In this document: one piece after another, positions 1-42,864 of the stretch
How the letters are laid out: each line of letters begins with the position of its first letter
Numbering within the stretch: the stretch's first letter is position 1
Assembly (NCBI GenBank): GCA_025454895.1
Contig: JALONO010000001.1
Span: forward strand, 1-42,864
From: Bernardetiaceae bacterium
Lineage (GTDB): Bacteria; Bacteroidota; Bacteroidia; Cytophagales; Thermoflexibacteraceae
Reading direction: 5' to 3'
DNA length: 42,864 bases
Notes under the pieces: generated by a model
Database searches by the model: none
What the model was told of the DNA's origin: nothing
What the model saw: the letters and a program-made list of their open reading frames with translations, nothing else
Position numbers and translations under genes: made by a program

Positions 1-638
1 GGCTTGTTCTCCATCACGTCTTTGATGTTAACGCGCTGGTTGTCTTTGTAGGCCACGATCCAAGCGTCTTTAACGCCCAGCTTGCGCATGTATTTTTTGA
101 ATTCGTCGGCTTCCCAGTAATCGCGGAAATGGCCCAGGGTGTACTTGTACGACCCGTCGCTGTCTTGCTCTACCGAGAAATTTTTGTTGTTGTCTTTAAA
201 CTTGGAGATATCCAGTTTGCTGTAAACGCCCACCTGTACGCGGAACCACGTGCCTTGGGCAAACTCGGCACTGTGGCCACCGGCTTGGATCTCGCCGCGC
301 TCAGAGTTTACCTGGGCCGGGGCCGGGCCAACCTTAAGCGAGTCGAGCTCTTTGCGCAGGGCATCAATTTCGGCATCTTTGTCGGCCACTACTTTGCCCA
401 TGTTGGTCAGTTGGCGTTTCAGGCCCTCGTTTTCACCCACCAGCTCGGCGCGCTGGTTCATCATATCTTTAAATTCGAGGGGCTTAGTCGCCTTCATTTT
501 TTGTTTCCACTTTTTGGCCTCCTCTTTCTCCTTACGTTCTTTGTCTTTGCCAGAGGCTTTTTGGGCCTGGGTGGTGGTTACCGCCGCCAGCATGAGCGCG
601 CACAGCACCAGGGAAAAAATTGTTGTTGAGTACTTCAT
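1..638 (-). CDS. Secreted SPOR-like domain protein (3' end outside window)
   Basis: Translating the minus strand from the ATG at 638 gives an open frame to the window edge, so the C-terminus is missing. Residues 1-26 form a signal peptide (MKYSTTIF... ending near TTTQAQ). A Lys/Glu-rich charged stretch follows, then a likely coiled coil at about residues 55-100 (EGLKRQLTNMGK, DAEIDALRKELDSLK). From about residue 120 a segment with the beta-alpha-beta look of a SPOR domain begins (RVQVGVYSKLD, YTLGHFRDYWEADEFKKYM, DAWIVAYKDNQRV). SPOR domains bind denuded peptidoglycan glycan strands, so a cell-envelope role is inferred. Similar Cytophagales proteins are sometimes labelled 'ezrin/radixin/moesin family'; that name probably reflects only the coiled coil. 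It diverges from the porin gene at 1022. Confidence 0.75.
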   Translation of the reverse strand, partial: MKYSTTIFSLVLCALMLAAVTTTQAQKASGKDKERKEKEEAKKWKQKMKATKPLEFKDMMNQRAELVGENEGLKRQLTNMGKVVADKDAEIDALRKELDSLKVGPAPAQVNSERGEIQAGGHSAEFAQGTWFRVQVGVYSKLDISKFKDNNKNFSVEQDSDGSYKYTLGHFRDYWEADEFKKYMRKLGVKDAWIVAYKDNQRVNIKDVMENK

Positions 639-1021
639 ACAATAGGTGTGTTTAATTTCTTGAATGATCGCCTTAGGGTAAACCGCCCAATTCCAAACAA
701 TTAGGTACAGCAAACGAAGTATAGCACATATCAGACCAAAAAATTGGGCCACGTAGCTAGGGCCAAAAATTTGTGGTTGCGTGCTCGCCAGGCCCACCCC
801 GGCCCGAAGCCTAAAATTCCTTAACGGGCCAACCAGCCTCGTTTTTTTGCGTTAATAATGTTAAAACGGAATTTGCGGCCCAATCTTGCGCTGGGCTGGC
901 CCCGGATGAGGCAAGGGGGTAAATATCACCTTATTAACCTTTTGGCACGTCTAATTGGCTTCTCCGTTTCAAATCAATCGTTTTTGTTTGTCCAAATTTT
1001 AAAACTGTCAACACATATAAT
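639..1021. other. Divergent intergenic region
   Basis: This 383-bp gap separates two divergently transcribed secreted-protein genes and must hold both promoters. I found no exact TAnnTTTG box on either strand. The last 60 bases before 1022 are clearly AT-rich. A 64-codon frame at 858-1052 overlaps the porin start and does not look coding. Confidence 0.4.
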
Positions 1022-2635
1022 ATGCAAAAGTCAGTTTGGCTCATTTGCTTGATCTTGGCGGCAGCGGCCAGCCCGGCGGCGGCCCAAAACGCCACCGTGG
1101 TGCCCGGAGCTTTAGGTTATTATAACGACGCGCTCCGGTTTTCGCAAACTCGGTTTGGCGGCACGGCCCGGGTGCAGGGGCTGGCCGGGGCCAACGTGGC
1201 CCTGGGGGCCGATGTATCGTCGGCGTACCTGAACCCGGCCGGCCTGGGGCTGATGCGCCGCTCCGAAGCCAGTGCCACCGTGGGCGTGCTGAGTGCCAAC
1301 ACCAACAGCACCTTGTTTGGCAACAGCGTGGGCAGTGGCAACACCGGGCTGGGCGTTACCCAGTTTGGGGTGGTGTTTGCCAACGACCGGGGCGGCGATG
1401 GGTTGTTCCGAGGCGGGGCCTTCGCCATTTCAATGGTGCGCAGCAACGATTTCCGGGACGACATCAACTACAGCGGGCTGAACAACACCAGTTCCATCAT
1501 CGATAACATGCAGGAGCGTACCGACGGGGTGCTGCCCTGGGACGACGCCATTGACGAACAGCGCAACGGCATTTTCACCATCGAGGGCCTGGGGCTGGGC
1601 ACGTTTTTGATCACCCCTGATTTTCAGGACAATACTACCCGCAATTCCTACAACTCGTTTATCCCCCCGGCCAATGCCGCCCCGGCCATCCAAGCTGAGC
1701 GGATTACCCGTAGCGGCAACCAAAGCCAATGGAACGCCTCTTATGGGGCCAATCTCAGCGATAAATTGTACGTGGGCCTGGGCGTGGGCTTAGCCTCGCT
1801 GCGTTACAGCCAAACCCGTGAGTACTCCGAAACGGTGCAAAACAGCCAAAATGGAGCCCCCGGCGGTGGCCGCTGGCCCATGGACAACCTGGCCCTGCGC
1901 GAAACCTACCAGCAAGAGGGCCAGGGCTTTAACGCCACCTTGGGCCTCATTTACCGCCCAGTGGATGCTTTGCGGGTGGGCCTAAGTTTTACCACCCCCA
2001 CCACTTACCGCATCTCGGATAGCTACCTGGCTACGCTGGGGGTGCAGTACAACAACATCCGGGTTACCGTGCCCGACTACCGGTCCAGCGAGGTGCGCCT
2101 GGTTACCACCGTGCTCAACCAAGTGAATGCCCGTACCATCAACCTCGATAACCGCTACCGCATGACCACCCCCATGCGCCTTAACGCCGGTTTTTCGCTG
2201 GTGGTGGGCAAAAAGGGCTTCATCACGGGCGGGGCCGAATACGTCAACTACAGCCAGGCCAATTTCTCGCGCCCCGAGCCGGTGTTTAACCTCGAGCGCG
2301 ACAACCAAACCATTGACCGGATTTTCAGGGGCGTGCTCAACCTGCAACTAGGTGGCGAGGTGCGGCTCAAAGATTTTAGGGTGCGCGGTGGCTATGCCCT
2401 CTACCCCAACCCCGTGCGCGACAACGCCATCGCCTACTCCAGCCGCTCGTTTATTACAGGGGGCCTAGGCTGGCGCAAGGCTGGGTACTTTATCGATGCC
2501 GCCGTGGTTTACAACGGCTTCACCAGCAACTACAACCCTTATACGCTCACCCGCCAACTGGCATCTGCCACCCCCAATGTGAGCATCAACAATAACCGGA
2601 TCATGCTCAGCCTCGGCGGCGGGCTGTTTTTCTAA
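1022..2635 (+). CDS. Outer-membrane beta-barrel protein, OmpP1/FadL/TodX-like
   Basis: A 537-residue protein with a signal peptide (residues 1-21, ending SPAAAQ). The mature N-terminus has the family hallmark: GGTARVQGLAGANVALGADV, then SSAYLNPAGLGLM. The rest is alternating amphipathic strand sequence (GLGVGLASLRYSQ, LRVGLSFTTPTTYRIS, FITGGAEYVNYSQANF) and it ends with an aromatic residue (LGGGLFF), as expected for a BamA-inserted barrel. FadL-type porins move hydrophobic compounds across the outer membrane; the substrate cannot be told from sequence. The ATG at 1022 gives an intact signal peptide. It stands alone and is followed closely by a terminator hairpin. Confidence 0.8.
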   Translation: MQKSVWLICLILAAAASPAAAQNATVVPGALGYYNDALRFSQTRFGGTARVQGLAGANVALGADVSSAYLNPAGLGLMRRSEASATVGVLSANTNSTLFGNSVGSGNTGLGVTQFGVVFANDRGGDGLFRGGAFAISMVRSNDFRDDINYSGLNNTSSIIDNMQERTDGVLPWDDAIDEQRNGIFTIEGLGLGTFLITPDFQDNTTRNSYNSFIPPANAAPAIQAERITRSGNQSQWNASYGANLSDKLYVGLGVGLASLRYSQTREYSETVQNSQNGAPGGGRWPMDNLALRETYQQEGQGFNATLGLIYRPVDALRVGLSFTTPTTYRISDSYLATLGVQYNNIRVTVPDYRSSEVRLVTTVLNQVNARTINLDNRYRMTTPMRLNAGFSLVVGKKGFITGGAEYVNYSQANFSRPEPVFNLERDNQTIDRIFRGVLNLQLGGEVRLKDFRVRGGYALYPNPVRDNAIAYSSRSFITGGLGWRKAGYFIDAAVVYNGFTSNYNPYTLTRQLASATPNVSINNNRIMLSLGGGLFF

Positions 2636-2657
2636 AATTATTTCCACCACTGGTTGT

Positions 2658-2680
2658 AAAGGGGGCGATCTGCCCCTTTT
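2658..2680 (+). terminator. Rho-independent terminator after the porin gene
   Basis: AAAGGGG and CCCCTTT form a 7-bp stem around an 8-nt loop, followed by a T-run, 22 bp after the stop codon at 2635. Confidence 0.75.
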
Positions 2681-2777
2681 TATTTGCTCCGGGCCTCACG
2701 TTCCTGCGTTTTTATGGGGAAAAATGGCCCGCCAAGCCCACCTCTCGCTTTTCCCGGGGAAATCCTTCCCTTTTTGG

Positions 2778-2795
2778 GGGATCGGGATCGGGATC
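2778..2795. repeat. (GGGATC)3 microsatellite
   Basis: Three perfect tandem copies of GGGATC lie in the gap upstream of surE. No function is apparent; copy number could vary between strains. Confidence 0.6.
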
Positions 2796-2880
2796 GGTCG
2801 GGTTTCCTAGGTTACGGCGGGCCGCCCCGCCCCAAAGGCAAACTTCACCTTTCGGCAATCCCACTCGCGGGTTTTTGGCC

Positions 2881-2888
2881 TAGCTTTG
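2881..2888 (+). promoter_or_regulatory. -7 box TAGCTTTG upstream of surE
   Basis: An exact match to the Bacteroidota -7 consensus TAnnTTTG, 19 bp before the surE ATG. No clear TTG is placed at -33, so this is a half-supported promoter. Confidence 0.4.
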
Positions 2889-2907
2889 GGGCTAAACCCA
2901 ACTTTTC

Positions 2908-3741
2908 ATGGCCACCAAAAAGCCCCTTATCCTAGTCTCAAACGACGACGGCATCACCGCCAAGGGCATCCGCACCTTGGTGCAAATCATGCGCGAAATT
3001 GGCGAGGTGGTAGTGGTAGCCCCCAACAGCCCGCAGTCGGGCATGGGGCACGCCATCACCATCCACTCCCCGCTCAAAATTTACGCCTCCGATGTGTTCG
3101 AGGGGCAGGAGGGGGTAATCGCCTACGAAAGCTCCGGCACCCCCGCCGACTGCGTGAAACTGGCCAAATACTACGTGCTCAAAAACCGCGTGCCCGACCT
3201 GGTGGTAAGCGGCATCAACCACGGCAGCAACACCTCGGTGAGCATCCTGTACTCGGGCACCATGTCGGCGGCGATGGAAGCCGCCATCGAGGGCATGCCC
3301 GCCATTGGCTTCTCGCTGTGCGACTACGGCAAGGACAGCGACTTTTCGCACACCGTGCCCTACGTGCGCGACATTTGCCAGCAAGTGCTCAAATCGGGTT
3401 TGCCCAAGGGCACGGCCCTGAACGTGAACCTGCCCGCCCGCCGCGAGCAGCCGCTCCGGGGCATCAAAATTTGCCGCCAGGCCAAGGCCACTTGGAAAGA
3501 AGAGTTCGACGAGCGGGTGGATCCCTACGGCCGCAAGTACCTGTGGCTGTCGGGTAGTTTCCACAACCCCGACAAGGGCGAAGACACCGACGAGTGGGCC
3601 ATCGCGAACAACTACATATCGGTGGTGCCCTGCTTGTTCGACCTCACGGCCCACCATGCCATCTCGATTTTAAACGACGACTGGGCCATTTTGCACAAGC
3701 CCAGTGGTGAGGTGAACCTGGATCATCAGGACAATTTTTAA
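2908..3741 (+). CDS. surE: 5'/3'-nucleotidase SurE
   Basis: A 277-residue stationary-phase survival nucleotidase that removes the phosphate from 5'- and 3'-nucleoside monophosphates using a divalent metal. The family signatures are present: the metal-binding SNDDG at residues 11-15, PNSPQSGMGHAIT near 40, GTPADCVK near 78, SGINHGSN near 96 (the other metal ligand) and YSGTMSAAMEA near 112. Length and order are normal for the family, and the protein is cytoplasmic with no signal peptide. The ATG at 2908 puts the first beta-strand (KPLILVSNDDG) at the expected distance from the N-terminus. It is monocistronic, with a strong shared terminator downstream at 3906-3953. Confidence 0.95.
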   Translation: MATKKPLILVSNDDGITAKGIRTLVQIMREIGEVVVVAPNSPQSGMGHAITIHSPLKIYASDVFEGQEGVIAYESSGTPADCVKLAKYYVLKNRVPDLVVSGINHGSNTSVSILYSGTMSAAMEAAIEGMPAIGFSLCDYGKDSDFSHTVPYVRDICQQVLKSGLPKGTALNVNLPARREQPLRGIKICRQAKATWKEEFDERVDPYGRKYLWLSGSFHNPDKGEDTDEWAIANNYISVVPCLFDLTAHHAISILNDDWAILHKPSGEVNLDHQDNF

Positions 3742-3905
3742 GCTGAGCCTTGCAAAAGTTGCTCTTGCGCGCGGGCAAGTCTGTAGTACTAATGCTAGAA
3801 TGATTTAGTGATTGTTTTCCTTGTTTATCAGTCATTTACAGCATCAGCAAACCCAAAATTCTTATTTGATTTTGGCAGAAGGCTTACTTGCCGATTGGTT
3901 TAAAA

Positions 3906-3953
3906 AAACAAAAACCGGCACGTCCGTTTTCAGGGACGTGCCGGTTTTTGTTT
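3906..3953. terminator. Bidirectional terminator between surE and the Ig-repeat gene
   Basis: A perfect 20-bp inverted repeat (3906-3925 with 3934-3953) with an 8-nt loop. The stem core is CCGGCACGTCC, flanked by A-rich and T-rich arms, so it gives a U-tract on both strands. It sits between two converging genes (stops at 3741 and 3969). Confidence 0.9.
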
Positions 3954-3968
3954 ATAGACCCAAGCGGT

Positions 3969-6900
3969 TTATTTGCCCGCCGGGCCAGTGCTCAAGTTAT
4001 CGTAGGCCAAGGTAATGTCGCGGTAAATGGGGGCGCACTCGTTGCCGCAGGTGTCTTTGAATTTGACATACACCCGTTTCATCCCGGGGCCGTCGCGCAA
4101 GATCCAGCGTTTGCCCGCGTTGTAGGGCTCCCACACGCCGTCTTCAAACTTGGGCGAGTTGGATACCATCATGAACGCGGCGTTGCGGGAGTTCATGCTC
4201 AACAGCACGTTGGTGTCTTTGGTAAGCGTGGCCCCTTGGTCGATCTTTAAAATGCCGGGCACGGGCGCATCGGTATCCAGTACGATCTTGGCGTTCTCGG
4301 GCTTGGTTTCGTTGCCCGCCTCGTCGCGGAACTTCACGAACACGGTCTTTTCGCCATCGCGGGGCGACAACGCCCATTCCTTGTTGCGCTTATACGGTTC
4401 CCAAGAGGTTCCGTTAAAGTAAGACGAGTTGCTCAGCATCATCTCAGTGGCCCCCGAGGCGGCAATGTCGAGATTGACCCGGTTGTTGGCCGCGTTGGTG
4501 CAAGTTTCGTTGTTGTTGATGGTGAGCCGCAGGTCAAAGGGTTGCTGGCGGTCTAGCAGGATGGAGGCCATCACGGGCTGGGTTTCGTTGCCCGCCTGGT
4601 CGCGGAACTTGGCGTACACTTGCTTCTCTCCATCTTCCCCGTCGAGGCGCCAGTTGAAGTAATAGTACTCAAACTTTTGCCAAACGGCATTTTTAAAGTC
4701 CTTGCTATTACTGATCATCATCTCGTTACCGCCTTGCACGTTCAGTTTAAGGGCCACCAACTTGCTAATGTGGGTGGCGTACTTAGCCCCGTTGTTGATC
4801 TTGATCTCGCCACCTTTGGGCGCGTTGGTGTCCAGGCCGATCCGGTCGGAGGCCACCATCGACACGTTTTTCACTTTGTCGCGGAACTTGGCGAACACCA
4901 TTTTGATCCCATCTTCACCCACCAAGGCCCAGTCTTTTTTGGTGGCGTAAGGCTCCCAATTGGCCCCCCGGAAGTCGAAGTAATTCGACACCATCATTTC
5001 CACTGCGTCTTGGGCGAACAGCTCCAACTGCACGTTCTGGATTTTAGCGATCTGGTTATCGGACAGAATTTTTACCGTACCTTTTTTAGGCGGAGTGCGG
5101 TCCATTTTGATCTGGTCGCTGTAAACGGCGGTTTCGTTGCCGGCTTCGTCCACAAACTTGATGTACACGGTTTTATCGCCGTCGTTGCCGATCAACGCCC
5201 AGGAGATGTTGGCATCGGTGTAGCCGCGCCACCGCTCGCCCGCAAAATCGGGCAGGTTGGAGATCATCATTTTCACCGCGTTTTTGGCGCGCACTTGCAG
5301 GGTTACCACTTTGTCAGGGTCACTGGTGATCTCCTCGCCTTTGTCGATTTCAATCGAGCACTCGTAAGGCGGCTTACGGTCCAAAATGATGTTGTCAGCC
5401 ACGATTTCCGACGGGTTGTTGGCATCGTCGGTAAACTGGGCGGCCACGCCCTTGAGGCCGTCGTCGCCAGCGAGTTGCCACTTTTTAGACGGCACAAAAG
5501 GTTCCCACTTGGCACTCTCAAGCTCGCTGGCACTGTGGGCAACTTTCATTTTGGTGGCCCCCCGGGCTTTTAGCTCTAGTTCCACCCATTTTTCTTTGTC
5601 GATGGTAAACTCCCGGTTGCGGTCGATCACCACGTGGCAGTCCACCGGGCCGTTGCGGTCCAGGTTGATCCGCACGCTGGCCATGTCAGAGATGTTGCCG
5701 GCCTTGTCGCGGAATTTGACGAAGATGCCCTTGGCCCCGTCTTCGCCGGAACCACCGAGCTTCCACCCTTTGATCTGCGTTTTGTAAACCTCCCAACGGG
5801 CGTTGTGGAAACTGCTGGCGTTGCTCACCATCATGTACTCGGCCCCTTCGGCCGAAATGCGCAGGTCCACCGTGGCACTGGTATCGTTGGTTACTTTGTT
5901 TTTATCACCCACGATTTCGACAAAGGGCTTGCGTGGCGGGGTGCGGTCCAGGGTAATCTGGGCCATGGTAATGTCCGACTCGTTGCCCGCCCGGTCGCGG
6001 AACTCGACATAAATATACTTCATGCCGTCGCCATCGGGGATGCCCCAACTTGGCAAGGCGTTTACAAACGGGCGCCACACGGCCCCTTTGAAGGTGCTAT
6101 CGTTGCTCACCCGGTACTCGTAGGCTTCCAAGGCCGACAAACGCAGGGTTACACTGGTCTCTTTCGTAAACTTGTTACCGCCGTTTACCACCACTTTAGG
6201 CAGTTGGGGCGGCTGGGTGTCTAACTTAATGGCATCCACGGCCACGCTGGAGGTATTGGCCACCTCATCCCGGAAACGCACCGACACGGTTTTTTCCCCG
6301 TCGCCCAGCTCAAGCGTGTGCTTGAACGACGGTTGGAAAGGCACCCACTCGTTACGGCCCCGGATAAACATTTCGGTGGCCCCTTCGGCACTGAGGGTCA
6401 GGGTTACGTCCTGCTTGTTGGTAAATTCCTCGCCGCCGTTGATGATGATGCGGGGGTTGATGGGCGGCTGGCTATCCAAGATAAACTCGGCATTAACCGT
6501 AGCTGACACGTTGCCTGCCGCATCTTTATAGCGCACAAAAACGGTTTTTACCCCGTCTAAGCCACTGAGTTGGAACGGTTTGGCGGGCGCATAGGGTTGC
6601 CAGGCGGCTCCGGCAAAATCGTTGCGGGCACTAATTTGCATAAAGGCCGCATCGGTGGCCTCGAGCGAGAGGCGCACCATCCGGTTTTTGGGATTGCCTG
6701 ATTTAACGCCGTCGTTAATGACCACGCTACAGTCGGTGGGCGGGGTGCGATCCAGCTCCACGTTGGTCTCGTACACCTCCGACACCTCGTTGTTGGCATC
6801 CTTGAATTTCACGTAAATGTTTTTGAGGCCATCTTCCGGGGTGAGACGCCAGTTGTAGGAAGGCTCAAAGGGCAGCCAGCGGGCATTGATAAAACTACCG

Positions 6901-7076
6901 TTGTTGCTGATCATCATTTGGGTGGCCCCTTTGCCGTATAGCTCCAGCATAACGCGGCCCTCCGGGTTATTGGTGAGGTTGGAACCGCCACGCACCCGCA
7001 CCGCCCCGTCAATTTGGGCCAAGGCCCCCAACGGAACTAGCCAAGCGAACAGTATGATTGTAGCATATTTAGCCAT
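3969..7076 (-). CDS. Secreted protein of eleven tandem Ig-like repeats
   Basis: A 1035-residue protein: signal peptide 1-21 (MAKYATIILF...GALAQ), then essentially nothing but eleven degenerate repeats of about 80-95 residues. Each unit carries MMISN-x-x-x-F-x-x-A-x-WEPY, then W-x-L-x-GEDG-x-KxVYVKFRD-x-AGN-x-S, and ends in LDRTPP before the next one. The third copy is shortened (MFIRGRNEWVPF). This is the beta-sandwich 'KFRDAAGN' type of Ig-like repeat found in bacterial surface proteins. There is no enzyme domain, membrane anchor or recognisable T9SS C-terminal domain; it ends NLSTGPAGK. Longer readings of this frame start upstream, but the ATG at 7076 gives a clean signal peptide. A structural, adhesive or matrix role is inferred only. 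Confidence 0.8.
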   Translation of the reverse strand: MAKYATIILFAWLVPLGALAQIDGAVRVRGGSNLTNNPEGRVMLELYGKGATQMMISNNGSFINARWLPFEPSYNWRLTPEDGLKNIYVKFKDANNEVSEVYETNVELDRTPPTDCSVVINDGVKSGNPKNRMVRLSLEATDAAFMQISARNDFAGAAWQPYAPAKPFQLSGLDGVKTVFVRYKDAAGNVSATVNAEFILDSQPPINPRIIINGGEEFTNKQDVTLTLSAEGATEMFIRGRNEWVPFQPSFKHTLELGDGEKTVSVRFRDEVANTSSVAVDAIKLDTQPPQLPKVVVNGGNKFTKETSVTLRLSALEAYEYRVSNDSTFKGAVWRPFVNALPSWGIPDGDGMKYIYVEFRDRAGNESDITMAQITLDRTPPRKPFVEIVGDKNKVTNDTSATVDLRISAEGAEYMMVSNASSFHNARWEVYKTQIKGWKLGGSGEDGAKGIFVKFRDKAGNISDMASVRINLDRNGPVDCHVVIDRNREFTIDKEKWVELELKARGATKMKVAHSASELESAKWEPFVPSKKWQLAGDDGLKGVAAQFTDDANNPSEIVADNIILDRKPPYECSIEIDKGEEITSDPDKVVTLQVRAKNAVKMMISNLPDFAGERWRGYTDANISWALIGNDGDKTVYIKFVDEAGNETAVYSDQIKMDRTPPKKGTVKILSDNQIAKIQNVQLELFAQDAVEMMVSNYFDFRGANWEPYATKKDWALVGEDGIKMVFAKFRDKVKNVSMVASDRIGLDTNAPKGGEIKINNGAKYATHISKLVALKLNVQGGNEMMISNSKDFKNAVWQKFEYYYFNWRLDGEDGEKQVYAKFRDQAGNETQPVMASILLDRQQPFDLRLTINNNETCTNAANNRVNLDIAASGATEMMLSNSSYFNGTSWEPYKRNKEWALSPRDGEKTVFVKFRDEAGNETKPENAKIVLDTDAPVPGILKIDQGATLTKDTNVLLSMNSRNAAFMMVSNSPKFEDGVWEPYNAGKRWILRDGPGMKRVYVKFKDTCGNECAPIYRDITLAYDNLSTGPAGK

Positions 7077-7138
7077 AACGTTTGTAAACGAAAGATGTAA
7101 CCGACTTGCTGTAAACCTTTTCCCGGACATGGCCCGGG

Positions 7139-7192
7139 GGCGGCAGGGTAACGCCGCCAGCTTGCCCACGGCGGCTAAACCGTGGGTTTTTG
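7139..7192 (+). promoter_or_regulatory. Two consecutive hairpins in a 240-bp intergenic region
   Basis: GGCGGC (7139-7144) pairs with GCCGCC (7153-7158). CCCACGG (7165-7171) then pairs with CCGTGGG (7180-7186), followed by TTTTTGTTTG. The second hairpin has the form of an intrinsic terminator for plus-strand transcription, yet both flanking genes run on the minus strand. It could stop antisense transcripts, or act as a minus-strand leader structure of the Ig-repeat gene. Confidence 0.45.
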
Positions 7193-7316
7193 TTTGTACT
7201 GCAAACCCCGCGCCAACAATGCACAAGCGCAAAGTGGCCGCTGGGCCAGCGAGAAACAAGGTAGGTAAGGGGCAAGTAAACTCGAAAAACAAGCGGGCCA
7301 AATGGGCCAACGGATT

Positions 7317-9023
7317 TTAGACGCGGGCCGGGCGGCGGTTCAGTGCCAACTGGAAAAGGCTCGCAAATATTACCACCGAAGCGCAGCCAACCAGGGTAAG
7401 CCAGAGGTACGACACGATGTCGTATTTCCAAAAGACAATCACCACCACTTCGGCCAGTAACGCAGCCGCAAAAACCGCGTTTGCTTTCACACTTTTTACG
7501 TAAAAAGCTACTATAAATATGCCTAAAATGGTTCCATAAAACAAGGAACCAAGTATGTTTACCGCCTCGATCAAGTTGTTGCTGAGCGAATTGGCAAATT
7601 CGGCCAACAATATTGCGTACACTCCCCAGCCTGCGGTTACCCACTTAGAGGCGGCTAAATAATGCGCCTCGCTGGCTTGGGGCTTCATCGTCCGCTTGTA
7701 CACGTCGATTACCGTGGTAGAAGTGAGCGCGTTAAGCTCGGACGAACTGGCCGAAATGGACGCGCCGCAAATTACGGCAATGAGTAAGCCAATTAAACCG
7801 TGTGGTAAATAATTGATTACAAATGTAAGAAAAATGTAGTTTGTGTCGCTGGCCTTGCCCCGGTTATCGGCTTGGTTCTGTTGGTGGATGATGGCCACGG
7901 CCCGCTCGCGCACCTGGGTGGCGGCCGTATCGGCCTGGCGCAGGGCGGCCCCGGCTTGGGCCACCTGGGCTTGGTTGGGCTGTTGGAGGGCGGTGGCCAG
8001 GTCCAGGGCGCGCTGTTTACGCACTTCCACCGCCTGCGCATATTCGGCCTCTAATTGGGCAAACGCCGGGGCATGGGGGCTTTGCTTGATTTTTTCTACT
8101 TCTACCTGGTTAAAAAAAATGGGCGGGGCCTGAAAAAGGAAAAAAACGAACAAAATGGCCCCGATGAACAAAATGCCAAACTGCATGGGGATTTTGAAAA
8201 AGCCGTTGAACATCAGCCCCAAGCGGCTCTCGGCCACCGAACGGCCCGCCAGGTAGCGCTGCACCTGCGACTGATCGGTGCCAAAGTACGACAGCATGAG
8301 GAAAAAGCCCCCCAGTAGCCCCGACCACAGGTTGTACCGGTCGGTGAGGTCAAAATGGAAACTGAGGGCGTTGGTTTTGCCCATTTGCCCGGCAATGGCC
8401 ACGGCCTGGCCCGCGCTCACGTTGGCCGGCAGGTTGTGGAACAGCAGGTAGGCGGCCAACCCCAACCCCACCAACATCACCACCATTTGCTGCTTTTGGG
8501 CAAAACTCACCGAGGCCGAGCCGCCAAATATGGTGCGGGCGATCACAAAGCCGCCCAGCAACAGGTTGGTACTGGAAACCTCCCAACCCAAAATGGCCGA
8601 GAGCACTAGCGAGGGCGCAAAAATGGTGAGGCCCGCCGCCAAGCCGCGCTGGATCAAAAAAAGCCCCGCCGTTAACCCGCGAGTTTTCAGGTCGAACCGC
8701 TGCTCCAAAAACTCGTAGGCGGTGTACACGTGCAACCGCTGGTAAATGGGCACAAACGTGGCCGAGATGACCACCATCGCCAACGGCAACCCAAAGTAGA
8801 ACTGGACAAACCGCATCCCGTCGGTGAAGGCTTGGCCCGGGGTGCTCAGGAACGTGATAGCACTGGCCTGGGTGGCCATTACCGACAAGCCCACCGTGGC
8901 CCAATTCATTTTTTTGGCCAGCAGGTAATCGCGGGTGTCGCGGCTCCCGCGCGATTTCCAAATGCCGTAGGCCGTTATGCCTCCCAGGGTACCCAGCAGC
9001 ACCACCCAGTCGATCAGTTCCAT
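7317..9023 (-). CDS. Sodium:solute symporter (SSS/SLC5 family)
   Basis: A 568-residue polytopic membrane protein of the SSS family, which couples Na+ entry to uptake of sugars, organic acids, vitamins or similar solutes. Visible traits are MELIDWVVLLGTLGGITAYGIW as the first helix, then SRDTRDYLLAKKMNWATVGLSVMATQASAITFLSTPG, the region that forms the substrate/Na+ site in this family, and the SSELNALTSTTVIDVYKR segment of a late core helix. About 13 membrane segments are expected. An unusual hydrophilic, Ala/Gln-rich insertion of roughly 90 residues (about 310-400, EAEYAQAVEVRKQRALD...) sits between two core helices. The substrate cannot be assigned. The start at 9023 puts the first TM at the extreme N-terminus. 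Confidence 0.85.
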   Translation of the reverse strand: MELIDWVVLLGTLGGITAYGIWKSRGSRDTRDYLLAKKMNWATVGLSVMATQASAITFLSTPGQAFTDGMRFVQFYFGLPLAMVVISATFVPIYQRLHVYTAYEFLEQRFDLKTRGLTAGLFLIQRGLAAGLTIFAPSLVLSAILGWEVSSTNLLLGGFVIARTIFGGSASVSFAQKQQMVVMLVGLGLAAYLLFHNLPANVSAGQAVAIAGQMGKTNALSFHFDLTDRYNLWSGLLGGFFLMLSYFGTDQSQVQRYLAGRSVAESRLGLMFNGFFKIPMQFGILFIGAILFVFFLFQAPPIFFNQVEVEKIKQSPHAPAFAQLEAEYAQAVEVRKQRALDLATALQQPNQAQVAQAGAALRQADTAATQVRERAVAIIHQQNQADNRGKASDTNYIFLTFVINYLPHGLIGLLIAVICGASISASSSELNALTSTTVIDVYKRTMKPQASEAHYLAASKWVTAGWGVYAILLAEFANSLSNNLIEAVNILGSLFYGTILGIFIVAFYVKSVKANAVFAAALLAEVVVIVFWKYDIVSYLWLTLVGCASVVIFASLFQLALNRRPARV

Positions 9024-9083
9024 GTAAATGGGTTAAGTTATTGGTTAGGCAGAAGTTGTACCCTACTGGGCTAAAATTAAAAC

Positions 9084-9116
9084 AAACCCGCGCCGGGGCA
9101 AAAAGGGCGCGGGTTT
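9084..9116. terminator. Hairpin terminator between M28 peptidase and symporter
   Basis: AAACCCGCGCC (9084-9094) pairs with GGCGCGGGTTT (9106-9116): 11 bp, followed by T-rich sequence on both strands. On the minus strand it lies directly downstream of the peptidase stop at 9145. Confidence 0.8.
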
Positions 9117-9144
9117 TTAACTTAATTTGGGAGAAAGTAGGATT

Positions 9145-10698
9145 TTACTTGCCCGCCTGGTCGACCACGAGCCGCTGTTCGCGGTTGGCCACCTCCCACG
9201 CGGTGGCGAAGACCAGGCGGGTGCGCAGCTCGTAGGCCCCGAAGTCGATCTTGTCCACGTCGTCGGTGGTCTGGTGGTAGTCGGCGTGCACCCCGTTGAA
9301 GTAGAAGATGGACGGGATGTTGTGCTTGGCGAAGTTGTAGTGGTCGGAGCGGTAGTAGAACCGGTTGGGGTCGTCCTTGGTGTTGTAACGGTAGTCCAGG
9401 GCCAGGCCGGGCACGTACTTCTTGGCCGCCTCCTCGCTGGCCCGGTGCAGGTCGGTGGAGAGCATGGTGGAGCCGATGATGTAGATGAAGTTGGGCTGGT
9501 CCTTATGCGCCTCGTCGGCCCGGCCGATCATGTCCATGTTCAGGTCGGCCACGGTGCTGGCCAGGGGGAACACCGGGTTCTCCGAGTAGTACAGCGAGCC
9601 GAGCAGGCCCCGCTCCTCGGCCGTTACGGCCAGGAACAGCAGGCTGCGGCGGGGGCCCTTGCCCGCCGCCTTGGCCTTGGCGAAGGCCTCGGCGATCTCC
9701 AGCAGGGCCACCGTGCCCGAGCCGTCGTCGTCGGCCCCGTTGAACACCTGGCCCTGGGCGTTCTTGCCCACGTGGTCGTAGTGGGCCGAGATGACCACCA
9801 CCTCGTCCTTTTTGTCGGTGCCCTCCAGGTAGGCCAGCACGTTGTCGGTTTTGATCACTTCCGGGGCGGGCACTACCTTGAGCTTCGCTTTGGCCCCCAA
9901 CTGCCCGGCGGTGCTTTGCCCGGTTTCGGTAATTTGGGTTACCAGTTGTTGGTATTTGGCCACGTTGGCGGCCCCAAATAAATCGGCCCCGCGGCGGGGG
10001 CTTACAAGCAAATAACCTTTGGGGGCGTTTTTACCCGTGGCCAGGCCCATGCTCCCGCCGCTCTTGGCCCGGTCGGCCAAGCGTTTGAACATTTGCTCGT
10101 TATCGCCTACTACAATAACAGCCACGGCCCCTTTTTCGTAAGCTAGGCTAACCTTGGCCTGGGTGGCTAACTGAGCCATGGTGGCCCCGGCTATCGCGCT
10201 ACCCTGGGCGTTTTTAGGCTCGCCAGTTAAAATCACGGCCACTTTGCCTTTTACGTCGGCCTTGGCGTAGTCGCTGTACTTATCGGTTTCCAAGCCATAC
10301 CCCATAAACACCAAGGGCATTTTTTTGCCGGGGAGGCTAAGGTCGCCCCACACCACAAAATCGTCGTAAAGGGCCAGGCTGACTTTTTTGGGCTCGATAA
10401 AACTTTCGCCCGTGCGCTTTCGCTCCAGGGGCACGGGCTGGTAGAAGGGCGAAACGGGGTTGTTGGCCACCGGCCCGGTGAGGCCCATTTGCTTAAAGTG
10501 GGTAACCAGGTACTCGGCGGCCTTTTTTTGGCCCTCACTGCCCGTGTCGCGGCCCTCCAACTCGTCGGAGGCGATCACCAGCAGGTGCTTTTTCAGGTCG
10601 GCCTGGGTAATGGAGGCCGCGTACTCGGCCACCGGGTCGGGCTGGGCCTGGGCGGCTAGGGCCAGCCCGCTTAAAAACAAGAAGAAGAGTTTTTTCAT
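9145..10698 (-). CDS. Secreted M28 family zinc metallopeptidase
   Basis: A 517-residue exported peptidase of the M28 (aminopeptidase Y-like) family. Residues 1-18 are a signal peptide (MKKLFFLFLSGLALAAQA). A PA-like insert covers roughly 125-265 (VFMGYGLETDKYSDY, GKVAVILTGEP). The two-zinc catalytic domain has all ligands in order: HYDH (His306), GADDDGSG (Asp324), the general base pair AEE (Glu361/Glu362), LNMDMIG (Asp389) and SDHYNF (His453). The likely action is exopeptidase cleavage of peptides in the periplasm or outside the cell. A longer frame runs back to 10830, but only the ATG at 10698 gives a signal peptide. It has its own terminator. Confidence 0.9.
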   Translation of the reverse strand: MKKLFFLFLSGLALAAQAQPDPVAEYAASITQADLKKHLLVIASDELEGRDTGSEGQKKAAEYLVTHFKQMGLTGPVANNPVSPFYQPVPLERKRTGESFIEPKKVSLALYDDFVVWGDLSLPGKKMPLVFMGYGLETDKYSDYAKADVKGKVAVILTGEPKNAQGSAIAGATMAQLATQAKVSLAYEKGAVAVIVVGDNEQMFKRLADRAKSGGSMGLATGKNAPKGYLLVSPRRGADLFGAANVAKYQQLVTQITETGQSTAGQLGAKAKLKVVPAPEVIKTDNVLAYLEGTDKKDEVVVISAHYDHVGKNAQGQVFNGADDDGSGTVALLEIAEAFAKAKAAGKGPRRSLLFLAVTAEERGLLGSLYYSENPVFPLASTVADLNMDMIGRADEAHKDQPNFIYIIGSTMLSTDLHRASEEAAKKYVPGLALDYRYNTKDDPNRFYYRSDHYNFAKHNIPSIFYFNGVHADYHQTTDDVDKIDFGAYELRTRLVFATAWEVANREQRLVVDQAGK

Positions 10699-10874
10699 GT
10701 TGGACTTAGAGGTGGAATAACGCCGCAAGTTCGGGCATTTGGCCGAGGTGGCCAATGGGGCTGGCGGTATTAAACTGCCACCGCGCGCAGGTGCGTCGAA
10801 GTACTGGCTATGGACCTGTAAAAAAACCAACCAAACCTAGGCTGGTCGGTGGCTCACAAACCGGGCGGCGGGCG

Positions 10875-10882
10875 TAACTTTG
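10875..10882 (+). promoter_or_regulatory. -7 box TAACTTTG upstream of mfd
   Basis: An exact TAnnTTTG match 54 bp before the chosen mfd ATG at 10937. It also supports that start over the upstream one at 10880, which would lie inside the promoter. No clear -33 TTG is seen. Confidence 0.45.
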
Positions 10883-10936
10883 CCCCGTTTGTTAGGCTTA
10901 TTTGCCGGGTTCCGGCGGGTAAGCCATGCCTATTTT

Positions 10937-13900
10937 ATGAAAGCAAGCGACCTGATTACCCTCTACACCGCCGACCCGTTGGTGCAAACCCTGGCCCAAA
11001 CTATTGACAGCCAGCCGTTTGTGCAACTAAAAGGCTTGGTGGGCAGCTTGGATGCCCTGCTGGCCGCCGCCGTGTACCAACTAAAACCCGCCCACCAGTT
11101 GTTTGTACTGGCCGACCGCGAAGAGGCCTACTATTTTGCCAACGACCTGCACAACCTCACGGGCCGGGAGGTGCTGTTCTTCCCCACCTCGTACAAGCGA
11201 CCGTACCAGTTTGTCGAGGTGGACAACGCCAACGTGCTGCAACGGGCCGAGGTGCTGAACCGGATCGGGCAAAACCGGGGCAATTTCCAGGGCGAGCTGA
11301 TGGTGAGCTACCCCGAGGCCCTGACCGAAAAGGTGATCAACCGCCGCTCGCTGGTGGAAAACACGTTTACCGCCAAGGTAGGCGACACCCTGGACCCCGA
11401 GTTTGTGGCCGAGCTACTGGTGAACTACGATTTTGAACGTACCGATTTCGTGTACGAACCCGGCCAGTTTGCCATGCGCGGAGGCATTATCGACGTATTC
11501 TCGTACGCGGGCGAGCGGCCGTACCGCATCGAGCTACTGGGCAACGAAGTGGAAAGCATCCGCACGTTTGATCCGTACTCGCAACTATCGCTGGGGCAGG
11601 TGCCGGTGATCGCGCTCATCCCCAACGTCCAAACCCGGCTGCTCCACGAAACGCGGGAGTCGTTCCTGCGGTTCATCCCCAAAAACACCAAAATTTGGGT
11701 AAAAGACCTGGAACTAACCCGCGAGGTAATCCAGAAATACTTTGACAAAGCCAGCCAAGATTTTGCCCAGATCATGTCCGGGTCCGACATTCAATTGATT
11801 TCCGCCCCGGAGATGTTGTTCGAGACGGTGGCCAGCCTGGACGAAGGGCTGCAAGCCTTTACCCTGGTGCAATTTGGCCGCCGCTTGGCCAAGTGGGGCC
11901 AGGCCAAGCCCACCCTGTTCGAGTTCCCGGCCAAGGCCCAGCCGTCGTTCAACAAGGATTTTAACCTGATCGCCAAGTTCTTGGACGAACAACAAGGCCG
12001 GGGTTTTACTAACGTTGTGGCCGCCGAGCAGGCCCGCCAGTTGGAGCGGCTCAAAACCATTTTTGACGAAATCGACCCCGGGCTACGGTTCCAGGGCCTG
12101 CCCCTGGCCCTGCGCGAGGGCTTTATCGACGAAACGCTGAAAATCGCCTGCTTTACCGACCACCAGTTTTTCGAACGCTTCCACCGCTACAAAGCCAAGG
12201 AGAAGTTTACCAAAAGCCAGGCCATGACCTTGCGCGAGCTGCGCTCGTTGCAAATTGGCGACTACGTTACCCATATCGACTATGGCGTGGGCCGGTTTGC
12301 GGGCCTGGAAAAGGTGGAAGCCAACGGCAAAGTGCAGGAAAGCGTGCGGCTGGTGTACCGCGACGACGATATTTTGTACCTCTCCATCCACTCGCTGCAC
12401 AAAATCGCCAAATACTCCGGAAAAGACGGGGCCATGCCGGGCCTCAACAAACTAGGCTCGCCGGAGTGGGAGAATAAAAAACGCACGGTAAAAAAGAAGG
12501 TCCGCGACATTGCCCACGAACTGATCAAACTGTACGCCAAGCGCAAGGCCAGCCCCGGCTTCGCCTTCCCCCCCGATAATTACTTGCAAGCCGAGTTGGA
12601 AACTTCGTTTTTGTACGAAGATACGCCCGACCAGGCCAAGGCCGCCGCCGCCGCCAAGGAAGACATGGAGAAAAGCTACCCCATGGACCGGCTGGTGTGC
12701 GGCGATGTGGGTTTCGGCAAAACCGAGGTGGCCATCCGGGCGGCGTTTAAGGCGGTCAACAGCGGCAAGCAGGTGGCCGTGCTGGTGCCCACCACCATTT
12801 TGGCCATGCAGCACTACAAAACGTTTAGCGACCGGCTCAAAAACTTCCCGCTGCGGGTCGAGTACATCAACCGTTTCAAATCGACCAAACAAATCAGCGA
12901 CACGGTAAAGGGCGTAACCGAAGGGCAAATCGACATCCTCATTGGTACGCACCGCATTGTGGGCAGCGACATCCAATTTAAAAACCTGGGCTTGCTGGTG
13001 ATTGACGAAGAGCAAAAGTTTGGGGTAAAAACCAAGGACCGGCTCAAAGAAATGCGGGTCAACGTGGACGTGCTCACGCTGAGCGCCACGCCCATCCCGC
13101 GCACGCTCCAGTTCTCGCTCATGGGCGCGCGCGACCTGAGCATTATCGCCACGCCGCCGCCCAACCGCCAGCCCGTGAGCACCGAAATCCACACATTCAA
13201 CGAAGAAATTATCCGCGACGCCATCCGTTACGAAATCCAGCGCGGCGGGCAGGTGTTTTTTGTCCATAACCGGGTGCAGGACATTGAGGAGGTGGCCAAC
13301 ATTGTGCTGCGGCTAGTGCCCGATGCCCGCATTGGCATTGCCCACGGCCAAATGGAGGGCAAAAAACTGGAAGATACCATGCTCAAATTCATCGACGGCG
13401 AGTACGATGTGCTGGTGTCCACCAATATTATCGAGGCCGGGCTCGACATCCCCAATGCCAACACCATCATCATCAACCGGGCGCATTACTTCGGCCTGTC
13501 GGACCTGCACCAAATGCGCGGCCGGGTGGGGCGCAGCAACCGCAAGGCGTTTTGCTACCTGCTGGTGCCGGTCATGGCCGGCCTCACCGCCGATGCCCGC
13601 AAACGCCTGAACGTGCTGGAAGAGTTTAGCGACCTGGGCGACGGCTTTAAGGTGGCCATGCGCGACCTGGACATCCGGGGCGCGGGCGACCTGCTGGGGG
13701 CCGAGCAAAGCGGCTTTATCAACGACCTGGGCTTCGAGATGTACCACCAAGTGCTGGACGAGGCCCTGCAAGAACTCAAAGAAACCGAGTTCCGCGACCT
13801 GTTTGCCCAAGAACTGGACCTGAAGAAAGACGACTTCGTGCCCGACTGCGCCATCGAGACCGACTTTGAGATCATCATTCCGGACAGCTACGTGGCCAAC

Positions 13901-14284
13901 ATCAGCGAGCGGTTGCAACTGTACACCCAAACCGACAAAATCAAGGACGAGGCCGGGCTGCAAAAGTTCCGGCTGGAACTGGCCGACCGCTTTGGGCCGC
14001 TGCCCCGCCCCGTGGAAGACCTGCTGAAAACCGTGCAGCTCCGCTGGGAGGCCCAAAAACTGGGGTTCGAGAAACTGCTCCTCAAAAACGGGAACCTCAA
14101 AGGGTATTTTGTGAACAAAGACCGCTATTTCCAAAGCGACGTGTTTGGCAAAATCATCCGGTTTGTTACCAAAAACCCCCGGCTGTGCCGCATGAAAGAC
14201 ACCCCCAAAGGCCCCATTTTAACCGTGGAACAAGTAACCGACGTGGACCGTGCCCGCCACCTGCTCAGCAAAATGGAAAGTTAG
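10937..14284 (+). CDS. mfd: Transcription-repair coupling factor Mfd
   Basis: A 1115-residue DNA translocase that pushes RNA polymerase off at lesions and recruits UvrA. Domains in order: a UvrB-like N-terminal module (1 to about 330); the RNA-polymerase-interacting Tudor-like domain near 430-490 (IGDYVTHIDYGVGRFAGLEK); the RecG-like helicase with Walker A GDVGFGKTE near 588, Walker B VIDEEQKFG near 688 and LSATPIPRTLQFSL; then the second RecA domain (STNIIEAGLDIPNAN, QMRGRVGRS) and the TRCF C-terminal domain from about 980. The Walker B box reads DEEQ rather than DEEH. The ATG at 10937 (MKASDLITLY) is preferred over an earlier in-frame start that overlaps the -7 box. A short Ala-rich linker precedes the helicase. 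Confidence 0.96.
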   Translation: MKASDLITLYTADPLVQTLAQTIDSQPFVQLKGLVGSLDALLAAAVYQLKPAHQLFVLADREEAYYFANDLHNLTGREVLFFPTSYKRPYQFVEVDNANVLQRAEVLNRIGQNRGNFQGELMVSYPEALTEKVINRRSLVENTFTAKVGDTLDPEFVAELLVNYDFERTDFVYEPGQFAMRGGIIDVFSYAGERPYRIELLGNEVESIRTFDPYSQLSLGQVPVIALIPNVQTRLLHETRESFLRFIPKNTKIWVKDLELTREVIQKYFDKASQDFAQIMSGSDIQLISAPEMLFETVASLDEGLQAFTLVQFGRRLAKWGQAKPTLFEFPAKAQPSFNKDFNLIAKFLDEQQGRGFTNVVAAEQARQLERLKTIFDEIDPGLRFQGLPLALREGFIDETLKIACFTDHQFFERFHRYKAKEKFTKSQAMTLRELRSLQIGDYVTHIDYGVGRFAGLEKVEANGKVQESVRLVYRDDDILYLSIHSLHKIAKYSGKDGAMPGLNKLGSPEWENKKRTVKKKVRDIAHELIKLYAKRKASPGFAFPPDNYLQAELETSFLYEDTPDQAKAAAAAKEDMEKSYPMDRLVCGDVGFGKTEVAIRAAFKAVNSGKQVAVLVPTTILAMQHYKTFSDRLKNFPLRVEYINRFKSTKQISDTVKGVTEGQIDILIGTHRIVGSDIQFKNLGLLVIDEEQKFGVKTKDRLKEMRVNVDVLTLSATPIPRTLQFSLMGARDLSIIATPPPNRQPVSTEIHTFNEEIIRDAIRYEIQRGGQVFFVHNRVQDIEEVANIVLRLVPDARIGIAHGQMEGKKLEDTMLKFIDGEYDVLVSTNIIEAGLDIPNANTIIINRAHYFGLSDLHQMRGRVGRSNRKAFCYLLVPVMAGLTADARKRLNVLEEFSDLGDGFKVAMRDLDIRGAGDLLGAEQSGFINDLGFEMYHQVLDEALQELKETEFRDLFAQELDLKKDDFVPDCAIETDFEIIIPDSYVANISERLQLYTQTDKIKDEAGLQKFRLELADRFGPLPRPVEDLLKTVQLRWEAQKLGFEKLLLKNGNLKGYFVNKDRYFQSDVFGKIIRFVTKNPRLCRMKDTPKGPILTVEQVTDVDRARHLLSKMES

Positions 14285-14290
14285 CCCAGG

Positions 14291-14321
14291 TTGTGGTTAC
14301 CCAGGGCAGCGGCTACCTTTG
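14291..14321 (+). promoter_or_regulatory. Promoter for pheS (TTG-N20-TACCTTTG)
   Basis: TTG at 14291-14293 and TACCTTTG at 14314-14321 are spaced by 20 bp, an exact fit to the Bacteroidota sigma-ABfr type promoter. Transcription would start near 14328, leaving a leader of about 105 nt before pheS. A small CCGC-TGA-GCGG hairpin lies at 14327-14337. Confidence 0.6.
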
Positions 14322-14351
14322 CCGGGCCGCTGAGCGGTTCCCCAGTTCTTC

Positions 14352-14420
14352 ATGGCTGATTATGGAATACAAATCACTGTAAATCAACACAAGGAACCCG
14401 GCCGTTATTTCGTTTTTTAA
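14352..14420 (+). CDS. Candidate pheS leader peptide ORF (22 aa, ends in Tyr-Phe-Val-Phe)
   Basis: Inside the putative pheS leader, ATG at 14352 opens a 22-codon frame whose last four sense codons are TAT TTC GTT TTT (YFVF), followed by TAA at 14418. The stop is 14 nt before the pheS ATG. Leader peptides rich in the cognate amino acid control pheST in enterobacteria through attenuation. Here no terminator fits between the stop and pheS, so coupling of translation would be the likelier mode. A GGTTCC/GGAACC pair (14336-14341 with 14393-14398) could fold the leader. A chance ORF of this length is quite possible. Confidence 0.3.
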   Translation: MADYGIQITVNQHKEPGRYFVF

Positions 14421-14434
14421 GTATCCGTTTGCCC

Positions 14435-15484
14435 ATGACCGAGCGCATCCAACAGTTGCTGGCCCAAGTAGAAGAGTTTGCCATTACCGACCGCGAGACT
14501 TTGGAAAAGTTCCGCCTGGCCTTTGTGGCCAAAAAAGGCAGCATCCCCGAGTTGTTCGAGCAGTTGAAAACCGTGCCCAACGAGCTAAAGCGCACCGTGG
14601 GCGCGGAGTTGAACAAGCTCAAAGAATCGGCCCAGGCCAAACTCAAGCTCAAAACCGAGCAACTGGAAGCCAGCAGCGAGCCTACTGCCGACCAGCCCCA
14701 GGACCTCACCTTGCCCGGCGTGCCTTACGCGCTCGGCTCGTTGCACCCGCTTACCCAGGTGCGCAACCGGATCGTGGAAATTTTTGAGCGGATCGGGTTC
14801 AACCTGGCCGACGGCCCCGAGATCGAGGACGACTGGCACAACTTTACCGCCCTCAATTTCCCGCCCGACCACCCGGCCCGGGAAATGCAGGACACGTTCT
14901 TTCTCCACCGCCAGCCCGATGTGCTGCTGCGCACCCACACCTCCAACGTGCAGGTACGCTTGATGCGACACCAAAAACCGCCCATCCGCAGCATTATGCC
15001 CGGCCGGGTGTACCGCAACGAGGCCATCTCGGCCCGGGCGCACTGTTTTTTCCACCAAGTCGAGGGCTTGTATGTGGACGAAAACGTGGGCTTTGCCGAC
15101 TTGAAGCAGACCCTGTACCACTTCGCCAAGGAACTATTTGGCAAGCAGACTAAAATCCGCTTCCGGCCTTCGTTTTTCCCCTTTACCGAACCCAGCGCGG
15201 AAATCGATATTTCCTGCGGGTTGCACGAGCCGGGCGTTTGCCAACTGTGCGGCGGGGCCAAAAACATTTGCAAAGGCACCGGCTGGGTCGAGATCGGTGG
15301 CTCGGGCATGGTGCACCCTAACGTGCTGGCCGCCTGCGGCATCGACCCCGAACGCTACACTGGTTTTGCGTTTGGCATGGGCATCGAGCGCATCACCATG
15401 CTCAAATACCAGATCAAAGACCTGCGTCTGTTCGCCGAAAACGACGTGCGTTTTTTGCGTCAGTTTAGCCAGGCTAGCTTATAA
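14435..15484 (+). CDS. pheS: Phenylalanine-tRNA ligase alpha subunit
   Basis: A 349-residue class II aminoacyl-tRNA synthetase subunit that charges tRNA-Phe together with PheT, which is not in the window. It has the N-terminal coiled-coil arm (about 1-85), motif 1 near HPLTQVRNRIVEIFERIGF, motif 2 in PGRVYRNEAISARAHCFFHQ and motif 3 in GFAFGMGIERITML. Between motifs 2 and 3 there is a Cys-rich insertion (ISCGLHEPGVCQLCGGAKN, then CKGTGWVEI) of the type seen in Bacteroidota PheS, possibly a zinc site. The ATG at 14435 is preferred to the TTG six bases earlier. It follows mfd by 150 bp but has its own promoter and leader. Confidence 0.96.
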   Translation: MTERIQQLLAQVEEFAITDRETLEKFRLAFVAKKGSIPELFEQLKTVPNELKRTVGAELNKLKESAQAKLKLKTEQLEASSEPTADQPQDLTLPGVPYALGSLHPLTQVRNRIVEIFERIGFNLADGPEIEDDWHNFTALNFPPDHPAREMQDTFFLHRQPDVLLRTHTSNVQVRLMRHQKPPIRSIMPGRVYRNEAISARAHCFFHQVEGLYVDENVGFADLKQTLYHFAKELFGKQTKIRFRPSFFPFTEPSAEIDISCGLHEPGVCQLCGGAKNICKGTGWVEIGGSGMVHPNVLAACGIDPERYTGFAFGMGIERITMLKYQIKDLRLFAENDVRFLRQFSQASL

Positions 15485-15569
15485 TTTAATTTGGCCATCA
15501 ATTTTATTTTCACCTAATTTGTAACTGCTTTTTTAATTGGCATTACCAACCGTCCGTTTTGTTCTGGTT

Positions 15570-15758
15570 ATGAAGAATAGATTTTTGCAACTAATGGCTT
15601 TGGCCGCCACCGCCTGCTTAGTACCAACTTTCGCTGCTTTGGCCCAAGGCCCGCCCCCTCCCGGCATTCCGTTAGATGGCGGAGCTTCATTGCTCGTAGC
15701 GGCCGGCGTGGCCTTTGGCGTAAAAAAACTGGTTGACCGTAAGCGTCGTAGCCGCTAG
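15570..15758 (+). CDS. PID-CTERM-type mini-protein (62 aa)
   Basis: A very short exported protein: signal peptide MKNRFLQLMALAATACLVPTF ending near AALAQ, a Pro-rich linker (GPPPPGIP), the sorting motif PLDGGASLL, a hydrophobic helix LLVAAGVAFGVKKL and a basic tail DRKRRSR. This layout (P-[IL]-D-G-G, TM, Arg/Lys cluster) is that of the PID-CTERM family of Bacteroidota, by analogy with PEP-CTERM substrates of exosortase-like enzymes. Here almost the whole mature protein is the sorting signal. No exosortase gene is in the window. The ATG at 15570 starts an intact signal peptide. A terminator follows, so it is probably a single-gene transcript. Confidence 0.75.
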   Translation: MKNRFLQLMALAATACLVPTFAALAQGPPPPGIPLDGGASLLVAAGVAFGVKKLVDRKRRSR

Positions 15759-15783
15759 CCAAGCACCCTGGCCCACTCCTCTC

Positions 15784-15812
15784 CCCCAATGTTAAACTGC
15801 CATTGGGGTTTT
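15784..15812 (+). terminator. Terminator after the PID-CTERM gene
   Basis: CCCCAATG (15784-15791) pairs with CATTGGGG (15801-15808), followed by TTTT; 25 bp after the stop. Confidence 0.8.
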
Positions 15813-15925
15813 CCGCTTTACCTGCACTTCCTTGAGGCATAGGCCCACGGCTTGTCGGTAGTTTGTATTGCTTATAAATAAGCTCGCCAACGGCGTTTTC
15901 GAAAACAATTTGCCCACTTAAATGG

Positions 15926-15933
15926 TAACTTTG
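15926..15933 (+). promoter_or_regulatory. -7 box TAACTTTG upstream of ferritin
   Basis: An exact TAnnTTTG match 21 bp before the ferritin ATG. A TTTG lies at 15909-15912, but its 13-bp spacing is too short for a normal -33 element. Confidence 0.4.
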
Positions 15934-15954
15934 AAAAAACCTTTTAACTGACCC

Positions 15955-16509
15955 ATGAAATCAGAAATCACCTCAAAAACCTCGCTCACGGCCGAGGTAG
16001 AAGGCAAGTTGAACAAACAAGTACGGATGGAGGGCCTGTCGTCGTTTTACTACCTGGCCATGGCCTCCTGGTGCGAAACCAAGGGCTACATCCACTCGGC
16101 CGAGTTCCTCTACGACCACGCCGACGAAGAGAAAATGCACATGCTCAAGTTGATGCGTTACATCAACGAAGCTGGTGGGCACGCCTTAGCCCCGGAGATC
16201 GCCAACCTCAAATACGAGTATGGCACCCTGCGCGAGGTGTTTGACCATATCTTGGAGCACGAAATTGCCGTGAGCCGGGCCATCAACAACCTGGCCGACT
16301 TCTGCTTTAAGGAGAAGGATTTCGCTACTTTCCAGTTCCTAGCTTGGTACATCAACGAGCAGCGGGAAGAAGAGAAAGTGGCCCGCCGCCTGATTGAAAT
16401 CTTCGATATCATTGGCGAGGAGAACCACGGGATTTGGATGGTCGATAAAGAAATAGGCAAGCTGCTGGTTCAATTGCGCGCCCAACGGGCCGCTGAAGCC
16501 GGAGCGTAG
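15955..16509 (+). CDS. ftnA: Ferritin (non-haem, iron storage)
   Basis: A 184-residue four-helix ferritin that oxidises Fe(II) and stores it as a mineral inside a 24-mer cage. The ferroxidase ligands can be placed: Glu26 (RMEGLSS), Tyr33, Glu59 and His62 (DEEKMHM), Glu103 (EHEIAVSRAIN), Gln136 and Glu139 (INEQREEE). The sequence SSFYYLAMASWCETKGY is the usual helix A/B region of bacterial ferritins. There is no haem-binding Met as in bacterioferritin. The N-terminus is about ten residues longer than in E. coli FtnA (MKSEITSKTS). It is flanked by a terminator upstream and a hairpin downstream, so it is monocistronic. Confidence 0.95.
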   Translation: MKSEITSKTSLTAEVEGKLNKQVRMEGLSSFYYLAMASWCETKGYIHSAEFLYDHADEEKMHMLKLMRYINEAGGHALAPEIANLKYEYGTLREVFDHILEHEIAVSRAINNLADFCFKEKDFATFQFLAWYINEQREEEKVARRLIEIFDIIGEENHGIWMVDKEIGKLLVQLRAQRAAEAGA

Positions 16510-16540
16510 TCCGTTTTGCCGCTGTTTTTAGGTACCTTAC

Positions 16541-16573
16541 CCGCGACCGCTAGCCCCAGGTTGGCGGTCGCGG
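16541..16573. terminator. GC-rich hairpin between converging ferritin and asparaginase genes
   Basis: CCGCGACCGC (16541-16550) pairs perfectly with GCGGTCGCGG (16564-16573) around a 13-nt loop. It lacks a good T-run on either strand, so termination would be weak or factor-assisted. Confidence 0.55.
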
Positions 16574-16584
16574 TTGTTAGCAGG

Positions 16585-17637
16585 TTATTCTTTATAAATT
16601 TTCACCTCGCGGGTGCCGTCGGGCCGGATGCAGGCCCGGTACATGCCCTCCGAGTTGAACGGCATGGCAATGTTGCCCTTGCCATCAATGGCAATGATGC
16701 CGCCCTCGCCGCCCATTTTTACCAATTTTTCCATCACCACCGCGTGGGCGGCTTTGGCCAGGGGCAGCTTTTGGTAGGCCATGCGGGCGGCCACATCATG
16801 GGCTACCACCGCTCTAATGAAGTACTCACCGTGGCCCGTGGCCGACACGGCGCAGGTGGCGTTATCGGCGTAGGTGCCCGCCCCGATGATGGGGGCATCG
16901 CCCACCCGGCCAAACTTTTTGTTGGTCATGCCGCCGGTGGAAGTACCGGCCGCCAGGTTCCCGAACTGGTCTAAGGCTACGCAGCCCACAGTGCCAAACT
17001 TACGGTCCAGCCAAAGCGGGTCCGAGTCGCCCGGCAGGCGGCCCTGGCCGTTGTTTTCGCTGCCTTCCACTTTTTCCCGCTCTTTGGCCTTTTCTAGTTG
17101 TTTAAACCGCCGCTCGTCGTAAAAATAGCTGGGGTCCACCATCTCAACGCCTTGCTGCTGGGCAAAAAGCTCGGCCCCGCGCCCGGTCATCATCACGTGC
17201 GGCGACTTTTGCATCACGGCCAGGGCCGCCGAAATGGGGTTTTTGATGGTAGTAACCCCCGCCACCGCCCCAGCCGCCAGGGTTTTGCCGTCCATCACGG
17301 CGGCATCGAGCTCGTTTTTGCCCTCGTGGGTAAACACGGCCCCTTTGCCCGCGTTGAACAACGGCGAGTCTTCCATGATTTTAATGGCCGCTTCCACCGC
17401 TTGCAGGCTGGTGCCGCCCCCGGTAAGCACCCGGTGGCCAGCCTCCAGGGCTTCGTTGAGTTTGGCTACGTACTGGGCCTCCTGTTCGGGGGTCATGTTT
17501 TTTTTGAGGATGGTGCCTGCCCCGCCGTGAATGGCCAGCGCAACTTTGGGGGCCTTGGCGGAAGTTGGGCCGGGCAGGGGCTGCGAGGCCGCCAAAACCA
17601 CCGAAAGCCCCATCAATAAGTAAGAAAACCGTCTCAT
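16585..17637 (-). CDS. iaaA: Isoaspartyl peptidase / plant-type L-asparaginase, exported
   Basis: A 350-residue Ntn-hydrolase of the type III asparaginase family, made as a precursor that cleaves itself before the catalytic Thr and then hydrolyses isoaspartyl dipeptides and L-asparagine. The cleavage/catalytic site is at Thr216 (KFG-TVGCVALD). AIHGGAGT (near 36) and the GTSTGGMTNKKFGRVGDAPI block form the substrate site, followed by GAGTYADN. A signal peptide (residues 1-18, LLMGLSVVLAAS) indicates a periplasmic enzyme. The ATG at 17637 is chosen because it gives this signal; the open frame continues to 17760 without coding character. A Glu/Lys-rich linker (about 175-200) lies before the cleavage site, as usual. 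Confidence 0.92.
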   Translation of the reverse strand: MRRFSYLLMGLSVVLAASQPLPGPTSAKAPKVALAIHGGAGTILKKNMTPEQEAQYVAKLNEALEAGHRVLTGGGTSLQAVEAAIKIMEDSPLFNAGKGAVFTHEGKNELDAAVMDGKTLAAGAVAGVTTIKNPISAALAVMQKSPHVMMTGRGAELFAQQQGVEMVDPSYFYDERRFKQLEKAKEREKVEGSENNGQGRLPGDSDPLWLDRKFGTVGCVALDQFGNLAAGTSTGGMTNKKFGRVGDAPIIGAGTYADNATCAVSATGHGEYFIRAVVAHDVAARMAYQKLPLAKAAHAVVMEKLVKMGGEGGIIAIDGKGNIAMPFNSEGMYRACIRPDGTREVKIYKE

Positions 17638-17757
17638 AAAATTTACGCGATAAAGCCGAGGGCAAGTTAGTGAAATGACGGCGTGATTGCACAATCCACG
17701 GGCGCGGCGGGCAGGGCTGATCCGTTTAAAAACATTTTTCGCAAAACTAATAAGACG

Positions 17758-17790
17758 CAAAGCTAGTTTGGGGCTTTTGACCGTACCAAA
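17758..17790 (-). promoter_or_regulatory. Promoter for the asparaginase gene (TTTG-N21-TAGCTTTG, minus strand)
   Basis: On the minus strand TTTG (17790-17787) and TAGCTTTG (17765-17758) are 21 bp apart. A second -7 match, TAGTTTTG, lies at 17749-17742. Transcription from the first would leave a leader of roughly 115 nt. Confidence 0.55.
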
Positions 17791-17872
17791 CTGGCTATAA
17801 ATGGCCTATTCCGAGCCGCCAAAAGTAGAAAGGATCGCCCCTGCGCGGCGGAGTGCGCAAAACCTGCCGCTG

Positions 17873-19000
17873 CTACACAAACAACTCGGCCGCCAGGCCA
17901 TCGGCCAAGAGTTGGCCCGCGCGGGTGAGGGTGAGGCTGTTTTGGTTCAGGCGGATGAGGCCGCGGGTTTGCCACTGGGCCAGGGTAGCGGCCGCCTCGG
18001 TGCGCAGGTCGTGGCCGTAGGTGGTTTTAAGGTAAGCCAGGTCGCAGCCCCACTGGGTTCGCAGGCTGGTCATCAAGTATTCGTTGATGTGGTTGGCCCG
18101 GGTGAGGTGCTCGCGCTCGGCGGGCACTTGCCCCTGGGCCAGCGCGCGCACGTAACGGGCGTTGTTGGCCACGTTGTACTGGCGGTACTGGCCATTGTAA
18201 CTATGGGCCGAAGGGCCGATGCCCAGGTAAGGCCCTTGTTTCCAATAGTGGCGGTTGTGGCGCGAGTAAAAGCCAGGCCGGGCAAAGTTGGAGATTTCGT
18301 AATGCTCGTACCCGGCGGCCAGCAGGGTATCGGCCAGCAGGTCAAACTGGTGGGCGGCAAATTCGTCGGGGGCGGGCTGCAAGCGGCCTTTGGCGGCCCA
18401 GCGGCCAAACGCGGTGCGCGGCTCGATGGTGAGGCAATACGCCGAAATGTGGGGCACGTCGAGTTGCAGGCCCTGGGCCAGGTCAGCCTGCCAAACGGTG
18501 TGGTCCGCCGCCGGGATGCCATAAATGAGGTCGATGGTGAGGTTGTGGAAGCCCGCCCGCTGGGCCAGGGGCACGCACTGGAGGGCCTGCTGGGCGTTGT
18601 GGGCGCGGTTCATCCACTGCAAGTGCGGCCCGTGGAACGACTGGATGCCGATGCTGAGCCGGTTGATGCCCAATTGGCGCAGGGCGGCCAGCTTGGCCTC
18701 GTCCAGGTCGTCGGGGTTGGCTTCCAGGGTAATCTCGGCCTCGGGGGCCAAGGCAAACAATGCGGAGGCCCGGCCCAGCAGGCGGCCCAGTTGTTCCGGG
18801 GCCAATAGCGAGGGGGTGCCACCACCAAAATACACCGACTGTAGCTCCGGGCTGGGGCCAAAAAAATCGCGCTGAAGCTCCAGTTCGTGCAGCAGGGCGG
18901 CTACCATTTCGGGTTGTCCGGTGGCCAGCGTGCTAAAATGGAAATCGCAATAATGGCAGGCTTGCTTGCAAAACGGGATGTGGAAATACAACGAAGCCAT
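17873..19000 (-). CDS. hemW: Radical SAM haem chaperone HemW
   Basis: A 375-residue radical SAM protein. The [4Fe-4S] site C-x3-C-x2-C is at Cys11, Cys15 and Cys18 (FCKQACHYCDF), followed by the SAM-binding YFGGGTPS and EANPDDL and by GINRLSIGIQSF. The C-terminal HemW winged-helix region follows (INEYLMTSLRTQWG). HemW-type proteins bind haem and deliver it to membrane respiratory proteins; older annotation calls them oxygen-independent coproporphyrinogen III oxidase, but they lack the HemN-specific N-terminal segment, as here. Length is typical. The ATG at 19000 gives the usual start (MASLYFHIPFC). It is transcribed alone, from a TAACTTTG box 31 bp upstream. Confidence 0.93.
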   Translation of the reverse strand: MASLYFHIPFCKQACHYCDFHFSTLATGQPEMVAALLHELELQRDFFGPSPELQSVYFGGGTPSLLAPEQLGRLLGRASALFALAPEAEITLEANPDDLDEAKLAALRQLGINRLSIGIQSFHGPHLQWMNRAHNAQQALQCVPLAQRAGFHNLTIDLIYGIPAADHTVWQADLAQGLQLDVPHISAYCLTIEPRTAFGRWAAKGRLQPAPDEFAAHQFDLLADTLLAAGYEHYEISNFARPGFYSRHNRHYWKQGPYLGIGPSAHSYNGQYRQYNVANNARYVRALAQGQVPAEREHLTRANHINEYLMTSLRTQWGCDLAYLKTTYGHDLRTEAAATLAQWQTRGLIRLNQNSLTLTRAGQLLADGLAAELFV

Positions 19001-19031
19001 GAAAAGGAGGCAAAAGGTGGCAGCCCCGCCC

Positions 19032-19039
19032 CAAAGTTA
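19032..19039 (-). promoter_or_regulatory. -7 box TAACTTTG for hemW (minus strand)
   Basis: An exact TAnnTTTG match on the minus strand, 31 bp upstream of the hemW ATG; no TTG at the expected -33 distance. Confidence 0.45.
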
Positions 19040-19129
19040 AACGACAACCCGCCGCCGGGTGTGGTTTTGCGCTTGGACTGTTGACTTACCGGGCCTAACC
19101 GCTATTTTAGTTACCTCAAACCGCCCTCC

Positions 19130-19600
19130 ATGCCCTGGCCCCGCGTTAGTTTATTGCCCTACGAAGAATTCACGCTCGTATCGGCGCACCCGGCCCCGGT
19201 GGTATTGGCCAAACTGGCGGCCGCTACCCAGCCCAGCCCCACCAGCAAAACCGGTTTGCCCAGGTTTAACGGGGCCGTAACCCCGCAAGAGTTCCGGTTG
19301 GCCTTGGCCGTAACCCAGCCCACGCTCTACTTACCATTGCTAAAAGGCCGGGTAGAAGCCACTTCCGCTGGTTGCATCATTTTTGCCAAGTTCAGCCTTT
19401 TTCGCAGCAGCCAAGTGTTGTTTGGGTTTGGGGCGGGGCTAGGTTTGTTTTTTACAGGTTTGCAAATTTGGGTGCGGGTCAATTATTGGCACGCAGGGTT
19501 TGTGGCCCTGTTAAGCCTGCTTTTTTACGCCGTGGGGTTGGTCAACTTCAACATGCAGAAAAAGAACAGTTTCCAACTGTTCACCAAAACCATTGCCTAG
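19130..19600 (+). CDS. Hypothetical protein with two transmembrane segments
   Basis: A 156-residue protein I do not recognise. The first ~95 residues look cytosolic (PYEEFTLVSAHPAPVVLAKLAAAT, then LPLLKGRVEA). A C-terminal hairpin of two membrane helices follows (VLFGFGAGLGLFFTGLQIWV and HAGFVALLSLLFYAVGLVNF), then a short polar tail ending in FTKTIA. The N-terminal half shows a possible compact beta-rich fold, but no motif. The stop is only 7 bp from the next start (GNAT acetyltransferase), so the two are probably co-transcribed. The ATG at 19130 is the only good start. Confidence 0.65.
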   Translation: MPWPRVSLLPYEEFTLVSAHPAPVVLAKLAAATQPSPTSKTGLPRFNGAVTPQEFRLALAVTQPTLYLPLLKGRVEATSAGCIIFAKFSLFRSSQVLFGFGAGLGLFFTGLQIWVRVNYWHAGFVALLSLLFYAVGLVNFNMQKKNSFQLFTKTIA

Positions 19601-19607
19601 CTCCCTC

Positions 19608-20132
19608 ATGGATTATCAGCTACGCTCACCCGATGCCGCCGATTTGCCCGCGTTGCTGGCCCTCTACCACCAGGTGGCGGCGGAGCCGGGCGGCATCATC
19701 CGCCAACTGCCCGAGGTAACGGAGGCCTACGTGCGCGGCTTCTGGGAGCAAAGCACGGCCCAGGGGCTTATTTTGGCCGCCTTCGCGCCCGACGGCACCG
19801 CCCTGGGCGAAATCCATGCCTACCCGTACCCTTTGGCCGCCCTGGCCCACAACCTTACCGAGCTAACCATTGTGGTGGCCCCCGACCAACAAGGCCGGGG
19901 CTTGGGCAAAGTCTTGTTCCAACGGTTTTTGGCCGAAGTAGAAGCCCGGTTTCCCCACATTTTGCGGGTAGAACTATTTGTACGCCAGGCCAATGCCAAA
20001 GCCCGGCAATTTTACCGGAGCCTTGGCTTTAACGATGAAGGGGTGCATTACCACAAAATCCGCAACGCCAACGGCCACCTGGAAAGCCCCGTGCAAATGA
20101 CGTGGTTCAATCCGGGGTATCGGCCGGGCTAG
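19608..20132 (+). CDS. GNAT family N-acetyltransferase
   Basis: A 174-residue GCN5-related acetyltransferase that moves an acetyl group from acetyl-CoA to an amine. Motif A with the pyrophosphate-binding loop Q-x-x-G-x-G is at about residues 90-105 (VVAPDQQGRGLGKVLF). Motif B is in NAKARQFYRSLGFNDEG, and motif D precedes A (LTELTIVVAP). The acceptor substrate cannot be predicted. The ATG at 19608 is used rather than the TTG at 19593, because it matches the usual N-terminus (YQLRSPDAADLPALLALYHQ). It lies 7 bp after the two-TM gene, suggesting a two-gene operon, and converges with the gene at 20219. Confidence 0.88.
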   Translation: MDYQLRSPDAADLPALLALYHQVAAEPGGIIRQLPEVTEAYVRGFWEQSTAQGLILAAFAPDGTALGEIHAYPYPLAALAHNLTELTIVVAPDQQGRGLGKVLFQRFLAEVEARFPHILRVELFVRQANAKARQFYRSLGFNDEGVHYHKIRNANGHLESPVQMTWFNPGYRPG

Positions 20133-20218
20133 GCCACTTGATCTTATTGGGAAGATGTTTAACGAGTGCCTACCCAATGAGGGGGGAGCCTACCAAACCT
20201 GGACGATTAAAGTAATCA

Positions 20219-20725
20219 TCACAACTGCCTAATTACCTGGGGTTTACTGATCACGATGTTCCACATCCCCAGCAGGGCTGGGCCGCGCTGCACGGGCACG
20301 GTGTAGAGCATCAGGCTGTCGCTCAATTGCTGGAGGTTAGGGCCGAGGGGCAGTTTTTGTTGCTGGGCGGTTTGGTAGGCTTGCCACACTTGCAGCGGTT
20401 TGCCGCCCAGGGCCTGGGCCACCGAGTCGGAACAGATAAAATCGTAATCGGCCAGGGTGGGGGCGTTGATCGCCGCCGTAAACCGGGCCTTGGCGCACAC
20501 AAACGGGCTGTCGAGGGGCATAATTTCCGCGAGCTGTTGGGCCAGTAGTTCGCCCTCGGCTTGGCAGGCGGCCGTTATTTGGGACTTGGTGAGGCGTTTG
20601 AGCTTTTTGGCCCGCATCTCGCCTTGCAGGGCCTCGGTTTGGGTACGCTCGCGGCGCTCGGGCATACACGCGGGGGCCAGCAGCCCCAGTAAATAAAGGC
20701 AGAAAAAGTAGCCACGCCAGGTCAT
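20219..20725 (-). CDS. Small putative lipoprotein, coupled to the HBM-type sensor gene
   Basis: A 168-residue protein I do not recognise by name. The N-terminus MTWRGYFFCLYLLGLLAPAC looks like a lipoprotein signal with Cys20 as the acylated residue, though Pro at -2 makes the lipobox imperfect. The mature part starts with a charged helical region (EMRAKKLKRLTKSQITAAC), and a conserved-looking C-terminus ends LGMWNIVISKPQVIRQL. There is no catalytic motif. Its ATG overlaps the stop codon of the upstream sensor gene by four bases (ATGA), so it is translated as part of the NifU-sensor-lipoprotein unit. An accessory ligand-binding or periplasmic partner role for the sensor is a guess from position only. 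Confidence 0.6.
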   Translation of the reverse strand: MTWRGYFFCLYLLGLLAPACMPERRERTQTEALQGEMRAKKLKRLTKSQITAACQAEGELLAQQLAEIMPLDSPFVCAKARFTAAINAPTLADYDFICSDSVAQALGGKPLQVWQAYQTAQQQKLPLGPNLQQLSDSLMLYTVPVQRGPALLGMWNIVISKPQVIRQL

Positions 20726-21723
20726 AGCAGTTCTTGATCGGTAGGGTTAGGGGCCAATTTTGGCAACACCGGCGAAATGTTCTTTTCGGCTTCGGTAATA
20801 AATTTGAACAACATGGCCAGGATCAAAATCAAAATCACCGACACCACGATCACGAATAAAAAAATGTTGATGATCTGGTCGGAAATATCGGCTTTGGCTT
20901 GCCGGGTTTGGCGATTGATGCGGTCGGCCAGCGAGCTGATCTGGGTAGCCGTGCGGTTGAGGATCGCGTTGTTGCCGGTTTCGCGGCCGATGCCCAACTG
21001 TTCGTCCAGCTTTACCAGGCGGTAAAACAAATCGTAATATTGGATAAACAACGGTTTTTCTTTGGCCGGGGCACGCGCCGAGATTTGTTGGGCCAAGGCC
21101 CGGAAGTCGGCCACGTGGACGGTGTCGCGCCGGAGGAAATAGTCGCGCTCGTGGGCGCGGAGCAGCATTACTTGAGGGCGCAGCGGCCCGGCCAGGCCCT
21201 CTAGGCGGTCGGCCAGCCCGCGCAACCGACTTTCCAGGCCAAAGCCTTTGTAGCCCCGTTGCTTGGCTTGGATCACCATCGCCCTAAACACGGCATCGTA
21301 GCGGTCCAGCAGGGGTTTCAACTTGTCAATATCTTGGTTGATCCCCATCTTCTCCCCAATTTTCTCTTGCCGGAGGGAGTCGAGGTTGCGCTTGATTTTG
21401 GTAACTAGGCTATCGTATTCTTCCAGGTAACGGCTGCCGCCCGTGTTATAAAACCCGATCCGGTTGGTTTCGTACACCAAAAAATTTTGGCCCGACTGCA
21501 CCGCCTGCAACGAAAGCCCAAAGACTTCGCTCACGCCATCGGCATAGTTATCCACTTGCAACTTGCGCTGGAAAAGCCAAAAACTGAGCATGGCCACCAG
21601 CAACGAAATGCTGGAATACACCAAAAAAGCCAAAAAGATGTGTCTACGAAAGTCTTTGACTTTCATCACGATAGGCCGCTGCTCCGCAGGCAGAACGGCC
21701 GACTGGGACTTCGGCTCAGGCAT
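20722..21723 (-). CDS. Two-TM periplasmic sensor-like protein (HBM-type), no output domain
   Basis: A 333-residue protein: a cytoplasmic tail, TM1 at about 28-51 (HIFLAFLVYSSISLLVAMLS), a helical periplasmic region of about 230 residues, TM2 at about 283-309 (IFLFVIVVSVILILILAMLF) and a 24-residue C-tail. The periplasmic part carries the helical-bimodular hallmark LLRAHERDYFLRRD near 188-200, and a FLVYETNRIGFY segment near 80. In other proteins such domains feed a HAMP plus methyl-accepting or kinase module; here the chain stops after TM2. The ATG at 21723 overlaps the NifU stop by 8 bp; an alternative start at 21666 (MKVKDFRRH) is possible. The next gene overlaps by 4 bp. Confidence 0.7.
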   Translation of the reverse strand: MPEPKSQSAVLPAEQRPIVMKVKDFRRHIFLAFLVYSSISLLVAMLSFWLFQRKLQVDNYADGVSEVFGLSLQAVQSGQNFLVYETNRIGFYNTGGSRYLEEYDSLVTKIKRNLDSLRQEKIGEKMGINQDIDKLKPLLDRYDAVFRAMVIQAKQRGYKGFGLESRLRGLADRLEGLAGPLRPQVMLLRAHERDYFLRRDTVHVADFRALAQQISARAPAKEKPLFIQYYDLFYRLVKLDEQLGIGRETGNNAILNRTATQISSLADRINRQTRQAKADISDQIINIFLFVIVVSVILILILAMLFKFITEAEKNISPVLPKLAPNPTDQELL

Positions 21724-21958
21724 CCGGGCTAATGGCAACGATGGACCGGATTTCCGGCACTTCTTTGATAATGGCCTGCTCCACGCCTGCCTTGAGCGTC
21801 ATGGCCGACATGGGGCACGAGCTACAAGAGCCTTGCAACTGGAGTTTTACCACCATGTCGGGTGTGATCTCGAGCACTTGCACGTTGCCGCCGTCGGCTT
21901 CTAGGTAGGGCCGGATGGTGTCCAAAGCGCCTTCCACTCTTGTCATTAGATCTACCAT
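21716..21958 (-). CDS. NifU-like Fe-S cluster scaffold domain protein
   Basis: An 80-residue stand-alone NifU C-terminal (Nfu) domain that binds a [4Fe-4S] cluster, usually between two subunits, and hands it to target proteins. The hallmark is YLEADGGNVQVLEI near residues 18-31 and the cluster-binding C-x-x-C in GSCSSCPMS near 43-51. It is the shortest form of the family, with no N-terminal extension. It is the first gene of an overlapping three-gene unit with a membrane sensor-like protein and a small lipoprotein, which is not the usual suf/isc setting. A near-perfect palindrome (ATAGCC-TT-GGCTAT) touches its start codon. Confidence 0.92.
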   Translation of the reverse strand: MVDLMTRVEGALDTIRPYLEADGGNVQVLEITPDMVVKLQLQGSCSSCPMSAMTLKAGVEQAIIKEVPEIRSIVAISPDA

Positions 21959-21972
21959 ATAGCCTTGGCTAT
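21959..21972. promoter_or_regulatory. Palindrome next to the NifU start codon
   Basis: ATAGCC and GGCTAT form a 6+6 inverted repeat with a 2-bp centre, starting one base upstream of the ATG. It could be an operator or an RNA hairpin affecting translation; it may also be chance. Confidence 0.3.
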
Positions 21973-22061
21973 TGTAAACACGGGTTGGTTATTGGTCAAT
22001 ACCTGGAAAAGGGGCCGTTCCCAAGCACAATATTAGGGGTTTTTAGGGGAATAAAGGGCGG

Positions 22062-23312
22062 TTAGCCCCGCTCTTTCAGTAACTTAGCCACCAGGCGGTC
22101 AAATTCTTCCACCCATTCCAAATAGTATTTACCCGTGCCCGGCCCGGCAAAACCCGTGTGGATGCGGCGCACCCGCCCGGCGCGGTCGATGATGATGGTG
22201 GTGGGGAACGCCAGCACCTGGTTGAGCATGGGTAGGCTGGCCGATGCAGCGGCTTTGTCGTTGCTGCCCGCAAACAACACCGGATAGGCCACCCCTAGCC
22301 GTTGTTTCATTTTCTCGATCCGGGGCTTGGCCTCGGCTAGCTGGGGGCTGCGTTCGTAGGCCAGGCCCACTATTTCCAAACCTTTCTCCTTGTTTTTTTG
22401 GTAGAAGGGGGCCAAAAAGCCCGTTTCGTCCATGCAGTTGGGGCACCACGAGCCGAGGATTTGCACGATCACCACCTTGCCCTTGAACCGAGGGTCGGCG
22501 AGCGACACCACTTGGCCGTCCAGGTCTGGTAAACTAAACGCCAACCGGTCGAAGCCGGGCTTGAGGTAGGTCAGTTTGTCCGCATCCGGCAGTTGGGCGG
22601 CCGGGTTGCGGCGGGCGGTCCAGGTGCTGTGCCCCGTTTTGCCCGACCAAAACTCGCCGTTGATCTGCTCGCCTGCCACCCGGGCGCGGAACAGGTACGC
22701 GCTCTCGCCCGTGAAGGCGGAGAGGAATAGGCTGTCGCCCCGGAGTTGGCCCTCCAGGTAGCGGTAGTCGCCGGTGGCGGTAAGGAAGGTGCCGGTTACT
22801 AGGTCGTTGCGTTGCTCAAAAACACCCACTGCTTGGGTGGTTTTACCTTCGCCCGAACTAAAAACCACGTCGTAATGGCCATTTACTTGGGCGGCGGCGG
22901 CCCCGCTGGGCGGGAAAAAACGGTGCCGAGGCCCCGGCTGGGCACTAAACGGCAGGCGGTACACCTCGCGCCCGGCCACCGATTTGATCCAATACCCTGC
23001 TAAACCCCCTGGGCTAACTTTCACAAGCACCTCGGCCTCGAAAATGTGGGCCAAAACTTTGAGGCTGTCGTTTTGCGCCACCACCTCGTCGAGCACCAGC
23101 CGCTCGCCCGCGTTGAGCAACACCCACTTGGGCTGGCCATTAGTGGTTTCCACCTCAAAATTGAAAGGTACTATCTGGCCTTGCAAAGCGATCTGCCCCC
23201 GCCAGGCCCCCGGAGTGGGCAAAACGGTAGGGGGCAACTGGGCTAAACCTACCTTGGCTACCCCCAGTAGGGCGAGCCACAACGCATAACGAGAAAAAAG
23301 CGAACGGGACAT
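22062..23312 (-). CDS. Exported TlpA-like thioredoxin-fold protein
   Basis: A 416-residue periplasmic protein. The signal peptide is 1-25 (YALWLALLGVAKVGLAQ). A beta-rich N-terminal half (about 30-265: WRGQIALQGQIVPFNFEVET, VFSSGEGKTTQAVGVFEQ) has no enzyme motif. The C-terminal TlpA/ResA-type thioredoxin domain covers about 275-410, with active site WCPNC (Cys290, Cys293) and the cis-Pro at 370 (FPTTIIID). Family members reduce disulfides in the periplasm, for example during cytochrome c maturation. The unusual dipeptide Pro-Asn in CPNC is common among Bacteroidota TlpA proteins. The ATG at 23312 is chosen for its signal peptide over a frame start at 23336. A -7 box lies 70 bp upstream. Confidence 0.87.
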   Translation of the reverse strand: MSRSLFSRYALWLALLGVAKVGLAQLPPTVLPTPGAWRGQIALQGQIVPFNFEVETTNGQPKWVLLNAGERLVLDEVVAQNDSLKVLAHIFEAEVLVKVSPGGLAGYWIKSVAGREVYRLPFSAQPGPRHRFFPPSGAAAAQVNGHYDVVFSSGEGKTTQAVGVFEQRNDLVTGTFLTATGDYRYLEGQLRGDSLFLSAFTGESAYLFRARVAGEQINGEFWSGKTGHSTWTARRNPAAQLPDADKLTYLKPGFDRLAFSLPDLDGQVVSLADPRFKGKVVIVQILGSWCPNCMDETGFLAPFYQKNKEKGLEIVGLAYERSPQLAEAKPRIEKMKQRLGVAYPVLFAGSNDKAAASASLPMLNQVLAFPTTIIIDRAGRVRRIHTGFAGPGTGKYYLEWVEEFDRLVAKLLKERG

Positions 23313-23681
23313 GAAATAACTTAAAGGATGAGGCAAACAAAAAGCAATGGTTAATTGGCACTCGCAATCAATGTTGCAACACCAAATTTAGTAGCGGCGT
23401 TCGGTACCCCAGCCGTTTGGCAACCTAAATAATGTTAACACGGGCGGCGGGTCCGGGCTTGGGCGCGAACGAGGCTGGTTAACCCCATCCCAAGCCTAGT
23501 TAATTGTACCTAAAAGGCCCTTGGTAATTCCCCTCATTTTTAGGTGTTGGCCGAAAATTCACCGATGAATCTTGCATTTTGACCGGATTGATTATTGCGA
23601 AAATGCCTTAGTTTCCTTTTTTTGTGTGTAGCATACACTCGTACCAAAAAGTATCAAATCGAACAAACAAATACTTAACCT
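23313..23681. other. Divergent intergenic region, TlpA-like / carotenoid oxygenase
   Basis: 369 bp. On the minus strand it has TAAATTTG (23390-23383), a -7 match for the TlpA-like gene. On the plus strand, before the oxygenase, an imperfect inverted repeat GTGTGTAGCATACAC sits at 23624-23638 next to a T7 run; it may be an operator. No TAnnTTTG is seen for the oxygenase gene. Confidence 0.35.
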
Positions 23682-25193
23682 ATGGCACCAGTTATCCGTA
23701 GCTTGGAGCAGGAGTACGACCTGCCCGGCCTTCCCGTGGAGGGAAAAATCCCCGATTGGCTCAACGGCAGCCTGATCCGCAACGGACCGGGAAAATTTGA
23801 GATCAACGGCCGGTCCGTCAGTCATTGGCTGGACGGGTACGCAATGTTACACAAGTTTGACATTGAAGGCAACAAGGTAACTTATCGTAATAAAATCTTA
23901 CATACGGAGAGCTACAAACAAGATTCGTCGGCGGGGAAGATCGTGAGCCAGTGTTTTGGGGCCGTGCCCGATCCCTGCCAGAGCTTGTTCCAAAAAATCC
24001 GCAGCACGTTTAGCCCCGTGGTGGACAACACCAACGTGAACGTGGTGCAAGTTGGCGAACATCACGCGGCCATCTCGGACCTTTCGCCCATGTTGGCGTT
24101 CGACTTTGACACGCTGGCCACCAAAGGCCCCCTCCAGTTCAAGGATAAATTTGAGCAAACGGTGATGCTGAGTGCGGCCCACCCGGCCCAAGACTACCAG
24201 ACGGGCGAACTTTTTAACGCTGTGAGTACCCTGGGGCCGCTGCCGCGCACGTACCTGTACAAAATCAGCCCCGACCGGCCCTACGAGCGGCAGGTGCTGG
24301 CTAAAATCAAGAGCCGGGGGCTGTTTTACTTCCACAGTTTTGCCCTCACGCCCCGTTACCTGGTAATGGTGGAGTGCCCCCTGCGGCTCAACTTGTGGAA
24401 AATGATGAAAGCCACCTTTGCCAACCGGGGCGTGGACACCAGCTTTGAGTGGCGCCCCCAACAGAACTGCCGGTTCCACGTGATGCACCGGGCCACGGGC
24501 AAGGTGCAATGCCTGGAAGCCCCCCCGTTCTTCTTCTTCCACATTGCCAACAGCTTTGAAACCGACGAAGGGTTGGTAATCGATTTGTGCCGTTACCAAA
24601 ACCCGGAGGTGTTCAATCTGCTCTATATTGATAAGTTACAAAACCAGGGCATGAACGACGACCACCTGGCGCAGTTATACCGCTATCGGGTTGATTTACA
24701 GACCAATAAAATCACCAGCGCGCGTTACAGCTCCGATATTGTGGAAATGCCCCAAATTTCGCCCAGGGTGGCGGGGCAGCCTTACCGCTACTTGTACCTG
24801 AGCGGGCGGTGCCCGGGCACGCCCCAGCGCGATTTTATGAACCAGTTGGTCAAGTTTGACCTTAAAAACAAGCAGCGGGCCACCTGGTACCAAGCGGGCA
24901 GCTACCCCAGCGAACCCATTTTTGTGCCCAACCCCGCTGGCCAGGCCGAAGACGACGGCGTGGTGCTCTCGCTAGTGCTGGACGCAAGCCAGCAGCACTC
25001 GTTTTTGCTGGTGCTGGACGCAGCCACCTTTACCCCCTTGGCCCGGGTGCGGGTACCCCACCACATCCCGCCAGACATCCACGGAGGATTTTTTAGCCGC
25101 AACGTGCCCCTCACCCGGCCACAAACGCCCACGAACGCCCCCCAGCCCGTGGGCAAGGCCAGCCAACTGGCCGAGCCAGCCGAAGCGGGTTAA
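23682..25193 (+). CDS. Carotenoid oxygenase (CCD/RPE65 family)
   Basis: A 503-residue seven-bladed propeller enzyme of the family that splits carotenoids oxidatively with a non-haem Fe(II). The four iron-binding His are in place: His167 (SAAHPAQD), His218 (FYFHSFALT), His287 (FFFFHIANSFE) and His467 (PDIHGGFF). The acidic second-shell residues that follow the third His are present as well. The stretch SEPIFVPNPAGQAEDDGVVL closely resembles animal beta-carotene oxygenases/RPE65. Retinal- or apocarotenal-forming activity is plausible, but the cleavage site cannot be deduced. No signal peptide. No carotenoid biosynthesis or rhodopsin gene is nearby. It stands alone, divergent from the TlpA-like gene, with an inverted-repeat element downstream. 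Confidence 0.93.
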   Translation: MAPVIRSLEQEYDLPGLPVEGKIPDWLNGSLIRNGPGKFEINGRSVSHWLDGYAMLHKFDIEGNKVTYRNKILHTESYKQDSSAGKIVSQCFGAVPDPCQSLFQKIRSTFSPVVDNTNVNVVQVGEHHAAISDLSPMLAFDFDTLATKGPLQFKDKFEQTVMLSAAHPAQDYQTGELFNAVSTLGPLPRTYLYKISPDRPYERQVLAKIKSRGLFYFHSFALTPRYLVMVECPLRLNLWKMMKATFANRGVDTSFEWRPQQNCRFHVMHRATGKVQCLEAPPFFFFHIANSFETDEGLVIDLCRYQNPEVFNLLYIDKLQNQGMNDDHLAQLYRYRVDLQTNKITSARYSSDIVEMPQISPRVAGQPYRYLYLSGRCPGTPQRDFMNQLVKFDLKNKQRATWYQAGSYPSEPIFVPNPAGQAEDDGVVLSLVLDASQQHSFLLVLDAATFTPLARVRVPHHIPPDIHGGFFSRNVPLTRPQTPTNAPQPVGKASQLAEPAEAG

Positions 25194-25269
25194 TACTAAA
25201 ATGACTTTATGATTGCATGATTAGAGTTTTTGAATGTTGATAATGAGCATTTTAACTGAATTCAGAGAA

Positions 25270-25500
25270 GGCCCCTCCCCGACGGACGACCGAAAGCGAA
25301 TGAGCTTTTGGGGCGAGCCTGTGTGGTGGCTTGGGGTGGGGCCAAGGCGAGCGAATTTAATCGCATTTTTATAATAAAATTCATCAAAAATATATTGATA
25401 GAGGCTTTATAATAAATTCCACTTTTTTTGGCCCCACCCTATCCAGCCGCACTTTCTCGCCCAAAAACTCTCGTTTTTGTCGTCCGTTGGGGAGGGGACG
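25270..25500. mobile_element. MITE-like element with ~75-bp imperfect terminal inverted repeats
   Basis: The left arm (25271 to about 25346) begins CCCCTCCCCGACGGACGAC and goes on through TTTTGGGGCGAG to GGGTGGGGCCAA. The right arm (about 25428-25499) is its imperfect reverse complement: TTGGCCCCACCC, CTCGCCCAAAAA, then GTCGTCCGTTGGGGAGGGG. Between them is an AT-rich core of some 80 bp with no ORF. The whole could fold into one long hairpin. No target-site duplication is evident and no second copy lies in this window. A non-autonomous transposable element or a dispersed intergenic repeat is the best reading; a large shared terminator for the converging genes on either side is the alternative. 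Confidence 0.6.
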
Positions 25501-25540
25501 CAATTACGACCTGAGTACGGGTAATGTGCAAGAGTTCTAA

Positions 25541-26227
25541 TTAAGGCTGCAACAGAACGGCCACGGCTGGAGCCATCAGCTCGGCCCAGGCCTGGTACAT
25601 TTGGCCCGAAGGGTGCAGCCCGTCGCTGGCTACCAGGCCCGGTTGCTGGGCCGCCTGCCGCGAAATGGGGGTGATGTCGAAGTAGCGCACGCCATAACGA
25701 TCCGCCACGGCCCGGTTGGCCGCATTGAACTGGTCAAGCTCCCGCCCGATTTTGGCCGGGTCGCGGTCGGCCGCGAAGGGCGTAACCCCATAGTCGGGGA
25801 TGGACACCACGAACACCCGCGTCGCCCGCCCGCCCGCGTGCGCGACGGCAGTTTGGAGCAGTTGCTCGAACTCACGCTCGTAGTTGGCTAGGGGGTAGCC
25901 CCGGTACTGGTTGTTTACCCCAATCAGCAACGATACCAAGTCGAAGTCGGTAGGCGGGTTAGCTTGGGCGATGGCAGCCGCCAACTCGTCGGTGGTCCAG
26001 CCAGTGCGGGCAATTATTTGCGGGGCGGCCACCAGTATACCCCGCTGGGCCAGCCGGGCGGCCAGTTGCACGGGGTAGCGCTCGTCTTCGGCCACGGCTT
26101 CGCCAATGGTGTACGAGTCGCCCAGGGCTAAGTAGCGGATAGTCATGGTGTTTTGCGGGCTTTTGTGCGACGAACAGGCGGCCAACCCCCAGCAGGTCAG
26201 GGCAACCAGTAACCAGATAAATTTCAT
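25541..26227 (-). CDS. SGNH/GDSL-type hydrolase lipoprotein
   Basis: A 228-residue esterase/lipase-like enzyme of the SGNH superfamily. The lipobox LAAC puts the acylated Cys at residue 18, so it is probably membrane-anchored in the periplasm. The catalytic blocks are visible: block I GDSYTIG (Ser38), block III GVNNQ (Asn near 105) and block V SDGLHPSG (Asp202, His205). It is close to the tesA-like branch (thioesterase/lysophospholipase), but the substrate is open. It diverges from pyrR with a 163-bp gap and converges on the inverted-repeat element at 25270-25500. The ATG at 26227 gives the lipoprotein signal directly. Confidence 0.9.
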   Translation of the reverse strand: MKFIWLLVALTCWGLAACSSHKSPQNTMTIRYLALGDSYTIGEAVAEDERYPVQLAARLAQRGILVAAPQIIARTGWTTDELAAAIAQANPPTDFDLVSLLIGVNNQYRGYPLANYEREFEQLLQTAVAHAGGRATRVFVVSIPDYGVTPFAADRDPAKIGRELDQFNAANRAVADRYGVRYFDITPISRQAAQQPGLVASDGLHPSGQMYQAWAELMAPAVAVLLQP

Positions 26228-26311
26228 AATGAGCTGGGCTACCCTTGGTAGTACCCGAGCAAAAGTAACTTAATTTGCAACGATTGGCCCTGGCAACGGG
26301 GGTTTATTCCC

Positions 26312-26349
26312 TGGCGGTTTTAAGCCCTGGCCAACCGCTAAACCAGCGG
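26312..26349 (+). promoter_or_regulatory. Two mutually exclusive hairpins upstream of pyrR
   Basis: TGGCGGTT (26312-26319) can pair with AACCGCTA (26333-26340, one G-T pair). CCGCT (26335-26339) can instead pair with AGCGG (26345-26349), followed by GCTTTGTTG. They share bases, as in an attenuator. The second stem is short and its U-tract poor, and the better promoter candidate lies downstream of both, so this is weak. Confidence 0.25.
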
Positions 26350-26355
26350 GCTTTG

Positions 26356-26386
26356 TTGCACTTTCGCCCTCAAAAACCAACCTTTG
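26356..26386 (+). promoter_or_regulatory. Possible pyrR promoter (TTG-N20-AACCTTTG)
   Basis: TTG at 26356-26358 and AACCTTTG at 26379-26386 (one mismatch to TAnnTTTG), 20 bp apart. The predicted transcript would begin at or next to the pyrR ATG (26391), i.e. almost leaderless. Confidence 0.4.
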
Positions 26387-26390
26387 CGGC

Positions 26391-26981
26391 ATGGAAAAAA
26401 TGCGTTTGCTGGACGGCCCCCTGTTGGAACTCACCATGGATCGGCTGTGCCAGCAACTGATTGAAAACCACGGCCTTTTTGCCGAAACCGTACTGGTGGG
26501 CATGCAGCCACGCGGCCGGTTTTTCGCGGCGCGCATCCACCAGCGGCTCGAGCACCTTACCGGCCGCCGCATCCCCATTGGCCAGTTGGATACCACTTTT
26601 TACCGCGACGATTTTAGGCGGGGCGCGCCGCTGAAGGCCAGCCAAACCGTGATGCCTTTTTTGATCGAGAAAAAAAACGTGGTGCTCATCGACGATGTGC
26701 TTTATACCGGCCGCACCATCCGGGCCGCCCTCACGGCCTTGGGTGAATACGGGCGGCCCACCAAAATTGAGCTACTGGTGCTCATCGACCGCATCTACAG
26801 CCGCGACCAACCCATCCAAGCCGATTATGTGGGCCGCTCGGTCAACACCATCCAGTCGCAGCGGGTGGAGGTGGCCTGGACCGAGCAAGGGGCCCCGCAC
26901 GATGCCATTTGGCTCATTAGCCCCAGCTACCCGCCGCCGGGCCAAGGGGCGGCCACTCCTTCACCCAACCCAAGCATTTGA
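26391..26981 (+). CDS. pyrR: PyrR: pyrimidine operon regulator / uracil phosphoribosyltransferase
   Basis: A 196-residue protein of the type I phosphoribosyltransferase fold. The PRPP loop VLIDDVLYTGRT lies near residues 99-109 with Asp101/Asp102. GMQPRGRFFAARI (near 37-49) and TFYRDDFRRGAP (near 69-80) are PyrR signatures. In Gram-positives PyrR binds pyr mRNA to attenuate transcription and also makes UMP from uracil and PRPP; in Bacteroidota the RNA-binding role is unproven. The C-terminus has an extra low-complexity tail (YPPPGQGAATPSPNPSI). It is followed by pyrB after only 5 bp, so the two form an operon. Confidence 0.93.
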   Translation: MEKMRLLDGPLLELTMDRLCQQLIENHGLFAETVLVGMQPRGRFFAARIHQRLEHLTGRRIPIGQLDTTFYRDDFRRGAPLKASQTVMPFLIEKKNVVLIDDVLYTGRTIRAALTALGEYGRPTKIELLVLIDRIYSRDQPIQADYVGRSVNTIQSQRVEVAWTEQGAPHDAIWLISPSYPPPGQGAATPSPNPSI

Positions 26982-26986
26982 TCGCC

Positions 26987-27919
26987 ATGTCTCTCAGTGT
27001 CAATCACTTACTCGGCATAAAAAACCTAACCGCCGCTGACCTCCAACTCATTTTCGAGACTGCCGATAAGTTTAAAGAGGTGCTCAACCGGCCCATCCGC
27101 AAAGTGCCCTCCCTGCGCGACATTACCATTGCCAACGTTTTTTTTGAGAATTCTACCCGTACCCGGCTGTCGTTCGAACTGGCCGAAAAACGCCTTTCGG
27201 CCGATGTGATCAACTTTTCGGCCTCTGGCAGCTCGGTGAAAAAAGGGGAGACTTTGCTCGACACCGTCAACAACATTCTGGCCATGAAGGTCGAGATGAT
27301 CGTGATGCGGCACGCCAGCCCCGGCGCGCCCCATTTTCTGGCCAAACATATTCAGGCGGCCATCGTGAACGCGGGCGACGGCACCCACGAGCACCCCACC
27401 CAGGCCCTGTTAGATGCCTACTCCATCCGCGAAAAACACGGCGAAGTGGCGGGTAAAAAAGTGGCCATCATCGGCGACATCTCGCACTCGCGGGTGGCTT
27501 TGTCCAACATCTACGCCCTGCAAAAACTCGGGGCCGAGGTGATGGTGTGCGGCCCGCCCACCCTGATCCCCCGGTACCTGGGCCAGTTAGGCGTGCAGGT
27601 GAGCCACCAGGTGCGCCAAGCCCTCCAGTGGTGCGACGTGGCCAACGTCCTCCGCATTCAACTTGAACGGCAACAGGGCAAGTACTTCCCTTCGCTGCGC
27701 GAGTACGCCCTTTATTACGGCATCAACAAGGCCCTGCTCGACAGCCTCAACCGCCCGGTTACCATCATGCACCCCGGCCCCATTAACCGAGGGGTGGAAC
27801 TGGCCAGTGATGCCGCCGACGGCGAGCACTCCATCATCCTGGATCAGGTCGAGAACGGGGTGGCCATCCGCATGGCGGTGCTCTACCTCCTGGCCGAAAA
27901 AATCAAATCTTACAATTGA
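26987..27919 (+). CDS. pyrB: Aspartate carbamoyltransferase catalytic subunit
   Basis: A 310-residue enzyme that joins carbamoyl phosphate and aspartate, the committed step of pyrimidine synthesis. The carbamoyl-phosphate motif FFENSTRTRLSFE is near residues 52-64, and the family signatures GDGTHEHPTQALLD and MHPGPINRGVE follow. These distinguish it from ornithine carbamoyltransferase. Regulatory subunit PyrI is not adjacent, so a pyrR-linked unregulated trimer (class C) is likely. The ATG at 26987 is preferred to the TTG nine bases earlier, which would overlap pyrR. Cytoplasmic. I see no strong terminator directly after it. Confidence 0.96.
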   Translation: MSLSVNHLLGIKNLTAADLQLIFETADKFKEVLNRPIRKVPSLRDITIANVFFENSTRTRLSFELAEKRLSADVINFSASGSSVKKGETLLDTVNNILAMKVEMIVMRHASPGAPHFLAKHIQAAIVNAGDGTHEHPTQALLDAYSIREKHGEVAGKKVAIIGDISHSRVALSNIYALQKLGAEVMVCGPPTLIPRYLGQLGVQVSHQVRQALQWCDVANVLRIQLERQQGKYFPSLREYALYYGINKALLDSLNRPVTIMHPGPINRGVELASDAADGEHSIILDQVENGVAIRMAVLYLLAEKIKSYN

Positions 27920-28261
27920 CCTAATTTTAAGACGGTTGCCCAGTTTAGCTGGCTCTGCCCGCACGCCTGCCTGCGGGTAAGCCCAGTCGCGCGCGGGCGG
28001 TCTGGGGGCGTTCCTAGATTTATAGGATAATCATCGTTCTACTTGGTTTTATCAATCAAGCAATCAGCGATCCATTTTTTTTATAAACAACTGACAACCA
28101 AGCACTAAAAATCCCCAAGCAATGTAAAATCGCTTGAGGATGATGGCCGGGCTGGGTTAACGCAAAATCCAATGGAGATAGCGTATTTTCTATCTTTTAA
28201 ATGATTGACAATCCGATGAAACCATCATTTGATCATCCAATCATTTAGTAGTGGTTTGAGC
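27920..28261. other. Intergenic region after pyrB
   Basis: 342 bp between converging genes. It contains a CCCGCA/TGCGGG hairpin (27958-27977) and a 9-position stem TCCCCAAGC/GCTTGAGGA with one mismatch (28112-28140). Neither is followed by a T-run. The rest, especially 28015-28260, is AT-rich with no ORF worth calling. Confidence 0.45.
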
Positions 28262-29464
28262 TTAAAATGCCCGTTTGCTCAGTTTAATCTTCTGCTCGTT
28301 GGCCCATTGGCGGATCACCGACTCGGCTTCCGGGGCGGGGCGTTGGTTACACTTGCCCCGCACCTGCACAATGGTGCGGTCGTGCAGATCCACCTCTAGG
28401 GTAGCCACCCGCTTGCCGGGCTGCTGGTTGGTGGCCGCCGTGAGCGAAAAGATGGCCGTGTAGCCAAAGTAACAACCCCGGGCATAAGTGAACACGCAGT
28501 GTTTCATGGCCTTGCCTTCGGCGCGGAGTTGCTGGCCGTCCAGCAGCTCGCTGAAGTTGTAGATGGCCCCTTGCCCATCGTGCAAGCCCCAGTATTCGCC
28601 ACCGGGCACCGCGCTGGGCCGCCAAGCCAGTTGGCCGGGGTCTACCCAGTTCACCCGGTCGTTTTCGGCTTTCCAGGCCTGGGTTTGGCGCAGCAGGGCC
28701 AGGGCCGTGCGGCCTTTCATGCTAAAATCGGGCTGGGGCGGGCCTTGCGCACGCCCGTCGCGTTCCACTGTCCGTTCAAATTTGCGGTGGTGGATATACT
28801 CCACTATATCAGGCAAGTAGCTGTTATCAAACATCGTTTGCCGGGCAAACAAGGCCACAACGGTGAGCCAGAAATCGTCGATCCGGGACCCCTGTTGGCC
28901 CAGGCTGCTTTGGATTACCCACCAGGCCAGGTTCTCGTCGCCACCCAGGCCCATTACCTGGGCAAAGCAAAAGGCTTGGTCGATGGTGTAATACGCCGGG
29001 GCCTGCATAAACCAGTGGGCCATGCGCTTGGTGAGCCGCACGGGCTGGTAAGGCGCGGTGAGTACGCTACCGCCCTGGGCCAGGTGGATAAACAGCAACT
29101 GCGACGGCGTGGGGCGGCCATCGGCCTCGGCCAGGTAAGGCGTTTGGTCTTGCCAGGCCTGGTCCAAAAACCGGGGCACGTGGTAGCGCGCGAACGCATA
29201 ACGCACAAAATGGTGCGTCAAACTGGCCTGGGTGCGGCCTCGGCGTTTCCAGGCGGCCGGGTCGCGCAGCAGGTAACCGTCGAACTTCTGGGCAAATGCC
29301 GCCCACTTGGCTTCCCGCTCGGCAGAAGCCAGCCGTTGGTAGCGGTGTTTGGGCACCGGACGCCGGTGTTTGCGCAAAGCCGCCAAGGCCAAAGCCAGGG
29401 CCTGTTCCCGCTTTTGTTTGGTAGTAACCCGCTCGTGGCGCGGGGTGTGGTTTAAGTTGCCCAT
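28262..29464 (-). CDS. PcfJ-domain protein
   Basis: A 400-residue protein whose last ~110 residues match the PcfJ-like domain: LLDGQQLRAEGKAMKHCVFT, then GCYFGYTAIFSL, VATLEVDLHDRTIVQVRGK, CNQRPAPEAESVIRQW. PcfJ was named from conjugative plasmid pCF10, but chromosomal relatives occur in Bacteroidota with no known function. The N-terminal part is rich in basic residues (KQKREQALALALAALRKHRR) and Trp. No signal peptide or TM. It has no mobilisation or relaxase gene beside it. The ATG at 29464 is the first in the frame. It is isolated between two long gene-poor gaps, which fits a mobile or recently gained gene. Confidence 0.75.
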   Translation of the reverse strand: MGNLNHTPRHERVTTKQKREQALALALAALRKHRRPVPKHRYQRLASAEREAKWAAFAQKFDGYLLRDPAAWKRRGRTQASLTHHFVRYAFARYHVPRFLDQAWQDQTPYLAEADGRPTPSQLLFIHLAQGGSVLTAPYQPVRLTKRMAHWFMQAPAYYTIDQAFCFAQVMGLGGDENLAWWVIQSSLGQQGSRIDDFWLTVVALFARQTMFDNSYLPDIVEYIHHRKFERTVERDGRAQGPPQPDFSMKGRTALALLRQTQAWKAENDRVNWVDPGQLAWRPSAVPGGEYWGLHDGQGAIYNFSELLDGQQLRAEGKAMKHCVFTYARGCYFGYTAIFSLTAATNQQPGKRVATLEVDLHDRTIVQVRGKCNQRPAPEAESVIRQWANEQKIKLSKRAF

Positions 29465-29982
29465 ACAACTGAAATGCCGCGCCCAGTGGTTAACTAACCC
29501 TAGGGGCTATCGCTTCCCTTAGCCAACTATTTATTAGCTAAGGGTTTGGTAAATAGAGGATTACGCACTAACGCGCTCACCTACGGGCTGCGGACTAACT
29601 TTAATTGTGTTGATTGTTTCTCCTAAAAACTTTTGATTTTAATCACTGCGGTTATTTGCCGCGATGGATTTGGCCGCCAAATGCCCTCAAGCGATTGCTT
29701 GTAGGGTCATTGGCCAGGGGGCGGAGAGGTGCCAAATACCAACCGTCAAGGGCTAGGTCGCCAGGGCACACCTCAACCAGGCGACGCACGGCGAATATGG
29801 CCGGGGCATTGGCAGGGCGGGTTTGCATCGTGGCGAACAGCATAACGGTAAAAGTTTTAGGTTTGGGCGGAGAAGCCGAGCCGCCCAACGGGCAGCTTAT
29901 TGATCCATACCAGAAACAGCGCAATAAAGTTCCAGCTTACGTGGCTTTTTTTGTGTGATGGTGAGAAAAAAAACCCAATCTA
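29465..29982. other. 518-bp gene-poor region between PcfJ protein and apbE
   Basis: No gene can be called with confidence. 29465-29650 is AT-rich. 29650-29930 is GC-richer and is open on both strands, with the minus-strand frame having the more host-like codons (listed separately). Nothing resembling a tRNA was seen. Confidence 0.4.
29652..29924 (-). CDS. Doubtful 90-aa ORF, possible gene remnant
   Basis: The frame uses GC-rich third positions like neighbouring genes and holds a protein-like stretch (RRLVEVCPGDLALDGWYLAP, then RPLANDPTSNRLRAFGG). There is no signal peptide, domain or clear start context. A 114-codon frame on the opposite strand (29614-29958) covers the same bases with worse composition. 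It may be a small gene, a decayed piece of one, or chance. Confidence 0.2.
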   Translation of the reverse strand: MRCFWYGSISCPLGGSASPPKPKTFTVMLFATMQTRPANAPAIFAVRRLVEVCPGDLALDGWYLAPLRPLANDPTSNRLRAFGGQIHRGK

Positions 29983-30969
29983 TTGAAAAGTAAAAAGCAA
30001 AAAAGCCTTTGGGCCTTGGTTAGGTTACTGGTTTGCGCCAGCCTGGGCGCACCGGGACTGGCCGCCCAGCCGCCCGCCCGTTACGAGTTTAGTCACGGAC
30101 AAATGGGCACGCGGTTTAGGCTGGTGCTCTACGCGCCCGACAGCCTACGGGCGCGAGCGGCCGCGCGGGCCGTGTTCGCCCGGATCGATACGCTGAACCA
30201 AGTTTTGAGCGATTACCTGGAAACCAGCGAATTAAACCAGCTTTCCGCCACGGCGGGGCAAGGCCGGGCCGTGGCTGTTAGCCCCGACCTTTGGCAGGTT
30301 TTAAGCCAAGCCCAGGCGGTGAGCCGGGCCACCCACGGCGCGTTCGACCTCACGGTAGGCCCGCTGGTGCAACTTTGGCGGCGGGCTACCCGCACGCGCG
30401 AGCTGCCCGCCCGAGCACGGGTGCGCGAGGCTAAACGCCGGGTGGGCTACCAACTGCTCCGGCTGGATACGTTGCACCGCCGCGCCGAGCTACTGCGCCC
30501 CGGCATGAAACTCGACGCGGGCGGCATTGGCAAGGGGTACGCCGTGGCCGAGGGGTTGAAGGTGCTGCAAGCCCACCAACTGCCCCAAGCCCTGCTGGAG
30601 GCGGGCGGCGACCTGGGCCTGGGAGCACCCCCGCCCGGCGCGCCCGGCTGGCGGGTGGCCCTGGCCGACTCGGTGTACACCCTGGCCCATACCTTCGTGG
30701 CCACCTCCGGCGACAAGTTCCGGTACGTCGAGATCGGGGGCCGCCGCTACTCGCACGTGGTGGATCCACGCCGGGGCCGGGGGCTAACCCACCAGCGGCA
30801 AGTGAGCCTGCTCCACCCCGACGGGGCCATGGCCGATGCGCTGGCCTCGGGCCTAAGCGTGCTCAGCCCCCGCCAGGCCCGGCGGGTAGCCCGGCGGCTG
30901 GGCCTCACCCTGCTGGTGATGGGGCCTGGGTCAGGTAAGCAAACCAACGGCCCCAAAAATGACAACTGA
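29983..30969 (+). CDS. apbE: FAD:protein FMN transferase (ApbE)
   Basis: A 328-residue enzyme that links FMN covalently to Thr of flavoproteins such as NqrB/NqrC or Rnf subunits, outside the cytoplasmic membrane. Residues 1-28 form a Sec signal (LWALVRLLVCASLGAPGLAAQ). Family blocks: MGTRFRLVLYA, HGAFDLTVGPLVQLW, KLDAGGIGKGYAVAEGL (FAD/Mg site), EAGGDLGLG and YSHVVDPRRGRGL with ADALASGLSVL. The only start that keeps the signal peptide is TTG at 29983; an in-frame stop lies at 29962-29964 and no ATG lies in between. No Nqr, Rnf or flavinylated target gene is in the window. Confidence 0.92.
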   Translation: MKSKKQKSLWALVRLLVCASLGAPGLAAQPPARYEFSHGQMGTRFRLVLYAPDSLRARAAARAVFARIDTLNQVLSDYLETSELNQLSATAGQGRAVAVSPDLWQVLSQAQAVSRATHGAFDLTVGPLVQLWRRATRTRELPARARVREAKRRVGYQLLRLDTLHRRAELLRPGMKLDAGGIGKGYAVAEGLKVLQAHQLPQALLEAGGDLGLGAPPPGAPGWRVALADSVYTLAHTFVATSGDKFRYVEIGGRRYSHVVDPRRGRGLTHQRQVSLLHPDGAMADALASGLSVLSPRQARRVARRLGLTLLVMGPGSGKQTNGPKNDN

Positions 30970-31172
30970 TACGCGCAAAATTTCGACCCAGATTAGCTAG
31001 TCAGTTCAACTTACTTGGGCCAAACTGCAATAAAGAGTATTGAAAAAAGCGAACGGTTTCTCCCCGGTGATCTTCTATTCTGCCTCGATCTAATTATGCT
31101 AAAACCAAATGCAGGTTGATGGTTTTTGTCGCGCAAATAAGTGATAGTCAAGTGTAAAAATCAGGCGACTAT

Positions 31173-31940
31173 TCAATCGTTTTGATTTTCATCTAAATCC
31201 AAGCCGAATAGGCTCTTCAAGACGGCCCTTACTTCACGTTCATTCGCCAATAACTTTTCAAACTTTTGGCCGCCTCTCTTCTCAATGAGCTTGTCATTGA
31301 AGACGGTCAACCTCCCTAAATCAGTGGGTTTGGTACAAACTAAATGCTTGACAAAATAAGAAGCCGGGTTGATTTGTTTATCGAGGCAAATTTGTTCAAA
31401 ATCACTGATTTTTACCGTGCTGAGGCTGAAAATATACTTATTTGTAAATTCGGTTTGGTCAGAGCTCATGGCCAATAAGAAACTGTCCTCGGTCAATTTT
31501 TCTACTCTAAAATAATTTCTTCCATCATAATAAACGCCAGCCCTTATTTCAATTGGTTTGATGAATAAATCCCCAAAACCTACATCGACTAAAAATGACT
31601 TACCCATTTCAACGCAAACTGCCAAGTGATCGTAAAGGGGGCCTACATTTCCCTGGTCATCCAATATCCTGGCCGCGATGATCCTACTTGTAAATCCAAT
31701 TTGGTTTAACAACTCGCAAAAAAGATAATTCAATTCATAACAAAAGCCGCCCCGATTATTCATGACTACTTTGTTGTATAAGCAATCCAGTTTCAAATCT
31801 ATTGCTTTCTTAAAATAGACATCCACATTTTCAAATGGCACATACCGCACGTGGTGTTCGTGCAGGCGGGCCAGCGTTTCCTCCTCAACCGACAAGTTGT
31901 TTGAATAATGAATTCTTTTTAGGTATTGGTCGATGTGCAT
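31173..31940 (-). CDS. Arylamine N-acetyltransferase (NAT)
   Basis: A 255-residue NAT family enzyme that acetylates arylamines, hydrazines or a natural amine using acetyl-CoA and a Cys-His-Asp triad. The triad is visible: Cys67 (NNRGGFCYELN), His near 106 (YDHLAVCVE) and Asp near 121 (LVDVGFGD). The VPFENVDVYF block near 34-43 is also typical. The ATG at 31940 (MHIDQYLKRIHY) gives the canonical N-terminus; an earlier ATG at 31970 lies 3 bp after the permease stop. The gene is strikingly AT-richer than all its neighbours, which suggests recent transfer. It follows the permease gene on the same strand. Confidence 0.92.
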   Translation of the reverse strand: MHIDQYLKRIHYSNNLSVEEETLARLHEHHVRYVPFENVDVYFKKAIDLKLDCLYNKVVMNNRGGFCYELNYLFCELLNQIGFTSRIIAARILDDQGNVGPLYDHLAVCVEMGKSFLVDVGFGDLFIKPIEIRAGVYYDGRNYFRVEKLTEDSFLLAMSSDQTEFTNKYIFSLSTVKISDFEQICLDKQINPASYFVKHLVCTKPTDLGRLTVFNDKLIEKRGGQKFEKLLANEREVRAVLKSLFGLDLDENQND

Positions 31941-31972
31941 ACAGATTAGTCGTTTGCCAGCCGTAGGCATGG

Positions 31973-33310
31973 TTACTTCACCAGCCAATACACGCCCGCC
32001 CCCAAGAGCACAATGCCCAGGCTTACGGCGGCCTCGAGGGGGCGTTCGGTGGCGGTGTAATAGAGGGTCCAGCCGTTGAGGGCCAAAAATAGCAGGGGCA
32101 CCACGGGGTAGCCCAGCACGCGGTACGGGCGGGGCAACTGGGGTTGGCGCGCCCGCAGCACCAGCACCCCGGCCACCGCTAAAATAGTGATGAGGATGAG
32201 GGCGCAAGCGGCATAAGTGAGGGCAGCCTCGAAGGTGGACGTGTAGATGAACAGCAAGGTAACGCCCAGTTGCAACAGCATGGCTGCCGTGGGCACGCCG
32301 CGCGGGTTTTGGCGCACCAGCCAAGCCAGCCGGGCAAAATCCTGCCCCATCCGCTGGGTAATGCGCGGGCCAACAAAAATCATGGCACTCATGGTGGACA
32401 CCAACAGCAAGGCAATGACCCCGGCCATCACCTGCCCGCCCGCAGGCCCAAAAATGCGGCGGGCGGCCAAGTAACCCACTTCTAACTGCCCGGCCAGTTG
32501 GCTCTGCGGCACGGTGAGCAGAAAGCTGTGGTTGAGCAACCCGTAAAGCCCGGCTACCAAAGCCGTGCCCACGATTAACGCCCGGGGCAAGTTGCGAGGC
32601 GCGTTGTCCACTTCGCCGGTGAGGTAGGCGGCGGCGTTCCAGCCTGTGTACGCATACGACACGTAAATGAGCGACACCGCAAAGGCCGGGCTGGTAAGGG
32701 CCGCCCAACTTTGCCCCGTGGGCCAAAACTGGATGGGCGGCCACGGGCCGGGCAACTGCCACCATGCCCAGGCCGCCGCTAACGGCAGGGCCAGGCACAG
32801 CAGTACCTTGGCCAGGGTGAAGCCGTTGTGCAGCCAGCCGCCCGCGCGCGGGGCGCGCAGGTGAACTAAGGTAATGGCCAGCACCGCGCCCGCCGCCAAA
32901 TGGTTGGCGGGCAGGGCGGGCCAAATGGTCCGCAGGTATTGGGCAAAGGCCATGGCCGCCAAGGCGGTGGGGGCGGCAAAGCCCAGCGTGGCCGAAATCC
33001 AGCCCGCCACGAAACCTACCCCTGGGTGGTAAATACTCCCCAAAAAGTGATACTCGCCGCCCGAGCGGGGCAAGGCCGTGGCCAGTTCGCCGTAACTGAG
33101 CGCCCCGGCCAGGGCCACCAGCCCCCCGATCACCCACAGCATCAGCAGTGCGAACGGGTCGGAGAGGGCCGCCACTTGAAAGCCTAGGCTGGTGAACACG
33201 CCCGTGCCCACCATGTTGGCCACCACCAGCGCGATGGCGGTATGCAAACGGAGGCGCGGGGCAGCAGGCGGGACGGGCACAGGACGGTTTTTGTCCCCGA
33301 AAATAACCAA
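31973..33310 (-). CDS. Amino-acid permease, APC superfamily
   Basis: A 445-residue membrane transporter with about 12 helices. The first core helix has the APC unwound motif VANMVGTGVFTSLGF; SYGELATALPRSGGEYHFLG and the late VLRARQPQLPRPYRVLGYP loop are typical of the LAT-like/amino-acid-polyamine-organocation branch. Substrate is likely an amino acid. The chosen start is TTG at 33310, because no ATG precedes the first helix; GTG codons a few residues later are alternatives. The N-terminal tail is Pro-rich (RPVPVPPAAPRL). It may share a transcript with the NAT gene 32 bp downstream. Confidence 0.88.
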   Translation of the reverse strand: MVIFGDKNRPVPVPPAAPRLRLHTAIALVVANMVGTGVFTSLGFQVAALSDPFALLMLWVIGGLVALAGALSYGELATALPRSGGEYHFLGSIYHPGVGFVAGWISATLGFAAPTALAAMAFAQYLRTIWPALPANHLAAGAVLAITLVHLRAPRAGGWLHNGFTLAKVLLCLALPLAAAWAWWQLPGPWPPIQFWPTGQSWAALTSPAFAVSLIYVSYAYTGWNAAAYLTGEVDNAPRNLPRALIVGTALVAGLYGLLNHSFLLTVPQSQLAGQLEVGYLAARRIFGPAGGQVMAGVIALLLVSTMSAMIFVGPRITQRMGQDFARLAWLVRQNPRGVPTAAMLLQLGVTLLFIYTSTFEAALTYAACALILITILAVAGVLVLRARQPQLPRPYRVLGYPVVPLLFLALNGWTLYYTATERPLEAAVSLGIVLLGAGVYWLVK

Positions 33311-33506
33311 GGTGGCCGCAAAACAAACCGGCTAGTGGCGAAATGGGGCCACCGAGCGCAAAAAGGGGTGGCCAACCCGCTCGCTTATTGGCCCCAATAG
33401 GATCGTGAGGCCCCCTGAGCTACCTACCAATCAATGGCCGAGCTTAAAACTTGACCAAAGTGGGCAATGACCCACTTAAATGCGGCGTTAACTGACACAA
33501 TCCACG

Positions 33507-33514
33507 TAATTTTG
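33507..33514 (+). promoter_or_regulatory. -7 box TAATTTTG upstream of yihA
   Basis: An exact TAnnTTTG match 34 bp before the yihA ATG; no clear TTG at -33. Confidence 0.4.
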
Positions 33515-33548
33515 CCGTCGGCCCAGCCCCTCTTGGCCGCCCGAGCGT

Positions 33549-34163
33549 ATGCATATCAAGTCAGCGGTTTATATTTCAAGCAACAGCGACCACCAAAAGT
33601 GCCCTGCCCCCGACCTGCCCGAGTTCGCCTTCATCGGGCGCAGTAACGTGGGCAAGTCGTCGCTCATCAACGCGCTCACCAACTTGAACAAGCTGGCCAA
33701 AGTATCGGCCACGCCTGGCAAAACCCAGATAATCAACCACTTCAAAATAAATAATGAGTGGTATTTGGTCGATCTGCCCGGCTATGGCTACGCCAAAGTG
33801 GGCAAAAGCCAACGGGCCGGTTTTTCGCAGATGATCAAATATTACCTGATCGAACGGCCCAACCTACTATGTACCTTCGTGCTCATCGACATTAGGCACG
33901 AGCAACAGGCCAACGATCGGGAATTCATCAATTGGCTGGGCAGCGAGGGTGTGCCCCTGGCCCTGGTGTTCACCAAGGCCGACAAGCTCTCGGCCAAGGC
34001 GGCCCAGCAACACGTGGCCCAGTACCTGGCCCAAATGCAGGCCGATTGGGAGGAACTGCCGCCGTATTTTATCACTTCGGCCGAAACCAAGCAGGGCCGG
34101 GAAGAATTGCTGCGCTACATCCAAGACATAAATCAACAGCACGCTAAAAACATCGCATCATGA
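33549..34163 (+). CDS. yihA: Ribosome biogenesis GTPase YihA/YsxC (EngB)
   Basis: A 204-residue TrmE-Era-EngA-like GTPase needed for late assembly of the 50S ribosomal subunit. G1 is GRSNVGKSS (30-38), G2 lies in TPGKTQ, G3 is DLPGYGYA (75-82), G4 is TKAD (142-145) and G5 is TSAE near the C-terminus. These are the classic YihA forms. Length is normal. The ATG at 33549 begins with the usual strand (MHIKSAVYISS). Its last four bases overlap the start of the DUF5606 gene (ATGA), so translation is coupled. Confidence 0.96.
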   Translation: MHIKSAVYISSNSDHQKCPAPDLPEFAFIGRSNVGKSSLINALTNLNKLAKVSATPGKTQIINHFKINNEWYLVDLPGYGYAKVGKSQRAGFSQMIKYYLIERPNLLCTFVLIDIRHEQQANDREFINWLGSEGVPLALVFTKADKLSAKAAQQHVAQYLAQMQADWEELPPYFITSAETKQGREELLRYIQDINQQHAKNIAS

Positions 34164-34591
34164 ACTTAAAAGGCATTGCCGCCATTGCGGGCAAACCGGG
34201 CCTGTTCCGAGTGTTTAAACCCTCGCGCACCGGGGTTATTTTGGAAACTCTTGATGAGAAGAAGACCAAGCTCATGGCCAACGCCAGCCAGCGGGTGTCG
34301 TTACTGCAAGAAATCTCGATGTACACCCACACGGCCGAGGGCAGCACCCCGCTTGAAAAAATCATGGCCAATATTTTGGAAAAGCACGGGGCCGAGCTAA
34401 ACGTGGGCAAGTCCGACGCTGAATTGATGAAGTTCCTGGAAACGGTGCTGCCCGATTACGACCGTGGCCAGGTGTACCCATCGGACGTGAAAAAGCTGGT
34501 AACTTGGTACAAACTGCTGCACACTCACGCGCCCGAGGTTTTCACCACCCCTGCGGAAGAAGAGAAGAAAACCGAAGAAGAAGCGCAGTAA
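34160..34591 (+). CDS. DUF5606 family protein
   Basis: A 143-residue protein of a Bacteroidota-specific family with no known role. The recognisable N-terminus is MNLKGIAAIAGKPGLFRVFK, followed by TGVILETLDEKKTKLM, a small beta-barrel-like module, then VSLLQEISMYT and an alpha-helical C-terminal part with VYPSDVKKLVTWYKLL. The tail is acidic/basic low complexity (EEEKKTEEEAQ). Cytoplasmic. Coupling by a 4-bp overlap to yihA suggests a link to ribosome assembly or RNA handling, but that is inference from position. Confidence 0.88.
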   Translation: MNLKGIAAIAGKPGLFRVFKPSRTGVILETLDEKKTKLMANASQRVSLLQEISMYTHTAEGSTPLEKIMANILEKHGAELNVGKSDAELMKFLETVLPDYDRGQVYPSDVKKLVTWYKLLHTHAPEVFTTPAEEEKKTEEEAQ

Positions 34592-34627
34592 TCTGCTAAT
34601 TATCAGCGCATTAATCTTAAAACTTTT

Positions 34628-35014
34628 TTATTCCCAAGGCCATTGGTCGGCAATGCGCTTGGCCAAAAACTGCGCCAGCCGCTTGGTCAGCTCGGAGCGA
34701 TGTTGGACAAAGAACGCCAACTCGGGCTGGGTAAACTGGCCTACTACCACCCCCACGAGTTGGTGTTTCAAGGCTTGGTCCTTGGCCAGGGCCTGGTCGA
34801 TGAGTTGGCGGCGCTGCTCCGGCGAGCGGTGCCGGAGGTCGGTTTTGGTGGCGGCCAAGTAGGCATCGAACAGCCCCAAGATCAGGCGGTTTTGCATTTT
34901 GAGCACCGGCCGCAGCGTTTCGCTCTGGAACTGCTCCAGACCAGCCGCCGCCGGGGTTTCCAGGGCCAGTTGGGGGCGTATTTGCAGGCGGCGTTCGTCG
35001 TGTTCGTCCATCAT
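34628..35014 (-). CDS. Conserved hypothetical protein (128 aa)
   Basis: A 128-residue, all-helical-looking, soluble protein without signal peptide or TM. The pattern RRLQIRPQLALETPAAAGLE, then FQSETLRPVLKMQNRLILGL, and KDQALKHQLVGVVVGQFT resembles a small family of Bacteroidota hypothetical proteins of unknown role. No catalytic motif is visible. The open frame runs back to 35281, but the upstream part is AT-rich and lacks coding character, so the ATG at 35014 (MMDEHDE) is used; ATG 35011 is equally possible. It converges with DUF5606 and diverges from the gene at 35201. Confidence 0.65.
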   Translation of the reverse strand: MMDEHDERRLQIRPQLALETPAAAGLEQFQSETLRPVLKMQNRLILGLFDAYLAATKTDLRHRSPEQRRQLIDQALAKDQALKHQLVGVVVGQFTQPELAFFVQHRSELTKRLAQFLAKRIADQWPWE

Positions 35015-35200
35015 TAGGTTCTTAGTTGCGGGGTTGCTCAAGGCCCATCGGTTTTGAGGATAACACAATATGCGGCAACAGTTCTTGCCTTTTTCTGTTT
35101 TTATTAAGATTTTCGGTTTGTGCAACCGACATAAGGCAATCCAGCCTTGGTTGAACCTTTCTTCTTCAATAAAAAACTCTCCACTAAAAAAATTACATTT

Positions 35201-35584
35201 ATGGTTACTGCGAGAGAAATTGTTCCGGGCGTGGTGGAGGTAGTTATCCATTACCGTGCCTATGGCGATGCTGGGCAGCATTGGAAAAAAGTACTAGGGC
35301 GCGCCAACCACGGTTATGGCCAGATTTACATTGAGCGGTTTGGGGCCGATGCCCGCCGCCGCGACAACATTTGGCCCATGAAGGGCTTGTACAAAGGCCA
35401 GCCCGCCGATTTGGACGAGTGCCCCGGGGCCATGTTCATTTGGACGGGCGATGAAGAAGCGAGCGTGGAACCCGTTTTCTATTTCAACAACCGGGCATTG
35501 GGCAGCGATTTGGGCTATGCCCTATCTCCGTTCGAACAAAGGAGCCGGGATATGCTGTGGGAGGTTCGTTTCCGGTTTGCTTAG
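35201..35584 (+). CDS. Hypothetical protein (127 aa)
   Basis: A 127-residue soluble protein that I do not recognise. It starts with a beta-hairpin-like stretch (VPGVVEVVIHYRAYGD) and has many aromatic and Gly residues (HGYGQIYIERFGADARRRDN, GAMFIWTGDEE, PVFYFNNRALGSDLGYAL). No signal, TM or metal motif. The ATG at 35201 is chosen over a frame start at 35147 because the upstream segment is AT-rich and Lys/Phe-rich, unlike the rest. Single gene; a convergent large TPR gene begins 38 bp further on. Confidence 0.55.
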   Translation: MVTAREIVPGVVEVVIHYRAYGDAGQHWKKVLGRANHGYGQIYIERFGADARRRDNIWPMKGLYKGQPADLDECPGAMFIWTGDEEASVEPVFYFNNRALGSDLGYALSPFEQRSRDMLWEVRFRFA

Positions 35585-35622
35585 CCCAATTTACTCGTAC
35601 AAGCAACGGCCAGCCTGCGGCA

Positions 35623-38600
35623 CTACCACGCCCCCCCCGCACTGTCCAAAGCTGCCACCCGCTGGCGGTACTGGGTGTTAAATTGCTGATAATCAGCTTC
35701 GGGCAATAGGTCAGCCAGTTTGAGCACGCCTTCCTCGGCAAAGCTCCGCAAACCTTGGGTGAGGCACTGCATCACGTAGGCTTGGTACACCACGGGGGGA
35801 AACTCATGGTAGTCGTCGTACATCTGCAAGTGGTCCACCAACAGGTTGTAAGCCTGCTTCGGGTTTTTCTGTTGGTTGTAGAATTGCGCGGCCGCCACCA
35901 CAGCCTCAGCGTGGTAGGGCATTTGGCTAAGCGCGGTTTTAAACTGCGCCTCGGCCTGGGCGGGCTGCCCTTTGGCTTGGGCCAACAACGCCCCGTAATA
36001 GGCTTGGTAACCCCGCAGCGGGCCTTTCCCGTTCAACTTTTCTAATAAACCGCCCAGTTCTTGGTCGCGGCCCAGGGCGTGGAGCAAGCGCAGGTCGGCC
36101 AAAGTGAGGCTTTGTTGCAATTGCTCGGGGCTGCTGCCCAGGGCTATGCCCGTAAGCCCGCCCCGGATGCCCTCAGCTACTTTGGGCTGCCCGCGGTCCA
36201 GGTAATAATGGATGCGTCCGATCACCGCCACTACTTTGGCATTGGGGTCGGCCAGCAAGTTGAGCACCTGGTTATACTGCTCGTCAGTAATTTGGTATTG
36301 ATTAAAATGGAGGTAGCGCGATTTGTCGCCATCAGATAAAGTGCTAACATTCAACCGCTTGACGCTGTCAGGATGGATGAGCCGCAGCATGGCCTGGGCG
36401 GTTTTGAAGTAGCCGGGGTTGCCCAGTTGGGCTACCTGCGCCCAAGTGGCCAGGGCCTCCGCGCGCGCGCCGGGCACCAGGCTAAGGGCCACGGCCTGGT
36501 TGAGCAGGCCCTCGGCGTTGCCCCGCTGAAACGAAGCCCGGAAAAACCGGGCGGCCTCGGGGTACTGTTCCTGCTCCATTAGCCAAGTCCCCAGCAAATT
36601 GCTCCGGTAGCTGTCGCTTTGGGCACTCACACGCTCAAGCTGGCGCAAAATTTTGTAGCCCTGGTCATATTGGCCCTGCACCCGGCGTTGGTGGGCTTCG
36701 GCCAGCAACAAAAACTCGGAGAAATCAGCGTTGGCGGGCCGATTGGCAAACGCGGTGAGCGGGCCGAGCAGGCTCGTGTCGCCCTCCGCGCGGGTAGCCG
36801 CCCGGTTGAGGGTCAAGTTGTACAGGTAGCTAAGCTGAACGGTTTGCAGCACGCTATCGGGCAGATAATCAGGGTTGAACGGCTCAGTGAAAGGAATCCG
36901 CTGCTTGTTGTACAGCACCAGGGCATTGGCGGTGGTGTTCACCGCCGGGCGTGGGTTGAGCAAGGCCAGGGCCGAGTCGGGGGCCAGGGTCTCAATTTGG
37001 GCCGCCACCGCGAAGAAGTTGGCCTCGGCCACGCTGGGGTTGGCCAGGTGCTGCCGCGACTTTTGCAGGTAAAACGTGGCCGAGTCGAGCATCCCCACTT
37101 TTTGGGTAAACAACAGGGCCAGGTTGTTGTACAACTCGCCACTCTTTGGGAATTGGCGCAAGCCTTCTTGCAACTTGAAAATGGCTTGTAGCGACTCGCC
37201 CTCTTGCAACAGCAACTCGGCCAGGTTGGCGTAGTCGTGCGGGGTGGGGCGTTTTTGCCGGGCTTGGTCAAAGTACCGGAAAGCCATTTCCCGGTTGTTG
37301 GCCTGGCGGCCCAGCGACCCCAAGGCATAGTTGGTGCGGTGGCTGCGGCCGTCGTAATTGAGGGCCACCACGTAGTTCTGTTCGGCCGCTTTTAAGTCGC
37401 CAGTGGCTTGGCTGTAGTCGCCCTGGTAATTGTAAAACCCGGCAAACGCCTGACGGTAAGGGAAAAACCCGGACCGGAACAGCATCACCATCACCAAAAT
37501 ACCGGCAATGGGGTACACCCAATAGTATTCCAAGCCGCCCTTGGGCCGGTACATCACCTTGTGGACGGCCTTGTGCTGGGCCATTAGCGTGCGGAAATTG
37601 GCCAGCACGTACATAAAAAACGAAAACCCGACGGCCAGGTGGGTAAAATTAACGGCATCTTCCAGCACTTCCAGCAGCGGGTCGTTGACGGTGGCCAGCG
37701 CGTAGCCCACAAAACCGAGGGTCACCAAGCCCAGGGCCGTGTAAAAAATGGCCCCAAACGGCGCAAAGGGGATAAAACTGAACAGCGGTTCTTTCCGCTT
37801 AAAGCCCCAAACGCCCAGGGCCGTGCTGATCAGCAGCACCCAAAACGGGCTGAGGTAGTAAAGGCCCCAGTCGGCCCAGCCGGCCGCATACATGTAAGCG
37901 TACAAGAGGTTGAACAGGTAAACGCCGCTCACCACCGAAAAGTGGAGCACCGGGTTGCCGCTGGCCGGGTTGGCCGAATTGGTGACCAGCCAAAGCACCC
38001 CGCTGATGATTTCGTGGGCGTTGAGGGCCACGAAAAAGAGGGTGATCACCAGCGGGATCACGTAGGCGTAGTTGGCCACAAAGAGTGGCACGTTGGCCAC
38101 CTGGGTTTGGGTGGCTACCAGGTAAGCCAGCCCGCCTGCTAAAGCCGCAAATACCAAAAACCGGACGGGGAATTTGAACCGCTCGTCGGTATCGAAGGCC
38201 TGGAAATAGTAGCTGAGCGGGAAAAACGCCAGCAGCACTCCAAACAACACGGTGCGGTCGGCGTAGCCCAGCACGCGCAGGTCTTCCAGCCCCAAATAAG
38301 CGAAAAACAGCATGGTGGTAGCGGCCAGGGCCAGGTACCAAGTGCGCGACAAAAAAGTAGCCACCGTAAGCAGCAGCACCATGCCCGAGGCCAGCAAGCC
38401 GAGGTACAGGTACGCGGCTAAGGGATTGATCCCCAGGTTACTGGCTTTAAACTTTTCGGTGATCAGGTAGCTGTCCGCATCGATGGTGAAATCAAACCCC
38501 GCTTGGGTAAATGTGTCCAGCACGGTGCGGTAAAGCTTTAATTCACCTTCGGTGAACCAGGCCACCACGTTGTCATCACCCAGGAAAAAATAGTAGGCAC

Positions 38601-38709
38601 ATAAGCCCCAGGCCAGGGCCAAGGCCAGGAGGGAAAGTAAGTAGATGAATTTTTCAGCAGTGCTAACGTTTGGTTGGCGCCAACTGGCCCAAAAAGCAAG
38701 TTGTTTCAT
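35623..38709 (-). CDS. Large membrane protein with C-terminal TPR repeats
   Basis: A 1028-residue protein. The first ~440 residues have about eleven membrane helices (FIYLLSLLALALAWGLCAYY; NPLAAYLYLGLLASGMVLL; YWVYPIAGILVMVMLF as the last). From about 450 to 1000 it consists of helical pairs of TPR type (AEQNYVVALNYDGRSHRTNYA, ANLAELLLQEGESLQAIFKL, LYNNLALLFTQKVGMLDSA), several of them clear. No enzyme motif. TPR-bearing membrane proteins usually assemble complexes; location of the repeats relative to the membrane is unknown. The start at 38709 gives a short polar N-terminus before TM1. Promoter at 38794-38823. It is downstream of nusB but separately promoted. Confidence 0.75.
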   Translation of the reverse strand: MKQLAFWASWRQPNVSTAEKFIYLLSLLALALAWGLCAYYFFLGDDNVVAWFTEGELKLYRTVLDTFTQAGFDFTIDADSYLITEKFKASNLGINPLAAYLYLGLLASGMVLLLTVATFLSRTWYLALAATTMLFFAYLGLEDLRVLGYADRTVLFGVLLAFFPLSYYFQAFDTDERFKFPVRFLVFAALAGGLAYLVATQTQVANVPLFVANYAYVIPLVITLFFVALNAHEIISGVLWLVTNSANPASGNPVLHFSVVSGVYLFNLLYAYMYAAGWADWGLYYLSPFWVLLISTALGVWGFKRKEPLFSFIPFAPFGAIFYTALGLVTLGFVGYALATVNDPLLEVLEDAVNFTHLAVGFSFFMYVLANFRTLMAQHKAVHKVMYRPKGGLEYYWVYPIAGILVMVMLFRSGFFPYRQAFAGFYNYQGDYSQATGDLKAAEQNYVVALNYDGRSHRTNYALGSLGRQANNREMAFRYFDQARQKRPTPHDYANLAELLLQEGESLQAIFKLQEGLRQFPKSGELYNNLALLFTQKVGMLDSATFYLQKSRQHLANPSVAEANFFAVAAQIETLAPDSALALLNPRPAVNTTANALVLYNKQRIPFTEPFNPDYLPDSVLQTVQLSYLYNLTLNRAATRAEGDTSLLGPLTAFANRPANADFSEFLLLAEAHQRRVQGQYDQGYKILRQLERVSAQSDSYRSNLLGTWLMEQEQYPEAARFFRASFQRGNAEGLLNQAVALSLVPGARAEALATWAQVAQLGNPGYFKTAQAMLRLIHPDSVKRLNVSTLSDGDKSRYLHFNQYQITDEQYNQVLNLLADPNAKVVAVIGRIHYYLDRGQPKVAEGIRGGLTGIALGSSPEQLQQSLTLADLRLLHALGRDQELGGLLEKLNGKGPLRGYQAYYGALLAQAKGQPAQAEAQFKTALSQMPYHAEAVVAAAQFYNQQKNPKQAYNLLVDHLQMYDDYHEFPPVVYQAYVMQCLTQGLRSFAEEGVLKLADLLPEADYQQFNTQYRQRVAALDSAGGAW

Positions 38710-38793
38710 TGGTAGATGAGGAGGCTAAATAAAGCCCGGTTGACCTTGGGGTTACTCAAAATCAGCGGACTACGGGCCAGTAACAGCCCTGGG

Positions 38794-38823
38794 CAAAGTT
38801 AAACCTTTGGCCCGCCCCCACAA
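38794..38823 (-). promoter_or_regulatory. Promoter of the TPR gene (TTG-N19-TAACTTTG, minus strand)
   Basis: On the minus strand, TTG (38823-38821), 19 bp, TAACTTTG (38801-38794). An exact fit to the Bacteroidota consensus; the leader would be about 80 nt. Confidence 0.6.
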
Positions 38824-38921
38824 GTAGCAATAAAAGTGCCGGGTGGCACGTGGAGACTAACAACTTGCCTTAGTCGAGGAGAGACGGCGTTATCTTCTCC
38901 ACCTTCGTTTTTGCCCACTCC

Positions 38922-40079
38922 TTATTTATTATCGATCAGGCCGCGGCCGCTTTTGCGGATTTTGCCTTCCTTGGCGAGGTCTTCGTTCAGGGTGTTGAGC
39001 AGGCCGTTGACGAAGTTGTAACTGCGGGGGGTGCTGTACTCTTTAGAAAGCTCGATGTACTCGTTAATACTCACCTTGACGGGAATGCTGGGGAAATGCA
39101 TCATCTCGGTCATGGCCAGGTTGAGCAAAATCCGGTCGATCATGGTAATCCGGTCGATGTCCCAGTTTTGGGTGCGGGCCGCCAGCAGTTGCTCGCAGTA
39201 GTCGGCCTCGGCCACGGCCTGGGTAAACAGGTCCTGGTAAAACTGGCGGTCGTCTTCCCAGCTCAGCGACAGCAAGGGCAAGGGCTGGGTGGGGTTATCG
39301 GGCAGGTGCTTGATCACCTTGTTCACCATGTCGCGCAGCACGGATTTGTCCTCATCCCAGGCCAGGTGTTGGTTCTCAAAATATTCTACTAGGTTTTCGT
39401 GGGCGAACATAAAGTCGCGGAACAGGTGGGCCGCCATATCGGCCTCCTCCTCGGCCGTGGGCTTGAGGCTTTGGCGATAGGCCACGTAGGCCGGATCCTT
39501 GCCCAGAAGCCTAAAAAACCCGCGCACGGTTTCCACGTCCCAGAGCAGGCCCCGGCGTAGTAGGCTCTCCTTCAGTTCAGGATGGTTACGCAGGGCCACC
39601 ACCAGGGGGTTGTGGTACAAGTGGGCTGATTGGGGCGTTTGGTCGCCGCGCTTGCGGGCACGCTCCTCGGCATCCACTTGGGCCAGGTGGCCAAATTCCA
39701 CGGCCAATTGCAGCATGAGCAAAAACTGGTCGTAGATGCCGTCGGCCTGGCGCAGCATGGTTCGGCTTTGGGCCTGGAAGTCTTTGTCGTTTTGCTGGCG
39801 GTAAAAGTTGAGGGCCGCCACTGCCGACTGGAGCACTTTTACGGGTGCCTCGCGCTCGGGCTGGATTTTGCCGCTTTTGTACTGCTGCTTGAACAAGGTC
39901 TGGGCCTGCTCGCGGTAAGCCGCCAATTGGATGGGCTTCTGGGGCTCCATCGAGTTCAGGTCGGGCATAAAATCGTCGGCAATGCGATCAAGGGCAAGGT
40001 TGAAATTGGACCTTTGGCTTTGAAATAATGCGTAAAGGTTTTGCATGGCCTTTACCCTGAGCGTCCGGCGGTTGAGCAT
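38922..40079 (-). CDS. nusB: Transcription antitermination factor NusB (long Bacteroidota form)
   Basis: A 385-residue protein. The NusB fold is at the C-terminus (about 250-370: DRQFYQDLFTQAVAEADY, WDIDRITMIDRILLNLAMTE, VKVSINEYIELSKEYSTP, YNFVNGLLNTL). NusB with NusE binds the boxA RNA in rRNA leaders and stops early termination. The first ~240 residues (start MLNRRTLRVKAMQNLYALFQ) repeat the typical N-terminal helix of NusB and are followed by an extended helical region, as in other Bacteroidota, where the protein is over twice the E. coli length. It ends in a basic tail (KSGRGLIDNK). A -7 box lies 20 bp upstream. Confidence 0.92.
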   Translation of the reverse strand: MLNRRTLRVKAMQNLYALFQSQRSNFNLALDRIADDFMPDLNSMEPQKPIQLAAYREQAQTLFKQQYKSGKIQPEREAPVKVLQSAVAALNFYRQQNDKDFQAQSRTMLRQADGIYDQFLLMLQLAVEFGHLAQVDAEERARKRGDQTPQSAHLYHNPLVVALRNHPELKESLLRRGLLWDVETVRGFFRLLGKDPAYVAYRQSLKPTAEEEADMAAHLFRDFMFAHENLVEYFENQHLAWDEDKSVLRDMVNKVIKHLPDNPTQPLPLLSLSWEDDRQFYQDLFTQAVAEADYCEQLLAARTQNWDIDRITMIDRILLNLAMTEMMHFPSIPVKVSINEYIELSKEYSTPRSYNFVNGLLNTLNEDLAKEGKIRKSGRGLIDNK

Positions 40080-40098
40080 AATTACGAAAAAATAGGCG

Positions 40099-40106
40099 CA
40101 AAATTA
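40099..40106 (-). promoter_or_regulatory. -7 box TAATTTTG for nusB (minus strand)
   Basis: An exact TAnnTTTG match on the minus strand, 19 bp upstream of the nusB ATG. Confidence 0.45.
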
Positions 40107-40143
40107 GGCTTTTTCCGCCGTAAAGCGATGGCATTGCCGCCTA

Positions 40144-40596
40144 TTACTTGCCTTTTGCCTGGCGGAGCCAATGTTTGGCGTCGTCCAGGCTCTCGAACAC
40201 CTTGGTGTGGTAGTGGGGCGAGCGGTTGTCCATCAAAAACATCTCGAGCGAAATGTTGGAGAACAAATCGGAAGCGGTACGGATGGCCAGGTGGGTGAGG
40301 CCGGCCTGGTTAGCGCGGGGGGTCCACTCGTTAGCGAGCCAGTCCACCACCTCGTTCCAGGGGCCTACAATGTTGGCATGATCGGCCAGCACGGCGGTAA
40401 ATTGCTCTTTCTCCACCAGGTCCAGCACTTTGGCAAAACCGGTTTTAAGCTCGTCCATGAGCAAAAACCCCCGCCAGCGGTAGTAAAGCCACTTGTTTTG
40501 ATGGTCCGGCTCCAGGATAAGGTACACGTAGCCACCCTCATTTTTCAACTCGAGCTTGCCGTTTTCAGAAGGGCTATGAGGGACCAGGCCGTGCAT
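40144..40596 (-). CDS. STAS/SpoIIAA-like domain protein
   Basis: A 150-residue cytoplasmic protein. The segment from about residue 25 to 145 has the beta-alpha order of the SpoIIAA-like fold: YVYLILEP, YRWRGFLLMDELKTGFAKVL, FTAVLADHANIVGPWNEVVD, LTHLAIRTASDLFSNI and VFESLDDAKHWLR at the end. Similar short proteins are common in Cytophagales. The 'ADHANIVGPW' loop with Asp is a conserved-looking site, but no activity is known. It could be an anti-sigma antagonist-like switch or a small ligand-binding protein. The ATG at 40596 is used. It is upstream of nusB on the same strand. Confidence 0.6.
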   Translation of the reverse strand: MHGLVPHSPSENGKLELKNEGGYVYLILEPDHQNKWLYYRWRGFLLMDELKTGFAKVLDLVEKEQFTAVLADHANIVGPWNEVVDWLANEWTPRANQAGLTHLAIRTASDLFSNISLEMFLMDNRSPHYHTKVFESLDDAKHWLRQAKGK

Positions 40597-40700
40597 TTAA
40601 TCAATCAAGAAGGGTAAAAGAACCTAAGCTTTAGGTTTCAACGCATTTAGCGCCGCAAAATACCGTAAAAAACGTTAAACGGAAAAATCACCGGCGTTGG

Positions 40701-40913
40701 CTATTCAAATTGCGTGGGCAGCACCCGGGGCGGCTGGGCCTTTAGGTATTTGACCCCGCTGGCCGGTTCGGGCAGGCTGTCGGCCAAGGGCCGGGCCTCG
40801 CCGTTCTGACCCAACTCAAGCCGGGGTGGCCTAGCCCCCGCCGAGGGTTGCCACAGCTTTTGGGCGGCAATAATTAGCCCTATACTTACCAACAAAATAG
40901 CGAGGTTTTTCAT
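40701..40913 (-). CDS. Small membrane-anchored or secreted protein (70 aa)
   Basis: A 70-residue protein with one N-terminal hydrophobic helix (KNLAILLVSIGLIIAAQKLW, residues 2-21) and a Pro-rich polar remainder (RPPRLELGQNGEA, LPEPASGV). There is no clear cleavage site, so it may stay anchored with its tail outside the inner membrane. I do not recognise it. Coding is supported by the typical GC-rich third positions and the plausible start at 40913. Confidence 0.5.
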   Translation of the reverse strand: MKNLAILLVSIGLIIAAQKLWQPSAGARPPRLELGQNGEARPLADSLPEPASGVKYLKAQPPRVLPTQFE

Positions 40914-41128
40914 GAGCTATTTTGCCGAAGTATAGGGCAATTGTTAGGCCAGAGCGGCTGGTTAGCGGCTTGCTAACGGAAATTAATTGGGAATTTTAGG
41001 ATAAGGATCACCAACGAACGTGGTGGCAGGGGGGAAAGGAGAAGGTAGGAGGTAGGTAGTTGTTTTCGGTTTTCCATTTTCATATTTGTTGAGCAACATC
41101 CCCTGCTTGAAAACGGACACCATCGGCT

Positions 41129-41731
41129 TTAAAACTTCAACTCGAAACTCTCGGAAAACTCTTGGCTGCCGTGGGTGAGCACAAAGGTGTAAGTGCCTTC
41201 GGCCAGCTTTTTGAAGTCAAAAAAGCGGTAGTAGTCCTCGGCGGTGGTAACCCCGTTGTACACCTCGCGGCCTTGTTGGTCCACCACCCGGATGCCCACC
41301 GGGGCGTTGTCAAAGTTGTTGAAGTACGACAGGTGGGCGTAGCCTTTTTGGCCAGCTGCCGTTACCTTCATCACAAAACCGGTTTCGGGCATGCCTTTCA
41401 GGGCTACTTCGCGGGTTTTCACCACGTCGTTGGCCGTTACCTCAAACACCAGTTTGTCGGCATTTACATTGGCCAGGTTGTACACCCGGGCTTGATCTTT
41501 CGTGCCGCGCAGGGTTTCGGTGTGCAACAGGTGGCCCTGCTCGTCTTTAATACGCACCACCAGTTTGGCCGCACCGCTCTTGGGGCAGCTCAACAGCACC
41601 TTTTGGCTGCCTTTAAGGCGCAGCACGGTGTAACCAAAATCGCCGGGGCCTTCCTCGGCCCGGGCCGGGTTAGTTAAGCCAAGCACTCCCGCCAGGCCCA
41701 ACAGGGCAGTAGTTTTTACTACGTTTTTCAT
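41129..41731 (-). CDS. Secreted beta-sandwich protein (200 aa)
   Basis: A 200-residue exported protein with a signal peptide (MKNVVKTTALLGLAGVLGLT, ending ARAEE). The mature part has two beta-rich halves: one around VLLSCPKSGAAKLVVRIKDE and a second around PVGIRVVDQQGREVYNG, followed by LAEGTYTFVLTHGSQEFSES. This pattern resembles the Ig-like add-on domains of secreted Bacteroidota proteins, but it is not a typical T9SS C-terminal domain. Function unknown. The ATG at 41731 gives the signal; the frame continues upstream into AT-rich DNA. It has one of the best promoters in the window (41775-41807). Confidence 0.7.
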   Translation of the reverse strand: MKNVVKTTALLGLAGVLGLTNPARAEEGPGDFGYTVLRLKGSQKVLLSCPKSGAAKLVVRIKDEQGHLLHTETLRGTKDQARVYNLANVNADKLVFEVTANDVVKTREVALKGMPETGFVMKVTAAGQKGYAHLSYFNNFDNAPVGIRVVDQQGREVYNGVTTAEDYYRFFDFKKLAEGTYTFVLTHGSQEFSESFELKF

Positions 41732-41774
41732 GTTTAAAATGTTTAAATTGAAAGCTCTTTTATTGAACTTTCCA

Positions 41775-41807
41775 CAAAGATACGGCATCAAAAATAAAAA
41801 TATCAAA
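41775..41807 (-). promoter_or_regulatory. Promoter TTTG-N21-TATCTTTG (minus strand)
   Basis: On the minus strand, TTTG (41807-41804) and TATCTTTG (41782-41775) are 21 bp apart, in AT-rich DNA upstream of the 200-aa secreted protein. The leader would be about 38 nt. Confidence 0.65.
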
Positions 41808-41835
41808 AAAAATTTGCTTGTTAAGTTGTAAGTAG

Positions 41836-41938
41836 CTGATTATCAATAATAAAATTTTTAGTTGTTAAATATGTGTTAATTTTTGGTCGTTTTATTGTTT
41901 CAAGTGAAAACTTATCCATTAAAATATTGATTATCAAT
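41836..41938. repeat. Two copies of TGATTATCAAT, one a perfect palindrome
   Basis: Copy one is at 41837-41847. Copy two is at 41928-41938 and sits inside ATTGAT-T-ATCAAT (41926-41938), a perfect 6+1+6 inverted repeat. The copies are in direct orientation 91 bp apart, between divergent genes. They look like operator half-sites for a dimeric regulator, but AT-rich DNA makes chance repeats easier. Confidence 0.4.
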
Positions 41939-42109
41939 TGTTTGATTTGAAAAGTCATATCTTATATATACCTCTTTAATTACTTGCCGACAAACCTAGC
42001 ATGTGATTAACGGGTTGAAGGAAGTGACGAGCAAACGGCAGGTTTTAAACCCCGAAAACCGCCATTTTTGCGTGTAAGATTTTTACCGATCCACCCCAAA
42101 TTTTGAAAC

Positions 42110-42864
42110 ATGAAAAAAAACGCCTCATTGCGCGCCCCGGCCCGCTACTGGTTGGGCCTGGCCGCCACGGCCCTTTTGTTCACGGCCTTGGCCCCGCCAC
42201 CAACCCCGCACCCCTGGGACGCGCAATTGCCGCTCGATAAAATCAAATTGCCCAAAGGGTTTAGCATCCAAGTTTATGCCCAGGTGCCCAACGCCCGCTC
42301 GCTGGCCCTTTCGCCCAGCGGAGTAGTGTACGTGGGTAACCGCCAAGGCGACAAAGTGTACGCCCTGGTGGACCGCGACGGCGACCACCGGGCCGAGGAC
42401 GTGAAGGTGGTTGCCCAGGGCCTCACTTCGCCCAACGGGGTGGCTTTCCGCGACGGGAGCTTGTACGTGGCCGAGGTGAGCCGCATCCTCCGGTTCGACG
42501 ATATTGATAAACGGCTGGCCAACCCGCCCGCCCCGGTGGTGGTAACCGACCAGTTCCCCACCGACCGCCACCACGGCTGGAAATTCATTGCCTTTGGGCC
42601 CGACGGCAAACTGTACGTGCCGGTGGGCGCGCCCTGCAACATTTGCGAGCGACTAGACAACCCGCTGTATTCGTCCATTGCCCGCCTTAACCCCGACGGC
42701 ACCGGGCTGGAAGTGTTTGCCCACGGGGTGCGCAACAGCGTGGGCTTTACCTGGCACCCCCAAAGCGGCCAAATGTGGTTTACCAGCAACGGCCGCGATA
42801 TGATGGGCGACGACGTGCCCGGCGACGTGCTGCACAACGTGGAAAAGCCGGGCCAGCATTTTGG
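42110..42864 (+). CDS. PQQ-dependent sugar (sorbosone-like) dehydrogenase, partial
   Basis: Reading from the ATG at 42110 gives an open frame of 251 codons that runs off the window. The start MKKNASLRAPARYWLGLAAT, hydrophobic to about residue 28, is an export signal. Then come propeller blades typical of the soluble glucose/sorbosone dehydrogenase family: IKLPKGFSIQVYAQVPNARS, GVVYVGNRQGDKVYALVD, GLTSPNGVAFRDGSLYVAEV, RHHGWKFIAFGPDGKLYVPV, GAPCNICERLDN, YSSIARLNPDGTGLEVFAHG and VRNSVGFTWHPQSG. Members oxidise sugars or aldoses in the periplasm with PQQ. Cys residues in GAPCNIC match family members with a disulfide there. The C-terminal half is outside the window. Confidence 0.88.
   Translation, partial: MKKNASLRAPARYWLGLAATALLFTALAPPPTPHPWDAQLPLDKIKLPKGFSIQVYAQVPNARSLALSPSGVVYVGNRQGDKVYALVDRDGDHRAEDVKVVAQGLTSPNGVAFRDGSLYVAEVSRILRFDDIDKRLANPPAPVVVTDQFPTDRHHGWKFIAFGPDGKLYVPVGAPCNICERLDNPLYSSIARLNPDGTGLEVFAHGVRNSVGFTWHPQSGQMWFTSNGRDMMGDDVPGDVLHNVEKPGQHF

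Follow-up and report, generated by a model that had tools for sequence, protein, structure and literature searches.

TIMEs are reportedly mosaic non-autonomous elements that are, by the title of their description, derived from Tn3; the elements analyzed here are likewise mosaic and non-autonomous and carry IS5-type ends. The same kind of ends and of MITE-within-a-MITE cases is found in BrickBuilt and related MITEs of Porphyromonas gingivalis, whose ends match the IS5 family in the available part of the source (PMC4596501). However, BrickBuilt families comprise ~10–20 copies each with a duplication of varying length, whereas well above 100 copies and a consistent 3-bp ANT duplication are found here, and unlike BrickBuilt, as far as described there, the present families are joined in hybrids via a shared hairpin cassette (PMC4596501). 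Correia elements, Chunjie and QMITE2 are, by the description available, likewise bacterial MITEs that reach high copy numbers, vary in length and lie mostly between genes (PMC10969869). ISCaa2 and ISCaa3 of Amoebophilus are assigned, in the part of the source available, to the ISL2 group of the IS5 family and are autonomous, whereas the element described below is non-coding; ISCaa3 has a length of 914 bp, which is also the length of an insertion sequence with TAGAGTTCTTC ends (L203 in genome G181), and the sister group of ISCaa2/ISCaa3 is given there as cyanobacterial, as is the best end match found here (PMC3196728).

The locus described here lies in a stretch of 42,864 nucleotides of a Bernardetiaceae bacterium, which we refer to as the window. 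It carries an element that is very probably an IS5-type MITE moved in trans, present in the window as an apparent hybrid of two sister families, A and B, and by now probably fixed. In the open-licence literature searched, no publication recognisably describes the A/B family, and the literal end sequence occurs only in papers unrelated by title. A/B is a new MITE family of a known kind of selfish DNA, of which it is an unusually rich example.

Extent and Structure of the Window Element

The original prediction placed a 230-bp element with ~75-bp imperfect inverted repeats and an AT-rich core at 25270–25500. The inverted repeat and the AT-rich core are real, but the boundaries were drawn too narrowly: this interval is the inner portion of a larger element of 316 bp (25223–25538), and beyond the predicted interval, conserved family sequence continues on both sides until it ends in terminal inverted repeats, at 25222 on the left and 25539 on the right (25222–25539, TA to TA, 318 nt, in the frame of our scripts). 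Two arm pairs were aligned, an outer one of 24 nt (25272–25295/25474–25497, 88% complementary) and an inner one of 40 nt (25306–25345/25428–25467, 75% complementary) that encloses the AT-rich core, and the 318-nt strand is predicted to fold with −144 kcal/mol compared to a mean of −86.5 kcal/mol for shuffled sequences (z = −11.2), none of the 100 shuffles being as stable. As also predicted, the element encodes no open reading frame of at least 100 aa within its 316 bp, and it lies between convergent open reading frames at 23682–25193 (+) and 25541–26227 (−).

Judged by end types, pairing and family matches, the element is a hybrid of the type Al-By. It is preceded by the truncated end of another repeat, termed C (25191–25223, 97% identical over 33 bp), which is cut off by the MITE, and by the left flanking triplet ATT (25220–25222). 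The A-type left arm with its terminal repeat (25223–25271) is assigned by an Al label score of 38 and by similarity to A, and is followed by the left hairpin cassette (25272–25345), the AT-rich A-type core (25346–25427; the similarity to A continues to 25440–25497 in A copies) and the inverted right hairpin cassette (25428–25497). Matches to A reach 25497 and matches to B start from 25424, placing the switch from A to B inside or adjoining this right cassette. The B-type right arm By with its terminal repeat (25498–25538) is assigned by a By label score of 47 and by similarity to B. The right flanking triplet AAT (25539–25541) differs from the left one, and its last base lies within the stop codon of the right-hand gene.

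Copy Number and Ends of the Two Families

A BLAST search of the window element against its own genome, in which 40 of 203 candidate regions were scored, returned at least 87 pieces; as these fall in some dozens of places, itself a lower bound, the element is a dispersed repeat, as the multiple copies expected from the original prediction would have it. This copy number also excludes the alternative of a single copy at one syntenic place, which would have favored a plain terminator structure. Comparison of the copies revealed the two end families. The ends of B read TAGACCTCTTGC..ATTA, and the terminal 12-mer is matched at 229 sites (≤1 mismatch) compared to 6 for the reversed pattern; those of A read TAGAGTTTTTG..T.TTGA.AAT.A and are matched at 96 sites (≤2 mismatches) compared to 0 in the control. 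In stretches chosen through matches to A or B, 99 end-to-end pairs were found (18 Al-Ar, 54 Bx-By, 15 Bx-Bz, 4 Bw-Bx, and 8 mixed), of which 91 join ends of one family, with a mean length of 249 bp. Assuming two ends per element, the genome is estimated to contain roughly 160 elements, corresponding to near 1% of its length.

The A and B elements are non-coding MITE families whose related copies in this genome number well above one hundred. The window element is short and without coding capacity, and the family is dispersed, present in many copies and bounded by terminal inverted repeats; the two ends of the window copy agree only loosely, because each belongs to a different family. Between full-length copies, identity reaches 94.5% at most, which gives no indication of recent activity; for the 70 of 93 elements that have a full-length match, the median of the best matches is 87.7%.

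Hairpin Cassettes and Modules

The ~75-bp arms of the original prediction are two inverted copies, different in subtype, of a hairpin cassette of ~74 bp, which occurs as H1 (AAAAGCGAATGAGCTTTT), H2 (AAAACGGGAGTTTT), H3 (AAAACGAGAGTTTT) and further subtypes, with two-sided stem changes among the subtypes. The cassette pattern yields 63 matches in 50 of the 99 elements, at least one of these matches being unlike a cassette. A copies hold up to two inverted cassettes, the left and right subtypes of which combine freely (H2/H1, H1/H3, H3/H2, H1/H1), and B copies usually hold one or none of these subtypes. In the window copy, an H1-like left cassette with one base change is paired with an H3 right cassette, and these arms are 77% identical. 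A further module of ~140 bp, D (GCAGGGGCGATCC...GATCAGCCCTGC), stands alone in the window at 17708–17850, elsewhere occupies the central GC palindrome inside A and B elements, and occurs three times in tandem in a hybrid element (L156).

This composition invites the reading of a modular MITE system, in which the cassettes (H1, H2, H3 and others), the tandem-capable D module of ~140 bp and at least six terminal arms recombine to give new types of element whose ends stay usable. We regard this wider reading as speculative and rather improbable as it stands; if it were true, one absent or foreign transposase could mobilize a growing set of hybrid elements. The elements as found are a clear case of bacterial MITEs diversifying through the exchange of internal hairpin cassettes and even of ends, and the copies present here are enough to count such events.

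Target Duplications and a Nested Insertion

According to the ISfinder rule for the group, members of the ISL2 group of the IS5 family generate a 3-bp ANT target duplication. For comparison of the flanking triplets, the element was taken as A...T inside TA...TA, and 88 same-type pairs were used, the three hybrids (L061, i.e., the window copy, L154, and L156) and eight pairs that were wrongly paired or scored low at an end (L023, L064, L067, L073, L077, L081, L094, and L125) being omitted. The triplets are identical in 72 of the 88 pairs and unequal in 16, whereas shuffling of the partners gave a mean of 29.8 and a maximum of 43 identical pairs in 10,000 trials. ANT is present on both sides in 76 of the 88 copies, in agreement with the ISL2 group.

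The length of the duplication was confirmed by a nested insertion. At L154, a B copy (920–1397) is nested within a hairpin cassette, the uninterrupted paralogue of which is present in L004. Joining of the flanks with one TA kept leaves a difference of exactly 3 nt to the uninterrupted cassette, as predicted by a duplicated ATT, which confirms a 3-bp target duplication. The presence of TA at both ends had at first been read as a TA duplication; this was dropped, since the nested case differs by 3 nt and points to ANT. A match spanning the junction was obtained for 24 of the 99 joined flanks; several of these lie within repeat C, again with a difference of 3 nt, others have other gap sizes, and some are side matches to adjacent repeats. 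The search for empty sites that had been proposed to check the prediction thus has its equivalent in a paralogous repeat (L004 compared to the nested copy in L154), and the proposed search for target duplications succeeded for the family (72 of 88 with equal triplets), but not for the window copy itself (ATT/AAT).

Insertion Sequences With Matching Ends

By sequence comparison, the MITE ends are of the type used by the IS5-family transposase group NF033581; in print, a related element has been placed in the ISL2 group. These ends are common to autonomous insertion sequences of this group (L182, L106, and L121). In the cyanobacterium Myxacorys californica (L182), a 947-bp insertion sequence with an open frame of 283 codons has the ends TAGACCTCTTGCACATTA and TAGACCTCTTGCAGATTAG, which equal the By and Bx ends of the B family, and has ATT as its left and right flanking triplet; the transposase it encodes reaches 189.7 bits against NF033581, above the cut-off of 140. 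In G011, a genome of the same family as that of the window, a 933-bp insertion sequence (L106; TAGACTTCTTGCGAAAGTAA, with 20 of 20 terminal bases paired) contains two frames with HTH_Tnp_4 and DDE_Tnp_1/DDE_Tnp_4 domains and is flanked by the unequal triplets AAT and ATT. Within the window’s order, homologues were found in 46 of 390 genomes, to which the window’s own genome does not belong. Of 30 loci fetched from this homologue search and scanned for TAGA-type ends only, 12 have such ends, in which 14 or more of 20 bases are paired; some of these read TAGAGTT.TT.C, a sequence similar to the A end. In named genomes, in a set from which the records of the window’s own genome are possibly absent, the 19-mer TAGACCTCTTGCAGATTAG was found in 20 stretches, 19 of which are titled cyanobacteria and one a Treponema MAG, and in 8 of these 20 stretches short end pairs lie 79–247 bp apart; another of the 20 is the stretch with the L182 insertion sequence. 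In cyanobacterial stretches (L185, L190, L192, L193, L194, L197, and L201), pairs of TAGACCTCTTGCAGATTAG ends of 79–81 bp enclose nothing coding.

In the assembly of the window’s own genome (389 contigs, 95.55% complete), no transposase of the NF033581 type was found, so that the partner is either lost or missing from the assembly; an autonomous partner in the same genome is usual, not required. The original suggestion to look for a transposase with matching ends was thus borne out in other genomes, not in the own one, in which there are 0 matches. PF13358 likewise has 0 matches in this assembly, and no match was found for PF13586. The only PF01609 gene of the assembly belongs to an IS5-family insertion sequence (L107 1165–2015, G000:C209; 167.8 bits against NF033580, cut-off 110) with a perfect 22-bp repeat (CTAAGAAGCTGTTTGAGTTAAA), and was rejected as partner, its ends being unlike those of the MITEs. 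This insertion sequence seems to lie within a coding region.

What emerges is a large population of MITEs for which no transposase is detectable in the assembly and the ends of which are tied to a group of insertion sequences of cyanobacteria and of other genomes of the window’s order. The many copies, the 3-bp duplications of the family and the insertion sequences with the same ends elsewhere bear out the MITE-like dispersed element of the original prediction.

Origin of the Window Copy

From 25222, the window copy is 76–88% identical to A copies, up to at least 25440 and in several of them up to 25497, and between 25424 and 25539 it is 86–96% identical to the closest B copies. Its end scores (Al 38, By 47) compare to 11 (95th percentile) and 32 (99th percentile) for random stretches of the same loci, which include some real ends. 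Because an A left end and an A core are joined to a B right end and flanked by the unequal triplets ATT (left) and AAT (right), the copy is read as an A × B recombinant, most likely the product of an A copy and a B copy that recombined within the cassette common to both. To the left, the remainder of repeat C is absent, and none of it is present at the right. Elsewhere, A and B copies lie only 5 and 9 bp apart (L062 and L072). Unequal triplets are also found in the two other hybrids, L156 (By-Al) and L154 (Ar-Bx), the latter being itself split by an inserted B copy; equal triplets are thus found in 0 of 3 hybrids compared to 72 of 88 same-type copies, three hybrids being a small number to carry this comparison. 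L154 is of the type reciprocal to the window copy (triplets AAT/ATT); its Ar-side flank is, by eye, unlike the missing part of repeat C, and it is not claimed as the reciprocal product of the same exchange. L023 is a mixed and badly decayed element with equal triplets (ATT/ATT), in which the A left end is gone and a stretch resembles the end of the L107 insertion sequence; it may be counted as a decayed fourth hybrid.

The history of the locus would then be as follows. An IS5-type transposase supplied in trans would have bound to the ends and placed copies at ANT sites. Of the sister families A and B, which share the hairpin cassette of ~74 bp, an A copy would have entered repeat C, a B copy would have been inserted where the gene on the right has its stop codon, and recombination in the shared cassette between these two copies, perhaps as a deletion between neighbors, would have produced the hybrid. 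The copy is now probably fixed and immobile, as suggested by the lack of a transposase and by the best full-length identity of 94.5%, and would persist as a long hairpin between convergent genes that causes little harm there and could have an incidental effect on transcript ends. The mobility of the elements is supported by comparing the sequences of copies, ends, duplications and the nested insertion.

It is also conceivable, although unlikely, that the hybrid MITE transposed as a unit and that one triplet was mutated later. Both ends of the window copy belong to the TAGA type, so that related transposases could recognize them, the unequal window triplet could reflect one point mutation, as 16 of the 88 same-type copies differ as well, and the decayed L023 has equal triplets. 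Against this stand the triplets of the three hybrids, the presence of repeat C on the left side only, and the finding that among the 99 pairs there is no other Al-By element of the window structure. Much less probable is that the hairpin cassettes are themselves the mobile unit, as in REP, BIME or REPIN sequences moved by a RAYT, and that the outer arms are passengers. The inverted pairing of the cassettes and their several subtypes with two-sided stem changes would suit such elements. However, CGTC REPs are described, in the available part of the source, with CGTC at one end before a stem starting with AT pairs and with a CCA-like tail (PMC3733652), an arrangement not found here: in the cassettes, sampled from stretches selected via A/B matches, CGTC follows the stem and is thus on the wrong side, and the stems start with C, without an AT start. 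Moreover, the conserved outer ends and their duplications account for the dispersal, and many B copies lack the cassette, none of its subtypes being found in 17 of the 54 Bx-By rows. The least credible of these explanations is a structured RNA or a plain bidirectional terminator without any mobile history. The very stable hairpin, the convergent genes of the window and the location of 40 of the 99 related pairs between convergent genes would fit it, whereas the dispersal of the copies, their terminal repeats, their target duplications and the 37 of 99 pairs between codirectional genes do not; in addition, a scan for a GC-rich stem followed by a T run gave 0 terminator-like sites, and the best Rfam score was 34.8 bits compared to a gathering score of 230, with sub-threshold plant microRNA hairpins as the only matches, corresponding neither to an intrinsic terminator nor to a known Rfam RNA. 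A terminator activity as a side effect of the window hairpin is possible. For genome annotation, the recombined, IS5-type MITE favored here accounts for many intergenic palindromes that might be mistaken for terminators or RNAs.

Genomic Context and Distribution

Using a simple codon-usage gene finder, 40 of the 99 pairs were placed between convergent, 37 between codirectional and 4 between divergent genes, 18 could not be assigned and none lies inside a gene; the window’s own gene pairs, for comparison, are 8 convergent, 17 codirectional and 9 divergent. The convergent bias is as expected if selection removes insertions upstream of genes, with an insertion preference as the alternative.

The window element has matches in 0 of 12 other genomes of the family, and none were found in plasmids and phages. 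The 18-mer of the B end (one mismatch) occurs, besides the own assembly, only in G011, with 11 sites, and the ORF lists of the stretches fetched there contain no obvious transposase. Also in G011 (L080–L098), TAGACATCTTGC-like ends are found, several of them forming pairs ~200–235 bp apart that contain no transposase and may represent a parallel MITE set.

Repeat C is an AT-rich sequence of ~106 bp with ends like TAATACYAAAAT and a self-complementary middle. Next to the truncated end at 25191–25223, the window contains two fuller copies (3790–3875 and 28163–28249), both between convergent genes. In the window and the stretches examined, repeat C has 70 distinct matches, and many of the A/B copies have inserted into it or next to it. 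The protein of the left neighbor of the element (23682–25193) is matched only in the own assembly among 13 genomes, i.e., in 0 of the 12 other genomes of the family. This gene is carotenoid-cleavage-dioxygenase-like, scoring below the family cut-offs, and was possibly acquired.
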